A stretch of DNA of 64,000 nucleotides from Caldisericota bacterium (GTDB lineage: Bacteria; Caldisericota; JANLFM01): contig JANLFM010000002.1 of assembly GCA_024655865.1 (NCBI GenBank), positions 83,647 through 147,646 of the forward strand. The letters are read 5' to 3'. The notes beneath the pieces were generated by a model, which was not told where the DNA came from, did not search any database, and worked only from the letters and a program-made list of their open reading frames with translations. Positions 1 through 64,000 of the stretch are shown piece by piece. Position 1 is the stretch's first letter, and the number at the start of each line of letters is the position of its first letter. Made by a program: the position numbers and the translations under genes.

Positions 1-390
1 AAAAGTCAGAGTGTCGAAGAAGTACTCTTGAGCAAAATCCCAGCCGAAAATCCAGTAGGCCAAGGGAGCCGTGAGAAATTGCAAGAGCAGGAAGAGAATT
101 CCCCAGATGGTATTGAGCCCGCGAAATGTGGAAATAATGATCTGCGCTATGCGCATGGCACCAAAAATAACGGCCAGGAAAGCGCCAGGAAGAGCCCAGA
201 AAATCAGATAAAGCGAGAAATAGAGGGTATCTCCCAGCCAGAAATGGCCAGCCCAAGTTATCGCCAGAAAAGGCTCAAAGCAAATCCAGGCAAGAAAAAT
301 CCATTTAAGAAAGAAGGGTCCGGAGACGAGCTCCTCCTCAAAGGTTCTCGTTTCTCTCTCGTACTCCTCAAGGTCCCTATTTTTGCCCAT
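1..390 (-). CDS. Membrane protein, C-terminus cut by window edge
   Basis: An open frame runs leftwards from an ATG at 390 to the window edge (130 codons, no stop seen). After a charged N-terminus (MGKNRDLEEYERETRTFEEE) it shows about three hydrophobic segments rich in Trp and Phe (roughly residues 27-48, 52-80 and 93-115), so it is an integral membrane protein with a cytosolic N-terminus. I do not recognise the family. It lies on the same strand as, and downstream of, the trpB2 operon, 77 bp after the stop of the serine-kinase-like gene, and could be co-transcribed. The plus-strand frame over the same bases is its shadow. Confidence 0.6.
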   Translation of the reverse strand, partial: MGKNRDLEEYERETRTFEEELVSGPFFLKWIFLAWICFEPFLAITWAGHFWLGDTLYFSLYLIFWALPGAFLAVIFGAMRIAQIIISTFRGLNTIWGILFLLLQFLTAPLAYWIFGWDFAQEYFFDTLTF

Positions 391-467
391 CAAGTAATTT
401 TATAATTTCTCTTCTGCGGAAGAGAAAGAAGCAATAGATAGGCTCCTTTATCCCCCCTTTCTTTACC

Positions 468-944
468 TTACTGCCAAAGGTTTTCGCTTAAAGGGCTCAT
501 TTTTAGAAAATCCAGGGGGATAGGGCACCTGGGTATTTGCCAGGGCCAGATGTGCCTGGAGGTTTTGCTGGGGTAGAGTTCTCCCCTTAGCCCTCTGGAG
601 ATCACACTCTCTTTATTTACGGCGATTTCCGGACGCCAGCTCGCTACTTTTATGGAGCAATCGCCGTAGTCCACGAGGTAAGCGGGGATGAGCTCACAGC
701 CCAGCTCCTTCAGCGCGCAAACCCTGTGGTGCCCGTCAAGGATCACTAAGGAAGCTCTATCCACAACCACCGGGTAGAACAGGAAGCCATCTCTCTTGAT
801 TTCCTGAGCTAGTTCCCTGAGGTGATTTTCATCCACCATCTCGTGATGCTTGAGACAGGGAAAATATACCAGAGCCAGGGCTCCGGGGAACTGTCCCTTA
901 TCCCATAAGCTTTTCGTGATGGAGAATGAAAGCCCTTTTTCCAT
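468..944 (-). CDS. ParB/SerK-fold protein, candidate free-serine kinase
   Basis: 158 aa with a ParB-like nucleotide-binding fold. The family motif DGHHR is at residues 70-74, followed by a short helix and the strand PAYLVDYG; an HHE sequence sits at 33-35. In the free-serine kinases SerK (archaeal, ADP-dependent) and SbnI (staphylococcal) this fold phosphorylates L-serine to O-phosphoserine rather than binding DNA; the short single-domain length and lack of a helix-turn-helix domain fit them better than a partition ParB. The ATG at 944 has an AAGGAG site that overlaps the trpB2 stop codon, 10 bp away, so the two are translationally coupled under the same tryptophan T-box. Serine kinase activity is inference from fold and context; a regulator is the alternative. 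Confidence 0.62.
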   Translation of the reverse strand: MEKGLSFSITKSLWDKGQFPGALALVYFPCLKHHEMVDENHLRELAQEIKRDGFLFYPVVVDRASLVILDGHHRVCALKELGCELIPAYLVDYGDCSIKVASWRPEIAVNKESVISRGLRGELYPSKTSRHIWPWQIPRCPIPLDFLKMSPLSENLWQ

Positions 945-954
945 TTTCCTCTCC

Positions 955-2349
955 TTATGAACCCTCTTGAGCTGATGAAAAGGGAAGGTCTTTCAGGGAG
1001 CGCTCGATTTCCTCCCGGGGTTCATAATCCTCGAGCGATCCTTTAAGGTGCGCCTCATAGGCTCCCAAATCGAGGTAGCCATGACCGCTCAGATTAAAAA
1101 GGATGGACAGGGACTTATTTTCTCTCTTTGCTTCAAGGGCCACATCTATCGCCACCTTGACAGCATGCGCCGATTCCGGAGCAGGCAAAAAGCCCTCTGT
1201 TCTGGAAAACAGGACGGCGGCCTGGAACACCTCCTTTTGTCCCACTGCTTGAGCCTCGATGAGCCCCTCTTTGTAGAGCCCGCTGATAATCGGGGACATC
1301 CCGTGATAGCGCAAGCCGCCGGCATGAATGGAAGGTGGAACAAAGCCGTGCCCAAGCGTGAACATCTTCAAGGCAGGGACTATCCCTGCTGAATCACCGT
1401 AATCGTAGGCGTAAAGACCTCGCGTTAACGATGGGCAGGCTGTGGGCTCCACGGCGATGATCCTTGGTTTCTGCGGGGCTTTCTTCCCAGATTTTTTTGC
1501 CTGAAGGAAGGAACGGAGAATTGGGAAAACCAGGCCCGCGAAGTTACTCCCTCCACCGACACAACCAATCACCACATCCGGTTTGTCGCCAGCTTGCTCT
1601 AACTGGAGCAGAACTTCCTCCCCAATTATCGTTTGGTGCAGCAACACGTGATTCAGGACGCTTCCCAGGGAATATTTGGTGAAGGGATTGGAAACAGCAT
1701 CCTCCACAGCTTCGCTGATGGCAATTCCCAGACTGCCCGGGTGTTCCGGGTTTGAAGCAAGAATCCCCCTTCCGGTTTCAGTCCTGGAACTGGGGCTGGG
1801 AAGGACCTCTGACCCATAAACTTCCATCAGAGTTCTGCGGTAGGGCTTTTGAGTGTAACTGATCCTTACCATGTATACCGTGCACTCCAGATCGAAGAAC
1901 GCGCAGGCCATGGAAAGCGCTGTCCCCCACTGCCCTGCTCCCGTCTCCGTGGTTAGCCTTTTCACTCCTTCCTTTCTGTTGTAATAAGCCTGGGCCACAG
2001 CTGTATTTCCCTTGTGGCTTCCTACCGGACTGAACCCTTCAAACTTGTAATAAATCCTTGCCGGGGTCTCCAGCTTCTCCTCGAGTCGTCTCGCCCGGAT
2101 TAGGGGCGTAGGCCTCCACAGGCGGTAAATGTCCAGGACCTCTCCCGGGACGTCAATGAACTCCTCACTGGCTACCTCCTGACGAATTACGGCCTCCGGG
2201 AAGATGGGAAGGAGGTCCTCTGGTGAAATCGGCTCAAGGGTCTGAGGATGAAGGGGTGGAGGTACTTCAAATGGAAGGTCGTGCAAAATGTTGTACCACC
2301 GGGTCACCATCTCCCGTTTTTCTAAAAAAAGATCAACTTTCTTGTTCAT
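955..2349 (-). CDS. trpB: Tryptophan synthase beta-like protein TrpB2
   Basis: 464 aa PLP enzyme making tryptophan from indole and serine or a serine derivative. It belongs to the TrpB2 branch: long N-terminal extension (about 80 residues), PLP lysine at 113 in SPVGSHKGN instead of the TrpB1 type HTGAHK, catalytic Glu135 in TETGAGQWG, and phosphate-binding GGGSN at 265-269. The start at 2349 has AAAGGAG seven bases upstream; an upstream in-frame ATG at 2460 would translate the T-box terminator and must be wrong. No trpA or other trp gene is adjacent. TrpB2 proteins are thought to salvage indole, and some have been reported to prefer O-phosphoserine. The next gene is a candidate serine kinase. 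Expression should rise when tRNA-Trp is uncharged (T-box at 2376-2664). Confidence 0.93.
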
Positions 2350-2375
2350 GACCATTCTCCTTTCTTTTTTGAAAT

Positions 2376-2664
2376 AAAAAAGAGCCGCCCTCTTATGGAG
2401 GGCGGCTCTTTTAAACCGCGGTGCCACCTCAATTGGATCCTTAAACGGAATCCCACTCATTTCCGGATACGGAGACCAAAAGTCTCTATATATCCTCCCC
2501 TTTTAACGGCGGGTTCCCGTCAGAGCCTACTTGTTTGCTTTCGGCCCTGCAACTCCTGGGTCCATTCGGTCGCTCCTTGCAATATCGGGCTTACACTATC
2601 CCCGACTCGCTGAATTGCCGGTGCTGCGCTTACTAGTCCCAATCATCGCCTTTAAAAAATTTAT
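2376..2664 (-). promoter_or_regulatory. Tryptophan T-box riboswitch leader
   Basis: A complete T-box leader for trpB2, read on the minus strand. The 5' part has the stem I GA-rich motif (GGCGATGATTGGG near 2640-2652). The specifier loop is GAA-TGG-ACC with TGG at 2564-2562, i.e. a tryptophan codon. The canonical T-box GAGGTGGCACCGCGG is at 2430-2416; its TGGC bulge would pair with a GCCA tRNA end, matching the G73 discriminator of bacterial tRNA-Trp. The competing terminator is a 12-bp stem (2409-2398 with 2392-2381) followed by five U at 2380-2376. Uncharged tRNA-Trp should stabilise the antiterminator and allow transcription of trpB2 and the kinase-like gene. Confidence 0.96.
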
Positions 2665-2671
2665 TGGGGTA

Positions 2672-2699
2672 ATTATTGCTCATTCTGGCAATTTGTCAA
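2672..2699 (-). promoter_or_regulatory. Promoter of the trpB2 operon
   Basis: A perfect -35 TTGACA (2699-2694), a 16-base spacer and a -10 AATAAT (2677-2672) place the transcript start near 2665, just before T-box stem I. It starts 20 bp after the stop of the upstream methyltransferase gene. Confidence 0.8.
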
Positions 2700-2718
2700 G
2701 AAAATTGAGAAAATTTTT

Positions 2719-3321
2719 TTACACTTTGCTGAGCCTGGCTTTCACAAAAAATATTTCCTCATTCTCTATCTTCAGCTCTACTTCCAGTCCTTCCTCATCC
2801 ATCCACCTGGAAATCTCCTCCGAAGAGGGCAAAATGTCAGAGGAGACAGCTTCAATTGATCTGTGGCGCTCATTGATTTTCTCCCTTCCCTCAGAGTGGC
2901 AGATGATGATCCGGCCTTCATCTTTTAACATCCGAGCCATCTTTCTTAAGGCTCCTCTCTGATCCACGAAGTGGGGAAAGGAGGAATAACAGATTACTCT
3001 GTCGAAGAGCAGGGCCAAATCCAGTTCCATAATATCAGAGACCAGAAAATACACGTTGGGATAGCGCTCCCTGGGAAATTTACGGTGCGCTACAGAGACC
3101 ATGCTCGGGGAAAAGTCCACTGCAAAAAGGAGCCCCTGGGAGCCGATTTTTTTCAGAATGTAGGGGATCAAAATCCCAGTCCCACACCCACAGTCCAGGA
3201 CAGCCTGCCCAGGTGCTAAGTCCCCCAAATCCAAGAGCTTTTTGATCTTTTCGGGATCATGCTGAACTCGAGAATCCCACTCCTCAGCGAGGCTATCAAA
3301 GTACTCTCTGCGAGCGGACAA
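2719..3321 (-). CDS. Class I SAM-dependent methyltransferase
   Basis: 200 aa. The glycine-rich SAM-binding motif I VLDCGCGTG is at residues 41-49, followed by the acidic residue of motif II in AVDFS and a post-motif region LLFDRVICYSSFPHF, typical of the UbiE/Methyltransf_11 group of small-molecule methyltransferases. The substrate is not evident. The start is a TTG at 3321 with GAAGGAG seven bases upstream; it overlaps the end of the ECF S-component gene by 26 bp, so the two are coupled and may act on the same transported compound. No cofactor biosynthesis gene lies nearby to name the substrate. Confidence 0.85.
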   Translation of the reverse strand: MSARREYFDSLAEEWDSRVQHDPEKIKKLLDLGDLAPGQAVLDCGCGTGILIPYILKKIGSQGLLFAVDFSPSMVSVAHRKFPRERYPNVYFLVSDIMELDLALLFDRVICYSSFPHFVDQRGALRKMARMLKDEGRIIICHSEGREKINERHRSIEAVSSDILPSSEEISRWMDEEGLEVELKIENEEIFFVKARLSKV

Positions 3322-3889
3322 GGCTGGGCTCCTTCAAAATTAGTTTCACCAGCAAGGGAATCAAAACAAGCTGGATAAGGATCCCGGGAAGTCCTACTAC
3401 GAAGAGAGCAGAGGCCACCTGAAGGAAGTCGAAATTCTTCCCGACAACCAGAGAGATGATCAACCAATTCAGCAAGAGGGAAACGAACCTTCCAACTATC
3501 ATGGACAGTATGAGCGCTGGGTAGATGCCCAATCTGGCATTGCGGAAAAGCAGGGAAGTCAACGCCCCGTAAACTAGGAGCTCACCCATCATAGTGAAAA
3601 CTGTTGGGACAGGGGGCATGGAGGTAAAAAAGAAGCTTAAAAGAGGAGAAAGTAACCCCACCAGCCCTGACAGTTCCCAGGGAAGAAAAAAACCGGCGAT
3701 GAGAACCGGAAGGTGCATTGGCAAAAACACATTCCCTCCGATTTTCAAAATGTGGAAGACCAGGGGGAAGAGAATCCCTAAAGATAGAAGAAACCCGGCT
3801 ATGGAGATGTTATATATTGAGAGGACTTTCTGTGATCTCCGTTTTCGCTCTGGTAGTTTCTTCTCTAATTCCAAACCTTCGTTCTCCAT
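3296..3889 (-). CDS. ECF transporter S component, substrate unknown
   Basis: 197 aa integral membrane protein with five to six hydrophobic segments after a basic N-terminus (residues 1-25). The segment MHLPVLIAGFF followed by a SGLVGLLSPLLSFFF stretch and MPPVPTVFTMMGELLVYGAL is the usual pattern of group II ECF substrate-binding (S) components for vitamins and related small molecules. No ECF ATPases or T component are nearby, so it probably shares a common energising module encoded elsewhere. It is coupled by a 26-bp overlap to a methyltransferase and follows nikR by 98 bp, but it does not look like the CbiM/NikM metal S components. No riboswitch was recognised in the short leader. Confidence 0.72.
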   Translation of the reverse strand: MENEGLELEKKLPERKRRSQKVLSIYNISIAGFLLSLGILFPLVFHILKIGGNVFLPMHLPVLIAGFFLPWELSGLVGLLSPLLSFFFTSMPPVPTVFTMMGELLVYGALTSLLFRNARLGIYPALILSMIVGRFVSLLLNWLIISLVVGKNFDFLQVASALFVVGLPGILIQLVLIPLLVKLILKEPSLVRSQRVL

Positions 3890-3987
3890 TATTCAACCTC
3901 TTGGTGTGAAAAAATAAAAATTAGTAATAAAAAATTAGCACGGCAAGAAACAGTAAGTCAAGAAAAGGGGGAAAGAGCTTTTAAAAA

Positions 3988-4407
3988 TTAAGCCAGGTTT
4001 CTCCCGGTGGAAGCCGCAAGTAGCTTTCCGAGTTTTACCCCTTTGGTAGCGGTAATCTCATCGGCAACTTTCTGCACACGGTCCTTAGGCCCTCTGAGGA
4101 CAATCGCTTCCAGGCAGTGATCCTCATCCAGGTGCACGTGCAGGGAGGAGACAACACAGCCCAGGTTACAGTGTTCAATTTCGGTAATTTTTTCCGAGAG
4201 TGCGCGCACGTGATGGTCGTAGACGATGGAAAGGACTCCTACCACCTCTCCCTGGGATTCCCGCCACTCCTCCTCCACCAGGGAAGCCCGGATGAAATCC
4301 CTGAAAGCCTCCGAGCGGTTCCGGTACCCTTTCCTCCTCAAGAGCTCCTCGAGTTTTTCTCCCAGCTCCTCCGGTATTGAAATGCTAAACCTGATCGTTT
4401 TTCCCAT
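3988..4407 (-). CDS. nikR: Nickel-responsive regulator NikR
   Basis: 139 aa. The N-terminal ribbon-helix-helix (RFSISIPEEL at 6-15, then the NRSEAFRDFIR helix) binds DNA; the C-terminal ACT-like domain binds nickel. Ligands His79, His90, His92 and Cys98 have exactly the spacing of E. coli NikR His76, His87, His89 and Cys95, so high-affinity Ni site residues are intact. It normally represses nickel uptake genes when nickel is plentiful. No nickel transporter is adjacent; the same-strand ECF S component downstream is the nearest candidate target. A 17-bp AT-rich palindrome lies 8 bp before the ATG and could be the autoregulatory operator. No good Shine-Dalgarno sequence is visible. Confidence 0.93.
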   Translation of the reverse strand: MGKTIRFSISIPEELGEKLEELLRRKGYRNRSEAFRDFIRASLVEEEWRESQGEVVGVLSIVYDHHVRALSEKITEIEHCNLGCVVSSLHVHLDEDHCLEAIVLRGPKDRVQKVADEITATKGVKLGKLLAASTGRNLA

Positions 4408-4415
4408 TTCAGGAT

Positions 4416-4432
4416 AAAAATATCATATTTTT
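4416..4432. promoter_or_regulatory. AT-rich palindrome upstream of nikR
   Basis: AAAAATAT-C-ATATTTTT is a perfect 8+1+8 palindrome in the 89-bp divergent region between nikR and csaA. In addition TCATATTTT (4423-4431) is repeated inverted as AAAATATGA (4457-4465) 25 bases away. Either could be a NikR operator or simply an AT-rich promoter; the half-sites do not match the E. coli NikR arrangement. Confidence 0.35.
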
Positions 4433-4496
4433 TACCCAAGGATGGCTGTTTGGTGCAAAATATGAATTCAGGAAGCCTGATAAGGGAGGTTTTAGA

Positions 4497-4826
4497 ATGA
4501 TTACGTACGAGGAATTTTTGAAGGTGGAAATGAGGGTAGGCACAATCCTTGAGGTGGAGGACTTTCCCCGAGCGCGGAAACCCTCATACAAGTTGAAGAT
4601 CGACTTCGGCCCTTATGGCATTAAGGTTTCCTCGGCTCAAATTACTGATTTTTACTCAAGGGAGGAGCTTAAGGGAAAGCAGGTAATCGCCGTTACGAAC
4701 TTTCCTCCCAAGAATATAGCCGGCTTCCTCTCCGAGGTTCTGGTTTTGGGAGCTGTGCTCGAGGAAGGAAAGGTAATCTTGCTGGAACTTGAAAGGCCGG
4801 CACCTAACGGGACAAGGATCCTGTAA
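4497..4826 (+). CDS. csaA: CsaA-type tRNA-binding-domain protein
   Basis: 109 aa, essentially one OB-fold tRNA-binding domain of the MetRS C-terminal/EMAP type. Family signatures are seen in order: VEMRVGTILEVEDFPRARKP, YKLKIDFGPYGIKVSSAQIT, and VTNFPPKNIAGFLSEVLVLG. CsaA proteins act as small dimeric chaperones linked to protein export in Bacillus and also bind tRNA. The ATG has a GGGAGG site nine bases upstream. It is transcribed divergently from nikR and stands alone; a 144-bp gap follows with nothing recognisable. Confidence 0.88.
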   Translation: MITYEEFLKVEMRVGTILEVEDFPRARKPSYKLKIDFGPYGIKVSSAQITDFYSREELKGKQVIAVTNFPPKNIAGFLSEVLVLGAVLEEGKVILLELERPAPNGTRIL

Positions 4827-4970
4827 ACTGGATATAGTGAACTTTTAAAGAAGCGGGCTTTGTCTAATCATCTAAGCTGCTTCTCATCTTTAAAGTCGAC
4901 AGGTTCTGTTCGTTGCCGTGGGGGCCATTATCTGAGAAAATCAAAACAAGAATATAGCTGAGGAGGAGAA

Positions 4971-5348
4971 ATGAAAGGGTGGCAAGGTTCAAAATTTATC
5001 CTGGTAATTCGCTGGATCGCCAGAATCTGGAGCCTTCTCATTTTTACCGTTGTCTTGCTGATGTTCTTTTTCCCGGACCCAAACCTGGTGAATCCGGTTC
5101 CGCTCACTGATTGGATCACGCTGGGCATTTTTCCCGGATTGGCCATCATTGGATTGCTCCTTGCCTGGTGGTGGGAGATCTGGGGTGGGATTCTCGTCAT
5201 TTTCAGCTATCTCGCCCATTTAATGGCCTCATATCTCTGGCTGGGAATGGTAGTTCCCCCAGGAGGCAATTTGATTCTGGCTTCTGTCTTTCTGCCTCCC
5301 GGAACTCTGTTCATCATCTCCGGGTTTTACTCTCGTCGCAGATTTTAA
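4971..5348 (+). CDS. Four-helix membrane protein, unknown
   Basis: 125 aa, with four predicted membrane segments (about residues 11-35, 47-66, 69-92 and 98-118) and a basic C-terminal end (SRRRF). The first segment is followed by a short loop PDPNLVNPVPLTD. No enzymatic motif is seen and I cannot assign a function. It has a GAGGAG ribosome site just upstream of the ATG. It is the last rightward gene before a bidirectional terminator at 5461-5484. Confidence 0.65.
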   Translation: MKGWQGSKFILVIRWIARIWSLLIFTVVLLMFFFPDPNLVNPVPLTDWITLGIFPGLAIIGLLLAWWWEIWGGILVIFSYLAHLMASYLWLGMVVPPGGNLILASVFLPPGTLFIISGFYSRRRF

Positions 5349-5460
5349 GGATTCCCATATCTTTAACGCCAGAACAGGAAAAATGAAGCATTCCCTCCTC
5401 GAGATAAGGGGCAGGCTTTTCTTTTGCCTCAGATAAGGATTCAACGGCTATAAAGGGGAA

Positions 5461-5484
5461 AAAGGCGGCCATGTGGCCGCCTTT
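5461..5484. terminator. Bidirectional terminator
   Basis: AAAGGCGGCC and GGCCGCCTTT form a 10-bp perfect stem with a 4-base loop between convergent genes. Read leftwards it is followed by TTTTT-CCCC, a good intrinsic terminator for the ferredoxin operon; rightwards the T-tract is interrupted (TTTATAATTTT). Confidence 0.8.
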
Positions 5485-5547
5485 ATAATTTTGACTTCTT
5501 AAAACTCACCTCTTTGAGGCACAGCTTTAGAACAGGCGCCTCCTGCT

Positions 5548-5826
5548 CTACGCGCTCTCCCCTACTTCTTCTCTCAACTTCCTCAAAAGCTCAATAATTT
5601 CCTTTTTAGAGGGGAAGGCAATGGCGCCGTTCGGGCAGAGGTTGGAGCAGGCAGAGCACCCGACAACGCAATTGTACGGTTGAGCAACAATGGGGTGTCT
5701 GTTTTCCTCGTCCCAGAGATAGACGCCATTGCGGCAGAACTCCACGCACTGCATGCATCCCGCGCAGAGGTCTTCGTCTATTCGAGGAAACCAGGGAATT
5801 TTCTCTCTCGGAATCTCATTTCGCAT
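5548..5826 (-). CDS. Two-cluster 4Fe-4S ferredoxin
   Basis: 92 aa bacterial-type ferredoxin. The first cluster motif is CAGCMQCVEFC (residues about 19-29) and the second is CSACSNLCP near 57-65, with an extra Cys in NCVVG just before it; GAIAFP follows as in dicluster ferredoxins. A C-terminal helix (KKEIIELLRKLREEV) resembles the end of the preceding gene product, so the two ferredoxins are probably paralogues. It is the last gene of the ArsR-controlled operon and overlaps its upstream neighbour by 11 bp. It would carry electrons for the HdrA-like subunit. Confidence 0.85.
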   Translation of the reverse strand: MRNEIPREKIPWFPRIDEDLCAGCMQCVEFCRNGVYLWDEENRHPIVAQPYNCVVGCSACSNLCPNGAIAFPSKKEIIELLRKLREEVGESA

Positions 5827-6118
5827 TACTATTCAGCTCCTCCCTTAAGCTTCTAAGCGTTTTTCTAAGCTCCTCTCTGGTGGGAAAGCTGATGGCCCCA
5901 AAAGGGCATTGGAAGCGACATGATTCGTCACCCACATTGCACTCGTAGGGCTGGGCAACAACCGCTACCCCATCCACCCGGGAGAAAACCTTAAACGGGC
6001 AAAAGTTAAGGCAGTGAAAGCCGCATTCCTGGGGCTTGCACTTGCTTTTATCAATCCTGGGAAACCAATTGATCCGTGATCGGGGAAGTCCCGTGTATGT
6101 AGAGCGATCTCTGACCAT
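5816..6118 (-). CDS. 4Fe-4S ferredoxin-like protein with altered Cys spacing
   Basis: 100 aa. Cysteines occur as CKPQECGFHCLNFCPF and then ECNVGDESCRFQCPFGA, i.e. two clusters with wider spacing than the standard CxxCxxC, reminiscent of FixX/indolepyruvate-type and other atypical ferredoxins. The C-terminal TREELRKTLRSLREEL helix matches that of the downstream ferredoxin. Its ATG directly abuts the stop of the HdrA-like gene (stop 6119-6121), so translation is coupled. It likely forms an electron-transfer complex with its neighbours; the electron donor and acceptor are unknown. Confidence 0.8.
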   Translation of the reverse strand: MVRDRSTYTGLPRSRINWFPRIDKSKCKPQECGFHCLNFCPFKVFSRVDGVAVVAQPYECNVGDESCRFQCPFGAISFPTREELRKTLRSLREELNSNAK

Positions 6119-6484
6119 CTATTTATTCAGGGCTTCTACCGTTTCCTTAACTTTCTGGAAAGCTTGCTCAGTTTCCATATTGCGCAGGTCCAGAGGAATC
6201 ACCTGGGAGTCAAAGTTTGCTCCGACTTCCGCCATGGCGTCCTTGAACATCTTGCGTTGCATGGTGGGATCGCAGGCGCCGATTATGTATTTAACTCCGG
6301 GTTTGATGTAGTCCTTCAAAAACCGATCTCCGTCCTCAACGCAAAGCTGGGGATGAACGATGGCGTACTCCACGTCCAGCTCCCCGCGAATCATGTTGAT
6401 TAATTCCCAGAGGTTCAGTTTGCTGAAACCCGGGCACTGACCGGTGCAGATACACATAAGAAATTTTGGCTTGGACTCAGACAT
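6119..6484 (-). CDS. HdrA N-terminal-like iron-sulfur protein
   Basis: 121 aa. It resembles the isolated N-terminal domain of heterodisulfide reductase subunit A: a CxC near the start (MCICTGQCPGF), a middle Cys in HPQLCVEDGDRF, and a third site in YIIGACDPTMQRKMF, the same order as VCHCG, CS and AACSP in HdrA. No flavin domain is present, so it is a stand-alone cysteine-ligand subunit. The second ATG (6484) was chosen because it has AAGGAGG nine bases upstream; the ATG at 6493 abuts that site. It follows the ArsR gene with an 8-bp overlap and precedes two ferredoxin genes. Confidence 0.65.
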   Translation of the reverse strand: MSESKPKFLMCICTGQCPGFSKLNLWELINMIRGELDVEYAIVHPQLCVEDGDRFLKDYIKPGVKYIIGACDPTMQRKMFKDAMAEVGANFDSQVIPLDLRNMETEQAFQKVKETVEALNK

Positions 6485-6890
6485 TATTCTCATCCTCCTT
6501 CGTAGTTTTTATATCCTGCCAGATATTCATTCCTAAAACGCATTTCCCATCCTTTCTTAGGGAAACGCGTTCCAGAAACCTTGGTAAATCAGGGGCGAGG
6601 ACTTCTTCTTCAATGCTCTCCAACGCCCTGTTTAAAAGTTTATGGAAATCGGATTCCGGATAGACTGGCTCATAGGAAATCCAGCGTCCCTCCCTGCGCT
6701 CTAGGACAAGGCCCGCATTTTTTAATTCCTTTAAGCACCGGGAGACGTTATACTGCTTAATTTCCAAAATGTCTGAAAGTTCACAGACGCAAAGGCCAGG
6801 CGACTTTAAGATCAGGCAGTAAACCCTCAGCCTGCTCTGATCGCCTAAGGCCTTTAATTTTGCCAGGCTATCTATAAATTTCATATTCAT
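6477..6890 (-). CDS. ArsR-family metalloregulator
   Basis: 137 aa from the ATG at 6890 (a further ATG at 6884 is possible; one at 6908 would overlap the -10 box). A winged helix with LGDQSRLRVYCLIL and the metal-box sequence LCVCELSDIL, close to the ELCVCDL site of arsenic/antimony-sensing ArsR proteins, followed by the recognition helix NVSRCLKELKNAGLV. Further Cys (KCVLG) occurs in the C-terminal tail. It would repress its own operon until thiophilic metal binds the CxC. It is first in a four-gene operon with an HdrA-like protein and two ferredoxins, an unusual cargo since no arsenite pump or arsenate reductase is present. Confidence 0.85.
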   Translation of the reverse strand: MNMKFIDSLAKLKALGDQSRLRVYCLILKSPGLCVCELSDILEIKQYNVSRCLKELKNAGLVLERREGRWISYEPVYPESDFHKLLNRALESIEEEVLAPDLPRFLERVSLRKDGKCVLGMNIWQDIKTTKEDENNV

Positions 6891-6914
6891 ATATGCGCAA
6901 ATTAGCATATTATA
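6891..6914 (-). promoter_or_regulatory. Promoter and inverted-repeat operator of the ArsR operon
   Basis: A perfect TATAAT lies at 6914-6909 on the minus strand and a TTGACA at 6927-6922 (a second -35/-10 register with TAATTT is possible). The inverted repeat ATATGC-N8-GCATAT (6891-6910) overlaps the -10 and start region, right for repression by the ArsR protein encoded next. Confidence 0.55.
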
Positions 6915-7095
6915 GGCAGCCTGTCAAGAGCCTGAAAATTCGGGGCATTTGCGGAAGGTGGGGGCCGCAAATTGTCCAGAGTTCAGGTTTTAGCAAGGAA
7001 TTGGTTAATAGTGAAGAACTAAGGATTTCTGTAGCGCAAAAGGGTAAATAACGGATCGTCTAGAAATGCTTTAGCTCACTTTACAGCGCAGGACT

Positions 7096-7536
7096 TTATC
7101 CCAGCCACCATTCCTTCGCTCTGATACGGGCATCATAGATCATGCGTGCTATAATATCCGGGATCTTTCCCACCTCGCGCAAAGGATTCACTTCCTGGAA
7201 AGGAACCCAGCGCACTTCCTCAACATCTCCGCCTGGTCGAGGATTACCGGAGACGTATCGCGCCAGATATCCGATGAGCACCACCTGTTTTTCAAATGAC
7301 GTTTCTGGATCGAAGGAGACATAAGCTCCCGTCTGCTGGAGGATTTCCACCTGACTTCCGGTCTCCTCAAAGGCTTCTCTCCTGGCACAGTCCTCCAAGG
7401 TTTCCCCTAGCTGGAGCGCTCCCCCGGGAAGTGTCCAGAGGTTCTTCCAATAGCCCTTGTTCTGGCGAACAAGCAGAATCTGTTCCTTTCTGATAATGCA
7501 AGCGTAACAGGCTACCGTAAATTTACTCTCTTCCAT
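7096..7536 (-). CDS. NUDIX hydrolase
   Basis: 146 aa with a complete Nudix box: G at the start of GGALQLGETLEDCARREAFE then ETG, i.e. G-x5-E-x7-REUxEExGU, around residues 39-61, coordinating Mg for cleavage of a nucleoside diphosphate linked to another moiety. The Leu/Pro-rich LWTLPGGALQLGE start resembles the ADP-ribose pyrophosphatase/MutT group, but the substrate cannot be told. A strong AGGAGGG precedes the ATG. It stands alone, divergent from the SOS polymerase operon; the 205 bp downstream of it, up to the ArsR gene, holds no recognisable gene. Confidence 0.9.
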   Translation of the reverse strand: MEESKFTVACYACIIRKEQILLVRQNKGYWKNLWTLPGGALQLGETLEDCARREAFEETGSQVEILQQTGAYVSFDPETSFEKQVVLIGYLARYVSGNPRPGGDVEEVRWVPFQEVNPLREVGKIPDIIARMIYDARIRAKEWWLG

Positions 7537-7661
7537 CAGGCCCTCCTGGGCTATTTTATATCAGTTTACATCCGGACAGGCAATTTAGGAATTCCTTTCC
7601 GGGCTCTCTATGAGAAAATGAAACTTGCGGTCCTCCCCTCCGAGCGTAGGCTTTTTTCTTC

Positions 7662-7690
7662 TTGACAATATCGAACTTTTGTTCGATACT
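7662..7690 (+). promoter_or_regulatory. SOS promoter with perfect LexA box
   Basis: -35 TTGACA (7662-7667), 17-base spacer, -10 GATACT (7685-7690). The spacer contains TATCGAAC-TTTT-GTTCGATA (7669-7688), an 8+4+8 inverted repeat including the Gram-positive LexA/DinR consensus CGAAC-N4-GTTCG. LexA bound here would block RNA polymerase directly. Confidence 0.93.
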
Positions 7691-7711
7691 CTATTCAAAG
7701 GAGAGGGTATA

Positions 7712-10700
7712 GTGAAATTTGTTCACCTCCGCGTGCACTCGGATGGGAGCTTACTTGACTCCACCTTTACGCCAGAAAGGCTCGTCCGCGAGGCACAGAA
7801 GTTAAAAATGGAAACCCTGGCTTTAACGGACAGGGATTCGCTCCTCAGGGCAGTGGATTTCTTCCGGGCGGCCTCCGCGTATGGGGTTCGGCCCATTCTC
7901 GGGTTGGAACTTTCCTATTTCAGGAAAGAGCCCTCATCGCGCCCTTACAAAATCCTGCTTTTTGTGGAGAACGAGCAGGGGTATGGAAACCTGATTTCCC
8001 TCTTAAACCAGGCGCACCTGAAGATCAAGCCTGGAATTCCCCCGCAGGCGGAGCTGAGTGAAATCCTGAGGAAGAACGATGGGCTGTGCGCCTTAAGCGG
8101 GTGGAGGGAAAGCGAGGCTGGAAAACTTCTCCTCGAGGGGAACCTGGAGGGAGCTTCCCGGGCTCTTGCGGAATTGAAGGAAGCCTTTGGACAACGCCTT
8201 TTCCTGGAGCTTCAATGGCATGGCGAGGAAGAGGAAAGAAAAATTTTAAAGGGACTCCTTTGCCTGAGCAAAAATTTGAATATTCCTCCTGTAGCAACCA
8301 ACGATGTCCACTACCTTCTGCCCTCAGAGGAAAGGCTTTACCGGATCCTGAGCTGCATCCGCACCCTGACCCGCCTGGGGGAACCGCATCCGGAAAAAGG
8401 AGGGACGAAAAATCGTCACCTGCGCTCGGAAAAAGAAATGGAGATGGCCTTTTCCTTCTGCCCTCAGGCTCTGCACAACGCCCTCGTCCTTTCCGAACGG
8501 CTCCGGTTTTCTTTTCCCCCTTACACGCTGCGTCTGCCTCGTTCGGGCCGGACAGTGGAACAGGAAAACGCCTTTTTGCGCGAGCTCTGCCTGAAGAAGC
8601 TCCCCTGCTTTTACGCTTATTCCGAGCTGGAATACGCGCGCCAGAGGTTAGAGTACGAGCTGCACCTGATCCAGGAGATGGGCTATGCCGGATACTTCCT
8701 CCTGGTTTATGACCTCGTTGAGGAAGCCAGAAAGAGGGATATTTACGTTCTGGGCAGGGGATCAGCCGCTTCCAGTTTGGTCTCATATCTTCTGGGGATC
8801 ACCTTTGTGGACCCAGTAAAGGAAAACCTGCTCTTCGAGCGTTTCCTGAACCCAGCGCGCCTGAATGATCCCCCGGACATTGACCTGGACATTGAAAGAG
8901 AGCGCAGGGAGGAGTTGATGGATTACGTACGCCAGAAGTACGGAGAGGACAGGGTGGTTCATGTGGGCGGATTGAGCACCTTCCGTCTTCAGGGAGCATT
9001 GCGCGAAGTAGGAAAGGCAGTGGGAAGGACAAAGGAGGAGATCGACTACTTCCAGGAAAACCTTCAGTTTAAAAAAGCGCAGAGCCAGGAGGGGCTCCGG
9101 TGGCTGGAGTACGCTCAGGCGCTTGAGGGTTTGATCCATCACGTGACCATGCACCCCTCAGGTTTTGTAATCACAAGAAAACCCGTGCAGGAGGAGGTCC
9201 CGCTCATCATCACTCCCGAGGGAGTAAGCACTCAGTACGACATGCGCGCCCTCGCCCGCCTCGGTTTCCTGAAAATGGATTTTATCGGCTCAAGGAACCT
9301 GAGCATGATCCAGGAGACAAAAAGGTTGCTCTCCTCCAATTGGCTCAGGGAAATCCCTCTTGAGGATCGAGCGACCTGGGAGATGATCGCCAGAGGGGAG
9401 ACTATCGGATGCTTCCAGTTAGAGAGCCCCGGCATGCGCTCCCTTCTGCGGAAGCTGAAGCCCAAAAACATAGGTGACCTCACGGTGGCGCTCTCCCTCT
9501 ATCGACCGGGTCCAATTCAGGGAGGAATGGTGGAATCCTACATTCGCCGTCACCATGGAAAGGAGCCTGAAAGCTTCCTTCATCCCCTGCTTAAACCCAT
9601 CCTTCAGGAAACGCACGGCGTGATCCTCTATCAAGAACAGGTAATGCGCATCGCCTGCGAAATAGGCGGATTCTCTATGGCAGAAGCGGACGTCCTGAGA
9701 AAAGCGATGAGCGACAAGGCTGAGGCCGTGTTAACCTCCATGAGGGAGCGTTTCCTTCAGGGCGCGGTGACAAAAGGAGTAACTGCGGAAATAGCGCAAA
9801 AGATTTACGACTTTCTGGAGAAATTTGCAGGATATGGCTTTAACAAGGCCCACAGCGCCTCCTACGCTATCATCTCTTACCAGACCGCTTATTTAAAAAG
9901 GAATTTTCCCCGGGAGTTTTTCAGCGTGCTCCTCTCTACGGAGCAAGGCTATTACCAGCCCTTTGTTTACGCTGAGGAGGCAAGGAGGCTGGGTGTGCCC
10001 ATCCTGCTCCCAGACATCAACAGAAGCCAGAAGAGATGCACGGTGGAGAATGGCGGTATTCGCCTTGGCCTTTCCTACATTAAGGACCTGGGCCCGAGCC
10101 AAATAGAAGAGATAATTGCCAGAAAACCTCAGGGGGGATTCAGAAGTTTCGAGGAAGCGCTGCACTTGCTCTACCAGTATTTAGACCGCAGAGCTTTTGA
10201 AGCCCTGATCAAGGCAGGAAGCATGGACTCCTTTGGCTTAACTCGTCCCACGATGCTCGCAAGCCTTCCCTACCTTTTCCGCCGCTTGAGGGAAAAGCCC
10301 GCCCTTATGGAGTTCAGGGAGGCGCAGCCAGCGTTTTCCCTTTGCCCTCTTCCTCAAGAGGAGGTCAGAGAATCCTGGGAGTTCACCGGGGTCTATGCGC
10401 CTTCCCATCCTCTCCAGGTATATAAAGATAAACTCACCTCTTACCTTACCGATGCCAGTCTCAAGGTAAAGGACCTTCCCAGAGGAAGCAAAATCAGAGC
10501 AGCTTCACTTTTGACGCTCGCCCGCCTGGAAAAAACGAAAACCGGAAAAAGGATAGGCTTCCTGACTCTCGAGGACCTCGGCGGCCAATGGGAGGCAATA
10601 CTTTTCCCGGAGGAGCTCTCGCGTTTCTTCCACCTTCTCCGCGCTCGTTCCCTGCTTCTTTTAGAAGGTGAGATAAACGAGCGCGACGGAGAGCGGAGCC

Positions 10701-10804
10701 TGGTGGTCAAGGATCTAAAGGCTTTGAACTTCCACAAGAAGGGAACACCCCTTTTGAGCGATAATTATTATGTGCACAGATTAGGGGGTATAGTTACAGG
10801 ATGA
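7712..10804 (+). CDS. dnaE: DnaE-type DNA polymerase III alpha subunit, SOS-regulated
   Basis: 1030 aa C-family polymerase. The start is a GTG at 7712 with AAAGGAG eight bases upstream. Polymerase aspartates are present: Asp389 and Asp391 in PDIDLD and Asp523 in LKMDFIG, followed by the helix-hairpin-helix region and an OB fold near 900-990. The protein is shorter than replicative DnaE1 (about 1150) and ends soon after the OB fold, lacking the tau-binding tail. The PHP domain has lost metal ligands: HLRVHS where HLHTHS is usual and LTDRDS where LTDHG is usual, so built-in proofreading is unlikely. With a LexA box in the promoter and dinB overlapping by 4 bp, it is probably a damage-inducible, error-prone polymerase analogous to DnaE2/ImuC. 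Whether it is instead the only DnaE of the cell cannot be decided here. Confidence 0.9.
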   Translation: MKFVHLRVHSDGSLLDSTFTPERLVREAQKLKMETLALTDRDSLLRAVDFFRAASAYGVRPILGLELSYFRKEPSSRPYKILLFVENEQGYGNLISLLNQAHLKIKPGIPPQAELSEILRKNDGLCALSGWRESEAGKLLLEGNLEGASRALAELKEAFGQRLFLELQWHGEEEERKILKGLLCLSKNLNIPPVATNDVHYLLPSEERLYRILSCIRTLTRLGEPHPEKGGTKNRHLRSEKEMEMAFSFCPQALHNALVLSERLRFSFPPYTLRLPRSGRTVEQENAFLRELCLKKLPCFYAYSELEYARQRLEYELHLIQEMGYAGYFLLVYDLVEEARKRDIYVLGRGSAASSLVSYLLGITFVDPVKENLLFERFLNPARLNDPPDIDLDIERERREELMDYVRQKYGEDRVVHVGGLSTFRLQGALREVGKAVGRTKEEIDYFQENLQFKKAQSQEGLRWLEYAQALEGLIHHVTMHPSGFVITRKPVQEEVPLIITPEGVSTQYDMRALARLGFLKMDFIGSRNLSMIQETKRLLSSNWLREIPLEDRATWEMIARGETIGCFQLESPGMRSLLRKLKPKNIGDLTVALSLYRPGPIQGGMVESYIRRHHGKEPESFLHPLLKPILQETHGVILYQEQVMRIACEIGGFSMAEADVLRKAMSDKAEAVLTSMRERFLQGAVTKGVTAEIAQKIYDFLEKFAGYGFNKAHSASYAIISYQTAYLKRNFPREFFSVLLSTEQGYYQPFVYAEEARRLGVPILLPDINRSQKRCTVENGGIRLGLSYIKDLGPSQIEEIIARKPQGGFRSFEEALHLLYQYLDRRAFEALIKAGSMDSFGLTRPTMLASLPYLFRRLREKPALMEFREAQPAFSLCPLPQEEVRESWEFTGVYAPSHPLQVYKDKLTSYLTDASLKVKDLPRGSKIRAASLLTLARLEKTKTGKRIGFLTLEDLGGQWEAILFPEELSRFFHLLRARSLLLLEGEINERDGERSLVVKDLKALNFHKKGTPLLSDNYYVHRLGGIVTG

Positions 10805-11967
10805 AGAAAAGGCGAATCATCCACGTGGATATGGATGCCTTTTTTGCCTCTGTGGAGGAATTGGACAATCCCTTCCTCAAAGGGAAGCCCGTGATCGTGG
10901 GTGGTCACCAGACGAAAAGGGGAGTGGTCTCTTCCGCCAATTACCTGGCGCGTTCCTATGGAGTGAAAGCCGCCATGCCCCTCTGGCAGGCAAAACAACT
11001 CTGTCCTCAGGCCGTGTTTCTTCCGGTTCGCATGCACCGTTATGCGGAAATCTCCCGAAGGTTCCTCGAGATCTTCTTCGATTACACTCCTCTTGTGGAG
11101 CCCATGGGCTTCGACGAGGCCTATCTGGATGTCACGGGCTCTGAGCACCTTTTTGGCCCTGCACTGGAAATCGGCAAGGAAATCCAGAGGAGAGTAAAGG
11201 AGGAGATCGGCCTTTCCTGCTCGGTGGGGATATCCTATAACAAATTCCTGGCCAAGATCGCTTCCGGGTGGAAGAAACCAGGAGGGCTATTTCAAATTCT
11301 CGAGGAGGATGCTCTGGATTTCCTTGAAGAGCTTCCCCTGGAGGAGCTCCCCGGAGTTGGTTATGCCACTAAGGAGCGCCTGGAGCGCATGGGCTTAAGA
11401 AAAGCAGGAGAACTACGCCAGGTTCCCCTGGAGGTTCTGGAAGCGGAGTTCGGCAAAATGGCTTTAGAGCTCCTGGCCTATGCCCAGGGGATCGATGACC
11501 GGCCCGTTACCCCTGTCTCTGAGAGAAAATCCATAGGGGAAGAGTGCACTTTCGCACAAGATATCAGTGATCCGGAGAGGCTCCTTATGATACTCCTGGA
11601 GATGACGGATAGGCTGGCCAGGTACCTGAGACAGGAGGGCTTCCGCGCTCAGAGGGTAACGGTGAAAGTTCGCTTTCCCAATTTTAAGACCATCACCAGA
11701 TCGGATACTCTGCCCCAGCCCACAGATGTAAACGATGAGATTTATCAGGCAGCAAAAAGGCTCTTCCTGAAGTCCCTTCCCGGTAGGGTGCGCCTCTTGG
11801 GACTGAGCCTCTCAGGGCTCGTCAAAGTGGAGGAACTTCTTCTTTTTCCGGAAGATAAAAAAGTTAAGGATGAATCCCTGGTTAAAGCCCTCGACAAAAT
11901 CCAGGAAAAGTACGGTGAAGGAGCCATCGAGAGGGCCTTGAGGCTGAGAGGAAAAAGAAAAGGGTAA
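10801..11967 (+). CDS. dinB: DNA polymerase IV (Y family)
   Basis: 388 aa translesion polymerase. Catalytic carboxylates Asp10 (HVDMDAFF) and Asp105-Glu106 (GFDEAYLD) are intact; the palm is followed by SVGISYNKFLAKIAS, a helix-hairpin-helix thumb (LPGVGYATKERL) and the little-finger domain. A near-C-terminal EELLLF resembles a beta-clamp binding motif with Glu replacing Gln. It overlaps the dnaE-like gene by 4 bp (ATGA) and so shares the LexA-controlled promoter. The pairing of a C-family and a Y-family polymerase recalls imuB-dnaE2 mutasomes, except that this Y polymerase keeps its catalytic residues whereas ImuB has lost them. Confidence 0.95.
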   Translation: MKKRRIIHVDMDAFFASVEELDNPFLKGKPVIVGGHQTKRGVVSSANYLARSYGVKAAMPLWQAKQLCPQAVFLPVRMHRYAEISRRFLEIFFDYTPLVEPMGFDEAYLDVTGSEHLFGPALEIGKEIQRRVKEEIGLSCSVGISYNKFLAKIASGWKKPGGLFQILEEDALDFLEELPLEELPGVGYATKERLERMGLRKAGELRQVPLEVLEAEFGKMALELLAYAQGIDDRPVTPVSERKSIGEECTFAQDISDPERLLMILLEMTDRLARYLRQEGFRAQRVTVKVRFPNFKTITRSDTLPQPTDVNDEIYQAAKRLFLKSLPGRVRLLGLSLSGLVKVEELLLFPEDKKVKDESLVKALDKIQEKYGEGAIERALRLRGKRKG

Positions 11968-12029
11968 AGCTCTGGGTAACTTAAAGGGTCGGGCAAAATT
12001 TTCTTTGCTTTTTGGTTTAAAATTAAATC

Positions 12030-13100
12030 ATGCAGGAAGATGTTAATCTCGATCGGCCAGAAGCTTTAAGAGCACAGGACCCCGGCGGAATGCTGGGTGT
12101 AACCTATCACACGGCAGAGGGAATCGAGGAGATCCTTTCCCTCGGTCGTCAGCTGGAAAATGAAATCCCTCGCTTAAAGTTTACCCGGACCATCTTTCTG
12201 GGAACCGGAGGGGGCTCACGGGCGGCTCTCGATCTCTTGCACTCGTATCTTTTCCACTCCTTCCCCTACCCTTTCTATATTTATCAGGGATACGGTCTGC
12301 CCGGATTCGTGGACAGCGAAACCTTAGTCCTCATCCTCAGCCATTCCGGGGAGACAGAGGAGAGCCTCTCCCACTTCGAAGAAGCTCGAAGAAAAACTGA
12401 GAAAATTCTCGTTATTTCCGGTGGCGGCACGCTCACTCGACTGGCGCAGAAGCACGGGTTCTTTTGCTTCCCGGTACCCGTGGGAATGGAGGCCAGATCC
12501 GCCATGCCCTATTTGTTCTTTGCCGCCCTTTTTCTGCTTTCCAAGCAAGGAATTCCCTTGGATGAGGAGGAAATCCAGGAGGCCGTTTACACCTTGAAGA
12601 TGGAAAGGGAGCTTTTAAAGGAGGAAATTCCCCTTTCCAGTAACCCGGCGAAAACTCTGGCTCTGAAATTAAAAGGGTTAATTCCTTTTATTTACGGGTC
12701 CTACGGGTTCTCCGATGCTCTTGCTGAAAGGTTCCGCAGGCAGCTTGCGGAAAATGCCAAGACGCTGGCACACGCTAATATCATTCCTAACATGCACCAC
12801 GATGAGATAGTAGGATACGAGGAAAAAAGTCTCAGGGATAAGGTGATAGCGGTTTTAATTAGAGACTTCCTAGAGGAAAAGAAAATTAAAAAAAGGTTTG
12901 AAGTAACAAAGGAAGTTTTAGGGGAAAGGGGGGTTCCCGTTTTAGAGGTTTATCCGCTGAATAAGGGCTCTAAGGTGGCGCGCCTGTTTTCTTTGATTCA
13001 ACTTTTAGACTATACATCGATCTACCTTGCGCTCCTCAGGGGATTCAACCCGCGGGAAGTGGCCATTATCAAGCTCCTCAAAGAGAGAATGAAGGAATGA
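12030..13100 (+). CDS. Bifunctional phosphoglucose/phosphomannose isomerase
   Basis: 356 aa SIS-domain protein. The N-terminal VNLDRPEALRAQDPGGMLG is the start signature of the PGI/PMI family; the first SIS domain has FLGTGGGSRAA and ILSHSGETEES, and the C-terminal domain keeps NIIPNMHHDEIVGYE, where the catalytic Glu/His of the family lie. It interconverts glucose-6-phosphate or mannose-6-phosphate with fructose-6-phosphate. No Shine-Dalgarno sequence is seen; AT-rich DNA just upstream suggests a leaderless or own-promoter transcript 62 bp after dinB. It overlaps the sugar kinase gene by 4 bp, forming a glycolytic entry pair. Confidence 0.85.
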   Translation: MQEDVNLDRPEALRAQDPGGMLGVTYHTAEGIEEILSLGRQLENEIPRLKFTRTIFLGTGGGSRAALDLLHSYLFHSFPYPFYIYQGYGLPGFVDSETLVLILSHSGETEESLSHFEEARRKTEKILVISGGGTLTRLAQKHGFFCFPVPVGMEARSAMPYLFFAALFLLSKQGIPLDEEEIQEAVYTLKMERELLKEEIPLSSNPAKTLALKLKGLIPFIYGSYGFSDALAERFRRQLAENAKTLAHANIIPNMHHDEIVGYEEKSLRDKVIAVLIRDFLEEKKIKKRFEVTKEVLGERGVPVLEVYPLNKGSKVARLFSLIQLLDYTSIYLALLRGFNPREVAIIKLLKERMKE

Positions 13101-14038
13101 AAAGAGGGATTGGCATTGACCTGGGCGGGACAAAGATATTGGGAATCCTCATGGAGGAAGGCGGCAGGATTCTCCGGAAGGTTGATGGAAATACCGGGGA
13201 TCCCTCTTCGGAAAAGGAAGTCCTCCGGAACCTGTTTTCAGTGATCGAAAGCCTGATTGAAGAGGGGCCTGTTTCCTCTATCGGCATTGGCTGTGCCGGA
13301 CCAGACGATTTTGAAAACCAGGTCGTGGTCACCTCACCCAATTTGCCCTTCATCAAAAATTACCCCTTAAAAAGGGTGGTGGAGGAGCGCTTCGTCATTC
13401 CCACTCTGGTGGATAACGATGTGAAAATGGCAGCCCTGGGGGAGCTAATTTTTGGCGATGGCAAAGATCTACAGCCCTTTTTCTTCATCACCCTTGGAAC
13501 CGGAATTGGTGGTGCCCTGGTCTCAGAAGGAAAAGTTTTCCGGGGGGTTTGCAACACCGCAGGAGAAATCGGACACACCGTCTTTGATTGGGCAAGTACA
13601 GAAAGGTGCGGATGCGGTAAATACGGATGTCTGGAAGTCCTTGCCTCCGGGACCGCAATTCGCCGATACGTCCTTCGCGGTTTGGAATCCGGTCAACCTT
13701 CCGTCCTCCAGGGGGTTCCCCCGGAAAAGATCAACGCCAGATTAGTGGCGGAAAAGGCCAGAAAGGGCGATGAGCTTTCAAGGGAAGCTTATCTTAAAGC
13801 AGCCTACTGGATTGGGGTGGCCTTCTCCCATCTCGTCCAGATCCTCAATCCCCGGGCGATCATCATTGGAGGAGGAATGAGTGAGGCCTGGGACCTGATG
13901 GAAGGAAAATGCCTGGATGTTCTGGCCTCCTTAACCATGGAGTTTCCCCTGAAGCACTTAGAAATCCGCAGGTCCCCTCTGGGAAATTTAGCAGGAGTGA
14001 TGGGGGCTTGCTGGATGGGAATGAGTTCCATAAAATAG
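13097..14038 (+). CDS. ROK-family sugar kinase, probable glucokinase
   Basis: 313 aa. N-terminal phosphate-1 motif GIDLGGTKILG (residues 4-14), the ROK glucose-binding aspartate in VDNDVKMAA, the phosphate-2 loop TLGTGIGG, the zinc motif (GEIGHTVFDW followed by CGCGKYGCLE) and adenosine-binding IIIGGGMS. It phosphorylates glucose (or N-acetylmannosamine/other hexose) with ATP. It overlaps the PGI/PMI gene by 4 bp, which makes glucose the most likely substrate. It ends in a terminator whose stem begins inside the stop codon. Confidence 0.9.
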   Translation: MKRGIGIDLGGTKILGILMEEGGRILRKVDGNTGDPSSEKEVLRNLFSVIESLIEEGPVSSIGIGCAGPDDFENQVVVTSPNLPFIKNYPLKRVVEERFVIPTLVDNDVKMAALGELIFGDGKDLQPFFFITLGTGIGGALVSEGKVFRGVCNTAGEIGHTVFDWASTERCGCGKYGCLEVLASGTAIRRYVLRGLESGQPSVLQGVPPEKINARLVAEKARKGDELSREAYLKAAYWIGVAFSHLVQILNPRAIIIGGGMSEAWDLMEGKCLDVLASLTMEFPLKHLEIRRSPLGNLAGVMGACWMGMSSIK

Positions 14039-14070
14039 GGGCCACAAAAGGTGGCCCCTCAGCCTTTTTG
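14038..14070 (+). terminator. Terminator after the ROK kinase gene
   Basis: GGGGCCAC (14038-14045) and GTGGCCCC (14051-14058) form an 8-bp stem with a 5-base loop, followed by TCAGCC and a run of five T. It separates the convergent kinase and ferritin genes. Confidence 0.75.
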
Positions 14071-14091
14071 CTGATTCGATATCCGCTTTTC

Positions 14092-14580
14092 TTATTTGAA
14101 CGACCTCAAATCCTCCAAGAGGACTTCCAGATCCTCCTCGTGCTCCACTTCATCTTCCAGAATCTCAATGAGCAAATGCATGGTCACAATGTCCTTGCCC
14201 TCAACGAACTGGATGAGTTTCTGGTAAGTGGAGATCGCGCATTGCTCGCCCTTAATGTTCTGGAGAAGCAATTTTTCAGTATCAGGATCCACAGGAGCAT
14301 CGTAGCCACAATTTGTGAGTTTGTACCACTCCTCCGGTTTTAAAACCGGCGTACCTCCGAGCTGAATGATCCTCTTAGCAAGGATCTCTGCATGCTCAAA
14401 TTCCTCCTTGGCGTGCTGGGAAAGCTCCTTCTCCACCTCACCGTGCATCCGACCTTTTACAACCAGAGCACCAACCCAGTACTGGTAATAGGCCAGCCAT
14501 TCGTCGGAAAGGGCTTTATTTAGAAGTTTGAGCAGTTCATCAAGTTTCACACCAACAATCTCTCTCCCTTTGGTTCCCAT
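14092..14580 (-). CDS. Dps-like ferritin of the two-cysteine (DPSL/thioferritin) type
   Basis: 162 aa four-helix-bundle ferritin-like protein. Iron ligands are seen at Glu27, the ExxH pair Glu60/His63, Glu112 and the second ExxH Glu144/His147, i.e. a bacterioferritin-like di-iron centre. Cys91 and Cys114 flank it, as in the archaeal and anaerobe DPSL proteins that reduce peroxide and store iron. It has a GAGGAG ribosome site and stands alone. An oxidative-stress role in an anaerobe fits; peroxide responsiveness is not visible in the promoter region. Confidence 0.85.
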   Translation of the reverse strand: MGTKGREIVGVKLDELLKLLNKALSDEWLAYYQYWVGALVVKGRMHGEVEKELSQHAKEEFEHAEILAKRIIQLGGTPVLKPEEWYKLTNCGYDAPVDPDTEKLLLQNIKGEQCAISTYQKLIQFVEGKDIVTMHLLIEILEDEVEHEEDLEVLLEDLRSFK

Positions 14581-15345
14581 TTCTCTCTCCTCTCTAAAAA
14601 ATTTCTTTTTGTTACTATTATAACTTTAAAAAACCATCAAATATTTCTTTTATAATTTGATCTCATTTAAAGAGGTGTGTGAAAAAGTTGTCATACTTTT
14701 TATACTGCAACCAGTTCCTCTTTCGAGTTAGCCCTGGGCTATAGTTCTCGCCCCCGATACCTTGTGCTCCAGTCTTTGATCATCAAGCATCTTTTTCTTT
14801 CCCTGTGGTGTTTTCTTTGAATTGGCACCAGCTGCACGTGCATGACCCAATTTTCGTCACGTTTTCTGTGAGCGCGGATGAGTGGATCTCAGGGTAGGAA
14901 TCGCTCATTTTTTTTACCGTCAGGGAGCAGTATGAGAGACTATAACTATCAGAGAAAGCCAGACTCCGCTTGTGGGGTTGCGCTGGGATTGGCGATCAAA
15001 AGAGTGATCTCCCCTTTGGCATTCTTTCCCGCAAGCAGCCATAAGGGCGAGAAATTGCTACCTGAAACTTGTAAGCTCAGCCGTTTGGGGTGGGCTGTGA
15101 GCTTAGACCAGAGGACTGGAAATAAGAGCTTAAGGAGCTCAAAAAAGAAAGCTTGAAGACGGACTGTAAGGACTAGAGTAAAAAAGCCCGAAAGCAGGAA
15201 CGAGAAGGTACTTAATGCTTCACTTGAGTGATTGGCTTTTATTTTCCTTACTTTCCCTTTCTGGAATAAAAGGAATATATAATAAATACCGTGGTTAAGA
15301 GGAGAAAGCGTCCTCAGCCCGCTTAAAATATCAGGAGGGATAAGG
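14581..15345. other. 765-bp gap with decayed DNA, possible tnpB relic
   Basis: No convincing intact gene. On the plus strand a 92-codon frame (14878-15156) contains MRDYN and DSACG; RDYN followed by a short tail with ACG is reminiscent of the end of IS605-type TnpB. On the minus strand a frame without start codon stays open for about 115 codons (15294-14949) and includes LWLLAGKNAKGEITLL. Long open frames on both strands, with no ribosome sites, suggest a decayed mobile element or structured RNA rather than a gene. A TATAAT at 15278-15283 may serve the MFS gene that follows. Confidence 0.3.
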
Positions 15346-16713
15346 ATGAGAATCTTTTCTTCGCTGGGGCTTGATGAGATTTACTCTTTCAAGAAGAGCA
15401 TCCGCTGGACCTTTATAATTCTAATGTGTATGTCAGTCATCCTCCTTGCGGATCAGAACGTGATGTCCCCCAATATTCAAGCGATCGAAAACGAGTTTCA
15501 AATCACGGATCGGGAAATAGGCCTCGTGGGCTCGGCCTTCACCCTGGTAGCAGCTATCATCACTCTGCTCTGGGGGTACCTATCGGACAAGTTCTCCCGA
15601 AAATGGCTGCTTGTTGCCGCCATCCTCGTGGGCGAAATCCCCTGCTTCCTCACGGGCTTTGCCAGGAACTACAACGAGCTTTTGACTTTGAGGATTTTAA
15701 CCGGAATTGGAATTGGGGGCATGGTCCCGGTTACTTTCTCCCTTTTAGGGGACCTTTTTACGGAAAAGCAGAGGGCAACCGCCCAGGCCTGGTACCAGGC
15801 CGTCACTGCAGTGGGTACGCTCCTGGGAATGATTGTTGCTGGATTCCTGGGACCCGCCCTGGGATGGCGCATCCCCTTCATGGTGGTCTCCGCGCCCAAT
15901 TTCCTTTTCCTTCTGGGTCTGGTCCTCTTCGGCGGGGAACCCAAAAGGGGAGGAGGGGAACAGGAAATCAAAGATTTAGTACTTTCAGGCAAGGAATATA
16001 AGTCCAGGCTCAAGGTCAAGGACTACATCAATTTAGTAAAGACCCCCTCCAACATCTGGCTTTTCATCCAGGGAATCCCGGGAACTGTGGCCTGGGGAAT
16101 CCTTCCTTTTTACATCATCACCTTCTACCAGAGGCATAAAGGCTTCTCAGTGGAGCTGGGGACGATCCTGATGCTCGTTTTGGGAATCGGGGTGATCCTG
16201 GGTAAGCTCTTCGGTGGAATTATCGGCAACAAGCTTTACAACAAGGACAAGCGTTTGCTCCCGATATTCAATGGGGTAACCACACTCCTGGGGATTATTC
16301 CCTTGATGATCACGCTTTCCTGGCCCGCACCTCAAAATCCCACCTTTTCCTCCCTTATCCCTCCTGCGGTTTTTGGCTTTCTGGGGGCGGCGATCATCGC
16401 CATCGCCGGGCCCAACGTTCAGGCCATGCTCATGAACGTGAACCCCCCGGAGTACAGGGGGGCGATTTCCTCCATTTTTAACCTGACTGACTCCATCGGT
16501 GCGGGCTTCGGCCCTTACATCGGTGGCCTCCTCTCCACAGCCAGGGACCTCGATTTCGCGATGAAGACCTCCACCCTTTTCTGGATCCCCTGTGGGCTTC
16601 TCTTCTTCGTTTTGATCAAATACCTCCCTCAAGATACTGAGAAACTGCGGCGCAAGATGTCCGCAGTCCGCCAGGAAATGGAAAAGGGCAATGCCAGTGG
16701 AGCTGGTTTATAA
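15346..16713 (+). CDS. MFS transporter, probable sugar or glycoside uptake
   Basis: 455 aa with 12 membrane segments. The MFS loop 2-3 motif GYLSDKFSRKW and its repeat-like counterpart after helix 8 are present, along with LTGIGIGGMVPVT in helix 4. An AGGAGG site precedes the ATG and a TATAAT lies about 65 bp upstream. Its last 23 bp overlap the alpha-galactosidase gene, so translation is coupled, and the operon continues with a PfkB kinase and a GH1 glycosidase. Uptake of intact galactosides or glucosides for intracellular hydrolysis is the likely role; substrate is inferred from context only. Confidence 0.85.
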   Translation: MRIFSSLGLDEIYSFKKSIRWTFIILMCMSVILLADQNVMSPNIQAIENEFQITDREIGLVGSAFTLVAAIITLLWGYLSDKFSRKWLLVAAILVGEIPCFLTGFARNYNELLTLRILTGIGIGGMVPVTFSLLGDLFTEKQRATAQAWYQAVTAVGTLLGMIVAGFLGPALGWRIPFMVVSAPNFLFLLGLVLFGGEPKRGGGEQEIKDLVLSGKEYKSRLKVKDYINLVKTPSNIWLFIQGIPGTVAWGILPFYIITFYQRHKGFSVELGTILMLVLGIGVILGKLFGGIIGNKLYNKDKRLLPIFNGVTTLLGIIPLMITLSWPAPQNPTFSSLIPPAVFGFLGAAIIAIAGPNVQAMLMNVNPPEYRGAISSIFNLTDSIGAGFGPYIGGLLSTARDLDFAMKTSTLFWIPCGLLFFVLIKYLPQDTEKLRRKMSAVRQEMEKGNASGAGL

Positions 16714-18373
16714 GGGCGGAAGAGCGGCTCTCAAGGACCGGGAAATCCCCTTCCACGATTCCCTGAGTCTGGATGGGCTGAAAATTCAGCTTTCTTTTGA
16801 AGAAGGGGAAATTCGGGGCACAGTCCAGGAAGAGAAGGAGCTATTCCTGGAAAGGGTGGGGCTGGAATTTGAAATCCAGGGGGAATACTCCTTTTTCAAA
16901 AATGGCTTTCAGTCCTGGTCGCCCTCTTTAGAGATAAAGAGGGAGCCTCCTCCACCCCGGATTCTGATCAAGGCTCTGGCCCTGCACTGGGACGATCCGG
17001 GGTATTTGAAGGAGATTTCCTATTTCCAGAAGTCCCACTTTCTCACCTACCTCAGGAGCGGAGATCAATATCTTTACCTTGAAGCGCAGGATCTGCCCAT
17101 TCCCCTCGTGCACTTCCTCTTCCGGGGAAAAACTCTAAAAGTAGTCTCGGAGATCAGGCGCTCCGGCCCCAACCAGTTCACCTTTCTGGATTTAAAAATG
17201 GAGAGGCTTTCAGCCCTCCATCCCGCAAGGAAGAAAATGGAGCGCATTTTCGGTTGGACAAGCTGGTACTATTACTATAACCGGGTGCGCCCGGAGGACG
17301 TCCTTTTAAACCTCGAGCTCTCGCGCAACTTTCCTTATCCCCTCACCTACTTTCAAATCGACGACGGCTGGGAAAAAGCCATCGGGGATTGGGAGGAAAA
17401 CGAGAAATTTAAAGGAAGGCTCCGGGAGCTTGCCTTAAAGATCAAGGACACAGGATATAGACCCGGAATCTGGCTTGCTCCATTTATTGTGGAAAAGAAG
17501 TCCCGCACTTTCAAGCGCAGGGACTGGCTCCTGAAGGATGAATCGGGAAGATCTCAAGTTGCCGGGTTCAATCCTGTCTGGGGAGGGCACTTTTACGCTT
17601 TAGACCCCACTCATCCCGAAGTGCAAAGCTACCTCCGGGAGAGGATCGAAACCTTTCGGGAGATGGGCTTTGAGCTCTTCAAGATGGATTACCTCTATTC
17701 CCTGGCCCTCCAGGGAGAGCATTTCAAGGAGAACCTCTCCCGGAGGGAAGTGATCGAGGAGGGGTTGAGCCTCCTCAATTCTGCTTGCGGGGATGCCCCA
17801 ATCTTGGGTTGCGGAGCTCCCCTCCTTACCTCCAGAGCCTACGATTTCCTGCGCATCGGACCGGATGTGGCGGATAAGTGGGAGGATAAGCTTATCCGCC
17901 TGGCAGGGCACATCGGGGGAGTGGAAGCGAAAAGCTGCTTGAGCAACACCCTTTCCCGCTTTTTCCTGGATGGCCGATTTTGGCTTTCTGATCCGGATGT
18001 GCTCATCTTACGAAGAGGGAAACTCAACCCGGAACAAAGCCGGACTCTGATCCTGGCTAATTTCCTCCTCTCTCATTTCCACTTTTACTCCGATCCTTTA
18101 GACATTGTTCCCAAAGAGAATCTCGAACTTTTGCGCACCCTCGAGCCCTTTTTGGATTTTTCCCCCGAGGAGGGAATTCCCGGAGAATACTTCACCTTCA
18201 GGGGAAAATCCGGGCGAAAAGAGGTTTTAGGATTTATCAACCTGAAATCCCGGTCTTTCGAGGTTAGGGTCGAGGAGGGATTCAAGGAAGTCCTCACAAG
18301 GGGAAGGGGAAATCTCCTGGGACCATTTCAGACCAGGGTATTCGCGAGGGAAGAGAGTGATATCGCGCTATGA
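16691..18373 (+). CDS. GH36-type alpha-galactosidase
   Basis: 560 aa without a signal peptide, so intracellular. An N-terminal beta-sandwich (to about residue 190) is followed by a (beta/alpha)8 barrel. The catalytic nucleophile is Asp333 in FKMDYLY and the acid/base is Asp392 in RIGPDV, both in the contexts of clan GH-D; FQIDDGWE and GIWLAPFIV are also family hallmarks. It would release galactose from melibiose or raffinose-type sugars. It overlaps the transporter gene by 23 bp and the sugar kinase gene by 4 bp. Its exact specificity (alpha-galactose versus alpha-N-acetylgalactosamine) is not settled by sequence. Confidence 0.88.
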   Translation: MPVELVYKGGRAALKDREIPFHDSLSLDGLKIQLSFEEGEIRGTVQEEKELFLERVGLEFEIQGEYSFFKNGFQSWSPSLEIKREPPPPRILIKALALHWDDPGYLKEISYFQKSHFLTYLRSGDQYLYLEAQDLPIPLVHFLFRGKTLKVVSEIRRSGPNQFTFLDLKMERLSALHPARKKMERIFGWTSWYYYYNRVRPEDVLLNLELSRNFPYPLTYFQIDDGWEKAIGDWEENEKFKGRLRELALKIKDTGYRPGIWLAPFIVEKKSRTFKRRDWLLKDESGRSQVAGFNPVWGGHFYALDPTHPEVQSYLRERIETFREMGFELFKMDYLYSLALQGEHFKENLSRREVIEEGLSLLNSACGDAPILGCGAPLLTSRAYDFLRIGPDVADKWEDKLIRLAGHIGGVEAKSCLSNTLSRFFLDGRFWLSDPDVLILRRGKLNPEQSRTLILANFLLSHFHFYSDPLDIVPKENLELLRTLEPFLDFSPEEGIPGEYFTFRGKSGRKEVLGFINLKSRSFEVRVEEGFKEVLTRGRGNLLGPFQTRVFAREESDIAL

Positions 18374-19287
18374 TTTTAACTTTGACCATCAACCTGGCAA
18401 TTGACAAGGTGGCCATCCTGGAGAAGTTCGAGGCAGGAAAGGAAAACCGCATCCAGCTCGTCTCCTCCCTCCCTGGAGGGAAAGGGGCAAACGTTTCCCG
18501 GGCCCTGAAAAGCTTCAAGGAGGAAGTCTTGATCTGCGGACTGAAGGGTGGGAAAAACGGGGAGTTCATCGAGGAGGGTTTAGTCAGAGAAGGAATCAAC
18601 CCCATCCTTTTCCCCATCGAGGAAGAAAACAGGGTCTGCCTGATCCTGGTGGAAAAATCGGGGGTTGTGACGGAAATTTACGAGGTGGGGCCAAGGATCG
18701 AGGAGGAGATCCAGGAAAAATTCCTGAACTTCTTCAGGGAGGTCTGGAAAGATTTTTCCTGGATCATAGTTTCAGGAAGCCTTCCTCCCGGTTTCCCTGA
18801 GGATTATTACGCCCGTTTGCTCAGGGGAAGAAGAGGCAAAAAGCTCTTCCTGGATTTCCACACCGGAGCCCTGCTCAAGGCCCTTGAGGAAGAGGTCTTC
18901 CTTCTGAAAATCAACGAGCGGGAATTCCTGAGGACATTCAAGGAGCCCGATCTCCTTCCCGCAATAAAAACCGTGATCGAGAAATTTCCCATTCAGTATC
19001 TAGTGGTGACCCTTGGGGAAAACGGCGTCCTGGGAGCGGATCAGGAAAAAATATACAGCATTACTTCCACCTATAAGCCTGGGGTGATCTGCCCGGTAGG
19101 CGCTGGGGATGCCTTTATGGGAGGTCTGGTGCACGCTTTTAAAGAGGGCAAGGATTTTAAAGAGGCGCTGCTTCTGGCAACGGCGGCCTCGATTTCCAAC
19201 GTGACCCTTTACGAAGGAGGAAGGGTTAATCCCGAGGAGTTCGAAAGAATCCTGAAAGGAAAATATCTCCAGATTGAGATCTTATAA
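18370..19287 (+). CDS. PfkB-family sugar-phosphate kinase (FruK/LacC type)
   Basis: 305 aa. It begins with LTINLAIDK, the 1-phosphofructokinase/tagatose-6-phosphate kinase start, has the N-terminal PfkB signature GGKGANVSRAL, and the C-terminal signature PVGAGDAFMGG with the catalytic Asp. The family phosphorylates fructose-1-phosphate, fructose-6-phosphate or tagatose-6-phosphate. Next to a GH36 galactosidase and a GH1 glycosidase, a tagatose-6-phosphate role is attractive, but no tagatose pathway isomerase or aldolase is present. It overlaps GH36 by 4 bp. Confidence 0.85.
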   Translation: MILTLTINLAIDKVAILEKFEAGKENRIQLVSSLPGGKGANVSRALKSFKEEVLICGLKGGKNGEFIEEGLVREGINPILFPIEEENRVCLILVEKSGVVTEIYEVGPRIEEEIQEKFLNFFREVWKDFSWIIVSGSLPPGFPEDYYARLLRGRRGKKLFLDFHTGALLKALEEEVFLLKINEREFLRTFKEPDLLPAIKTVIEKFPIQYLVVTLGENGVLGADQEKIYSITSTYKPGVICPVGAGDAFMGGLVHAFKEGKDFKEALLLATAASISNVTLYEGGRVNPEEFERILKGKYLQIEIL

Positions 19288-19305
19288 TGGAGAAGGAGGA
19301 AGAGA

Positions 19306-20529
19306 ATGGAGTTTCTCTGGGGAACTGCAACCGCCGCCCATCAAGTAGAAGGGGGTAACTATTACAACGACTGGTGGCTCTGGGAGAAAACAGGGCGAAT
19401 TAAGACCGGCGATTCCTCCGACCCGGCCTGTGACCACTATCACCTTTTTCGGGAGGACTTTCAATTAATTAAATTTTTGAATAACAACGCTTATCGTTTC
19501 TCCGTGGAATGGTCGCGGATAGAGAAGGAGGAGGAAAAATTTGACGAGAAAGAGATCGAACATTATGTAGAAATGCTCCAGGAGTTGAAGCGCCTGCACA
19601 TCGAGCCGGTCCTCACCCTGCATCACTTCACTCTCCCCATCTGGCTTGCGGAAAAGGGCGGAGCCGAGAACCCTGATTTTCCGCGCTACTTCGCGCGTTT
19701 CGTAAAAAGGGTGGTTCCTGCTTTTAAGGACTACGTGCACTACTGGATCACGATCAACGAGCCGGTGGTGCTCGCTGTCCTGGGCTACCTTTTCGGGGAA
19801 TGGCCTCCGGGAATAAAGAGTTTCCGCCGGATGGCGAAAGTGGGAAGGAACCTCCTTTACGCCCATCGTGATGCCTATTTAGCGATTAAAGAGCAATCGC
19901 CCTCAGCCCTTGTCTCCATCGCTCACAACATGCAGAACTTCTACCCCTCATCTTTCTGGAACCCCGTGGACGTCGTCCTGGCAAAAACCGTGGATCGCTA
20001 CTATAACTTTTCCTTCCTGGAAACGCTGATCGATGGAAAAATCAGGAGGCCCTTTGGAAAAGGGGAAAGGGATTCGTCGCTTCAGGAAACCTTGGATTAT
20101 ATCGGGCTGAACTATTACACCCGCGCTTTCCTGCACTTTGGGTTTAAAGGATTTCAGGAGGTGAAGAAGAAAGCCCTGAGGAACGATTTCGGCTGGGAGG
20201 TCTACCCTCAGGGGATCTACGAGATCCTGGTGCGTCTCAAGCCGCTGGGGAAGGGGATCATGATCACGGAAAGCGGAACTGCGGATCAGGAGGATAAAAT
20301 CAGGCCCCGGTATCTGAGGGACATCATTTCCTGGATGAGAAAGGCAAGCCAGGAAGGGGTAAAGACCATCGGGTATATGCACTGGTCTTTGATGGACAAC
20401 TTCGAGTGGCTCGAGGGTTATTCCATGCGCTTCGGGCTCTTCGAGGTGGACTTCAAGACCCAGGAGCGCAAACCCCGCCAGAGCGCCTACGTCTATCGGG
20501 AGATCGCCGGAGAGAAAGCTTTCCCATAA
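19306..20529 (+). CDS. GH1 beta-glycosidase
   Basis: 407 aa single-domain family 1 glycosidase, slightly short for the family (about 440). FLWGTATAAHQVEG opens the barrel; the acid/base is Glu152 in TINEP and the nucleophile is Glu322 in ITESG; the aglycone/glycone residues W, E and W of SLMDNFEWLEGY are present. It hydrolyses beta-glucosides and/or beta-galactosides; 6-phospho specificity is not indicated. No signal peptide. It has a GGAGGAAGAG site and closes the operon MFS-GH36-PfkB-GH1. Confidence 0.93.
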   Translation: MEFLWGTATAAHQVEGGNYYNDWWLWEKTGRIKTGDSSDPACDHYHLFREDFQLIKFLNNNAYRFSVEWSRIEKEEEKFDEKEIEHYVEMLQELKRLHIEPVLTLHHFTLPIWLAEKGGAENPDFPRYFARFVKRVVPAFKDYVHYWITINEPVVLAVLGYLFGEWPPGIKSFRRMAKVGRNLLYAHRDAYLAIKEQSPSALVSIAHNMQNFYPSSFWNPVDVVLAKTVDRYYNFSFLETLIDGKIRRPFGKGERDSSLQETLDYIGLNYYTRAFLHFGFKGFQEVKKKALRNDFGWEVYPQGIYEILVRLKPLGKGIMITESGTADQEDKIRPRYLRDIISWMRKASQEGVKTIGYMHWSLMDNFEWLEGYSMRFGLFEVDFKTQERKPRQSAYVYREIAGEKAFP

Positions 20530-20550
20530 GCAACTCATTTTGCATAAACC

Positions 20551-20588
20551 TGACGAGTTTTTGACAAACACGGGCCTCGTCATCTAAT
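20551..20588 (+). promoter_or_regulatory. Promoter with inverted repeat upstream of MFS exporter
   Basis: -35 TTGACA (20561-20566), 16-base spacer, -10 TCTAAT (20583-20588). TGACGAG (20551-20557) and CTCGTCA (20576-20582) form a 7-bp inverted repeat bracketing the -35, a good place for a repressor. A near-repeat ATTTTGCA(T/A)AAAC also flanks it (near 20537 and 20587). Confidence 0.6.
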
Positions 20589-20620
20589 TTTGCAAAAACG
20601 AAACTCCAGAGGAGGACACT

Positions 20621-21982
20621 TTGAAAAAACCACAAGGAATGGCGAATTTCTTTATCATCTGGGTTGGGCAGGTTTTTTCCCTTTTAGGAACGGCAATGTC
20701 CGGCTTCGCCCTGACCATCTGGGCCTGGAGCGCTACTGGAAAGGCAACTTCCCTCGCTTTAGTGGGATTTTTCAGCTTCTTTCCCATGGTTATCGCCAGT
20801 CCTTTTGCCGGGGCACTCGTCGACCGCTGGAACAGGAAGCTGACCATGATGCTTTCCGATATTGCCTCCGGTTTGATGACCGTGGTCGTGCTCGTCCTCT
20901 ACCTTTTGGGAAAACTACAAATCTGGCACCTTTTTATCACAGGGGCCATTTCGGGTATTTTTCAGGCTTTCCAGTGGCCAGCCTACTCTGCCGCCATCAC
21001 TATGATTATTCCCAAGGAGCATTACGGCAGAGCCGCAGGATTGATGTCGGTAGCAGAATCTGGCTCAGGAATCCTCGCCCCGATCATGGCCGCGGCCCTT
21101 CTGGGATTTGTCGGAATCGCCGGCGTTCTGGCCATCGACCTCATCACTCTGGCCATGGCCGTATCGGCTCTTCTCATCGCTCATGTGCCCCAGCCCCCAC
21201 GCACGGAAGCAGGGCTTGAGGCTCAGGGGAGCTTGTTCAAAGAAGCGGGATACGGTTTTCGCTATATATTCGCCAGGCCTCCCCTACTGGGGTTGCAGCT
21301 TGTGTTCTTCATGGGGAACCTTCTTGCCGCCATCGGAGGAACGGTGGTGGCCCCCAGAATCCTGGCTCAGACCGGAAATAACGCCACAATTCTGGGCACA
21401 GTTCAATCTGTAGCAGGAATTGGAGGCGTGCTGGGAGGAATTATTATGAGCATCTGGGGAGGGTTCAAGCGAAAAATCCACGGGGTGCTCACGGGGTGGA
21501 TTCTTTCTTTCGCCTTCTTAAGTGTATCTTTTGGCTTAGCCCAGACTCCTCTTCTCTGGGCGGTGTCCTCTTTTCTGGGAAGCATGATTATCCCCATCAT
21601 TAACGCTTCCAACCAGGCTATCTGGCAGTCTAAAATTCCTCCTGACATTCAGGGCAAGGTCTTCTCCGTGCGCCGGTTGATTGCGCAGCTATCGGCTCCT
21701 ATCTCTATGCTCATCGCCGGACCCCTGGCAGACAATGTCTTTGAACCCTTAATGAGAAGTCAGAATTCTCTCTCTAACTTTCTTTACCCCGTCTTCGGTA
21801 TCGGTCCCGGAAGGGGCATGGCCTTAATGATTTTCCTCATTGGGGTACTGGGAATCCTGATTGCCGCATCTAGTTACCTGATTAAACCTGTTCGGGACGT
21901 AGAGCTCCTGATTCCTGACTACGATGTGTACCTGAAGGCGGAAGTTCAGGAGGAAGCCGTACCCACTTCAGCCTCCCAGTAG
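20621..21982 (+). CDS. MFS exporter of the MFS_3/EntS-like type
   Basis: 453 aa with about 12 membrane segments. GQVFSLLGTAMSGFALTIWAW is the start typical of macrolide-efflux/EntS-like exporters, and the loop 2-3 motif is GALVDRWNRKLTM. Translation starts at a TTG (20621) preceded by GAGGAGG. It has its own promoter with an inverted repeat and is followed within 12 bp by a ZIP-type transporter gene. Substrate unknown; drug or siderophore-like export is usual for the family. Confidence 0.82.
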   Translation: MKKPQGMANFFIIWVGQVFSLLGTAMSGFALTIWAWSATGKATSLALVGFFSFFPMVIASPFAGALVDRWNRKLTMMLSDIASGLMTVVVLVLYLLGKLQIWHLFITGAISGIFQAFQWPAYSAAITMIIPKEHYGRAAGLMSVAESGSGILAPIMAAALLGFVGIAGVLAIDLITLAMAVSALLIAHVPQPPRTEAGLEAQGSLFKEAGYGFRYIFARPPLLGLQLVFFMGNLLAAIGGTVVAPRILAQTGNNATILGTVQSVAGIGGVLGGIIMSIWGGFKRKIHGVLTGWILSFAFLSVSFGLAQTPLLWAVSSFLGSMIIPIINASNQAIWQSKIPPDIQGKVFSVRRLIAQLSAPISMLIAGPLADNVFEPLMRSQNSLSNFLYPVFGIGPGRGMALMIFLIGVLGILIAASSYLIKPVRDVELLIPDYDVYLKAEVQEEAVPTSASQ

Positions 21983-21994
21983 TAATATTAAGAA

Positions 21995-22735
21995 GTGATC
22001 TTGGGATTAATTCTTTTAGCGACCACAATCGCTTCCCTGACCTCCCTGGTGGGAGCCACGATGCTCCTCCTGGGTCAGAAAAAAGGCCTGGTAATTTTTG
22101 GTCTGGTAAACCTGGCCACAGGAGCCCTGATCGGGGCTGCCTTTTTCCATCTGATCCCCGAGTCCTGGGAAAAAACTACTCTTTCCCCTTACTTCCTCAT
22201 TTTGGGGATTTTACTTTTCTTCATTCTGGAAAAATTCCTTTACTGGAGGCACTGCCACTCGGGCGAGGAGTGCAAGGTGCACGTGGAAGCCTTTTCGTAT
22301 TTGAACCTTATCGGAGACGCAGTGCACAATTTCATTGATGGGGCGGTGATCGCTGGCGCTTTTCTCGCCAGTCCCGCTCTGGGTTGGGCCACCACGCTAG
22401 CTGTAGTTCTGCACGAGGTCCCTCAGGAGCTGGGGGATTTCGCCATCTTGCTTCACGGGGGGTTCACTCCCGGAAAAGCGCTCTTTTATAACCTCTTAAG
22501 CCAGATGACTTGCATTCTGGGAGGAGTGTTGACCTATCTTGTGGGGGAAACAGTCCACAATCTGGAGCCTTTCCTGCTTTCTTTCGCCGCAGGCGGCTTC
22601 CTTTATATCGCGCTTGTGGACCTACTTCCAGAGATGAGGCACAGTACGGGATTGAAAAGTGCCCTCTCGGAAGTCATACTTATCTTAGCGGGGATCTTCT
22701 TGATGTGGGGGTTGAAAGCGGTGATGGCTGTATGA
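21995..22735 (+). CDS. ZIP-family metal transporter
   Basis: 246 aa with about eight membrane segments. Metal-binding helices carry GDAVHNFIDGAVIAG (helix IV) and LHEVPQELGDFAIL (helix V), the diagnostic His/Asp/Glu pairs of ZIP proteins; a cytosolic loop has HCHSGEECKVH, a possible metal-sensing or binding stretch. It would import Zn or another divalent metal. The start is a GTG at 21995 with a weak ribosome site; a TTG at 22001 is possible. It overlaps the PanE-like gene by 4 bp. Confidence 0.9.
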   Translation: MILGLILLATTIASLTSLVGATMLLLGQKKGLVIFGLVNLATGALIGAAFFHLIPESWEKTTLSPYFLILGILLFFILEKFLYWRHCHSGEECKVHVEAFSYLNLIGDAVHNFIDGAVIAGAFLASPALGWATTLAVVLHEVPQELGDFAILLHGGFTPGKALFYNLLSQMTCILGGVLTYLVGETVHNLEPFLLSFAAGGFLYIALVDLLPEMRHSTGLKSALSEVILILAGIFLMWGLKAVMAV

Positions 22736-23694
22736 GCATGCGTATTCTGGTCTGGGGAGCTGGCCCAGTAGGGCTTTATCTGGGAGTTTGCCTCGAGGAG
22801 GCCGGGGCAGAGGTGCACTTTTTAGGGAGGAGAAAGGTGCTCGAACCCCTTAAAGAAGGTTTTCTAATTGAGGAGGAGGGGGCAAGGCAAGAGGTCAAAA
22901 ACTTGAGGGTCTTCTTTGACCTGGAGGAGGTGCGTGGAACTTCCTACGATTGGGCGATTATAGCCTTTAAATCTCATCACAATCTGGCGGTAGCCCCTCA
23001 GCTTTCCACTGTTCAAGCAAGAAAAATTCTAGTCGTGCAGAACGGAATCGGGAACGAGGAATTTTTCATGGGCTATCATAACTGTGTGGCCTCAGGGGCG
23101 TTCACCAAGGTGGTGCACATCAAGGATGGCGTCTTGAAGGCCTCAAAGGGAGGAATAGGGCTGGCCCCAGAAGGGATAGTCGAGGATCTTTCCGCCCTTT
23201 TTGCCCTGAGGACCCGGGTAGCAATTTACCCGGATTATCGTCCTATGAAGTGGAGCAAGCTTCTTTTGAACATCCTGGGGAGTCCCATCGCCTGCGCTTT
23301 GAATTTGCCCCCTCAGGATTACATGTATGATAAAAGGGGCATTTGGCTGGAAAAAATCCTACTCAAGGAATTTTTGGGCCTCATCAGAAAAATAGGGATT
23401 CCCTTAGTGAATCTCCCCGGGTATCCGGTAAAGCTTTTTCCTTTGCTTCCTTATCTTCCCGCCGGGCTTTTCCGACGCATTTCCAAAGCGCGGGGGGAGA
23501 AGCTACCCTCGCTCCTTGCGGATTCCCGGGAAGGACGTCCTCTGGAAATCGGGGCCCTCCTTTTGAACCCCTTGAAGGAAGCGGAAAAGCATAACTACCC
23601 GATGCCCCTTGCTTCCCTGATTTACAAAATATTAGAGGGAACCCGGACAACTACCCTGAATTCCCTCTACAAAGAGTATCTGAAAACCTTTTAA
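22732..23694 (+). CDS. Ketopantoate reductase-like protein (ApbA/PanE family)
   Basis: 320 aa. The N-terminal Rossmann motif is [10 protein letters not shown], and [12 protein letters not shown] plus the Lys/Asn-containing [14 protein letters not shown] match the catalytic core of 2-dehydropantoate 2-reductases. It would reduce ketopantoate (or another 2-keto acid) with NADPH. The ATG at 22732 overlaps the ZIP transporter stop as ATGA; a longer upstream frame exists but lies within the ZIP gene. No other pantothenate gene is near, and many paralogues in this family have unknown substrates, so the pathway is tentative. Confidence 0.8.
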
Positions 23695-24344
23695 GGAAGC
23701 TTCTCCGGCTCCGGATAGCCCTCAGCGTTCTCCACCGTTACCCTGAGCATTTTATCCCCCACCTGGATTTTCCTGACCACCTCCATACCCTCGATCACCT
23801 GACCGAAAACAGTGTACTTCCCGTCCAGGGATGGTTGGGGAGCAAGGCAGATGTAAAACTGGGAACCGGCAGAATCAGGATCGTCCGCTCTGGCCATGGC
23901 CACAGTCCCTTCCAGGTGCTTGCGGGAGTTGAACTCCGCTTTGATATGATATCCCGGTCCCCCCGTGCCATTGCCGTTAGGGTCGCCTCCTTGAATTACA
24001 AACCCGGGTTCCACCCTGTGGAAGGTTAACCCGTCGTAGAAGCCCTTCTTAGCAAGATAGATGAAGTTAGCCACGGTATTGGGGGCATCCTGAGGATACA
24101 TCTCAAATTTGATCGTTCCCTTTTCCGTTTCGATGATGGCCAGAGGCAGGTTCCCGGAAGTAGGGGTCTCCGAGGAAGAAGGAGTGGTGGGGGTCTGAGC
24201 CGGAGAAGGAGTGGTAGTTAAAGGGAAGGGAACCGGAGACTGGGTGGGATTCATGCCCGATTCCCGGCAACCTGCCGCAAAAAGCGAAAGAGCAAATAAA
24301 GATAAAAGGAAGAGCACCAACCTGGTTGATTTTCGCATTTTCAT
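23691..24344 (-). CDS. Lipoprotein peptidyl-prolyl isomerase (cyclophilin)
   Basis: 217 aa. A signal peptide ends in the lipobox LFAAGC (Cys at about 26), followed by a flexible Pro/Thr/Ser-rich linker (about 30-65) and a cyclophilin domain with [34 protein letters not shown] and [10 protein letters not shown]. It should fold exported proteins on the outer face of the membrane. It overlaps the small upstream gene by 4 bp and meets the PanE-like gene tail to tail with a 4-bp overlap, so no terminator space exists between them. Confidence 0.93.
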
Positions 24345-24562
24345 CCCTCCAGCTTTTGCTTCAATTTAAGGATGAGCTCGTTTTCCAGTTCTGGCTCTTT
24401 TAACCAGCGCTTAAGCTCCTGCCAGACAAGTGGGCAGTCCTCCTGGGGTGAGTAACCCAGGACTTCCCTGATCGCTTTATCCAGAAGTTTTCTGGATCCC
24501 TTTGTATCCGGAAGTGCGATCTTCTCCATCAATCCTTTCAGGTGCCTAATGTAGCAGGTCAA
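24341..24562 (-). CDS. Small conserved-looking protein, unknown
   Basis: 73 aa, starting at a TTG (24562) with AAAGGAG five to six bases upstream, and overlapping the cyclophilin gene by 4 bp, so it is almost certainly translated. It begins [10 protein letters not shown] and contains a second Cys in [14 protein letters not shown], suggesting a small helical metal- or disulfide-linked protein. I do not recognise a function. Confidence 0.65.
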
Positions 24563-24674
24563 GCTCTCTCTCCTTTCTCGAATATTTTCTTCAATCTTTA
24601 CACATTCTTCAAATTTGTTTTATGGAGATTTTAAATAATTGGAGGAGAATGGTCTCAGAAAGGAGGGAATGAGA

Positions 24675-25250
24675 ATGAGAAAAATAGTTATGGGAATTCT
24701 CATTGCCGGATTACTGGTGTCCCTTGGAGTGGGGCTGACCTGGGCGGCTGACAACAGCCAGACCACGAATACTCAAACTTCCAGCACTGTTCAACAGGGA
24801 ACGACCACGGACACCGTGAACTGCCCCGAGTACTTCAGAAGAGGGATGAGGCATCTGGGGGACCTCGAGGAGAGGGCCCAGAACCTGGAAGAGAGAGCAG
24901 CAAACCTGAAAGAAAGAATGCTCTCCGACCTGAAGGATAAATTGGGGTTGACTGATGACCAGATTTCCCAGATTCAGACCGCCATCCAGTCTGCCCAGGA
25001 TACGGTGCAGACCCTTCAGGATCAACTCAAGACAGCTCAGCAGGATCTCAGGGATGCCCTTAAGGCTAACCCCACGGACACAGTGAAGCTGGCCCAGGCT
25101 CAAGAGACAATCGCTTCCTTAGAGAAGCAACTCCTGGACAACCGGGTGCAGACGGCACTGAAGGTCAAGGAAATTGTCGGGCCCGATAAATTCGCGCAGT
25201 TAGACGGCTGCTTCGGCCTTTTCCTCGGGCCTCGCCCATTTGAAAAATAA
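24675..25250 (+). CDS. Exported Spy/CpxP-like coiled-coil protein
   Basis: 191 aa from the ATG at 24675, seven bases after AGGAGGG. A signal peptide (MRKIVMGILIAGLLVSLGVG, cleavage near TWAAD) is followed by a Gln/Thr-rich linker and a long helical region (about 65-165) with heptad-like Leu/Gln pattern including LTDDQISQIQ, the LTxxQ motif of Spy/CpxP-type periplasmic chaperones or metal-stress proteins. Two Cys (residues near 47 and 181) could bind metal or form a disulfide. A strong terminator follows. Function is inferred from motif only. Confidence 0.7.
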   Translation: MRKIVMGILIAGLLVSLGVGLTWAADNSQTTNTQTSSTVQQGTTTDTVNCPEYFRRGMRHLGDLEERAQNLEERAANLKERMLSDLKDKLGLTDDQISQIQTAIQSAQDTVQTLQDQLKTAQQDLRDALKANPTDTVKLAQAQETIASLEKQLLDNRVQTALKVKEIVGPDKFAQLDGCFGLFLGPRPFEK

Positions 25251-25279
25251 CCCCAAACCCCTTTCAAACCTCCTCCTTA

Positions 25280-25313
25280 AATCACGGCCCCGGACGGGGC
25301 CGTGATTCTTTAT
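25280..25313 (+). terminator. Terminator after the Spy-like gene
   Basis: AATCACGGCCCC (25280-25291) and GGGGCCGTGATT (25296-25307) form a 12-bp perfect stem with a GGAC loop, followed by CTTTATT. Confidence 0.75.
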
Positions 25314-25366
25314 TCCCCTGAACTCCATTATAATGTGAGCCAAATCCAGGAAGGAGTGACTTTAAA

Positions 25367-26455
25367 ATGAGGACTGTCCCGGCCAACGATCTCTTGGAGT
25401 TTGCAAAGGTCGTGCTCATCCGCCTTGGGGTTCCGGAAGAGGACGCCCGAATCGTGTCTGATGTCCTGATCCAAGCTGATCTGAGAGGAATTGATTCCCA
25501 CGGCATAGCCCGCCTCAGGCGCTATGTTAAGGGATTAAAGGAAGGATATATTAAACCTGAAGCGGAAATTAAAATAATAAGGGAAACTCCGGTCACAGCA
25601 ACCCTCGATGGAGGTGCAGGGCTGGGCCAGCTCATCTCGGTTAAGGCCATGGAACTTGCCATTAAGAAGGCCAGGGAGAATTTCCTCGGTTTTGTAGCAG
25701 TGCGCAACACAAATCATTTTGGGATCGCGGGGTACTATTCTATGATGGCCTTGAAAGAGGGAATGATCGGTATCTCCACCACTAACTCAGAGGTGTGCAT
25801 TGTTCCTACCTTTGGCGCAAGGGCAATGTTGGGAACGAACCCCATAAGCATTGCTGTTCCCGCCCTGAAGGAGCGTCCTTTCGTCCTGGATATGGCCACA
25901 AGCACTGTGCCCGTGGGGAAGATTGAGGTTTACGATCGCCTGGGAAAATCCCTTCCTGAGGGGTGGGCAGTAGATGAATACGGGGAAAACGCCCGGGACC
26001 CGGCCAGGGTGATCGAAAACGTTTATGGCCACAAAGGGGGTGGGCTCCTCCCTCTGGGTGGCCTGGAAGAGGAATCCGGAGGACACAAAGGGTACGGTCT
26101 GGCGCTGGTCGTGGAGATCTTCAGCGCTTTGCTTCCCGGAGCTCTGTATTCCGAGCTGGTTTACCCTGTTGATGAGGAAGGGCGTCCTCTTCCCCCGAAC
26201 ATCGGCCATTTTTTCGGAGCTATGCGCATAGATGCTTTCCGCGATCCTGAAGAGTTCAGGAAAGATATGGACGATCTCCTGAGGCGCTTGAAAAATTCCC
26301 CAAAGAGAAGAGGGAAAGAACGCATTTACATTCATGGCGAGAAAGAAATGGAAATGGTTCGTTTAAGGGAAAAGGAAGGCATCCCTCTCCTGGACAGAGT
26401 AGTCCGGGATCTCAAGGATATAGCCAGAGATCTGGGAATTGTGCCTCCTTTTTAG
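25367..26455 (+). CDS. Malate/L-lactate dehydrogenase family oxidoreductase
   Basis: 362 aa of the Ldh_2 family (MDH2/ComC/DlgD/AllD), NAD(P)-dependent 2-hydroxyacid or ureidoglycolate dehydrogenases unrelated to classical LDH. Family motifs: DLRGIDSHGIARL with the conserved His near 48, NTNHFGIAGYY with the catalytic His near 118, and GTNPISIAVP plus GGHKGYGLAL. An AAGGAG site precedes the ATG and a TATAAT is at 25329-25334. It stands alone, so the substrate cannot be inferred; malate, lactate or sulfolactate are options. Confidence 0.9.
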   Translation: MRTVPANDLLEFAKVVLIRLGVPEEDARIVSDVLIQADLRGIDSHGIARLRRYVKGLKEGYIKPEAEIKIIRETPVTATLDGGAGLGQLISVKAMELAIKKARENFLGFVAVRNTNHFGIAGYYSMMALKEGMIGISTTNSEVCIVPTFGARAMLGTNPISIAVPALKERPFVLDMATSTVPVGKIEVYDRLGKSLPEGWAVDEYGENARDPARVIENVYGHKGGGLLPLGGLEEESGGHKGYGLALVVEIFSALLPGALYSELVYPVDEEGRPLPPNIGHFFGAMRIDAFRDPEEFRKDMDDLLRRLKNSPKRRGKERIYIHGEKEMEMVRLREKEGIPLLDRVVRDLKDIARDLGIVPPF

Positions 26456-26574
26456 ATAATGACCCTTTGCGGTGATCTCCCGGGTTCTTTTCGATGAGAA
26501 CTCCTTCAAGTAGCCTTCACGATGTGAACGATCAGGAGCACTTAAAAATCCCTCAAAGAAAAAGGTTCCCTTGC

Positions 26575-27057
26575 TTACAGCTTGTACCCGAACCTGCGCA
26601 GGAGCTCCTTCCTCTCCCTGATTTCCTCCTCTCCTTCGACCCCTTTTGTCTTAAACCCGTCAATTACGCCCAGAATCCCCCTCCCCTGTTCATTCTCTGC
26701 GAGAATTATGGTAACCGGGTTGGCTGTGGCGCAAAAGATGCGGCAGACCTCGGGAACCATTTTTATCGCATTGAGGACGTTAATGGGGTAGGCATCCCTG
26801 AGGAAAATAATAAAAGAATGTCCTGCGGCGATTTTCAGGGCGTTTTTCCTGGCAAGTTCAATTAAATCATGGTCGTTCCCGGTCCAGCGCACCAGGCATG
26901 GCCCTGATGATTCACAGAAAGCCAGACCAAACTTAATAAACGGGGATGCACTAATCAGGGCCTCGTGAAGGTCCTCAACGGTCTTAATAAAGTGGGACTG
27001 CCCCAGGATGAAGTTCAACCCTTCCGGATTTTCCACCGTTACGGAGATTAATTCCAC
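26575..27057 (-). CDS. Adenosine-specific kinase-like protein (DUF355)
   Basis: 160 aa. The protein matches the compact adenosine-specific kinase family known from Pyrobaculum PAE2307: [49 protein letters not shown] and a C-terminal [10 protein letters not shown] are the family landmarks. Family members bind adenosine or AMP and may make AMP from adenosine. The start is GTG (27057) eight bases after GGAGG. It is divergent from cutA and unlinked to other nucleotide genes. Confidence 0.88.
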
Positions 27058-27180
27058 AATATCTACCTCCTTTCCTCTTCCCTGTTTATTCTCCAGGAAG
27101 GCCTCGCTTGAGGCAAGAGGGAATGAAAAATATTGATTTCTCCTGATTTAATGCTCACAATAGAGGCGAGGAGGGTCAAA

Positions 27181-27516
27181 ATGAGCTACTGTGTAATCAT
27201 AACCACGACTTCCACAGAGGAGGAAGCCTTAAAGATAGCCGAGTCCCTCGTAGAAATGCGGCTCGTGGCTTGTGCCCAGGTATTAGGGCCAATAGCCAGT
27301 ACTTATATCTGGCAGGATAAGAGGGAAATCTCCAGGGAGTGGCTCTGCCTCTTCAAGACCGAGGAGGAACTTTTCCCCATCATCGAGGAGAAAATCAAAA
27401 GGCTACATTCTTACACTGTCCCCGAAATTGTTTCCTTGCCCATAACCAAAGGGAGCAAAGATTATCTTGCCTGGATAGAAGAGGTCCTCTCCGAAGGGAA
27501 GGAAGGGAAATCTTAA
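27181..27516 (+). CDS. cutA: CutA-type divalent cation tolerance protein
   Basis: 111 aa from the ATG at 27181, which has GGCGAGGAGGG just upstream (an earlier in-frame ATG at 27133 lacks one). VIITTTSTEEEALKIAESLVE, RLVACAQVLGP and SYTVPEIVSLPI are the hallmarks of trimeric CutA1. Its cellular role is uncertain in most organisms despite the copper-tolerance name. It leads a short rightward cluster with an antitoxin-like and a nucleotidyltransferase-like gene. Confidence 0.93.
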   Translation: MSYCVIITTTSTEEEALKIAESLVEMRLVACAQVLGPIASTYIWQDKREISREWLCLFKTEEELFPIIEEKIKRLHSYTVPEIVSLPITKGSKDYLAWIEEVLSEGKEGKS

Positions 27517-27544
27517 AAGAAAAGGCCGAAAACAGAGGGAGAAA

Positions 27545-27766
27545 ATGCTAAAGGTGCGCACGGTAACGGAAGCCAAGAAGAAATTCCTCGAGCTCCTGAA
27601 GGAGGCGGAGGAAAATCCCATCCTGATCACCAGAAAGGGGCAGCCCTCAGTGGTAGTGATGAACGCCGAGCTCTATGAGTCGATTATGGAAACGATCAGG
27701 TTTTACGCCTACCCGGAAATCGCTCGGGCATTAGAGGAATGGGGAAAATCCGAGCAGGAGAAATAG
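27545..27766 (+). CDS. Phd/YefM-type antitoxin, orphan
   Basis: 73 aa. KVRTVTEAKKKFLELLKEAEENPILITRKGQPSVVVMN is the full Phd/YefM DNA-binding dimerisation domain (given here as overlapping motifs TVTEAKKKF and ITRKGQPSVVVM), followed by a short helical tail that would normally bind the toxin. No RelE, Doc or other toxin gene follows; the next gene overlaps by 28 bp and is a nucleotidyltransferase-like protein. It may be a solitary regulator. Confidence 0.8.
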   Translation: MLKVRTVTEAKKKFLELLKEAEENPILITRKGQPSVVVMNAELYESIMETIRFYAYPEIARALEEWGKSEQEK

Positions 27767-28323
27767 AGCTCTTTTTTACCCCTTCCGGGATAGAGGGAAG
27801 GAAAGGGACAGGGTGTTACCTTTTTCCCTACCAGAGGTACTCCCACCTCCCCTTCTTCACTCTGCTTATTCTGGCAGGAAGGGAAAAGGAAGAGGACAAA
27901 GTGCTGCAGATCCTGGAAAGTTATAATCTACCGATTATCAGAGAGATCATCGCCGTAGTGAGCAGGGAAGTGGACTGGAAGAAGTTTCGGGAATGGCCAC
28001 AGTTGAAATTGGTCTACTCAGCGAAACCTGATGATGTGATCTTAACTTCCCTCAAAGATGGGCTCCGGGCTTTAAGTCCAAGGTCTCAAGCGGTGATCCT
28101 CTGCCTGGCGAATAGACCCCTGGTCAGGATAGAGAGCCTGGAAAAGCTCATCAGATCGTCCCTCGAAGAGAAGAAGAACATTTTCGTCCCACTGATCGGG
28201 GGAGAGCCCTCTCACCCGATCATCATTCCCAGGAACACCGCGGTTCAAATGCTCAAAATCAGAAAGGAGATGGGCATCCCCTACTTCAGCAAGAGGTGGA
28301 GGAAAGAGGTACCCTGCGATTGA
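27739..28323 (+). CDS. Degenerate MobA/MocA-like nucleotidyltransferase
   Basis: 194 aa. The C-terminal half resembles MobA-like NTP transferases: AVILCLANRPLVRIESLEKLI corresponds to the LaDqPlv segment (motifs ILCLANRPLV and IESLEKLI), and GEPSHPIIIPR to the GxPGHPvlf segment. The metal-binding Asp of the first motif is Asn here and the N-terminal nucleotide-binding loop LAAGxSxRMG is absent, replaced by FTPSGIEGRKGTG. It therefore looks catalytically altered or inactive. It overlaps the antitoxin gene by 28 bp; the ATG has only a poorly spaced ribosome site. Confidence 0.6.
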   Translation: MGKIRAGEIELFFTPSGIEGRKGTGCYLFPYQRYSHLPFFTLLILAGREKEEDKVLQILESYNLPIIREIIAVVSREVDWKKFREWPQLKLVYSAKPDDVILTSLKDGLRALSPRSQAVILCLANRPLVRIESLEKLIRSSLEEKKNIFVPLIGGEPSHPIIIPRNTAVQMLKIRKEMGIPYFSKRWRKEVPCD

Positions 28324-28324
28324 T

Positions 28325-29386
28325 ATGCCCATCCTGTTGCGAGGGCTTCTTGTTGCTCTCTCAACCCTATCTTTAGGGGGTCTTCTCTGGGTGGGGACGT
28401 TTTTTCTCCCCTACCCCGTTTACCTTGCCGCTTCCTACGCTCTCTTCGCCCTTCTTCTGCTTTTTTCCGCCCTTTTCAAAAGCAAAGAAAGAGGGTTCAT
28501 AGAAAAGCTTTTCCTCTGGGAGGCCCTGCTCCTTTTCCTTTTAATCATGGCGATCCGCCTCCCATCCTACGCCTTGTCCGGGATCCTTTTAGAAAAATTG
28601 CCCGCAATCTTTATGGTCCTCCTTTGGGCTCTCTGGGTGAAGGGATGGAGGGTCTCTTCTCTGGGACTGACCTTTTGGAAATTCCCAGAGCAAGTCCTCG
28701 TAGGCCTGAGCTTCGCGCTGCTTTACTGGATTTTATACCAGGCTACTTTCGCCCTGTACACCTGGGTCACCTCTGGTATTGCCACTTTCTATTTCTTTAA
28801 TTATTCGCAGGATGTTCCCCGGGGAATTCCCCTCGATCCCGTCTCTTTTCTTATCGTCCTCTTCCTCTACTCAAATTTTGCCGAGGAACTCTTTTTTCGC
28901 GGTTTTCTCCTCAAGGAAGTTTACCGGGAAAAAAGGAAAGCACTCTTCTTTTTTCTCCTTCAGGCAGCGCTCTTCAGCCTGTATCACATCAACTACGCCC
29001 TCTTCCCTGGTGAAGGAAAAGGTCTGGACTGGGCCTACCTGGGATTTTATGTCGCCTGGACATTCTTATTCGGAATCGGTTTCGGCTTTGCGTACCTGAT
29101 CTCCGGAAGCGTGATTTCCACGACTATCCTCCATGTCCTGGGAAATGTCATGCAGAGCAACTGGATCCTGCTTTTTTACCCTTTATCACAAAAAGGTTCC
29201 CCCTACCCCCAGGAGACTGCTCTGGCATTCAGGGAATCAATAGTCAGGCCCGCTTTAATTTTGAATGCTTTCCTCTTCGCCCTCGTCCTGGGCATGATCT
29301 GGCTTTTGAGAAGGGGACGTGGAAGAATTGCTCCCGGAGTGAATGCTGCCCCTGGCCAGGGAAGCGAAGACCCCCACTATCGATAG
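28325..29386 (+). CDS. CPBP-family intramembrane metalloprotease
   Basis: 353 aa with about eight membrane segments. The CPBP (Rce1-like) motifs are intact: EELFFRG (EExxxR) near residue 180-186, FSLYHINY (FxxxH) near 218, and HVLGNV near 270. It is likely a CAAX-type or bacteriocin-immunity-type protease. Its ATG follows the previous stop by one base. The 3' end (last 132 bp) overlaps the 3' end of the convergent MFS gene. Confidence 0.87.
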   Translation: MPILLRGLLVALSTLSLGGLLWVGTFFLPYPVYLAASYALFALLLLFSALFKSKERGFIEKLFLWEALLLFLLIMAIRLPSYALSGILLEKLPAIFMVLLWALWVKGWRVSSLGLTFWKFPEQVLVGLSFALLYWILYQATFALYTWVTSGIATFYFFNYSQDVPRGIPLDPVSFLIVLFLYSNFAEELFFRGFLLKEVYREKRKALFFFLLQAALFSLYHINYALFPGEGKGLDWAYLGFYVAWTFLFGIGFGFAYLISGSVISTTILHVLGNVMQSNWILLFYPLSQKGSPYPQETALAFRESIVRPALILNAFLFALVLGMIWLLRRGRGRIAPGVNAAPGQGSEDPHYR

Positions 29387-30700
29387 CCCGGCAAAGAAGG
29401 CAAAAGCGGTCTTGAAGCTGGACAAAAAAGCTCCCGGATTTTCTGAAACCTGAGCGCTGCCCAAAAAGAGGGAAAAGATAAAGGTCACGGTCATGAGGCT
29501 GAAGGATTGGCCCAAAAGCCTGCTTGTCCCCAGAACAGATGATGCTATCCCGTAATTCTCCTTCCTTATGGAGTTCATGACAGCGTTAGTGTTGGGAGCC
29601 GCGAAAAGGCCGAAGCCCAATCCCATCAAAGAAAGGTTTAATATCACAAGCCACAGCGGAGTTTCTTTCCCCATAAAGGAGAATACCAGCAAGGAAAGCC
29701 CAGAAAGGCCCATTCCCAGGGAGGCGATCAAGCGAGGCTCCAGTCGGTCGGAAAGTCGGCCTGAAATGGGAGAAAAGAGTGCCTGGATCAGGGGCTGAGA
29801 AACCATGATTAAGCCCGAGATCTGGGGTGAAAACCCCTTCACCACCTGCAGGTAAAGGGAAAGGAGGACGGCCGTGGAATTCGTAGCAGCGTAATTGATT
29901 AAAGCAGCAAGGTTGGAAAAAGCAAAGGCAATATTCCGGGAAAGCAGTTTTACGTCAAGCAAGGGCCATCTCGTGCGGGATTCCCTTAAAAGGAATAGGA
30001 GAAGGAGAATAACACCACCACAGGCGAGGAGAAGATATCTCCAATCCCGAGCGTTGGAGAGCCCCAGTACCAATAGAACAATGGAGATTCCATAGAGCAG
30101 GGATCCCCCTGCGTCGAACTTTTCCTCGACCAGAGGTCCGGGAATAGAGCCCTTGAGCCAGATGAGCTCGAGGATTAAAGAAACCGTTCCCACAAATGCC
30201 ACAAAGAAAAAGATCGTCCTCCAGCCAAATTGAGTAAAAAATCCTCCCAGCACGGGCCCCAGGGAGAGCCCCAGGTAGATTGAAGCTGTGTTGATTCCCA
30301 GGGCTGCTCCCCGCTTTCCCGGAGGGAAAGCGGCAGAAAGCAGGGCGTTGTTGGAAGCGAAGATCATCGCCGCTCCTGCACCCTGGACCAGGCGCCCGGC
30401 CATCAGAAACCAGAAATTGCTGGCCAGGGCACAGAAGATAGCGGAAATGGAGTAAAGAGCGGTTCCCCAGACAAAAACGGGTTTCAGCCCCCTCATGTCT
30501 CCCCACCTGCCAAAGGGCAAGATAAAGGCTGCCGTGGAGAGGATAAAGCCGGTTACAATCCATGTAAGAAGGGTAGCCGGGATTTGAAACTCCTTCTCAA
30601 TGGAGGGCAGGGCTAAACTTAAGGCAGAAGCCATAAAGGCCGCAAGAAATGAGGTCAATACGCACAAAATGAGGATCGCTCGTTCAGATTGTCTATTCAT
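29255..30700 (-). CDS. MFS drug exporter, DHA2 (14-helix) type
   Basis: 481 aa with 14 hydrophobic segments. Typical EmrB/QacA features: SLALPSIEKEFQIPATLLTWI after helix 1, GRWGDMRGLKPVF loop, VQGAGAAMIFASNNALL helix 4 and the motif C-like SIYLGLSLGPVLGG in helix 5. It exports drugs or metabolites by proton antiport. It starts 15 bp after the stop of the isomerase-like gene on the same strand and overlaps the convergent CPBP gene by 132 bp. The soluble Ser/Asp-rich tail (about 40 residues) lies in the overlap. Confidence 0.85.
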   Translation of the reverse strand: MNRQSERAILILCVLTSFLAAFMASALSLALPSIEKEFQIPATLLTWIVTGFILSTAAFILPFGRWGDMRGLKPVFVWGTALYSISAIFCALASNFWFLMAGRLVQGAGAAMIFASNNALLSAAFPPGKRGAALGINTASIYLGLSLGPVLGGFFTQFGWRTIFFFVAFVGTVSLILELIWLKGSIPGPLVEEKFDAGGSLLYGISIVLLVLGLSNARDWRYLLLACGGVILLLLFLLRESRTRWPLLDVKLLSRNIAFAFSNLAALINYAATNSTAVLLSLYLQVVKGFSPQISGLIMVSQPLIQALFSPISGRLSDRLEPRLIASLGMGLSGLSLLVFSFMGKETPLWLVILNLSLMGLGFGLFAAPNTNAVMNSIRKENYGIASSVLGTSRLLGQSFSLMTVTFIFSLFLGSAQVSENPGAFLSSFKTAFAFFAGLSIVGVFASLARGSIHSGSNSSTSPSQKPDHAQDEGEEESIQN

Positions 30701-30714
30701 AGAAATTTAAAATA

Positions 30715-31923
30715 TCAAAAGTGGCTGAGGTTTTTCAACCCCAAAATAACCGATATCTCCTTCAGTTCCTCGGAAAGGTCACCAGGAGTAATGACCAGAT
30801 GATTGGCCAGAGGAAGGTGTTTGATAAACTCAGCTTCCGGAAGCTTCAAGCTAATTTGCGTGCGGCAGAGGTTTTCCTTTCTTTGCCAGGGCAAAGTTTG
30901 AGCGGAGGAGAAAAAAATACCTTCCAGGGATGGGGCGATTTTACATAAGGTATAAGTGCCCTGAGTAATCACTCCTTCAAGAGCTACGCTTTTTCCGGAT
31001 TCGAAATGAGGGGAAAGGGAGAAGTCACTCGTTAAGCCAGGAGCAACAGTACAATGGGCAAGCACGATCTGATCCCTGTCAATCCAGGCCAGGTTCGCCA
31101 TGAACGAGGGCCTTCCGGAAAGGGCAGAAAGGAGGAGCAAGGTAAGGAGGGAGGGCAAATCTCCTTCACAGGCAGCTGGAACCCCGGAGTTGTTCAAGTT
31201 GGCCAGAGCAAGGCAACCAGTTTGCCCGGTCTGGCCAAGAAGGTCGAAGCAGGAGAGCGCGATCCCGGAGTAGTTTTCCTTTTTCGCCAATTTCTCGATC
31301 ACGGCGCTCAACCTGAGCACTTTAGGAAGACATCCTTTCTCAACGCCCTTCCAGGGACGTGTCAAGTAAATCCCCATATCCTGAACGGGTTCGGATTCGT
31401 TCCAGGATTGAATCAACCATTCAAGGGCGACCCTTTCCACGGAAATATTCCATTTCTGGCGCAATTTCTCCTCATCCAGGTGGCTTCCCACAAGCCAGGA
31501 GGCAGGTTCTCCAATCAGGGCCAGGCGGGCCGAAAGGAATTTGCTCAGGGCTTCCCTTACCTTTACCTTTAAGGGGATCAACTTTTTCAACTCCTCGATC
31601 GTTACAATCTGCACTCTCTTTTTGCTCGCTTCGAGATAAGTGCGGAGCTCCAGGGCTGCAGGAAGAGAATTCATGGCCGGGTGGACTAAAAGGATGTATT
31701 CTCGAGCCTCGATTGCGGCCCCCATTTTTTCCGTGCCTCCCGTGATAAGGAAAAGAATTACAGGACTATCAAAAGAAAGCTTATCTTGAGGATCAACGAG
31801 CAGGGGGAAGAAATTTAAAAAATGAAGTTCCTCCCCAAGCTGAAATCGCACCCTGCTTATAATTTCCGCTATGGTCCGCTCGTTGCCTAAAGGAGACGCT
31901 AAAGGGATTAAGGGGAACTTCAT
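30715..31923 (-). CDS. L-fucose/L-arabinose isomerase-family protein
   Basis: 402 aa. The C-terminal half matches the FucI/AraA C-terminal domain: GVPAACEGDLPSLLTLLLLS, FMANLAWIDRDQIVLAHCT (motifs ANLAWID and VLAHCTVAP). The Glu of ACEGD is the metal-binding residue of the family. The N-terminal domain is short and divergent. Proteins of this sort are annotated as L-fucose isomerase-like; isomerase activity is not certain. It overlaps the HD-GYP gene by 4 bp, an odd operon partner. Confidence 0.75.
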   Translation of the reverse strand: MKFPLIPLASPLGNERTIAEIISRVRFQLGEELHFLNFFPLLVDPQDKLSFDSPVILFLITGGTEKMGAAIEAREYILLVHPAMNSLPAALELRTYLEASKKRVQIVTIEELKKLIPLKVKVREALSKFLSARLALIGEPASWLVGSHLDEEKLRQKWNISVERVALEWLIQSWNESEPVQDMGIYLTRPWKGVEKGCLPKVLRLSAVIEKLAKKENYSGIALSCFDLLGQTGQTGCLALANLNNSGVPAACEGDLPSLLTLLLLSALSGRPSFMANLAWIDRDQIVLAHCTVAPGLTSDFSLSPHFESGKSVALEGVITQGTYTLCKIAPSLEGIFFSSAQTLPWQRKENLCRTQISLKLPEAEFIKHLPLANHLVITPGDLSEELKEISVILGLKNLSHF

Positions 31924-33467
31924 TTTTCCTCCTCAAAAGCAAAAAGCGAGAGGAAGAGCTCCACTACCCTGGGGTCGAACTGGGTGCCGGCGTTCTTCTT
32001 CAACTCGTAGACCGCCACCTCTCGGGGTAAGCTATCCCGATAAGGTCTTTTTTCTCTCATCGCGGAATAGGCATCCACAACCGTTAAAATCCTCACAGGC
32101 ACGGGAATTTCGTAATCTTTGAGTCCATCAGGATAACCCTTCCCGTCCCAGCGCTCGTGGTGCCAGCGAACAAATTTGGCGACATTTGCCAGGCCAGGGA
32201 TGCTAGAGATAATGCGCTCTCCGATTATCGAGTGTTGCTTCATGATCTGCCATTCCTCGGGAGTAAGCCTGTCCGGCTTACGGAGCACGGAATCGGGAAT
32301 ACCAACTTTACCGATGTCGTGGAGCACGGCAGCGTATTGAAGGTCCTCCAGCTCCTCTGAGGAAAGTCCCATCAGGGAACCGATCTTCCGGGTGATCTCC
32401 TGCACGTCCTTGAGGTGGGTTCCTGTATAGCTGTCCTTAGCTTCCACCGCTAGAGAGAGGCTGGTAATCGTGCCGAGAAGGGTGTTCCTCAGCTCTTCTT
32501 GCTTTGCCAGTGCTTCTTCGCGGGAGAGAAAAGCTTGAAGGGCAATAGCTGCTAAATGTCCCGCTATGGTGAGGAAGGAGATGTCCTCCCTTGTTAGTTC
32601 CGTTTTTTTCTGGAAATTTAGGTCAAGGACTCCCAGAAGAATGCCCTGGTAGACTAAGGGGATTCCAAAGTACGTCTTTACAAGAGCTCTGGCGTTTTCG
32701 GGGAACTTAATAAATCTCGGGTCACTGTTCACATCCGGAATATACAGGGGCATACGTTCCAGAGCAGCGTGGCCCGCTCCTCCCTCGCCAATGCGGAAGT
32801 CCTTCTGTAACCCAAACCAGTTAGGTGGCCCCTTTGCCGCCCTGATTTTGAGCACGTCTCCCTCCAGTACCCGGAGGGCCACAAAGGCCTCGGGATACAG
32901 GTAGGAGAGAATTTTAAGAATGGCGGAGAGCGCTTCCTCTAGGGACGGGGAGGAAATAATCTTTTCACTCAAGTTAAGCATTACATCGGGCAAACCGTTC
33001 CCGCTCTCCCCCGTTCTTGCGTTATGACAGAAGAGGAATTGGGAAAGAAGGGAGGACAGAGCTTTAAAGTTTCTCTTCTGGGCCGCAGTAAAATGGAGGT
33101 TGTTCCGAGAAAAGGCAATTATCACTCCCTGTGGCCTGTTCACGCGAATAGGAGCAGCATAGGCATAGCTCCGGGGAAGGCCTGGAACCGCAAGGGCTTC
33201 GCGACTGGAAAAGATTTTTGTGGAATTCAGGGCCGTTTGCACGAATTTTTCCTGAATAAGGAAATCCATAGCCTCGGATTCCAGATTACCCATTGAACTG
33301 ATGCCGTATTCCCACTTGCCACCCCCTTTGAGTAATATGACAACCGCTCTCGCATGAAGGAAGGGTTTGATAACGGCGCAGGCCCGGGAGAGGAATTTCT
33401 CGACATTTCCCTTTTCCAGAGCTCTTTTAAGAGAAGAAAAGATTTTAAGCTCGGGTTTTTCGCTCAC
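31920..33467 (-). CDS. GAF-GAF-HD-GYP signalling protein
   Basis: 515 aa, no membrane segments. Two GAF-like sensory domains (about residues 10-150 and 165-310, the second with FRIGEGGAGHAAL and FGIPLVYQGILLGVL) precede an HD-GYP domain: AAVLHDIGKVGIPD, WHHERWDGKGYPDGL and RILTVVDAYSAM. All metal ligands and the GYP residues are present, so it probably degrades cyclic di-GMP or a related dinucleotide. The start is GTG at 33467. It overlaps the isomerase-like gene and is divergent from the Lon-fusion gene. Confidence 0.93.
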   Translation of the reverse strand: MSEKPELKIFSSLKRALEKGNVEKFLSRACAVIKPFLHARAVVILLKGGGKWEYGISSMGNLESEAMDFLIQEKFVQTALNSTKIFSSREALAVPGLPRSYAYAAPIRVNRPQGVIIAFSRNNLHFTAAQKRNFKALSSLLSQFLFCHNARTGESGNGLPDVMLNLSEKIISSPSLEEALSAILKILSYLYPEAFVALRVLEGDVLKIRAAKGPPNWFGLQKDFRIGEGGAGHAALERMPLYIPDVNSDPRFIKFPENARALVKTYFGIPLVYQGILLGVLDLNFQKKTELTREDISFLTIAGHLAAIALQAFLSREEALAKQEELRNTLLGTITSLSLAVEAKDSYTGTHLKDVQEITRKIGSLMGLSSEELEDLQYAAVLHDIGKVGIPDSVLRKPDRLTPEEWQIMKQHSIIGERIISSIPGLANVAKFVRWHHERWDGKGYPDGLKDYEIPVPVRILTVVDAYSAMREKRPYRDSLPREVAVYELKKNAGTQFDPRVVELFLSLFAFEEEK

Positions 33468-33674
33468 CTTGTCCTTATTTTATCGGAATTTCCAACTTTT
33501 TCTACAATTCTCTGTGGAAATTTGAATTATTCAAGGAAGGAATAGACGGGCGATTCTTGAGGCAATCTTTTCTCCAGAGCCCCTTTCTCTCACAGAAAAT
33601 CGAGGAGCAAAAGGATTAGATCTTCATGGGTACCATGTCGGGATAAACGTTCTGCTATCATTCTATAGGCGGAT

Positions 33675-35402
33675 ATGAGGAAACCACCGGGAGAGAAATT
33701 TTTATGGCCTAAAAGATTGAGGCCTGAAATCAGGCTTCATCCTTCTTTTATTGCTTTGTTCCTCCTTTTTTGGGTCGTGGCCCGAATCTATATCCCCATT
33801 ATTTCCCCGAACTTCGAATCCAGAGAGGCCTGGCTACTTGCGTCTTTAATCACGCTTTTCTGTGCTATTTCTCTCGTTTTTCACCTTTATGCCCACAGAG
33901 GCATGGAGCGGCTTCTAAAGGTAAAGAATGGAACCCGGGCAGCTTTAGGTTTTCTGGGTGATCTCGCTCAGGAAAGGTCTTGGAGCACTTCAGCAGGAAA
34001 AGAGTTTTTAATCTCGGCAAGCGGTCCCATCCTCCACGGCATGCTCGCTTTAGTTTCTTACTTTTTATGGAACGCTCAGTTCGGCCCGGCATGGAACGCC
34101 GCGACCTCCTTCTTGATTATTTTTAACCTCTTCCTTGGGGCTCTGAACATGGCACCCTTTTACCCTTTCGATGGGGGGAGAATTTTCCTGGCCCTTCTTC
34201 CCCCAGTTTCCGAGAGGAAAATGTCCCTTTTAGGAAGGGGGGCATCCCTCGCTTTATTCGCGTGGGGTTTATTCCTCTTTTTCCAGGGAATCCAGTACGG
34301 CCGGGAATCCGGATCATTCACAATGCTCCTTGCCCTCTTGATCTTCTGGGAATCCCAGGGAACTTTTAATCTTCCTCCCGGCTGGAAAAGGGTATCAAGG
34401 TTTAAGTTCTTGAACGTGGCCCTTTCCCTTATCCTTGTCCCCCTGATGCTTCTTTCTTTTCTCTCCTTCCTTCCCCTTGCTTCCGGGATCGAGGCCCCAG
34501 GAACAGCGCTCCAGGTAGAGGGAATGATTAAATTGCCCTCTGAGTTTATTCATCCTCCTCAGGGCCATTTTCTTTTGACTTCGGTTTTTTCCCAGACCCC
34601 AATAATTTTCGCGGAGTGGCTCTATGCAAATTTCGATCCCGGCGTGGAGATCGTCCCTCCGGAGCGCGTGATTCCCCCGGTGGTCACTGCCGAAGAATGG
34701 ATGAGGATGAATTACATGAACCTTGAGGAAAGTAAGGCCAACGCCATCTATGTGGCTCTGACCCTTGCCGGTTACCACCCGACCCTTGAAGGACAAGGGG
34801 CAAGGGTCGTTTCTATAAATGAGGAGAGCCCGGCGAAAGGGGTGCTTCAGAGAGGGGACATCATCATCCAGGCAAACGGGATAAAAATTGAGCAGGCACA
34901 GGATTTAAAAGAAGTGATCAGTTCCTCAAACCCTCAGGAAAAAATTAAGCTCACGGTAAAAAGGAATAACGAAGTCCTCTTCCTGGAAACTTCCCTGATC
35001 AAGCCGGAAAAACCCGATGAGAAGCCTTATCTGGGTATTACCGTGGAAAGTGCAGAGATGGTGCTTGAAACTCCTATTCCGGTTAAGATTGCCCCTCAAA
35101 AAATAGTGGGCGGCCCCTCCGCGGGATTGATGTTCTCCCTTTCCCTTTATAACCTCCTCATTCCCGCTGATCTCACAGGGGGGAGGCTAATCGCCGGGAC
35201 CGGAACCATTGACCGAGAAGGAAAGGTAGGTCCCGTCGGAGGAGTAGAAATGAAAGTGAGGGCAGCAGAAAGAGCAGGAGCGGAGTACTTCCTCTCACCT
35301 GAGGAAAATTACCAGGATGCTCTGAAGGCTGCATCAAAAATTAAGGTAATCAAAGTAAAGACCATTCAGGAGGCCATCGTCTTCCTGAAATCCTCAAATT
35401 AG
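33675..35402 (+). CDS. Membrane fusion: M50-like domain + PDZ + Lon-type protease
   Basis: 575 aa. Residues 20-235 form a multi-span M50-like domain: HLYAH at 70-74 stands where site-2 proteases have HExxH (the catalytic Glu is Leu71) and NMAPFYPFDGG at 158-168 keeps the NxxPxxPxDG motif. After another membrane segment (245-268) comes a SepM/YlbL-like portion: IEAPGTALQVEG at 272, a PDZ domain (about 370-440, SPAKGVLQRGDII) and a Lon proteolytic domain with Ser482 in GGPSAG and Lys527 in GPVGGVEMK, the intact Ser-Lys dyad. No ATPase domain. It is probably an extracytoplasmic Lon-like protease carrying an inactive S2P-like membrane domain. YlbL/SepM relatives process exported peptides. Confidence 0.85.
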   Translation: MRKPPGEKFLWPKRLRPEIRLHPSFIALFLLFWVVARIYIPIISPNFESREAWLLASLITLFCAISLVFHLYAHRGMERLLKVKNGTRAALGFLGDLAQERSWSTSAGKEFLISASGPILHGMLALVSYFLWNAQFGPAWNAATSFLIIFNLFLGALNMAPFYPFDGGRIFLALLPPVSERKMSLLGRGASLALFAWGLFLFFQGIQYGRESGSFTMLLALLIFWESQGTFNLPPGWKRVSRFKFLNVALSLILVPLMLLSFLSFLPLASGIEAPGTALQVEGMIKLPSEFIHPPQGHFLLTSVFSQTPIIFAEWLYANFDPGVEIVPPERVIPPVVTAEEWMRMNYMNLEESKANAIYVALTLAGYHPTLEGQGARVVSINEESPAKGVLQRGDIIIQANGIKIEQAQDLKEVISSSNPQEKIKLTVKRNNEVLFLETSLIKPEKPDEKPYLGITVESAEMVLETPIPVKIAPQKIVGGPSAGLMFSLSLYNLLIPADLTGGRLIAGTGTIDREGKVGPVGGVEMKVRAAERAGAEYFLSPEENYQDALKAASKIKVIKVKTIQEAIVFLKSSN

Positions 35403-35407
35403 GGTGG

Positions 35408-36274
35408 TCAGGAGGAGCTTTTCTTTTTCTCTGAGCGAGAATAGTCCACCGCGGCCCTGGCTAGTTTGACTGCGATACTCCCTCCAGGAACGATCATCCC
35501 TAAGGCATCCGCTCCCAGGTCGAAAAGCAGATCCTTCTTCAAGACGGCCTTAACTGCCTGTTTGAAGGTTCTACCACCGGTTCTCATTTCCCCAGTGAGG
35601 CCATCGAATTCCGCCACTCCCTGGCGCTCCTTGGGAATCCAGTGATATTCAAAAGCGTAAACCGGTCTGTAGTAAAGCTCGATCCTTGACAAGGTAATTT
35701 TCTCTTCATAAACTTTATCCGCCTGCAAGGGCTTCATCAGTTCCTGCAGCACCTGGCGTACTACGAAGGAAGCTCTGATTTCTGGCGGGATTACTACTCC
35801 CTGAAAGGGGTAATTTTCCAGATCCTCGATCTCCTCCAACCTGAACCTGAAAGCATAAGAATAATCACGCTTTTCTCCACTAATTCCATCAAAATAGGAA
35901 ACCCCCTGATGCTCCTCCTTACATTGTTCAGTGCCGGGGACAATGATAACGCGACCCAGCTTCTTGTCCTCACAAGGCGTGAAGTTCAAATTAGCAATCG
36001 TGACGCTTTGAACCTCAGGACCGGAGATTTGTACCGGAAATTTGCGCAGGCGGTCATAAGCATAGCTCGTCCTAAATTCTATAAGCCAGAATGGCTCGTA
36101 TCTTTTCTCTTCGTAGGTAATCTTGATATCCTCTCCCTTGGGGCGGCTGAGCAAGCTAGAAAGACCAGATGAGAAAACCCCTGCTTTCTTGTCCCAGGCG
36201 CGTTCCCTGGCCTGTTCCATGCTGAGAATCTCGGGAATTAGAAAAACTTTCTCTTCAGAAATAGTGATCTCCAT
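35408..36274 (-). CDS. Conserved-looking protein of unknown function
   Basis: 288 aa, soluble, without signal peptide. Two regions look like diverged repeats: YEPFWLIEFRTSYAYDR early and YRPVYAFEYHWIPKE late, each followed by a GISGEKR or GLTGEMR sequence, in the manner of the YxPxWxxxY repeats seen in some membrane-anchored or PepSY-like proteins. A glycine-containing segment near 255-270 (DALGMIVPGGSIAV) could be membrane-active. I do not recognise a function. It lies tail to tail with the Lon-fusion gene, 5 bp apart, and has GAGGGGA before the ATG. Confidence 0.65.
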   Translation of the reverse strand: MEITISEEKVFLIPEILSMEQARERAWDKKAGVFSSGLSSLLSRPKGEDIKITYEEKRYEPFWLIEFRTSYAYDRLRKFPVQISGPEVQSVTIANLNFTPCEDKKLGRVIIVPGTEQCKEEHQGVSYFDGISGEKRDYSYAFRFRLEEIEDLENYPFQGVVIPPEIRASFVVRQVLQELMKPLQADKVYEEKITLSRIELYYRPVYAFEYHWIPKERQGVAEFDGLTGEMRTGGRTFKQAVKAVLKKDLLFDLGADALGMIVPGGSIAVKLARAAVDYSRSEKKKSSS

Positions 36275-36649
36275 GTTTCCCCTCGTTTTTTCTAGATTTT
36301 ACTACTAAATGAGGTTCTGAACGCTTCCGTAACAAAAATCTTTGTGAAATCGGGGGCAAGTTTGGGCGGAATCTCCATCCGGCTCAAAAAGGTTTTAAGG
36401 CCCATTTTGCACCTTATATCCAGAAGCTCAACTGGAGAGCAGAAACTGGCTTTCTCAATAATGCAAGCTACGTCTCCGATCTTTCTTTAAATTTACAAAA
36501 TTATAAAAGGAGAGAGGAAGGCACCAGCGCAAAAGAAAGGAATAAATGGGCAATGGAAGGATAGGCAGGGGAAATTTTTTCCAAAACTTAACAATAATTT
36601 GCTAAAATACCCCTTTTCTTAATATGATTTTTAAAAAAGGAGAACAGCC
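36275..36649. other. 375-bp gap without recognised gene
   Basis: No start-plus-ribosome-site frame or RNA gene was found. The right third is AT-rich and presumably holds the promoter of the following membrane gene (AACAATAATTTGCTAAAAT region near 36590), which has AAAGGAGAA before its ATG. Confidence 0.5.
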
Positions 36650-37456
36650 ATGTCTCTTAGATACAGAGAAAACATCTTATGGGGAGTTTTTTTCTTAGTC
36701 ATCGGTTTTTTTCTTCTTTTAGATAGATTGGGTGTTTTTGGAACAGTAGAATTTCCGCTTTCATCCATTATTTTTCTGGCCTTCACCCTTGCCTTTCTCG
36801 GCCTTTATTTTTTCAAGGAGCGCTCCTGGCCAATGCTTGTCCCCACTTTCGTGTTCTTAGGGCTAACCCTGCTCACTTTGAACGGATCCCGGGGATGGTT
36901 TCCGGGAGAGGTGGGTGCAGGGGCTCTGCTTATCTGCATCAGCATCCCCTTTCTGATCGCCTTTTTCCAGAAGACCTGGAACTGGGGGGTACTGATCCCG
37001 GGAGGAATCCTTTTCTTTGTGGGAGTTGCGGTAGCGCTCTCGGCCTATCTTCATTCTTCCTTCGTGCCCGCTATCATCCTCTGGGGGATAGGGATCTCTT
37101 TCTTCTTTGTTTTTCTGGCCAAAAATTCCAATTGGTGGGCGATAATTCCCGGAGGGATTTTGTCGACTGTGGGGTTTCTTCCTCCTTTAACCGCCTTTTG
37201 GGGAGTAACTTCTGCAGGATGGGTGGGCGGTTTAGTGTGCGCTGGTTTTGCGGCCACATTTGGTCTGGTTTACCTCGTAGACCCCAAATGGCAAACGCGC
37301 TGGGCCCTTTATCCCTTCGGCTTCCTGCTCTTTTTAGCCTTATGTTTCGTCTTCTTCGGAGAACTGGCCGCCAAATGGTGGCCCCTTCTTTTAATCGCCC
37401 TGGGCGTGTACCTTCTGGTTATCAATTTGCTGCGCTGGAGCAGGTCCAGAATTTAG
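36650..37456 (+). CDS. Multi-span membrane protein with internal repeat
   Basis: 268 aa, about nine hydrophobic segments. Two copies of a NW-x2-IPGGIL element (NWGVLIPGGIL and NWWAIIPGGIL, about 50 residues apart) show an internal duplication, each preceded by a FFxK-x2-NW sequence. The arrangement resembles LiaF/phage-shock transmembrane domains and other small bacterial membrane proteins without known function. Followed 87 bp later by an exported protein gene. Confidence 0.75.
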   Translation: MSLRYRENILWGVFFLVIGFFLLLDRLGVFGTVEFPLSSIIFLAFTLAFLGLYFFKERSWPMLVPTFVFLGLTLLTLNGSRGWFPGEVGAGALLICISIPFLIAFFQKTWNWGVLIPGGILFFVGVAVALSAYLHSSFVPAIILWGIGISFFFVFLAKNSNWWAIIPGGILSTVGFLPPLTAFWGVTSAGWVGGLVCAGFAATFGLVYLVDPKWQTRWALYPFGFLLFLALCFVFFGELAAKWWPLLLIALGVYLLVINLLRWSRSRI

Positions 37457-37543
37457 CAACTAATTGTTGCACAAATAAAAGTGAACCTTTTGGGCTCCAT
37501 TGGCGTATGTAGATATAAGAAATAAAAAGGAGGGAGTCCAGAA

Positions 37544-38230
37544 ATGGCATTCAGGAAAACGGTTTTCTTTTTAGCGCTTCCCGCCCTATTGGGAGCTATA
37601 CTTCTTTTTTCACCGTTCCCAGGCTCTGCGCAAGACCGGGGCCTTGAGGAGCGTTCAAGTTTGGCTCAGACAGAAGGGAGTTCTACCTTAGGGGACACTT
37701 CTCAAATTCAGCCTCTTGCCCAGGAAATGGATACTCTTTCCCCAGATCAGGGAGAAATCACGCCCCTCCTGAGCACGAACCCCTGCCAGGGCTGTCAAAA
37801 TCTGGGGGAATGTGGCAATCCGGCAAGCCAGACTGTCTCAGGAACAGTTTTCGAGCAATGCGAGCACGTTCGGGCAAGAGAAAGGGTGGCTACAGAGAAC
37901 TGTGAACAAATCCAGATCAGGGAGAGGGTTACCCAGGAGAATCGGGCTCTTAAAGCCACAGATACCCCCAGCACTCCGAAAGGTGTGCACGCGGCGATTG
38001 ATCTCCCTGAAGAAACTGTGGAAGCACTGAGGAGTCAAGGTCTGGGATACGGAGAAATAGTCATTATCCAGGAACTGGCGGAGCAGTCTGGAAAAACCGT
38101 GGACGAGATAGTTGCCCTTTTCCAGGAGGGCTATGGATGGGGAGAGACAGCTTCGCTCTTGGGAGTTGACTTCCACGGTATCGGAGAAATTGTCTCTCAA
38201 GGACAGAAAAGCACCCAACGCGGAAAGTAA
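37544..38230 (+). CDS. Exported protein with Cys-rich and RERV repeat region
   Basis: 228 aa. A signal peptide (to about residue 30, cleavage near SAQD) is followed by a low-complexity acidic linker, a Cys-rich patch (NPCQGCQNLGECG), and two copies of a charged repeat (EQCEHVRARERVATEN and EQIQIRERVTQEN). The C-terminal 60 residues form a compact helical domain, with LGYGEIVIIQELAEQSG and EGYGWGETASLLGVD, two related GYG-x-(E) helices. Function unknown. AGGAGGGAG precedes the ATG and a terminator follows. Confidence 0.75.
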   Translation: MAFRKTVFFLALPALLGAILLFSPFPGSAQDRGLEERSSLAQTEGSSTLGDTSQIQPLAQEMDTLSPDQGEITPLLSTNPCQGCQNLGECGNPASQTVSGTVFEQCEHVRARERVATENCEQIQIRERVTQENRALKATDTPSTPKGVHAAIDLPEETVEALRSQGLGYGEIVIIQELAEQSGKTVDEIVALFQEGYGWGETASLLGVDFHGIGEIVSQGQKSTQRGK

Positions 38231-38252
38231 CTAATTTTTACGCTGAAAAAGA

Positions 38253-38295
38253 AAAAGCTCCGAATGGTATAAAAGCCCTCGGAGCTTTTCTTTTT
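38253..38295 (+). terminator. Terminator after the exported-protein gene
   Basis: AAAAGCTCCGA (38253-38263) pairs with TCGGAGCTTTT (38279-38289), 11 bp with a 15-base loop, followed by CTTTTT. It insulates the CIRCE-controlled operon that begins 54 bp further on. Confidence 0.8.
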
Positions 38296-38348
38296 CCGGA
38301 AATGAATTCCCCTTTTTATTTGTTTTAAAAAAAGCTAAAATAGCTTCC

Positions 38349-38375
38349 TTAGCACTCTCTTGACAGGAGTGCTAA
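38349..38375 (+). promoter_or_regulatory. CIRCE operator (HrcA binding site)
   Basis: TTAGCACTC-N9-GAGTGCTAA is a perfect match to the CIRCE consensus. A TTGACA -35 (38360-38365) lies inside the 9-base spacer and its end, so HrcA binding would block the promoter; the -10 is weaker (TTAAAT at 38385-38390, 19-base spacing). The first gene downstream starts at 38415 with GGGAGG. CIRCE usually controls groESL or dnaK operons; here it precedes an ABC exporter and a P-type ATPase. Confidence 0.95.
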
Positions 38376-38414
38376 GATTGAGAATTAAATGTTTGCTTCC
38401 GGGAGGTAGAAAAA

Positions 38415-39428
38415 ATGGATGTAATAATCGAAGCAGAAAAATTGACGAAGATCTACCCCGGCGGCGTGCTGGCTGTGGACCATATTGACCTCTCTGTAAA
38501 GGAAGGAGAGATTTTTGGTTTCCTGGGTCCGAACGGCGCAGGGAAAAGCACTACCATAATGATGCTCGTAACCCTTCTTCATCCCACTGAAGGAAAGGCC
38601 CGCATTGCCGGGTGGGATATAGTACAACATCGTGGTCGAGTGCGCAGCGTTCTGGGCTATGTTTCCCAGGATATCGCCGTGGATGAGTATCTCACGGGCT
38701 GGGAAAACCTTCTGCTCCAGGGCAAACTCTATCACCTTTCACCCCAGGAGATTAAAACCAGGGGAAAGGAAGTCCTGGAAATGGTGGACCTCTGGGAGAG
38801 AAAGGACGAACTGGTCCAGAATTATTCAGGAGGTATGAGGAAGCGCCTGGACATTGCCTGTGGGTTGATTCACCGGCCGCGCATTCTTTTTCTGGATGAG
38901 CCCACCCTGGGATTGGACATCCAGACCCGTTCCAAGATCTGGGAGTACATTCGCCAGCTTCGCTCCGAGCACAAGATGACCATCTTCCTCACCACACATT
39001 ACATGGACGAAGCCGATAAGCTCTGCGATCGAATCGCCATTATCGACCACGGGAAGATCATGGCAATTGGAACCCCTTTGGAGTTAAAACGCTCCGTGGG
39101 AGGAGACCTCGTATCCATTAAGTTTCAAGAAAACGGAAACGGTCAGAGGGAGGAAATTTTTACTGCTTTGAAGGAATTCCCCTTGGTTGAGAGCGTAAAG
39201 GAGAAGGACTCTCAACTTTTGATTGTTACTAAAGACGGGAACACGGCAATCCCCCAGATATTGTCCAGGCTGCACGATATGGGGGCAGAAGTTCAAAGTA
39301 TCTCCATGAAAAGACCGTCCCTGGACGACGTCTTTCTCTTTTACACCGGCCGACAGTTGAGGGATGAGGAAGCCTCCCCTCAGGATTTTTATCGGATGCG
39401 AATGGCCTTAAGGAGGGCAAAAAGATGA
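38415..39428 (+). CDS. ABC exporter ATPase, DrrA/CcmA-like
   Basis: 337 aa. Walker A GPNGAGKST (about 41-49), Q-loop VSQDIAVDEYLTG, signature YSGGMRKRL, Walker B ILFLDEPTLGLD and the H-switch TTHYMDEAD are all present. The C-terminal extension ending MKRPSLDDVFLFYTGRQLRDEE is typical of the daunorubicin-resistance (DrrA) family. It energises export through the membrane subunit encoded next (ATGA overlap of 4 bp). The gene is first after a CIRCE element, so it should be induced by heat or protein-folding stress. Confidence 0.93.
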   Translation: MDVIIEAEKLTKIYPGGVLAVDHIDLSVKEGEIFGFLGPNGAGKSTTIMMLVTLLHPTEGKARIAGWDIVQHRGRVRSVLGYVSQDIAVDEYLTGWENLLLQGKLYHLSPQEIKTRGKEVLEMVDLWERKDELVQNYSGGMRKRLDIACGLIHRPRILFLDEPTLGLDIQTRSKIWEYIRQLRSEHKMTIFLTTHYMDEADKLCDRIAIIDHGKIMAIGTPLELKRSVGGDLVSIKFQENGNGQREEIFTALKEFPLVESVKEKDSQLLIVTKDGNTAIPQILSRLHDMGAEVQSISMKRPSLDDVFLFYTGRQLRDEEASPQDFYRMRMALRRAKR

Positions 39429-40204
39429 AAAGGTTAACAAATATCCTATCTGATATCTGGTATGTTTGCTGGCGGGAAATGAAGCACTTCTGGGGCCAGA
39501 AGGTGCGCATTTTAATGAACATCATTCAACCTGTGATCTGGTTGGGATTGATGGGCAACATGTTCTCCAATATCACAGCCATTCCCGGCTTCCCTGCAAA
39601 GTCATACCTGCAGTTTATGACCCCGGGTGTGATTGCCATGACTTCCATCTTCGGTGCAGCTTTTGGGGGTATGTCCATCGTTTTTGACCGTCGTTTTGGT
39701 TATTTGAACAAGCTCCTCGCCTCCCCCATTTCCCGCGTCTCCATTCCTATGGGGAAAATGCTTTCCAGCGCCCTACAGGCGGGAATCCAGAGCATTATTA
39801 TCGTGTTGATCGCTCTGGCTTTAGGAGTGAAGTTCGGCACTGGATTTACGGGCGTCCTAGTTATGGTGCTGGTTGCCATGCTCCTAACCCTGGCGATCTC
39901 AGGAATATCCCTTTCCCTCTCCGCAGTTTTAAAAACTCAGGAATCCCTGATGGCCGTGGTGAACTTCCTCACCATGCCTCTGATCTTCACCTCAAACGCC
40001 ATGTTCCCTACAAATATGATGCCCAAATGGTTGGCTTCAATTGCTTCCTACAATCCTGTCTCTTTCGCTGTGGAACCCATGCGCAATTTAATTTTGGGCT
40101 CCTGGAATTGGGGCGCCCTGGGAGTTGATATCGTAGCCTTAATCGGATTTGGGGTTTTGATGACCATAATCGCAACATTGCTTTTCCGGCGTAGTGTAGC
40201 TTAA
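39425..40204 (+). CDS. ABC-2 type permease, DrrB-like
   Basis: 259 aa with six membrane segments, ABC2_membrane family. GFPAKSYLQFMTPGVIAMTSIFGAAFGGMSIVFDRRFGYLNKLL-type sequence (motifs YLQFMTPGV and FDRRFGYLNKLLASP) is the diagnostic coupling-helix region of DrrB/NodJ exporters. It forms the membrane pore for the preceding ATPase. The P-type ATPase gene follows 13 bp later, so the three are probably one transcript. Confidence 0.9.
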   Translation: MKRLTNILSDIWYVCWREMKHFWGQKVRILMNIIQPVIWLGLMGNMFSNITAIPGFPAKSYLQFMTPGVIAMTSIFGAAFGGMSIVFDRRFGYLNKLLASPISRVSIPMGKMLSSALQAGIQSIIIVLIALALGVKFGTGFTGVLVMVLVAMLLTLAISGISLSLSAVLKTQESLMAVVNFLTMPLIFTSNAMFPTNMMPKWLASIASYNPVSFAVEPMRNLILGSWNWGALGVDIVALIGFGVLMTIIATLLFRRSVA

Positions 40205-40217
40205 AATTTGATTCACG

Positions 40218-42614
40218 ATGCAGTTCAGGTCCACGGGAGAGTTTTCCTCTCTTTCCATAGAAGAAGCCTTTAAGGAGCTGGAGAGCTCTCCTCGGGGCTT
40301 GAGTGAGGAAGAAGCCAGGGCTCGGCTTTCACTCTGGGGTTACAACGAAATCCCGGAGAAAAGGATGAGTCCTGTTGTGTTTTTCCTTACCCGCTTCTGG
40401 GGACCCATGCCCTGGCTTTTGGAAATTGCCATTCTCTTCTCTTTCTTATTGGGGCGGACTCTGGAAGGCGTTTTGATCTCTTTTCTCCTCCTCTTGAACG
40501 CCATCATTGGGTTCTGGCACAGGTGGAACTCCACAAAGACCGTGGAACTTTTAAAGAAGAACCTGCATGTGAGCGCTCGAATTTTGAGGGATGGTGAGAT
40601 CAAAATTAGAGAGGCCAGGGAATTGGTCCCCGGGGATGTAGTTTATCTCAAGCAGGGAGATTTCATTCCCGCAGACCTGAAAGCGTTTCGGGGTGAAGCT
40701 ACGGTGGACCAATCGGCGATCACCGGGGAATCTCTGCCAGTTTCTGTAAAAGAAGGCGGAATTTTGTATTCCGGATCAATACTCAAGCGGGGTGAGCTGA
40801 AAGCTCTGGTTTTGAACACCGGCATTCGTTCCTTTTACGGTACTTCTCTGGAACTCGTGAGGATCGCCCAACCCAAATCCCACCAGGAGGAACTAATTCT
40901 CAAAGTTATCAGGTACTCCCTTTTCTTCGCCATGTTCTGCGCCTTAGGAGCCTCGGTATTCGGTATTTTTGCCGGCTTGAGTCTGATTACAATTCTTGAG
41001 TTTGACCTGACCGTGCTCATGGGAGCGGTACCGGTTGCTATCCCGGTGATGCTTACTATCGTCCAGGCAGCTGGGGCTGTGGAGCTCTCGAGGAAGGGTG
41101 TTCTCGTTACCCGCTTAGACTCCGTGGAGGATGCCGCTTCCTGCGACATCCTCTGCCTGGACAAAACGGGGACGATCACGGAAAACAGGATCACCGTGGA
41201 GGGAGTGATTCCTCTTGAGGGGAACGAGGAGGAAGTCCTCCTCTGGGCAGGATTGGCTTCCGAGAAGGACTCCCAGGATCAGATTGACTCCGCAATTCTG
41301 AGTGAAATAGAAAAAAGAAAAATTGACCTTTCGACTTATCGGAGGCTCTCATTTATCCCCTTCGATCCGGAAACGCGCAGGACGGAAGCCCTTGTGGCAA
41401 ATGAGGGCGGCCAGGTGCGTGCTCTTAAAGGAGCCCCTCAGGTAATCGCAGAACTCTTTACTCTCGAAAAGAAGGATAGAGCGAACCTTGAGGGGATAGT
41501 TGAGGAATTTTCAAAAAAGGGCGCAAGGAGCATTGCTGTAGCTATAGAGCGAGAAGGACGGGCCAGGGTTTTGGGAGTGATCGGCCTTTATGACCCTCCA
41601 CGCAAAGAGGCTTTCTCCACTATCAAGAAGTTAAAAAAATTGAACGTGAAACCGATCATGATCACCGGGGACAACATTCTGATTGCCCGGCAAATCGCAA
41701 AACTCGTGGGCATCGGACCTCGAGTGCGAAGCTTCGCTGAATTAAAAGAGCTCCCGGATCAGGAATTCGCTTCCGCACTTGAGCAACTGGACGGGATCGC
41801 CGAGGTCTTCCCCGAGGACAAATATCAGATTGTGAAACACCTTCAGGAGAAAGGTCATATTGTAGGAATGACCGGAGATGGAGTGAACGACTCTCCTGCC
41901 CTAAAGCAGGCGGAGTTGGGGATCGCCGTGGAAAACGCCACGGACGCAGCTCGGGCCTCAGCCAGTGTGGTATTAACCAGACCCGGGATCGATGTAATTC
42001 TGGACTGCCTGATCCTCTCCCGGAAGACCTTCCAGAGGACCTTGACCTGGATTTTAAACAAGATCATAAAAGTGGTGGAGTTTTCCGCGCTGCTCACCTT
42101 AGGATTCCTCTGGCTTAGGACCAGCGTGCTTCCCCTTTTGTATATGGCACTTCTGATCCTGGCTAACGACTTTGCCACAATGTCTCTGGCCACTGATCGG
42201 GTAGAGTTCTCCAGTTCCCCCAATGTCTGGAATGTGAAAAATATTGCCCTGGCAGCTTTAATTCCCGGCTTGCTTTTCTTTGTGGAGGACGCACTGATCC
42301 TTATCTGGGGAAAGTCAATTTTCCCCTTGCCTCAACTTCAAAGCCTGGTACTTCTTGCCCTGGTCTTCAACAGCCAGATGCGCATCATGCTTGTCAGAGA
42401 GAGAAGACACTTCTGGTCTTCCTTGCCCGGTAGAGCACTAACCCTGGCTTTTCTTTTCACCCTCGTTACTTTTTCAGCTTTAGCTGTTTTTGGGGTCGTG
42501 TTTTATCCCCTTTCCCTGGTGGTCGTCCTTGGCCTTTTCCTCTTCATTCTCGCTTGCGCCCTGATTATCGATTTCCCCAAGTTTTACCTTTTCCGCAAGC
42601 TCCTACAGACCTGA
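40218..42614 (+). CDS. P-type (P3A) proton-efflux ATPase
   Basis: 798 aa. Cation-ATPase N-domain start (LSEEEARARLSLWGYNEIPE), actuator TGES (ITGESLPV), phosphorylated Asp315 in CLDKTGTIT, nucleotide-binding KGAPQVI, MITGD and hinge GMTGDGVNDSPALK are intact. The membrane sequence LILANDFATMSLATD near the end matches plasma-membrane proton pumps (P3A) rather than Ca or K pumps. It would expel protons using ATP. The gene has no obvious ribosome site and follows the DrrAB-like genes by 13 bp under the same CIRCE control. It ends 3 bp from the convergent aldolase gene. Confidence 0.9.
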   Translation: MQFRSTGEFSSLSIEEAFKELESSPRGLSEEEARARLSLWGYNEIPEKRMSPVVFFLTRFWGPMPWLLEIAILFSFLLGRTLEGVLISFLLLLNAIIGFWHRWNSTKTVELLKKNLHVSARILRDGEIKIREARELVPGDVVYLKQGDFIPADLKAFRGEATVDQSAITGESLPVSVKEGGILYSGSILKRGELKALVLNTGIRSFYGTSLELVRIAQPKSHQEELILKVIRYSLFFAMFCALGASVFGIFAGLSLITILEFDLTVLMGAVPVAIPVMLTIVQAAGAVELSRKGVLVTRLDSVEDAASCDILCLDKTGTITENRITVEGVIPLEGNEEEVLLWAGLASEKDSQDQIDSAILSEIEKRKIDLSTYRRLSFIPFDPETRRTEALVANEGGQVRALKGAPQVIAELFTLEKKDRANLEGIVEEFSKKGARSIAVAIEREGRARVLGVIGLYDPPRKEAFSTIKKLKKLNVKPIMITGDNILIARQIAKLVGIGPRVRSFAELKELPDQEFASALEQLDGIAEVFPEDKYQIVKHLQEKGHIVGMTGDGVNDSPALKQAELGIAVENATDAARASASVVLTRPGIDVILDCLILSRKTFQRTLTWILNKIIKVVEFSALLTLGFLWLRTSVLPLLYMALLILANDFATMSLATDRVEFSSSPNVWNVKNIALAALIPGLLFFVEDALILIWGKSIFPLPQLQSLVLLALVFNSQMRIMLVRERRHFWSSLPGRALTLAFLFTLVTFSALAVFGVVFYPLSLVVVLGLFLFILACALIIDFPKFYLFRKLLQT

Positions 42615-42617
42615 CCT

Positions 42618-43319
42618 TTAAGTTTTTTTCTTTTTCTTTTCCAGGGAGTACTTCTTCAGGTAAACCTCATGCATCAGCCAGGCCTCAACGGGACTAATGG
42701 GCACTGCTCCCCCCAGGAACTGGGATTCGATAAAAGCCTTGCAGGCCTTCTCTAAAATCTGACAAGCCACAAAAGCCTCTTCCAGATCCCTGCCCACACA
42801 AATGGCCCCGTGATTGGCAAGTAAAACTGCATTTCTTCCCCTTAAAGCCCTAACCGCTTTTTTTGCCAGGGATTTCGTCCCGGGAAGAGCATACTCAGCC
42901 ACCCTGACCGAGGGGCCCAGGATCTGGGCCATATCGTCCAGAATAGGCGGCACCTCTCGGCGCGATGCGGCCACCGTGCTGGCGTTCATAGAATGAGTAT
43001 GGATGATGGCACCAACGTCCGGTCGATTTCTGTAAATCTCGGCATGAAGTTGTTTCTCGCTGGAGGGTTTCAGCTCCCCCTCGTAGTGCAAATCATTGAG
43101 ACTCACTAAAACCATATCCTCAGGGGTAAGTTTCTCGTATTCCATGCCGCTTGGGGTAATCACCATGAAGTTCTTCCCCACCTTCACGCTAATGTTTCCC
43201 CAGGTTCCAGAGACGAGATTTTCCTTCAAAAGCCTTTTCCCGGCTTCACAAAGAAGGCTTCTGGCTCTTTTAACTTCCTCCGCATCTAGTATCATAGTGC
43301 TTCCCTTATCTGAGTTCAT
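42618..43319 (-). CDS. Class II aldolase/adducin-family protein
   Basis: 233 aa, L-fuculose-phosphate aldolase/L-ribulose-phosphate 4-epimerase type. The Zn-binding HxH is in IIHTHSMNAS, a second His in LLANHGAICVG, and the early SGTWGNISVK and PSGMEYE motifs bind the phosphate. The catalytic Glu is in SSEKQLHAEIY. It probably cleaves the ketose-1-phosphate (or epimerises the ketose-5-phosphate) made by the kinase two genes upstream. The second Met (MILDAEEV) is an alternative start. Last gene of the FGGY kinase/MFS/aldolase operon. Confidence 0.88.
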   Translation of the reverse strand: MNSDKGSTMILDAEEVKRARSLLCEAGKRLLKENLVSGTWGNISVKVGKNFMVITPSGMEYEKLTPEDMVLVSLNDLHYEGELKPSSEKQLHAEIYRNRPDVGAIIHTHSMNASTVAASRREVPPILDDMAQILGPSVRVAEYALPGTKSLAKKAVRALRGRNAVLLANHGAICVGRDLEEAFVACQILEKACKAFIESQFLGGAVPISPVEAWLMHEVYLKKYSLEKKKKKT

Positions 43320-43324
43320 CCCTT

Positions 43325-44590
43325 TTATTCTCTTTTGTTATTCTTTTCGCTTTCATCATCTTTTGTCTTAACATTTCTTGCGGCCATAAGCGCGGATTCC
43401 TTAAGCCTCAAAGCCAAAAGAAAAGCCACGAACATCAGCGCGATCAGAAGAAGAAGCGAATAAGTCATATCTCCAGAGGAGGAGCGCAAGGCGTCCATAA
43501 CATAAATGAAGATGATTCCGGAAATCTGCCCCATCATCATCAAAATCCCGTAAGATGTGCCCTCGGGCACCGGATAGGCCACTTCCGCCCCGTATTGAAA
43601 ACCGACTGGACCCATACCCATGACGAAAAATCCCATAATGGAAGCGGAAACCAAAAGCCATCCGTAACTTTTAAAAAAGGTCAGACCCAAAAAACCAGGA
43701 ATGGCGGCCAAAATGGACCATACTAAAATAGGCACGCGCTTCCTCACTTGATCGGAAATGAGAGGCAAAACCAGGGCCCCGAAGAGACCAGCCACCACGA
43801 GAAGCCCGCCGATGAGACCAGCCTGGACGGAAGAGATCCCACGAGGGTTAAGGATGTTCTCCACCCAGGTCATCACAGCGTTAAAAATGCCCATTACAAT
43901 GAAGAAACAGGCCATCAAAATTACGAAGCTACCTTTGCGCCAGAGATCGCGCAGATCTTTTAAGTTCAATCGGTTCACAAGCTCTTCTCCGGGACCGGGA
44001 GGTGCGGGTGGGCGCTCCCGGGAAAAGACGAGAAAGATCACGGCACAAACGACGGCTGCGTATCCGTAAACGAGGAGCATCCTTTCCAGACCAAGGTTTT
44101 CAGTCAGCAAGGGGGTCAAAACCATGGCCACGATCATCCCCACGTAGGTGGCCATAGTGGCGATCCCTGTTGCTGTAGCCCTTTCTTTCAGCGGAAACCA
44201 CCTGGCGGCCACCTTGGTGATGGAGTTGACTAAAAAGGGCTGGGCTATGGCCACGCCAATCTGGAAAATGGTCACCGCGGTGAAGTTCGAGGCAAAAACC
44301 CCTCTGAGCATACCGAAGAGGGCGGAAATCAGGGCTCCCACACCCATGGCAGCACGGAAACCCCTGGAGTCCACAAGCCAGGAGGCAAAAGGAGCGACTA
44401 CAATGTACACGATCATGTAAGCCATGGAAAGGAAGGCAATGCTTAGCGGGGAAACCTGATAAAAGTCCTTGGCGATGTCGGTGATTGGAGCAAATGTTAG
44501 CCAGAAAACGTTAATCGTGACCAGAATTGGGATCATGGAAAGCAATATTACCCATCTATATGGGTAGATCCTGTACTCCGCTTTTTCCAA
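43325..44590 (-). CDS. MFS transporter (FLVCR/DIRC2-like)
   Basis: 421 aa with 12 membrane segments. Starts at a TTG (44590) with AAGGAGG eight bases upstream. Sequence features such as WLTFAPITDIAKDFYQVSP (early loop), RWFPLKERATATGIATMA and the central GEELVNRLNLKDLRDLW loop are shared with the FLVCR-like MFS branch, but in this operon, between a xylulokinase-like kinase and a class II aldolase, sugar or polyol uptake is the more likely role. It lies 19 bp downstream of the kinase gene. Confidence 0.83.
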   Translation of the reverse strand: MEKAEYRIYPYRWVILLSMIPILVTINVFWLTFAPITDIAKDFYQVSPLSIAFLSMAYMIVYIVVAPFASWLVDSRGFRAAMGVGALISALFGMLRGVFASNFTAVTIFQIGVAIAQPFLVNSITKVAARWFPLKERATATGIATMATYVGMIVAMVLTPLLTENLGLERMLLVYGYAAVVCAVIFLVFSRERPPAPPGPGEELVNRLNLKDLRDLWRKGSFVILMACFFIVMGIFNAVMTWVENILNPRGISSVQAGLIGGLLVVAGLFGALVLPLISDQVRKRVPILVWSILAAIPGFLGLTFFKSYGWLLVSASIMGFFVMGMGPVGFQYGAEVAYPVPEGTSYGILMMMGQISGIIFIYVMDALRSSSGDMTYSLLLLIALMFVAFLLALRLKESALMAARNVKTKDDESEKNNKRE

Positions 44591-44609
44591 TTCAGTGTCC
44601 TCCTTATTT

Positions 44610-46139
44610 TTAAAAGCGATGAGAATTAATCTCCCTGTAAACCCTTTCCAGGGAAAAGTAAAGGGACTGATAAGAAGCGAAAAGCCGATCGTAAATTAAG
44701 AAATTTTCCGGGTGGGGGGAGTAGGAGCTTTTAATTCTTAAAAGGTTCTTTACTTCAGAGAAGCTTTTGCACACCCCCAGGCCCACGGCCACGCACATGG
44801 CCGCTCCTATTGCTCCAGCAATCTCCGGATGCTCTGGAACCTCGATCCTTTTTTTAGTGACATCGGAAATGATTTGCATCCACTCGGGGTTCAGGGCTCC
44901 CCCACCGATCACTTTTAAAACAGGAGGGTCGAATCCAAAATCCCGTTTATAGTTCTCCAGGATCCACCTCAGGTTATAGGCTACTCCCTCATAAGCCGCC
45001 TTCACCAAATGGCCTCTTTTGTGTTCGGGACCGATGTTGAACATAGTAGAACGGGTTGTGGTAGTGCTCACCGGGCAACGTTCCCCATAAATCCAGGGGG
45101 TGAGGATCAGGCAATCGGAGCCAGCAGGGACCTTCTTTGCCTCCTCGTTTAAAAAGGCGTAAATATCGGGGATATCAGGGTCATGGAGCTCCTTGCTGTA
45201 GAATTCCTCAATGATCCACTTGAGCACCGAACCCGCGGATTCCGTGATTCCCACCAGGATATTCATCTCCGGGTCCGCGCTCTGGAGGCAAGCGGCGCCG
45301 TGCTTAAACTTCAGGTCGCGTCTCGTGGAAACACCCACCCAGGCAGAAGTGCCCAAATAAATGTGAGCTTCTCCCTCCTCCACGGCGCTCGAGCCCACGG
45401 TAGCGCTCTGAGTGTCGTCACATCCCCCCACTACTGGTGTGCCTTCCTTTAAACCCATGGCCTCTGCCGCTTCCTTAGTGAGTCCGCCCACTACGTCTAT
45501 GGAGCGCACAAGTGGGGGAAGTTTTGCCGTATCTATACCCGCGGCCTTGAAGAAAATCCGCAACCAATCCTTTTTCTTCAAATCAAAACCGTAAGAGCTG
45601 GCCCCCGACCACTCCGCCACCTTCTTTCCCGTAGATTTGAACTTCAGGTAACCGTTTACGTCCAGAAAATACTCCGTTTTCTCGTATATCTGGTGTTCTT
45701 CCTCTTTGATCCAGAGGAGCTTGGGAATTACGTCCTTTCCCGTAAGCTTGATCCCTACGAAGCTTTTGAACACCTCCTCGCCCAGGAACTTCTTCATGAT
45801 CTTCCGGGCTTGCTTTTCCGCTCTGCCGTCCACCCAGGTGATATTTAGCCGTAGCACGTTCCCCCCTTTGTCCACCGGGATGATTCCCATAGCCTGAGTA
45901 GTGTAAGCGATTCCTAAAACCTCTTCCGGGGAAATTCCGGATTTCTCCATAATCTCTCTGGTGGTTTTTACAATTGCTTTCCAGTAGTCCTCAGGATCCT
46001 GTTCCGCCCAATTCGGATGAGGGTTATAAAGTGGATAAAATTCCGTGGCATGTGAGATAATCGATCCTTCCACATCAAAAAGAGCGGCTTTGGTACTGCT
46101 CGTCCCTACGTCGTGAGCGATTATATACTTCGTCTTCAT
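44610..46139 (-). CDS. FGGY-family carbohydrate kinase, xylulokinase-like
   Basis: 509 aa. N-terminal ATPase motif AHDVGTSSTKAALFD (residues 9-23), NWAEQDPEDYW, the substrate region TWVDGRAEKQAR, GGCDDTQSATVG with the likely catalytic Asp, and the C-terminal IGGGALNPEWMQIISDV adenosine motif. Phosphorylates a ketose or polyol; the second-best match types (L-fuculokinase, erythritol kinase, autoinducer-2 kinase) cannot be excluded. GGAGGG precedes the ATG. The operon runs on to an MFS and a class II aldolase and is divergent from a TetR regulator. Confidence 0.88.
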   Translation of the reverse strand: MKTKYIIAHDVGTSSTKAALFDVEGSIISHATEFYPLYNPHPNWAEQDPEDYWKAIVKTTREIMEKSGISPEEVLGIAYTTQAMGIIPVDKGGNVLRLNITWVDGRAEKQARKIMKKFLGEEVFKSFVGIKLTGKDVIPKLLWIKEEEHQIYEKTEYFLDVNGYLKFKSTGKKVAEWSGASSYGFDLKKKDWLRIFFKAAGIDTAKLPPLVRSIDVVGGLTKEAAEAMGLKEGTPVVGGCDDTQSATVGSSAVEEGEAHIYLGTSAWVGVSTRRDLKFKHGAACLQSADPEMNILVGITESAGSVLKWIIEEFYSKELHDPDIPDIYAFLNEEAKKVPAGSDCLILTPWIYGERCPVSTTTTRSTMFNIGPEHKRGHLVKAAYEGVAYNLRWILENYKRDFGFDPPVLKVIGGGALNPEWMQIISDVTKKRIEVPEHPEIAGAIGAAMCVAVGLGVCKSFSEVKNLLRIKSSYSPHPENFLIYDRLFASYQSLYFSLERVYREINSHRF

Positions 46140-46202
46140 TTTCCCTCCGTCGAGCTTCCGGTTTAAGGAATTTTCACCCCATAGGGGGTCTTACTTCTAA
46201 TT

Positions 46203-46256
46203 ATTATATCAAATTCCATAATTGTATTTGACATTAAAATTGAACTTGAGTATACT
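46203..46256. promoter_or_regulatory. Divergent promoter and candidate TetR operator
   Basis: Rightward: TTGACA (46228-46233), 17-base spacer, TATACT (46251-46256). Leftward: TATAAT at 46208-46203 with a weak -35. Between them TCAAAT-N11-ATTTGA (46209-46231) is an inverted repeat that overlaps the rightward -35, well placed for control of both the kinase operon and tetR. Confidence 0.6.
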
Positions 46257-46277
46257 TTTTGTGAAAATTTTTGGAAA

Positions 46278-46895
46278 ATGAGCAACAACCTTTCACGCAG
46301 AGAAAGAAAGAAAAACGCCACGCGCTCCAGCATCCTGAGAGCCGCCAGGCACCTCTTTGAGGAGAAGGGCCCGGAGAACACCTCTATCGAGGAGATTGCC
46401 GAAATGGCCGATGTCTCCAAAAGCACCTTTTTCAATTACTTCCCAAACAAAGAGAGTCTATTCACTGCTATTGCCGAGGAGGAAGTGCAGGACATCCTCC
46501 TTTTAGAGGAGGAGCTGAGCTCGGAAAAGAGCGCCCTTAAAAAAATCAGGGCCATTACTAAGAGGATTCTCGAGGACGTTATCCCCTACCTTCATTTGAC
46601 CGGTAAAATTGTCTTCACCTCAATAATTTCAACTGATGGGCGCCCCTCTCCCTTTTTGGAGATCAATTTCCTCCTTGAGCGAATTGTTAAAGAGGGACAG
46701 GAAAAGGGGGAAATTGCTGCAATCTTTTCCCCCACGGATATCGCTACGGCCATCATGGGTTGCTGTTATGGCCTGATTTTCCGCTGGATCGAGTTAGGTT
46801 ATAAAGCGGGATCAATATCCGAGCTGGAGAAGATCCTGGATATGCTTTTTCTAAGTATAAAAGGGCCTCATGCCCAAGGTAGCCCTAAAAAATAA
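46278..46895 (+). CDS. TetR-family transcriptional regulator
   Basis: 205 aa. The N-terminal helix-turn-helix is canonical: RSSILRAARHLFEEKG, SIEEIAEMADVSKSTFFNYFPNKESL (as motifs EIAEMADVSKSTFF and YFPNKESL), followed by an all-helical ligand domain with a TetR_C-type end. It is divergent from the FGGY kinase operon and 19 bp before an aminotransferase gene, so it likely senses a metabolite of one of these pathways. A near-consensus promoter precedes it. Confidence 0.92.
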   Translation: MSNNLSRRERKKNATRSSILRAARHLFEEKGPENTSIEEIAEMADVSKSTFFNYFPNKESLFTAIAEEEVQDILLLEEELSSEKSALKKIRAITKRILEDVIPYLHLTGKIVFTSIISTDGRPSPFLEINFLLERIVKEGQEKGEIAAIFSPTDIATAIMGCCYGLIFRWIELGYKAGSISELEKILDMLFLSIKGPHAQGSPKK

Positions 46896-46914
46896 AGAAA
46901 AGGGAGGGAAAAAC

Positions 46915-48372
46915 ATGGAAAAGGAAGGATACGCTATTTCCAGATGGGAAGAGCCCGATGAGGTTTACCGAAAGCTCAATGAACTGGTAAAACAGCCCGT
47001 AAGGCGCATAAAGCATGAGGTCATGAACGCCTACCTGGAATATTTCAATTCCAGGTGCGCGGGCTCCAGAAAAATCGTCGAGGAAGCCAAAAATTACATT
47101 CCTGGAGGCGTGCAACACAATCTGGCTTTCAACTACCCTTTCCCTCTCGTGATTGAGAAAGCGGAGGGCGCTTACCTCTGGGATATTGACGGAAATAAAT
47201 ACATAGATTTCCTGCAGGCTGGTGGGCCCACTATTTTAGGAAGCAATTATGCGCCAGTTCGAGAGAAAGTGATTGAACTCCTCCAGACCTGTGGACCGGT
47301 TACGGGGCTCTTCCACGAGTATGAGCTTAAATTGGCCCAGCTGATCAACAAGTATATGCCCTCCGTGGAAATGTTCCGCATGTTAGGAAGCGGTACCGAG
47401 GCCGTGATGGCTGCGCTCAGGATTGCTCGCCTGGCAACGGGAAAAACCAAGGTGATCAAGATCGGTGGAGCCTATCACGGATGGAGCGACCAGATGGTCT
47501 ACGGCCTCCATGTCCCCGGAACTGGAAGGTATGAGGCCCACGGCATTCCTAAGAGCTGTACCCGGCATACCCAGGAAGTCCCTCCCAACGATATCCACGC
47601 TTTAGAGCGAAAGCTCAAGATGAACCGCCTGAGGGGGGGGACAGCAGCTGTAATCGTGGAACCTCTGGGGCCGGAAAGCGGGACCAGGCCGGTGTACAAG
47701 GATTACAACAAACAGGTCAGGGAACTCTGCGATAAGTATGGTGCTTTGCTCATCTTCGACGAGGTAGTCACAGGATTCCGGGTTGGGTTAGGAGGGGCTC
47801 AAGGATACTTTGGGGTCAAACCCGATTTAACCATCTTCGGAAAAATAGTTGCCGGAGGTTATCCCGGAGCAGGAGGAGTAGGCGGGAAAAGGGAACTGAT
47901 CAAACTTCTTGCGGCGGGAATCGAAAGCGGCAAAAAGAGGGCTTACGTAGGAGGAACGCTGGCCGCCAATCCCCTGAGCTCGCTTGCCGGGTATTACACC
48001 ATTCTGGAAATTGAGAGGACCAAAGCCTGCGAAATTGCGGGAAGAGCCGGAGACAGGCTCACAAAGGGGTTAAGGAAGCTGATCGAGAAGTACAGGCTTC
48101 CTTACGTAGCCTATAACCATGGTTCCATCTGCCATCTGGAGACATCGGGAGCAATGTTCGTGAAGATCGACCTGCTCCACCTGAAGAAGTCCCTGAAGGA
48201 CATCCACGAGCGCAAGTTTATGATGGAGGAAATGGGGGCCGCCTATATGGCTGAGGGGATTATCACCCTCGCTGGGAGTAGAATGTACACCAGTCTCGCG
48301 GATACCGATGAGGTCATAGATGATGCCTTAAACAGGTTCGAACGAGTGTTCCAGAGCGTAGAAGGCGCCTAA
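46915..48372 (+). CDS. Class III aminotransferase (glutamate-1-semialdehyde aminomutase-like)
   Basis: 485 aa from the ATG at 46915 with GGGAGGG upstream (an earlier ATG at 46870 lies inside tetR). PLP motifs: GSGTEAVMAALRIAR, GAYHGWSD, LLIFDEVVTGFR with the PLP Asp, and the PLP lysine in TIFGKIVAGGYPGA. It resembles HemL-type aminomutases but with an N-terminal extension of about 60 residues and no other heme genes nearby, so it is more likely an aminotransferase for a different substrate. Co-transcribed with the TetR regulator. Confidence 0.85.
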   Translation: MEKEGYAISRWEEPDEVYRKLNELVKQPVRRIKHEVMNAYLEYFNSRCAGSRKIVEEAKNYIPGGVQHNLAFNYPFPLVIEKAEGAYLWDIDGNKYIDFLQAGGPTILGSNYAPVREKVIELLQTCGPVTGLFHEYELKLAQLINKYMPSVEMFRMLGSGTEAVMAALRIARLATGKTKVIKIGGAYHGWSDQMVYGLHVPGTGRYEAHGIPKSCTRHTQEVPPNDIHALERKLKMNRLRGGTAAVIVEPLGPESGTRPVYKDYNKQVRELCDKYGALLIFDEVVTGFRVGLGGAQGYFGVKPDLTIFGKIVAGGYPGAGGVGGKRELIKLLAAGIESGKKRAYVGGTLAANPLSSLAGYYTILEIERTKACEIAGRAGDRLTKGLRKLIEKYRLPYVAYNHGSICHLETSGAMFVKIDLLHLKKSLKDIHERKFMMEEMGAAYMAEGIITLAGSRMYTSLADTDEVIDDALNRFERVFQSVEGA

Positions 48373-48432
48373 GCATTCCTGGAAGAGAAAACCAGCCTAA
48401 AAAGTCCATTCTCAGGAATATTCGGAAGGAAA

Positions 48433-49542
48433 ATGAAGTATAAATATGAGAGCGAAGAGAACGCTGTCTACCCTGAGAAAGGAGAAAAACTCTTGAGCGA
48501 GTTTCAATTAAACGAAGAGAAAGTCCTTGAGGCCCTGAAGGAAGTGATCGACCCCGAATTGAACGCTTCTATAGTGGAATTGGGGATGGTAAAAAACCTA
48601 AAAGTGGAGGAGGGAGTCGTTTCCCTGGATTTTACTTTAACCACCCTATCTTGCCCTTTTAAGGAAAGCCTCGTGAACTTAACCAGAGAAAAAATCGCAG
48701 CTTTACCCGGCGTGAATGAGGTGAAGGTCAACCTGCGTCAGATGAGCGAGGAGGAAAAGAAAAAGCTCCTTCAAGACCGTCTCAATGTGGAAACGAGTTC
48801 CTTTAACCAGATTAAGCACGTGATCGCCATAATGAGCGGAAAGGGAGGAGTAGGAAAATCCCTGGTCACGTCGTTATTAGCCCTTTCCCTTTTCGTGAAA
48901 GGGAAAAAAGTGGGAATCCTTGATGCAGACATCACTGGACCCTCTATCCCTCGTATTTTTGGCCTGAAAGGCTTTCCTGAGGCCTCAGAGTTGGGAATTA
49001 CTCCTCTGATCACCGCAGAAGGAATCAAGGTCATGTCTATGAACTTTTTTCTCGAGGAGGAGGGGCGCCCGGTAATCTGGAGAGGACCTCTGATCACTAA
49101 AGCTATCCAGCAGTTTTGGAGCGACGTCCTCTGGGGAAGTCTGGATTATCTCCTTGTGGATCTTCCCCCAGGAACGGCCGACGCTCCCTTAACTGTTCTC
49201 CAATCAATCCCTGTGGATGGCGTAATTTTGGTCACAAGCCCTCAGGAACTGGCGAGCGTAATTGTGCACAAGGCTGCGGAGATGAGCAGGGCTCTGGGAA
49301 CGCCCATCCTGGGAATTGTGGAAAACATGTCCTATTTTGCCTGTCCGCACTGCGGAAAGGAATCAAACCTCTTTGGCCCGAGCCACACTCAGGAGCTGGC
49401 GCGTTCGCTGGGAGCCCCGATTCTTGCAAGGTTGCCAATTGACCCTCGCTGGGCGGAACTGGCAGATCAAGGGAAAATAGGGGAAATCCCCCTGGATCTT
49501 TTCCAGCCCGTTGTGCAATTCATCTTTGAAAAATTCGCTTAA
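48433..49542 (+). CDS. mrp: Mrp/NBP35-family Fe-S carrier ATPase with MIP18 domain
   Basis: 369 aa. Residues 25-105 form a MIP18/DUF59 domain (VLEALKEVIDPELNASIVELGMV), then a P-loop ATPase with the deviant Walker A MSGKGGVGKS, the LDADITGPS and DYLLVDLPPGTADA motifs, and the Fe-S ligand pair CPHC in ENMSYFACPHCGK. It carries 4Fe-4S clusters to apo-proteins, fitting the iron-sulfur enzymes of this window. It is followed by a hairpin terminator. Confidence 0.95.
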   Translation: MKYKYESEENAVYPEKGEKLLSEFQLNEEKVLEALKEVIDPELNASIVELGMVKNLKVEEGVVSLDFTLTTLSCPFKESLVNLTREKIAALPGVNEVKVNLRQMSEEEKKKLLQDRLNVETSSFNQIKHVIAIMSGKGGVGKSLVTSLLALSLFVKGKKVGILDADITGPSIPRIFGLKGFPEASELGITPLITAEGIKVMSMNFFLEEEGRPVIWRGPLITKAIQQFWSDVLWGSLDYLLVDLPPGTADAPLTVLQSIPVDGVILVTSPQELASVIVHKAAEMSRALGTPILGIVENMSYFACPHCGKESNLFGPSHTQELARSLGAPILARLPIDPRWAELADQGKIGEIPLDLFQPVVQFIFEKFA

Positions 49543-49572
49543 AGGGGGAAACCTCCAAGGAGAGCCCCTTTT
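49542..49572 (+). terminator. Probable terminator after mrp
   Basis: AAGGGG (49542-49547) pairs with CCCCTT (49565-49570) and the loop contains a nested CCTCC/GGAG helix; followed by TTCTAT. The stem begins at the stop codon. Confidence 0.5.
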
Positions 49573-49714
49573 CTATACAAAATTTGTGTTTTACCCGTAT
49601 TTCCCGGTCTCCTAAAACAAGGGGAAGTTATATAATTTTTAAAAGAGCGTCTGGGAACACTATTAAGTTCACCTCGAAATTCCAGGCTCATATTAAAAGA
49701 AGAGGAGATAAAAA

Positions 49715-50326
49715 ATGGTCAAATTTTTTACTTTCCTTTCCGTTTTGGCTTGCCTGGTTTTACTGATTTCGGGCTGCGGAGGAACTCCATCCACGGAAAA
49801 AACTCCAAGTCCGACTTTATCGAGTTCTGAGACCGTTAAACCCACCCCCACGAAAACGACGGAAATAATCACAGAAGGAGCAAAAAGGTTTGCCCTGGGC
49901 CAGTCCTTTGAGTATTCCAACGCTACCTTTACTTTTAAAAGCGCAGAGTTCATGGATAAGATTCCAGCTTACTTAGAGGAAAAGACTTATACGCCCAAGA
50001 ACGGGAAGTATCTCGTGGTTTACTTCTCCTTTAAGGGAAACGAGCAGAATGAGGGAGGAGGAATAAATACGGACATCTTCCTCCTTCGGGACTCCCAGGG
50101 AAGAAATTATCAGATGTCCTCGGATCTTAGGAATTACGAGGACAACGATTTGGCTATGGAAAAGAAGATGCAAGTTCCGGGCATGCTTTTGTGGAATCAG
50201 GAAAATGAAGAAGATTCCCTCCTGGTTTATGACGTTCCCACAGACGCCTCCGGGTTCACGATGAACATCATTTACGCGGAAGGAAAGCTCATAAAGACCT
50301 TCGCCATTATAGACCTGAGATTGTAA
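49715..50326 (+). CDS. Lipoprotein with DUF4352-like domain
   Basis: 203 aa. Signal peptide with lipobox LLISGC (Cys near 22), then a Pro/Thr/Ser-rich linker (about 25-50) and a beta-rich domain with GKYLVVYFSFKGNEQNEGG and LLRDSQGRNYQM, the pattern of DUF4352/TelA-like immunoglobulin-fold domains of Gram-positive lipoproteins. Probably surface exposed; role unknown. AGAGGAG precedes the ATG. Confidence 0.8.
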   Translation: MVKFFTFLSVLACLVLLISGCGGTPSTEKTPSPTLSSSETVKPTPTKTTEIITEGAKRFALGQSFEYSNATFTFKSAEFMDKIPAYLEEKTYTPKNGKYLVVYFSFKGNEQNEGGGINTDIFLLRDSQGRNYQMSSDLRNYEDNDLAMEKKMQVPGMLLWNQENEEDSLLVYDVPTDASGFTMNIIYAEGKLIKTFAIIDLRL

Positions 50327-50358
50327 AACAAAAGAAGGGATCATTAAGGAGTTCAGGA

Positions 50359-50895
50359 ATAAATTTCCCTTACTTAGCTAAAACGCCTGGTTCGGAAAGA
50401 AAGATCCTGATCACTGGACCTCCCGGTTGCGGAAAGACCACGCTGATTAAAGAGCTCCACAGCCGCTTTCCTGACTTTTGTGGTTTCTGGACGGAAGAAA
50501 TAAGAGAAAGAGGAGTCCGCACGGGCTTCCAGATCGTCACTACCTGGGGCGAAAGATTTCCTCTTTCTTCGGTCTACTCCTCATCACCTTTCCGCGTGGG
50601 AAAATACGGGGTGGAGGTGGAAAACATTAATCTGGTGACTCAAAAGTTGTGGGGACTTCTTGGGGAGGGAAAACGGAGTTTCCTCATAGACGAAATTGGA
50701 AAAATGGAATATTTTTCCCGGGAGTTTCGAGAATTGATCAGGGAATTGTTCCATAATCCGGAAACAAGGCTTATTGCCACTATTGCAGAGAAGGACTTTC
50801 ACCCGGAAATCAAAGTTTTAAAGGAAAAAGGGGAATTATATTATCTTACGCGCAAAAATTTTGACGAGGTACTTTCCAAGGTCCTGAGATTCTGA
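50359..50895 (+). CDS. THEP1-type nucleotide triphosphatase with no standard start codon
   Basis: The reading frame is open from 50233 to 50895 and encodes a whole THEP1 (DUF265/NTPase_1) protein: KILITGPPGCGKTTLI (Walker A), FCGFWTEEIRERGVRTGF, FLIDEIGKMEYFS (Walker B) and TIAEKDF. The frame upstream of the Walker A holds no ATG, GTG or TTG. An AAGGAG site (50346-50351) is seven bases before an ATA at 50359, which is the best candidate start (178 aa). The first ATG in frame (50596) would remove the P-loop. Family members hydrolyse NTPs in vitro; the cellular role is unknown. Confidence 0.7.
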   Translation: MNFPYLAKTPGSERKILITGPPGCGKTTLIKELHSRFPDFCGFWTEEIRERGVRTGFQIVTTWGERFPLSSVYSSSPFRVGKYGVEVENINLVTQKLWGLLGEGKRSFLIDEIGKMEYFSREFRELIRELFHNPETRLIATIAEKDFHPEIKVLKEKGELYYLTRKNFDEVLSKVLRF

Positions 50896-51044
50896 TTTGC
50901 TTGAAAAGCCCAAAAGATATCTAAAATTGGCCTTCTCGAAATTACTCAAAAATGGCTCCAACCTGCACACGAGAATTAGAAAGCTACGGGAAATGATGTG
51001 GTATTTCTTGCTAAAAAATTTCCCGTCTACCATTCTGTATATTT

Positions 51045-52193
51045 TTGAGCATAATATTCAGCATAAATAAGCGAAGAGAGATGTTCGAAGAAATCAAGGA
51101 GGGCAAGAATAAACAATCAGCAAGAAGGGCAGGCGTAGGAGTCTTTATCTCCTGGTTCGCCATTTTGCTCGTGGTATGGTTCCTCAACCCTAAACTCTTC
51201 CATCTTCTCTCTGTTATTTACTGCATAATAATAGCCTTCGGTATTTACACGGTGGCCTGGAACTCGAGGCAGCGTTTGGAGGCCAATCCCCTCCTGCTGT
51301 TGGGGGTTGCTTTCTTCTTTGTTGCCGTCTTTGACCTGCTCCATATTTTTGCCTCCGAGGACTTAGCGCTTATGAATTTTTCGGGCGCAAATATCTCCTG
51401 GCAATTCTGGCTAGTAGCCAGGTATCTTCAGGCTGTCTCTCTTTTAATAATTCCTTTTTTCGGGACGCGCAGGTCCAGCCTACCGATCTTGTTTCCAGTT
51501 TACCTCCTGGTTTCCCTCGTTCTTTTCCTCGCTATTTACTTATGGAAATTCTTCCCCCCTTCTGTTGTGGATAGCGGGGGTATAACTTTGTTTGCCGAAT
51601 GGAGCGTCTATTCTCACATTGCTCTCATGGGCATTTATCTTTTCTTCTTTTTAGTTTGGCACAAAAAGATATCTAAAGCCCTCTTTTTCTTACCACTCCT
51701 ATTTGTCCTCTTCCTACTTATTTCGGAAACTTGCTTCCTGATCTTTCCTATGAATTCGGAGTATTTCTCCCTCTCAATTCATTCTTCACAATTAGTCGCC
51801 TACTGTTTCCTCTACCTGGCAATGGTCGTTTCCGCGATTCAATATCCTTTTGATACCCTTTATCACAATTTGAAAGAAAGCGAAGAAAAATACCGATCTT
51901 TAGTTGAAAATATGGCAGATGGAGTAATTCTTATCGATGAAGGAGGAAAAGTGGTCTTTGCCAATCCTCAGGCGGAAAGGATATTTGATGTGCCCCAAGG
52001 AACTTTAGTGAATCGCTCAATTTATGATTTTTGCTCAGATTGGAGGAAGGAAAACCAGAATTACCCCCCCCCCCCCAGAAAAGAATGGAAACGGAAATTA
52101 TTTGCAGCAACGGTACCAAAAAGATCCTCAGCATGGCATCTACTCTCATCCCTGACCAGAAAGGAGTACGCCATCAAACCCTTCTTATTGTAG
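51045..52193 (+). CDS. 5' part of a MASE3-PAS sensor kinase, frameshifted at poly-C
   Basis: Begins at TTG 51045 or ATG 51081. About seven membrane segments form a MASE3-type sensor (DLLHIFASED, ISWQFWLVARYLQAVSLLIIP), then a PAS domain (YRSLVENMADGVILIDEGGK split as YRSLVENMADGV and NPQAERIFDVP). After a run of 13 C at 52064-52076 the frame leaves the kinase sequence and stops at 52193 with an unrelated tail. One added C (14) or two lost (11) would join it to the kinase part at 52077-52897 and give about 617 aa (from the TTG start). Confidence 0.8.
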   Translation: MSIIFSINKRREMFEEIKEGKNKQSARRAGVGVFISWFAILLVVWFLNPKLFHLLSVIYCIIIAFGIYTVAWNSRQRLEANPLLLLGVAFFFVAVFDLLHIFASEDLALMNFSGANISWQFWLVARYLQAVSLLIIPFFGTRRSSLPILFPVYLLVSLVLFLAIYLWKFFPPSVVDSGGITLFAEWSVYSHIALMGIYLFFFLVWHKKISKALFFLPLLFVLFLLISETCFLIFPMNSEYFSLSIHSSQLVAYCFLYLAMVVSAIQYPFDTLYHNLKESEEKYRSLVENMADGVILIDEGGKVVFANPQAERIFDVPQGTLVNRSIYDFCSDWRKENQNYPPPPRKEWKRKLFAATVPKRSSAWHLLSSLTRKEYAIKPFLL

Positions 52194-52897
52194 AAGATAT
52201 CACTAAACGGAAAAGAGCCGAAGAATGGAAAGCCGACTTCACCCGGGCAGTGGCCCACGATATCGCGAACCCTCTTTCCGCAGTCAGGGCTGCTTTGGAG
52301 CTTTATTCATATCGAAAATTAGGAGATCCCACTGCTGAGGAATACCTGGAAACTGCCAAATTAAATATTGAGAGAATCGCAAACCTTATTTCCAATTTAT
52401 CCTTTTCCGTAGATCTTGCTCTAAATAGAGAAAAAGAGAGAAGTCCAATAAAATTAGATGCTCTTCTTGCCCGGATTCATAAAGCTCTTGCACCCCTCTT
52501 CCAGAGAAAGGGTGTTGAGTTTAATTTAAAAATCGATAATGGAGAAATTCAGGTGCTAGCCAACGAAAATCTGGAAAGGGCTATTGGAAATATCCTGGAT
52601 AATGCCTTAAAGTTCACACCCGAAGGAGGCAGAGTTGAGGTTTCCTTGAGAAAAGAAGGAGAGAAGGCCCTGATCACAATTAGCGATACCGGTACGGGGA
52701 TTTCTCGCCATGATCTACCGCACATCTTCGAGCGCTTTTACAAGGGAGAGAGCGCTCACACCGGAACGGGATTGGGGCTCTACACAGTTAAGCTCACGAT
52801 CGAGGAACACGGTGGAGAGATTTCCGTAGAAAGTGAGCCGGGGAAAGGAAGCAAATTCTCCATTTCCCTCCCGCTTCTTTTAAAGAGTTCAGGTTAA
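52031..52897 (+). CDS. 3' part of the sensor kinase: PAS end, HisKA and ATPase
   Basis: Continues the PAS domain (METEIICSNGTKKIL, LLIVEDITKRK), then a HisKA domain with the phospho-His in AVAHDIANPLSAVRAAL, and a HATPase domain with N box NILDNALKFTPEGG, G1 DTGTGISRHDL, F box IFERFYKG and G2 GTGLGLYTV. In the present sequence it is out of frame with the sensor part because of the 13-C tract; the ATG at 52031 is inside the sensor half and is unlikely to be used. No response regulator gene is adjacent. Confidence 0.8.
   Translation: MLRLEEGKPELPPPPQKRMETEIICSNGTKKILSMASTLIPDQKGVRHQTLLIVEDITKRKRAEEWKADFTRAVAHDIANPLSAVRAALELYSYRKLGDPTAEEYLETAKLNIERIANLISNLSFSVDLALNREKERSPIKLDALLARIHKALAPLFQRKGVEFNLKIDNGEIQVLANENLERAIGNILDNALKFTPEGGRVEVSLRKEGEKALITISDTGTGISRHDLPHIFERFYKGESAHTGTGLGLYTVKLTIEEHGGEISVESEPGKGSKFSISLPLLLKSSG
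52064..52076 (+). repeat. Homopolymer of 13 cytosines
   Basis: C13 in the PAS-coding region of a histidine kinase gene. Such tracts slip during replication and also cause sequencing indels. C14 or C11 would restore the reading frame. Confidence 0.95.
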
Positions 52898-53017
52898 ATC
52901 TGTCAACTTCCAGGATGGCTCCTTAAATAGTCTTTATTGAAATATGATCCTTGTGGCTGAAGGTTGCCAAACTATTATCTAACCAAATCCATTGGGTTCT
53001 CTGCTGTCTAAAACAAA

Positions 53018-53040
53018 AAGGGGCGGACGAACCGCCCCTT
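53018..53040. terminator. Terminator after the AOR/MoaD operon
   Basis: AAGGGGCGG (53018-53026) and CCGCCCCTT (53032-53040) form a 9-bp stem with a 5-base loop. Leftwards it is followed by TTT-GTTTTAG (good terminator for the moaD-like gene); it may also stop rightward transcripts. Confidence 0.75.
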
Positions 53041-53065
53041 CTGAATTTTACAATTTACTTAAGCG

Positions 53066-53293
53066 TTATCCCCCAGAGTAGACGTGAGAGATCACCAGGC
53101 GGTCTCCCTCTTTGAGGGGGTGCTCCGGTGGGACTCCCTGACCTCCCACAGTGATAATCATGGGGGAATTGCCGGGAATCCCCAGACTCTCAATGAGTTG
53201 AGACACAGTGGCTCCTGGTGAAATTTCCACGTCCTTTTCGCTGAAACCGACCTTCTGAATCAGGTGTCCTATGAGCTTGACGGTGACCTTCAT
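53066..53293 (-). CDS. MoaD/ThiS-like ubiquitin-fold sulfur carrier
   Basis: 75 aa beta-grasp protein ending in Gly-Gly (VISHVYSGG), the thiocarboxylate-forming tail of MoaD. It is encoded 7 bp downstream of the aldehyde ferredoxin oxidoreductase gene, as in many anaerobes, and probably supplies sulfur for the tungsto- or molybdopterin of that enzyme. Preceded by a good ribosome site within the spacer. Confidence 0.9.
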   Translation of the reverse strand: MKVTVKLIGHLIQKVGFSEKDVEISPGATVSQLIESLGIPGNSPMIITVGGQGVPPEHPLKEGDRLVISHVYSGG

Positions 53294-53300
53294 TTTGATC

Positions 53301-55136
53301 TCATTCCAGCCTGATGAATTTTTCCACCTTAAGAGCTTCTTCTTCCAAGCCTAAGTCTTTTGCTGTTTTCCTGGTGGGAATTCCCCTCTTATCCCAGCCG
53401 CGAATGTTGTAGTAATGATCCAGGAGCTGATTGTACTTGTCCAGTTCCAGGACTTTTCCGGCAATAATCCCTTCCTTATCCGCATTGGAGGGGTCGAACC
53501 AGGCCATTGGGGGGTAATCCCTTGTCCTGTCCCAATCGGGGAACTCCCGGGCCCAGAAGAACTTCATCAGGGCGTAAATCCTGTCTGAAATTTTCCAGAA
53601 ATCCTCTAATGTCCAGTTCAGGCCGGTGATCCTGTTGAAGTAGACAGGGTAGTGCTCCAGACCCCATCCCAGTTCCACCCAGGGGAAGCGGCAGGCCGGA
53701 AGATACTCAAAAAGTCCTCCTCGGATTCTCTGGAGCTCAATCACCTTCTCCGCCTTTTCCCTGCCGTATGATTCACGGGTAGTATGCATGATCTCAAAGG
53801 TGATCACCCAGGATTCCTTGTGGTGAGCCCCGATGGGACTTGTACCATAAGCTAAAGCCATTCCCGGAATGAATTTACAGTTGTAGGCGGAGATCTCCAG
53901 CCCTTTGACGTGCATGGCGTAGCTGGAAGAGCCTTTGCCAATCTTTTCCGCCATACGCATGGTGCCATCCGCCAGGAAATTCCCTACCCCTTCTCTTCTG
54001 GCAATGAGTTTTAAGAGGTCCTTAGCCTTTTCGGCATCACCGAAATGGAAGTCGCCGTCTATGGCTCCGTGATCAATAGCGTCAGCATAGAAAGCAAGAA
54101 CTGCGCCGGCAGAGATAGCATCAAGGCCCAGATCATCACAGAGGTAGTTCAGAGAGCCCACCTGGTCAAGCTCGAAAATTTCCAGATCCGCTCCGAGCAT
54201 GCCGATGTTCTCGTAATCCATTTCCGCCTCGTGTCCCTCATGATCTCTGATGGTGATACCACAGCGCATGGTGCAGTTAGGGCATCCGTAAGTGGCAATT
54301 CTCGCGGCGTTCAGGCGTTCCCCATCGATCTTCCAGGCGTCGGGATGGAATGTCTTGCGCATATTGCGCACCGGAAGGGCGGCTACTTCGTTGCACCAGG
54401 CAAGGACTCCCGTAGTCCCCTGTTTGGACCAGCCAGTGCGTTTGTCCAGTTCGCCAACTTTTTTGAGGTCGCCCAGACCGACCTCCCTGATTCCCTCTGG
54501 GTCCGCCACCGGGATTTCCTTCGTCCCCTTGGCCACAATGGCCTTGAGATTTTTGGAACCCATAACAGCGCCAATTCCCGGCCTACCGCCGGCTCTTCCT
54601 TCCATGCTGCGCACCATGGCGTAGAGCACTTTATTCTCTCCCCCGGGCCCGATAGTGAGCAAACCCACACCTCGTCCGTACTTTTTGTAGAACCAGTCGT
54701 TAGTATCATAGGTCCCTTTGCCCCAGACTTCTAAAGCGGGCAGGAATTCCACCTTATCGTCTTCGATATAAAGATAGGTAGGCTTTTCCGCTGCACCTTC
54801 CACGATCAGAGCGTCATAACCGGCCTTTCTCAGCTGTTCGGTCATGCGGGAACCCAGGTTACCGTCCCCGTACCCTCCAGTGAGAGGCGATTTCGCCGCC
54901 ACGACGGTCTTCCCGGTGTTGGGAGCGGGAATTCCAGCAAGGGGTCCCAAAGCCACGATCAGCTTGTTTTCTGGTCCCAGGGGATCAATTCCTGGCTTGA
55001 GCTCATCCCAGAGGATTTTGAGAGCGAACCCTCTTCCGCCTACCCATTTCGTTGCGAAGTCCTCGCCATAGGTCTCCTTCCGGAAAGTCTTATTGGAAAG
55101 GTTTACCCTGAGAATATTACCAGTCCATCCCTTCAT
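53301..55136 (-). CDS. aor: Aldehyde:ferredoxin oxidoreductase
   Basis: 611 aa tungsto/molybdo-pterin enzyme oxidising aldehydes to acids with ferredoxin. AOR_N start GWTGNILRVNLSNK, pterin-binding GGYGDGNLGS and GGRPGIGAVMGSKNLKAIV, and the Fe-S ligands CPNCTMRC (about 288-295) with a fourth Cys near the C-terminus (YLPACRFPW) are present, so the 4Fe-4S cluster is complete. GGAGG precedes the ATG, and a TTGACA-N17-GATGAT promoter (55199-55171) drives it with the MoaD-like gene. W versus Mo cannot be told from sequence. Confidence 0.95.
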   Translation of the reverse strand: MKGWTGNILRVNLSNKTFRKETYGEDFATKWVGGRGFALKILWDELKPGIDPLGPENKLIVALGPLAGIPAPNTGKTVVAAKSPLTGGYGDGNLGSRMTEQLRKAGYDALIVEGAAEKPTYLYIEDDKVEFLPALEVWGKGTYDTNDWFYKKYGRGVGLLTIGPGGENKVLYAMVRSMEGRAGGRPGIGAVMGSKNLKAIVAKGTKEIPVADPEGIREVGLGDLKKVGELDKRTGWSKQGTTGVLAWCNEVAALPVRNMRKTFHPDAWKIDGERLNAARIATYGCPNCTMRCGITIRDHEGHEAEMDYENIGMLGADLEIFELDQVGSLNYLCDDLGLDAISAGAVLAFYADAIDHGAIDGDFHFGDAEKAKDLLKLIARREGVGNFLADGTMRMAEKIGKGSSSYAMHVKGLEISAYNCKFIPGMALAYGTSPIGAHHKESWVITFEIMHTTRESYGREKAEKVIELQRIRGGLFEYLPACRFPWVELGWGLEHYPVYFNRITGLNWTLEDFWKISDRIYALMKFFWAREFPDWDRTRDYPPMAWFDPSNADKEGIIAGKVLELDKYNQLLDHYYNIRGWDKRGIPTRKTAKDLGLEEEALKVEKFIRLE

Positions 55137-55170
55137 AATGAACCTCCAAAAAGATATTTAGGGCAAATCA

Positions 55171-55199
55171 ATCATCCAAAAAAATTGGCGCCCTGTCAA
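55171..55199 (-). promoter_or_regulatory. Promoter of the AOR operon
   Basis: TTGACA (55199-55194), 17-base spacer, GATGAT (55176-55171), start near 55164, 28 bp before the ribosome site region. Confidence 0.6.
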
Positions 55200-55494
55200 T
55201 ATATCCTGGCAATTAAAATTTTTTATTTTACTTTTTTCTTTATCTTTGTGATCACACCTTCAATGACTTTAGAGCTATTTCTTTTTGTAATCGATTTTAA
55301 ACACTTCACCAGGACTAATTAACCGAGGGGAGCTAATCTCTTCCTGCATCATCCAAAAATTTTCCCTTCATGCTTTTGGAAAGTTTGAGGCGTTGATCTT
55401 GATACCAGCCGGTCTTGGCTCTTTAGCTCATTACGAGTAGAATCTTTCTAACCGGTGCTTGTTTTATGTTCAATTATCCTGGGGTAAAGCAAAA
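55200..55494. other. Remaining intergenic DNA between AOR and the class V aminotransferase
   Basis: Together with the promoter region this makes a 358-bp gap. It is AT-rich on the left and includes a 10-bp palindrome TGTGATCACA (55247-55256); no gene with a ribosome site was found. A short frame ending at 55440 has no start signal. Confidence 0.4.
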
Positions 55495-56691
55495 ATGAGA
55501 GGGCGTTCTTCCTTTTTAAAGTATTGGGATTTCGGAGAGGTGATTTTCCTCAATCACGGTTCTTTCGGCGCCTGCCCTAAGCCAGTGCGCGACCGCCAGA
55601 ACGAACTAAGGGAATTGATGGAGAAAGAGCCCGTAGAGTTCCTGGCACGCAACATGCTACGTCTTCAAGAGGAAGCGCGCAAAGCTCTGGCCGATTTCAT
55701 CGGCGCTCAAAGCGAGGATCTGGTTTTCGTCCCTAACGCCACGCACGGCGTGAATACTGTTTTGAGGTCTATCCCTTTCAAGGAAGGAGACGAGATCATC
55801 TGCACCAACCACATCTATTTTGCCTGCGCCAACGCTTTGAACTTCATCTCCTCCCTAAGCGGTGTACGGATAGTGAACGTTCTGATACCCTACCCTTCGC
55901 GCTCCAGAGAGGATTTAATCGATCCCATTCTTTCTTCAATCTCCCCCAGGACGCGCCTGGTTTTAATCGACCACATTACCTCGCCCACGGCCCTCATTTT
56001 TCCCATAGAAGAGATCGTGCGAGAACTCGAAGGAAAAGGTATCCCCGTTTTAGTGGACGGAGCTCACGGTCCAGGAATGGTGCCTTTGAACATGAACGCG
56101 CTCCAGGCCAGCTTTTATGCTGGAAACTGTCACAAGTGGCTTTGCACTCCTAAGGGATCAGCCTTTCTCTGGGTACGAAAAGACTGGCAGAAAAAGATCA
56201 GGCCCCTAGCTATCAGCCATTTAGGAGGGGATTACGGTCCGAATGAAAACCCCTTCCAGGTGGAGTTCTCCTGGAGCGGAACCATGGATCTTACCCCTTA
56301 CCTTACTATCCCCTACGCTCTTCGTTTCCTCGGCTCCCTTTATCCCGGGGGAATCGAGGAGTTGATGCGAAGAAACCATGAGCTAACACTCTATGGGAAG
56401 AAGGTCCTTGCTGAGGCCCTGAATCGTAATTTTCCTCTTCCAGAAGAATTCATTGGCTCCATGGTCTCCTTTCCTATCCCCCCAAGGGAGGCTCCCTGGC
56501 CGCTATCGAAAGGTTTCTGGGATCCGGATCAGGAGCGTTTGTTCAAGGAATTCAAAATCGAGGTTCCGGTGATTTACTGGCCTCAACCACCACGGCGCCT
56601 GATCCGCATATCTGCCCAGGCCTACAACGAGAAGTGGCATTACGAGCTTCTTAAAGAGGCCTTAAGAAAGATTTTCCCGACTTCGGGCTAA
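55495..56691 (+). CDS. Class V aminotransferase, isopenicillin-N-epimerase-like
   Basis: 398 aa from the ATG at 55495; a TTG at 55459 would add 12 residues. PLP fold type I: FLNHGSFGACPKPV start, NATHGVNTVLRSI, VLIDHITSPTALIFPIEEI, VDGAHGPGMVPL, and the PLP lysine in GNCHKWLCTPKGSAFLWV. The family includes cysteine desulfurases and the isopenicillin N epimerase; the HKW lysine context fits the epimerase-like/selenocysteine-lyase-like subgroup. Substrate unknown; a cysteine desulfurase role seems less likely because no conserved catalytic Cys loop is evident. Confidence 0.85.
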   Translation: MRGRSSFLKYWDFGEVIFLNHGSFGACPKPVRDRQNELRELMEKEPVEFLARNMLRLQEEARKALADFIGAQSEDLVFVPNATHGVNTVLRSIPFKEGDEIICTNHIYFACANALNFISSLSGVRIVNVLIPYPSRSREDLIDPILSSISPRTRLVLIDHITSPTALIFPIEEIVRELEGKGIPVLVDGAHGPGMVPLNMNALQASFYAGNCHKWLCTPKGSAFLWVRKDWQKKIRPLAISHLGGDYGPNENPFQVEFSWSGTMDLTPYLTIPYALRFLGSLYPGGIEELMRRNHELTLYGKKVLAEALNRNFPLPEEFIGSMVSFPIPPREAPWPLSKGFWDPDQERLFKEFKIEVPVIYWPQPPRRLIRISAQAYNEKWHYELLKEALRKIFPTSG

Positions 56692-56695
56692 AGAA

Positions 56696-56938
56696 TTAAT
56701 CCCTTCCCAGCTTCTCCACTACTTGAGGAATCTCCCTCGGGTCGGTAACGGTCAAATGGGGCTCTTCTTCCTCTCCCTCTGGCTCCTTGAAGGAAAGGCT
56801 GGTGAGTACAATGTCGTTATTGATCCGGTCCCTGACCATTACCGCCTCATGTGGCAGACATCCTGCGGTATTAAGAATTCGCTGGAAAAAGGATGGATCC
56901 CGCTTGACAACGATCGTCCACCAAGAAGCCCTTAAACC
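56696..56938 (-). pseudogene. C-terminal remnant of a HAD-family hydrolase
   Basis: An 80-codon minus-strand frame, closed upstream by an in-frame stop, encodes KRDPSFFQRILNT, EAVMVRDRINNDI and a tail ending VVEKLGRD, which matches motifs III and IV of haloacid dehalogenase-like phosphatases (usual KPDPxxF and GDxxxxD). The N-terminal half with the catalytic DxD is missing and the usual GD of motif IV is RD. It lies just downstream of fpg on the same strand and probably was once co-transcribed with it. Confidence 0.55.
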
Positions 56939-56982
56939 CTACTTTTCTAAAATTGAATTGCCACTTTCTAAATCTATCCCTC

Positions 56983-57795
56983 TCATCTCTGACAGGCGGG
57001 ACAGATGTAGGAGGAAGTACTCCCCGTTTTTATTTTCTGGATCGTTGTGCCGCACACCGGACAGGGCTTTCCCTCCCGGTATCTCACGAGGAAATCCTTG
57101 AATTTCCCGGGTTGATTGAATAGATTCCTCTCGTAGGCCAGCCCTCCCAGGTCCGCGGATTGCTTCAGGTTTTCTTTGATCGCCCGAAAGAGCTTTTCCA
57201 CCTCATCTTCTTTTAAGGAGGAGATTTTGCGGTTGGGGTGAAGCCCCGTCCGAAACAGGATGTCATGGATATATACGTTCCCGATCCCGGCGATGTTCCT
57301 CTGGTCCATCAGGAAGGACTTGATCCCTCCTTTCTTTCCTGAAAGGAGCTTCTGGAAATTTTCCAGGGTGTACTCCCGGTCATCCAGAGGTGAGATCCCC
57401 AGGGATGAGGTCATCCCATGCCCTGAGAGTTCCTCCTCCCTGACCGCGTGTGCGTACCCGAACCACCAGAAATTGATCGTAAGCAGGGAGCCATCATGAA
57501 AGTCCATTCTCAGCTTAAACTTCTCCGGGAGGTCCTTTTCCTCCGGGAAATAGAGAACCTCCCCTCCCATTCCTAAGTTAAGGAGAAATATGACCCCGGG
57601 ATGGAGCTTCACGAAAATCCACTTTCCCCGAGGAGTGGCCTCCTGGATTTCCTTATTTACGACGAGTTTCTCGAACTCTTCCTGGGGAATGTTCAGGCAC
57701 TTCGCTTGCTTCACCTTAAGCCCCGCTATCCTCTTCTCCTTCAGGGTCTCGTCCATCTCGTTGGCTAAGTTCCAGATTTCTGGCAATTCCGGCAT
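56983..57795 (-). CDS. Formamidopyrimidine-DNA glycosylase-family protein
   Basis: 270 aa Fpg/Nei family. The N-terminal MPELPE supplies the Schiff-base Pro and catalytic Glu; the helix-two-turn-helix has MDQRNIAGIGNVYIHDILF; the C-terminal zinc finger is CPVCGTTIQKIKTGSTSSYICPACQR (pairs CPVC and CPAC). It removes oxidised bases such as 8-oxoguanine or formamidopyrimidines. Sequence is divergent (for example NLGMGGEVLY instead of HLGMTG), so Nei-like substrate range is possible. A good AAAAGGAG site precedes the ATG. Confidence 0.9.
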   Translation of the reverse strand: MPELPEIWNLANEMDETLKEKRIAGLKVKQAKCLNIPQEEFEKLVVNKEIQEATPRGKWIFVKLHPGVIFLLNLGMGGEVLYFPEEKDLPEKFKLRMDFHDGSLLTINFWWFGYAHAVREEELSGHGMTSSLGISPLDDREYTLENFQKLLSGKKGGIKSFLMDQRNIAGIGNVYIHDILFRTGLHPNRKISSLKEDEVEKLFRAIKENLKQSADLGGLAYERNLFNQPGKFKDFLVRYREGKPCPVCGTTIQKIKTGSTSSYICPACQR

Positions 57796-57948
57796 TTTAC
57801 TTTCTCCTTTTTGGGATAGGAAAATTCAAATTGATATTGGAGTCCAAGTCAACCGTCCAATTTTTTTCGGGTTTTCCTGAGGCTTGCCCCTCAACAATCT
57901 CTACCAATAGAGGATCTCTGGCCCCAATCTTGATAGAATCAAGAAAGG

Positions 57949-58383
57949 ATGAGGAGAGTTTTCACTATCGGGACAAGCGAACGTTCCTTTGAGGAATTTC
58001 TCAGTCTCCTCAGGCTACACAAAATCCAGGCTGTAGCTGACGTGAGAAGGTTCCCCACTTCCAGATGGGAGCATTTTAAAAAGGAAGCTTTTCAGGGTCT
58101 CCTGGAAGCGGAGGGAATAGAATACTTCTATTTAGGAAAAGAGCTCGGGGGATTTCGCCAGGGCGGCTATCAGACATACATGGAGACCGAAGAATTTCAA
58201 AAAGGGCTGGAGCGGTTGGAAGAGATAGCTTCAGGCAATAATCTTGCGATTGTCTGCGCAGAACGCTTCCCCTGGCGCTGTCACCGCAGGTTTATCGCCT
58301 TTGCCCTTGAATCCCGCGGCTGGGAGGTGGTGCACATAATTTCAGAAGACAGAGATTGGATTAAGAGGAGAAAAGAAGTCTAA
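57949..58383 (+). CDS. DUF488-family protein
   Basis: 144 aa. TIGTSERSFEEFLSLL at the start, VADVRRFPTSRWEHF, YFYLGKELGGFR and the C-terminal IVCAERFPWRCHRRFIA with its Cys-x-E-x(5)-CHR motif are the DUF488 signatures. These small proteins are widespread; a role in nucleic acid or redox metabolism has been suggested but not shown. Divergent from fpg by 153 bp and followed by a long palindromic terminator. Confidence 0.9.
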   Translation: MRRVFTIGTSERSFEEFLSLLRLHKIQAVADVRRFPTSRWEHFKKEAFQGLLEAEGIEYFYLGKELGGFRQGGYQTYMETEEFQKGLERLEEIASGNNLAIVCAERFPWRCHRRFIAFALESRGWEVVHIISEDRDWIKRRKEV

Positions 58384-58404
58384 GCTATTTGTGAAAACCC
58401 GAAA

Positions 58405-58436
58405 AAGAAAGAAGGCAGCTAGCTGCCTTCTTTCTT
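58405..58436. terminator. Perfect 32-bp palindromic bidirectional terminator
   Basis: Centred at 58420/58421, with GAAGGCAGCT/AGCTGCCTTC at the core flanked by A and T runs, between convergent genes; works in either direction. Confidence 0.85.
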
Positions 58437-58456
58437 AGAAATGGTTTATTTAAATC

Positions 58457-58942
58457 TTACGGCCCATACCCGCATGGGGTAGCGTGAGTAAGCCATACAT
58501 GTTCCCCGCCGGGATAGGTTCCTTGATCCATGATCACCTCAAACTGGCCCCAAACTGGATAGCCTCCCTCGCGCCAATAGGGAGAGTTTTCCAGTTCCGG
58601 GCCCACCCAGATGATCTTGTAGTGCCACACTTCTCCCGATCCTCCGGGGACTCTGCCGTTCCATTCGTTATCTTCCCAAGCTTCTGGTGTCCAAGGAGCG
58701 CCATGGAATCTGGCATCGTCCCAGGCTTTGGACCACTTCATCACGAGATGATCGTTGGCATAGGTAGTATCACCCCATACTGCCCCATCGAGCACCCTGT
58801 CTACGCCATCGGCAGGACCCACGAAAATCCTGGCATTGTAGTTATAACCATACTCGTCGAATCCCCCGCCCTTCTGGGCAAAGATAGAAGTGGGGATAAA
58901 AGCCAGGGCCAGGGCCAGCAAAAACACTAAAACGCGCTTCAT
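58457..58942 (-). CDS. Small secreted protein of unknown function
   Basis: 161 aa from the ATG at 58942 (GGGAGG seven bases upstream). A clear signal peptide (MKRVLVFLLALALAFIPTSI, cleavage near FAQK) precedes a Trp/Tyr-rich mature protein with sequences GFDEYGYNYNARIFVGPADGV (as GFDEYGYN and ARIFVGPADGV), YANDHLVMKWSKAWDDARF and EVWHYKIIWVGPEL. The composition resembles exported proteins found in several thermophilic anaerobes and archaea; I know no function. Single-gene unit closed by a terminator. Confidence 0.75.
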   Translation of the reverse strand: MKRVLVFLLALALAFIPTSIFAQKGGGFDEYGYNYNARIFVGPADGVDRVLDGAVWGDTTYANDHLVMKWSKAWDDARFHGAPWTPEAWEDNEWNGRVPGGSGEVWHYKIIWVGPELENSPYWREGGYPVWGQFEVIMDQGTYPGGEHVWLTHATPCGYGP

Positions 58943-59082
58943 AATCAAACCTCCCCAAAAAGTTTCTTCCTCCGCTCCGCAGAAGCGTTTTTACCTGCTC
59001 TCACCTCCACATCTACCAAGCATCAGTCCGATCAAATTTTAAAATATTTTCTTATGAATTTTTCAAATTTGCGAAAGAAAAA

Positions 59083-59403
59083 TTAAGGCTCTTCGATTTC
59101 TGGTATCCACAGGTGTCTTTCCAAGTCCACCCTGCCATCGGGAAGAAAGGTCACGCCCTCCCTTAAAAGGCACTCTCTCTGAACACCTTCCCCGAAAATG
59201 TGAGGAGGGGCAAGCTGGCCTTTGGAATTCACCACTCTGTGGTAGGGAAGCTCTAGTCCTGAAGGGCCTGACCACAAAGCCCAGACCACGACCCGTGCCC
59301 CTCTGGGGTTCCCTAATGCCCGGGCGATTACCCCGTAGGTAGTCACTTTTCCCTCTGGAATTCTGGCCACGATTTCTAAGACCTGGCGCGCAAAATTTCC
59401 CAT
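59083..59403 (-). CDS. Alkyltransferase-like (ATL) protein with Tyr at the active site
   Basis: 106 aa, only the DNA-binding/alkyl-acceptor domain of MGMT: IPEGKVTTYGVIARALG, RGARVVVWALWS and the active-site loop PYHRVVNS at 53-60, where methyltransferases have PCHRV and most ATL proteins PWHRV. Without the acceptor Cys it cannot dealkylate DNA; ATL proteins bind O6-alkylguanine and hand it to nucleotide excision repair. Tyr54 is an uncommon replacement. Single gene. Confidence 0.88.
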   Translation of the reverse strand: MGNFARQVLEIVARIPEGKVTTYGVIARALGNPRGARVVVWALWSGPSGLELPYHRVVNSKGQLAPPHIFGEGVQRECLLREGVTFLPDGRVDLERHLWIPEIEEP

Positions 59404-59546
59404 TTTTCCCTCAATTAAAAAATCTTTGTATAAGAGTTTCTATATAAACCCCGGGGAAGACCCAGGGTCAACAAACCACAATTTTCACGCCCCATTACCA
59501 TTAGAAAAAAGGGGCAGGCCCCCAATTATCTTTTTAAGGTTCAGCT

Positions 59547-60461
59547 CTAAAACACTCCCACAAAAAGCGAGAACTCCTTCTCCGGAGGGCCGCTTTCTCC
59601 CGCTTTGACATAGATTAGCTTCAAGGGAGTCTGGCCAGGGGAGACAGGAACGAACTTAAAGTTGAAAACCCCTGGAGCGCCCAACAATTCGGATTCCGCT
59701 TTGAAGGTGGGCTCACCTTCGATCTTGAGAATAGCACCATCGCAGGATTGAATCTCCCAGCTATAACCAGCAGAGGGATTTCCGGGAAGGGAAATTTCCA
59801 GCTCGTTTAAGGGCATAATTACATAAACTGCGCTCCCGGAATCCTCTTCCGAAAAACTGATCTTTCCTTCAGGTTCCAGGATTTTCACTTTCAGGGTAAA
59901 CTCTTTGAGGGGAGGAACGCTCTCCCATGGCCTGAGGTAGATAAAGTCAAGGGTAGCCTCTCCGGCTTTACTCTGAGTGAGGAAGTTGAAGGTGAATTTC
60001 CCTCCCGCACCCACGACATTGGTCGGGGATTGAGTGGTGTAAATTGGCTCTCCCAAAAGTTTCAGGAGGTTCTGATCGAAATCCTTAACTTCCCAGGAGT
60101 ACCCCGTGGTGGGATTTCCCTCAAGCACTACCGAGAAGAGCTGGGAATCTTTAGAAACAAAGAGTGTCTTTCCTGAGAACTCCTCGTTCAACGCCAGAGG
60201 ATCGGCGATGCGCACCTCGTACTTGCTCTGATCCCAGGTGACGTTCTTTCCTAAGGCCTCAGAGATAAAGCGAATGGGAACGAAGGTTCGGCCATCGAAA
60301 ATAAAGGGTTCCACATCGGAGGAAATCTGGTTTCCGTTCACCAGGATGGAAATGTCCCTGTAGGCTACCTCGATTTGCTTGTTTCCCGTGCTGGCTTCGA
60401 CTAAGGCCGTGCCTGCAATCACCGTTACCAAGAGAATAATTACGGCTGTCCTCTTAATCAT
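59547..60461 (-). CDS. Secreted protein: Cu-amine-oxidase-N-like stalk plus two chagasin-type inhibitor domains
   Basis: 304 aa with signal peptide (cleavage near residue 24). Residues 30-88 form a copper-amine-oxidase N-terminal-like domain (FIFDGRTFVPIRFISEALG), common as a surface module in Gram-positive thermophiles. Two tandem I42 (chagasin) domains follow: the first (about 95-195) keeps all three inhibitory loops, NPTTGYSW (116-123), GAGG (151-154) and RPWE (177-180); the second (203-304) keeps NPSAGYSW (228-235) but has GAPG and KAGE in place of the other two. It should inhibit papain-like cysteine proteases outside the cell. GAGGTG precedes the ATG. Confidence 0.88.
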   Translation of the reverse strand: MIKRTAVIILLVTVIAGTALVEASTGNKQIEVAYRDISILVNGNQISSDVEPFIFDGRTFVPIRFISEALGKNVTWDQSKYEVRIADPLALNEEFSGKTLFVSKDSQLFSVVLEGNPTTGYSWEVKDFDQNLLKLLGEPIYTTQSPTNVVGAGGKFTFNFLTQSKAGEATLDFIYLRPWESVPPLKEFTLKVKILEPEGKISFSEEDSGSAVYVIMPLNELEISLPGNPSAGYSWEIQSCDGAILKIEGEPTFKAESELLGAPGVFNFKFVPVSPGQTPLKLIYVKAGESGPPEKEFSLFVGVF

Positions 60462-60539
60462 TTTTTCACCTCTTTCATCAAGTTAACTATTTGACGATTT
60501 AAGGATCTGGTAGTTCCAGCTCGTTGTTCTGAAGAGCTT

Positions 60540-61032
60540 TCAAAGTGATCCTTTTACTCGAAGGAGTTCCGCCGCCTTTCTTGTCGCAAATTTCACTCGC
60601 TCCACACACTGGTAATCGTGAACGATAGCGAAATACTCTTTCAAGCCCTCCGGGGTCTTCAGATCTAAGCCCGTAAGCTCGCGACAATTCATGTGACCAA
60701 ACCTCTCCTGAAAGGCTCGAAGGTAATCGCTCATAAGATTCCAGACCTGCTCCGGGCTCTCTTCCTTTTTGTCCCTGCCAGACTTAATTCCCATAATCAG
60801 AGCCAGCCGGAGGCAGACCCGCAAAGAAGGCCGTTCAGACTGACTCCTGCCCCAATCGCCATGGCAATTCTGGGAATCAGGTCGGAGCGAACTTAAAAGT
60901 ATTCCGAAAGGGCAAGGAGCACGCTTCGGTGCAATTATAAGGTCTTCCCTCGGGGAAATTAGCCGGTCTCTGACAAAAATACTGGACCACCTTTTCCTCC
61001 AGCTCCTTTAACGAAACGGAAGATTCTCCCAC
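60540..61032 (-). pseudogene. C_GCAxxG_C_C-family redox protein, broken by two frameshifts
   Basis: Three overlapping minus-strand frames read as one protein. It starts at GTG 61032 (AGGAGG upstream): ELEEKVVQYFCQRP and YNCTEAC in frame 1; a shift near 60895-60900 to SDLIPRIAMAIGAGVSLNG-LLCGSASG in frame 2; a second near 60815 to LALIMGIKSGRDKK through HMNCRELTGLDLKTPEGLKEYF in frame 3, ending at 60540. The order NC, CGxxSG, NCRELxG is that of the C_GCAxxG_C_C family. Two indels suggest decay, although assembly errors are possible. Confidence 0.65.
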
Positions 61033-61131
61033 CGCTTTTACACCTCCTGTTTTTGTTCTTAGTCTAAGGCTTTTGCGGAAATTGTCATACAAACCCTCGA
61101 CAGCAGGGGGCAAATGGGGGACAATTAATCA

Positions 61132-62190
61132 ATGGATACAAATCAAATCATTAAAGATTTACTCTCAAGTTCTTCGCCCTCTATTCGTTACCGGTTACGC
61201 AAGGAAGTCTTAGGGTTCGATCCCTCATGCGAGGAGATGCAGGAGCTTCAAAAGGAAATCCTTCAGGAACCTCTTGTAGCCAGAACCCTTCGGCTGTTTC
61301 AGCCAGAAGGCTTTTCTGGCTCTCATTACCATTCTAACGGTCTGAAACCGGGGGAGGAAGCTTTAGAAGTTTCTTTGCGGATTCTTTTCGAGAAAGGAGT
61401 TGAACCCGACCATTCTGACTTGGAAAAGGCTCTGAGGGACCTCGAGGAAGGACCACCATTCTACGACAGGGAAATCCACCGCATCGGTGGATTTTTGGAT
61501 AAAAGTGGCCTGGGGGGTTCCTCCTTGATCCGCGCCTACCTCCTCGCTCGAGGGGGAAAAGAGGAGTCTCCCATTGTCCAGGAAGAAATCCGGAACGCGG
61601 TGGAGGTCTTCCGTTGGGTAAGAGGGGTACACAGCATAAAAGAGGTGGCAGAAGAATACAGGGACAGGTTGGTCTTCCGTCCCAAAGCCCTCTGGCCCGG
61701 GATCTACCATTTTCGCCTTCTGGCTTACAGTTCAAGCTGGCGCAGCGAAGAAAACTGCGCCCTTGTGGCCGAAGCTGTGGAGAACTTGATCCAGCTTTCC
61801 CCGCTTCCTTTCATCTATTTAAAAGTGGGATCCCAGTTCGTCGCTCCTGCCACAGTCTTCGCTCTGGATCTCGTCTGCGATTTAAGCAAGCTCGACGAGC
61901 CGGGTTGGGCGCACTGGTTTGAGCGAAGCGAACTTCTTTCCCGAATGGGCGTTTTCGGCATCGTCCCTCAACTTGAAGAACAAAAAGAGGAACTTCTAAA
62001 GATAATCTTTACCGGGTACGAGGTCTTTCAGCATTTTCAGTCTCACCGCTCGTGGACAATCTGGTCGGCTTACAGCGGGCTCGCACTGGAGCCGGACTGG
62101 CGCTCAAAAGAGGCTAGGACAAGGGACGCCCTTTTTAGAAGTCTTCTCGTGCTTCATTTTTCCGGATCGTTTTTAAGCGCAGAGGTTTAA
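61132..62190 (+). CDS. Helical-repeat protein, unknown function
   Basis: 352 aa, soluble. The start SSSSPSIRYRLRKEVLGFDP resembles the openings of alpha/alpha-toroid (squalene-cyclase or prenyltransferase-like) hypothetical proteins, with paired helices through the chain (for example FHSNGLKPGEEALEVSLRIL region and FRLLAYSSSWRSEENCALV). Gly-His-Tyr-His (SGSHYHSNG) near residue 64 might bind metal. No catalytic motif is certain. It stands alone with weak translation signals. Confidence 0.6.
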   Translation: MDTNQIIKDLLSSSSPSIRYRLRKEVLGFDPSCEEMQELQKEILQEPLVARTLRLFQPEGFSGSHYHSNGLKPGEEALEVSLRILFEKGVEPDHSDLEKALRDLEEGPPFYDREIHRIGGFLDKSGLGGSSLIRAYLLARGGKEESPIVQEEIRNAVEVFRWVRGVHSIKEVAEEYRDRLVFRPKALWPGIYHFRLLAYSSSWRSEENCALVAEAVENLIQLSPLPFIYLKVGSQFVAPATVFALDLVCDLSKLDEPGWAHWFERSELLSRMGVFGIVPQLEEQKEELLKIIFTGYEVFQHFQSHRSWTIWSAYSGLALEPDWRSKEARTRDALFRSLLVLHFSGSFLSAEV

Positions 62191-62430
62191 ATACCTCTTT
62201 GTTAAAGCCTACTCTCCAAAAGTGAGGCTTAGCAAGCTCTCTACCTTTAAGGAACTGGTTCCCGAAGGCCAGGTTATAGAAGGCTGAGTTCCCGGATTTT
62301 TCCTGAAGAAGATTATATAAGTTTCCCATTTAGGCAGGGCGCGGGCTGATCAGTCTTTGCCAAAGGGAAATCCACGGTCTTCCTTTAATTGCCCCATTTT
62401 TTTAAAATTGCAAAAACTGGAGGCGATAAG

Positions 62431-63132
62431 ATGAGGAAAATTATCATTGAGGATCAAGTTTTCCAAATGTTCCCCAATTTCAAAAGGGGGTTGGTAATCG
62501 TGTGGAATATGCAAAATCACAGCTCCCACTCTGAGATCGAGGAAATGCTGGAAAATCAGAGAGCTCTTCGACAGGACTGTCCTTTAGACCATGACTTCAT
62601 CATGGCCTGGGATGAAATGCACAGGAAATTCGGTTCCAATCCCAACAAGTTTCCTCCCTCCATAAAGTCCCTGATTAAAAGAGCACAGAGAGGCGACAGG
62701 ATACCCTTCATCAATTCCGCGGTAGCGCTCTTCAATTACATCTCGCTGAAACACTTACTTCCCTGCGGAGGAGACGACGTAGATACAATAAAGGGCAACC
62801 TCCGATTGGGCATCGCCCAGGGAGATGAAGTATTTATTCCTCTGGGGGGATCAGAAAGCGAGCATCCGGTCCCGGGAGAGATCATCTACTATGACGATCA
62901 GACCAAAAACGTGATGTGCCGCAAATGGAACTGGCGCAACGGGGACTTCTCCAAAATTCTGGAAAACACCAGGAAGGTCGTAATCAACGTGGATGGAGCA
63001 GAGAGGATTCCTGAAAGCAAGGTCATTGAAGCGAGGGACGAGCTTGCCAGGCTGCTTCAGGAAAAATGCTCGGCGGTTGTCTCCACGGACCTTTTAAGCG
63101 GGGAAAAACGAGAATTAAAGGTTGATCTATAA
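62431..63132 (+). CDS. B3/B4 tRNA-synthetase-type domain protein
   Basis: 233 aa from the ATG at 62431 (TGGAGGCG upstream). It matches stand-alone B3/B4 domain proteins related to the editing domain of phenylalanyl-tRNA synthetase beta: PSIKSLIKRAQRGDRIPFINSAVALFNYISLKHLLPCGGDDVD (motifs PSIKSLIKRA and LLPCGGDD) and GEIIYYDDQTKNVMCRKWNWRNGD. Proteins of this kind may deacylate mischarged tRNA or act on amino acids. Convergent with the racemase gene. Confidence 0.88.
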   Translation: MRKIIIEDQVFQMFPNFKRGLVIVWNMQNHSSHSEIEEMLENQRALRQDCPLDHDFIMAWDEMHRKFGSNPNKFPPSIKSLIKRAQRGDRIPFINSAVALFNYISLKHLLPCGGDDVDTIKGNLRLGIAQGDEVFIPLGGSESEHPVPGEIIYYDDQTKNVMCRKWNWRNGDFSKILENTRKVVINVDGAERIPESKVIEARDELARLLQEKCSAVVSTDLLSGEKRELKVDL

Positions 63133-63193
63133 GAACGTGTTGGGCAATGTTTTGCCCGAGAATTGACCTATCCTAACAAAGGGTCGGCTACGA

Positions 63194-63916
63194 TTATCGA
63201 TTTGTGATCCTTGTTTTCTCAGGTGGCTTAAAATAAGTAAGACGGCTTTGCTTTAAGCCCATGGCAATGCAGGTTTCCAGCATCTTCAATGCGGCAAAAG
63301 CAGGATCAATAACGGGAACATCGAAACCTTCTTTAAGAAGTCTCTTTTGAACAGAAGATGCAATGCCCACCATTCCGGTGCAACCGAGAATAAAGACGTG
63401 GGGATCATCCTCCCGTATCGCCCTTAAGCATTGCTCTAAGATAGCCTCTTCTGACCTCCGTTTATCATTCAGCTCCAGCACGGGGATGTTCACCGGGCGA
63501 ATACTTACCACTTTTTCCGAGAGACCGTTCTCAGAGACCTGATTGCGCAAAATAGGGACAAGCCCTTGAAGCACTGTTATTATCGTCATTCTCTGTCCCA
63601 GTGCTGCCCCTAAAAACATGGAAGGCTGAAAAGCCCCGAAAACCGGAATATCCACAAGCTCCCTGGCTGCTCTCACCCCTGGATCTCCGAAGCAGTCAAT
63701 AAATATTCCCTGGAAGCCATCACCTTCTGCCTTTTGCACTTTTTCCAAGATGTAAGGGACAGCAATTGAAACATCGTATTCGCTTTCTATAGAGGCTGGC
63801 CCAAAGGCAATCTTTTCCACGCTTAATTCTGTTCCCGGGTTTACAAAGGGCTGGAGATCTTGAAGGACTTCAACTTCTGAGAGATCAATTATTGGTTCAA
63901 TCACCTTTATTTTCAT
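63194..63916 (-). CDS. Asp/Glu/hydantoin racemase-family protein
   Basis: 240 aa, starting at the ATG 63916 after AAGGCGG; an upstream ATG at 63937 is less well placed. Two catalytic Cys of the family are present: IFIDCFGDPGVRAA (about 76) and VFILGCTGMVGI (about 180), the cysteine pair that abstracts and donates the alpha proton. It would racemise or isomerise an amino acid or hydantoin (or act as an arylmalonate decarboxylase-like enzyme). It is the last gene of the window on its strand; no partner gene is visible. Confidence 0.87.
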   Translation of the reverse strand: MKIKVIEPIIDLSEVEVLQDLQPFVNPGTELSVEKIAFGPASIESEYDVSIAVPYILEKVQKAEGDGFQGIFIDCFGDPGVRAARELVDIPVFGAFQPSMFLGAALGQRMTIITVLQGLVPILRNQVSENGLSEKVVSIRPVNIPVLELNDKRRSEEAILEQCLRAIREDDPHVFILGCTGMVGIASSVQKRLLKEGFDVPVIDPAFAALKMLETCIAMGLKQSRLTYFKPPEKTRITNR

Positions 63917-64000
63917 CTTTACCGCCTTTTTAAACAAATTTTGCTTGACTTGTCGGAGGAAACAAAAAATAATCTAAAAACATATTTTAACATTCTTGGA

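Follow-up and report, generated by a model that had tools for sequence, protein, structure and literature searches.

The window analysed here, a stretch of 64,000 nucleotides from a Caldisericota bacterium (contig JANLFM010000002.1, positions 83,647 to 147,646), holds a Trp T-box leader followed by a gene for a TrpB2-type synthase and a gene for a 158-residue ParB-fold protein, hereafter mini-SerK. Promoter, T-box, terminator, trpB2 and mini-SerK gene all lie on the minus strand, in that order, at the following window coordinates:

2672..2699, minus strand: sigma-70-like promoter TTGACA-N16-AATAAT, matching 11 of 12 consensus positions, directly upstream of the T-box
2395..2655, minus strand: Trp T-box leader (RF00230), Rfam score 118.0 bits (gathering score 93), E 1.8e-25, full-length match (1-219)
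2562..2564, minus strand: specifier codon UGG (Trp), as GAA-UGG-ACC in the specifier loop
2378..2412, minus strand: intrinsic terminator hairpin of 15 pairs with a U-rich tail (-27.7 kcal/mol, z -7.9)
955..2349, minus strand: trpB2, TrpB-like PLP synthase of 464 aa, with the ATG at 2349 as best start and the ribosome-binding site AAAGGAG at 2357-2363
468..944, minus strand: gene of mini-SerK, 158-aa ParB-fold protein, predicted free-serine kinase by SerK homology and predicted fold
840..842, minus strand: codon of E35, aligned with the catalytic Glu30 of SerK and invariant in 14 of 14 SerK-like proteins
723..737, minus strand: DGHHR motif (residues 70-74), in which D70, G71 and R74 are invariant and H72 and H73 nearly so

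The leader scores above the gathering score of its family over the full length of the model, its specifier fits the regulated pathway, and it is followed by a terminator hairpin whose 5' arm is common to the antiterminator. The Rfam scan thus confirms the original prediction of a complete Trp T-box with the specifier TGG at 2564-2562. Homologous leaders precede trpB2 in G001, the sister genome and sole other genome of the genus (114.7 bits with RF00230), and in G003, from the same family (123.4 bits); the UGG specifier is invariant in these three leaders, which represent three genomes and two genera. The promoter pattern has a single match in positions 1-4500 of the window, where shuffled sequence yields three on average, so the promoter call is argued from its position and not from its score. 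Upstream of the T-box, both genomes of the genus encode an ECF-type substrate-binding component (PF12822; window 3296-3889 and L016 7171-7761), whose substrate is perhaps related to indole or tryptophan. In the window, T-box and ECF gene are separated by a SAM-methyltransferase gene (2719-3321) that the sister locus, syntenic in other respects, lacks.

The trpB2 product passes two family models, NF009057 (709.5 bits; cut-off 366) and TIGR01415 (651.8 bits; cut-off 518.85), although the NCBIfam names of these families are still of the "TrpB-like" kind. Its closest PDB matches are the TrpB 6hul_B (E 9e-141) and the TrpB2 4qys_B (E 6e-123), together with 6hte, and all three of these nearest solved relatives are tryptophan synthases of the TrpB2 group. 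The assignment as a TrpB2-type synthase therefore stands, with the start refined to 2349. A mechanically delimited reading frame of 501 residues from 2460 was rejected, as it would cross the terminator. For TrpB2 enzymes, dependence on O-phospho-L-serine has been described (Busch et al. 2014, as cited in PMC11917138), and the title of a study by Hiyama et al. (2014), as cited in PMC12727527, presents the TrpB2 of T. kodakarensis as an indole-salvage enzyme. A 2007 study of trpB evolution saw no conserved neighbourhood for trpB2 outside trp operons (PMC1854888).

The mini-SerK gene starts 10 nt past the trpB2 stop; its ribosome-binding site AAGGAG (951-956) overlaps the trpB2 stop codon, and a terminator search of the junction found none between the two genes. 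Behind it lies a gene for a membrane protein of ~223 aa with no Pfam match (window 1-393, or L027 7369-8040; L016 4214-4903 in the sister, at a gap of 9 nt), which may be the third gene of the operon.

The 158-aa protein carries the ParB fold and the DGHHR motif that the original prediction had placed 10 bp behind trpB2. By phmmer, SerK from Pyrococcus and Thermococcus (1vk1/5x0b; E 1.3e-12) and SbnI (E 6e-7) both rank ahead of any ParB. The SerK alignment comes in two stretches, with residues 29-117 of mini-SerK corresponding to SerK 24-116 and residues 108-145 to SerK 202-239. SerK residues ~117-201, a middle region of ~85 aa, are missing, so that mini-SerK does not span the full SerK chain of ~242 residues. 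Its scores with the equivalog models fall far below their cut-offs, both for SerK (NF053625; 65.8 bits, E 3.1e-18, cut-off 380) and for SbnI (NF033589; 35.5 bits, E 6.7e-9, cut-off 350), and it also stays below the cut-offs of ParB_N (PF02195; 20.6 against 26.3 bits) and of the ParB partition-protein model TIGR00180 (20.2 against 58.45 bits). The E-values obtained with SerK and with NF053625 place the SerK homology, together with the gene arrangement, beyond chance. Since the equivalog cut-offs are not reached, however, mini-SerK is worded here as a protein that works like SerK, and not as SerK itself.

Both the catalytic Glu30 and the DGHHR motif of SerK are found in mini-SerK. Their conservation was read from an alignment of 14 SerK-like proteins from bacteria, one archaeon and plasmids, and the deposited SerK mutants E30A and E30Q alter the very position aligned with E35. 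The structure model of mini-SerK, built from a three-sequence alignment (pLDDT 74.7, pTM 0.72), points in the same direction: it matches SerK and SbnI entries with Z scores of 11.6-15.3 (best SerK 15.3 over 132 residues, SbnI 14.7), compared to 7.7 or less for sulfiredoxin, Noc and ParB. The proposed SerK-like kinase is thus upheld as regards its closest relatives, by sequence and by predicted fold, and its retained catalytic Glu, while the protein is a shortened relative that belongs to neither the SerK nor the SbnI equivalog. The N-terminal domain of the Aeropyrum O-phosphoserine sulfhydrylase (6l0q, 1wkv) also matches residues 24-152 of the model, weakly and below the level of trust (Z 6.5, 74 residues); the two could possibly share a phosphoserine-handling domain.

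Genes for mini-SerK proteins are also found in other genetic settings. In the genus g9 of the same phylum (family f4), the mini-SerK gene is directly next to a gene of the cysK/M type, in most cases overlapping it, in all 10 genomes where it was found (one of them degraded). The mini-SerK gene precedes cysK/M, and both are located behind iscS-iscU wherever the flank was read (e.g., L017 4196-8620), an order suggestive of a bacterial path by way of O-phosphoserine to cysteine and to iron-sulfur clusters. Mini-SerK genes are also present on plasmids of rhizobia, agrobacteria, Aureimonas, Nitratireductor, Serratia and Janthinobacterium, within siderophore, diaminopropionate or NRPS clusters, where the products are annotated as "ParB N-terminal domain-containing" (L042, L044, L045, L048, L050, L129, L131-L135). 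Many of these clusters include SbnA-like genes of the "cysteine synthase family" (TIGR03945 ~240 bits, below the cut-off of 350), along with SbnB-like or octopine-dehydrogenase genes and IucA/IucC. An alternative order, with two IucA/C genes, an aldolase, a decarboxylase-type PLP enzyme and mini-SerK, mirrors the staphyloferrin B cluster, and some plasmid mini-SerKs have no PLP-enzyme or siderophore neighbour within the range read. In staphyloferrin B synthesis, SbnI produces O-phosphoserine for SbnA (PMC12414870), and the plasmid proteins are probably serine kinases standing in for SbnI, judging by this gene context. From the CysK/M and SbnA-like neighbours it follows that the recurring partner of mini-SerK is a beta-replacing PLP enzyme able to take O-phosphoserine, and TrpB2 is another enzyme of this kind. 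There are two further occurrences: a viral contig from IMG/VR (L113 2920-3339) encodes a mini-SerK-like protein of 139 aa in which the stretches with Glu, DGHHR and KTxKH are present, and a Bathyarchaeota contig (L015 4974-5384) encodes a mini-SerK of 136 aa, with threonine-synthase and MoaD-cysK-like genes ~2.6 kb away from it.

Many proteins with the ParB fold bind CTP, ATP or GTP and are not kinases, and an archaeal SerK-like protein bound CTP rather than ATP (PMC12704722), so that mini-SerK, which reaches the equivalog cut-off of neither SerK nor SbnI, could also be an NTP-binding regulator or a kinase of another small molecule, with TrpB2 using free serine. This is improbable: 158 residues leave no room for an HTH or dimerisation domain, the catalytic Glu is invariant, as are D, G and R of DGHHR, and a generic regulator does not predict partners across phyla that are O-phosphoserine-capable PLP enzymes. 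Instead, mini-SerK very probably activates serine with phosphate for TrpB2, as far as homology and gene context can tell.

The gene content of the genome bears on both substrates of the synthase. Neither trpA (PF00290, positive in 14 of 14 control genomes) nor trpB1 was found in the source genome, which is 96% complete, and among 53 examined genomes of the phylum none has a trpA above the cut-off. TrpB2 is thus restricted to free indole here, which supports the indole salvage put forward in the original prediction. Likewise, neither mini-SerK genome of the genus yields serA at E 0.001, with 14 of 14 controls positive, an absence that rests on one model and two incomplete genomes. Without serA, O-phosphoserine cannot derive from 3-phosphoglycerate and would need serine as its source. 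The related genome G003, where the Trp T-box and trpB2 have no adjoining kinase gene, does have a serA-type gene (E 1e-93). Within this three-genome sample, the kinase thus occurs where 3-phosphoglycerate cannot supply O-phosphoserine.

The pairing of trpB2 with a kinase candidate is found beyond this locus, with clear differences among lineages. The arrangement T-box-trpB2-mini-SerK is repeated in the sister genome (83% identity for trpB2, 64% for mini-SerK), but since the whole region is syntenic this second pair is not independent and adds little. In G059, from another phylum, a gene for a full-length SbnI-like protein of 302 aa is located 28 nt upstream of trpB2, and the TrpB2 of this genome is the closest outside the genus (61%). 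In family f2, a DUF1015 gene lies 3' of trpB2 on the same strand in all five loci with a readable flank, the two genes overlapping by 8 nt at one extreme and lying 175 nt apart at the other. Among the 18 genomes of f2, DUF1015 is present in 6 of the 7 with trpB2 and in none of the 11 without it (Fisher p 3.8e-4, a value that ignores relatedness), and in the single exception trpB2 sits at a contig end. Four of the 14 named control genomes have trpB2, three of them with DUF1015 (chance 0.011). DUF1015 is absent from both mini-SerK genomes of the genus and from G059.

Elsewhere, at 40 trpB2 loci (36 in two other phyla and four on plasmids), no gene for any of these kinases lies within the 1.5-3 kb read. 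A universal adjacency of trpB2 and kinase is accordingly rejected; the adjacency is lineage-specific, not general. The recurrence of the gene pair anticipated by the original prediction is borne out by kinase candidates in other lineages, and not by these 40 loci. A search for SerK-like proteins with alignment A1 in the phylum of G059 returned nothing, missing the SbnI-like gene of that genome, whose sequence A1 did not include; a search with alignment A3 in the phylum of G058 gave no match, and a scan of viral contigs for TrpB2 found none.

DUF1015 and mini-SerK share a D-G-x-H-R motif. Homology between them is not claimed, given that their profiles match over only 21 columns round DGxHR (probability 76). 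Operons of a serC-like aminotransferase gene, serA and DUF1015 occur in two phyla (L094 1219-4050 and L099 2-2793), and this order suggests a link of DUF1015 to phosphoserine metabolism. A DUF1015 protein of Thermotoga maritima is reportedly a serine kinase. Gene context, motif and this report together would make DUF1015 a candidate serine kinase.

A different role for the same activity has to be weighed, in which mini-SerK is a serine kinase for general serine assimilation or cysteine synthesis and stands in the Trp operon by chance. The Thermococcus SerK serves cysteine and serine metabolism (PMC5120207), and the mini-SerK gene of another genus in the phylum has cysK/M as its partner. However, a true cysK is present in the source genome (474 bits against a cut-off of 351), next to a gene of the cysE type; cysteine is therefore made via O-acetylserine and O-phosphoserine is not needed there, nor is there a serA to return O-phosphoserine to 3-phosphoglycerate. 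Translation of the mini-SerK gene is moreover coupled to that of trpB2, both being controlled by a Trp-specific T-box, and kinase-type genes stand beside trpB2 independently in other lineages, making a chance position quite improbable. That the TrpB-like enzyme is some other O-phosphoserine-using beta-replacement enzyme, as the serine deaminase activity once proposed as a second function of TrpB2 (discussed in PMC1854888) and the cautious NCBIfam naming might suggest, is highly improbable, because the Trp-specific T-box 5' of the gene is kept in three genomes of two genera, the nearest solved relatives (6hul, 4qys) are tryptophan synthase beta chains, and, in a genome with no trpA or trpB1, a synthase of some other product would not account for the T-box.

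The operon is thus likely to serve indole salvage under tryptophan starvation, with mini-SerK and TrpB2 leading from serine through O-phosphoserine to tryptophan. Uncharged tRNA-Trp would bind the UGG T-box and prevent termination, and trpB2 would then be expressed together with the mini-SerK gene, to which it is coupled in translation. Mini-SerK is predicted to convert free L-serine into O-phospho-L-serine, with ADP or ATP as donor, and TrpB2 would beta-eliminate the phosphate and add scavenged indole to the resulting aminoacrylate to yield L-tryptophan. O-phosphoserine as the actual substrate of this TrpB2 and uptake as the source of indole are presumed steps. The T-box and its specifier, the gene order, the protein families and the catalytic Glu are observed, as are the predicted fold, the lack of trpA, trpB1 and serA, and the recurring kinase-type partners. 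The route gains support from these absences, from the kinase candidates that recur beside trpB2, and from the mini-SerKs that adjoin other O-phosphoserine-capable PLP enzymes. Counting against it are the ~85 absent SerK residues, the equivalog scores far below cut-off, the 0 of 40 other loci and the syntenic nature of the sister. In the parts that can be read from sequence—kinase homology, absence of serA and recurring pairing—the kinase-fed serine-to-tryptophan pathway of the original prediction is supported.

A broader model appears plausible and, on balance, favoured: where the serA route is lacking, TrpB2 would be fed by serine kinases of its own, which would have been recruited from different groups on at least three occasions (mini-SerK, SbnI-like and DUF1015), with mini-SerK as a general O-phosphoserine module for TrpB2 (tryptophan), CysK/M (cysteine) and SbnA (diaminopropionate).

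Despite their similarities, this system and those already described exhibit clear differences. The ADP-dependent SerK of Thermococcales (TK0378/PF0380) shares with mini-SerK the ParB fold, the catalytic Glu, DGHHR and a C-terminal KTxRH stretch. However, it is a protein of ~242 aa whose gene stands alone in T. kodakarensis and which acts in cysteine and serine metabolism, whereas mini-SerK belongs to a bacterial Trp operon; bacteria had been described as lacking clear SerK homologs by Makino et al., who nowhere mention tryptophan (PMC5120207). SbnI, the serine kinase of staphyloferrin B synthesis, has a homologous fold and a gene beside that of an O-phosphoserine-using PLP enzyme, but it is longer (~254 aa), is also a transcription regulator according to its NCBIfam name, and has SbnA and not TrpB2 as partner. 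The DUF1015 proteins (PF06245), which take the kinase's position next to trpB2 in f2, are far larger (~430 aa). As for the TrpB2 synthases of Busch et al. (2014), as far as later citations describe them, the present enzyme resembles them in its family models and in having no TrpA partner, and differs in its regulation by a Trp T-box and its co-expression with a predicted substrate-making kinase. A 2025 survey of the ParB-CTPase fold mentions neither tryptophan nor TrpB, and no paper joining TrpB2 to a serine kinase was found in the open-access literature searched, in line with the novelty originally suggested. Each part is of a known kind, while the Trp-regulated route that they make up together is apparently undescribed.

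If this reading is true, it would explain the origin of O-phosphoserine for TrpB2 in organisms that lack the phosphorylated serine pathway, and tryptophan would join cysteine and siderophores among the uses of free-serine kinases. It would also give a function to many small "ParB N-terminal domain" proteins, and a testable prediction for DUF1015.
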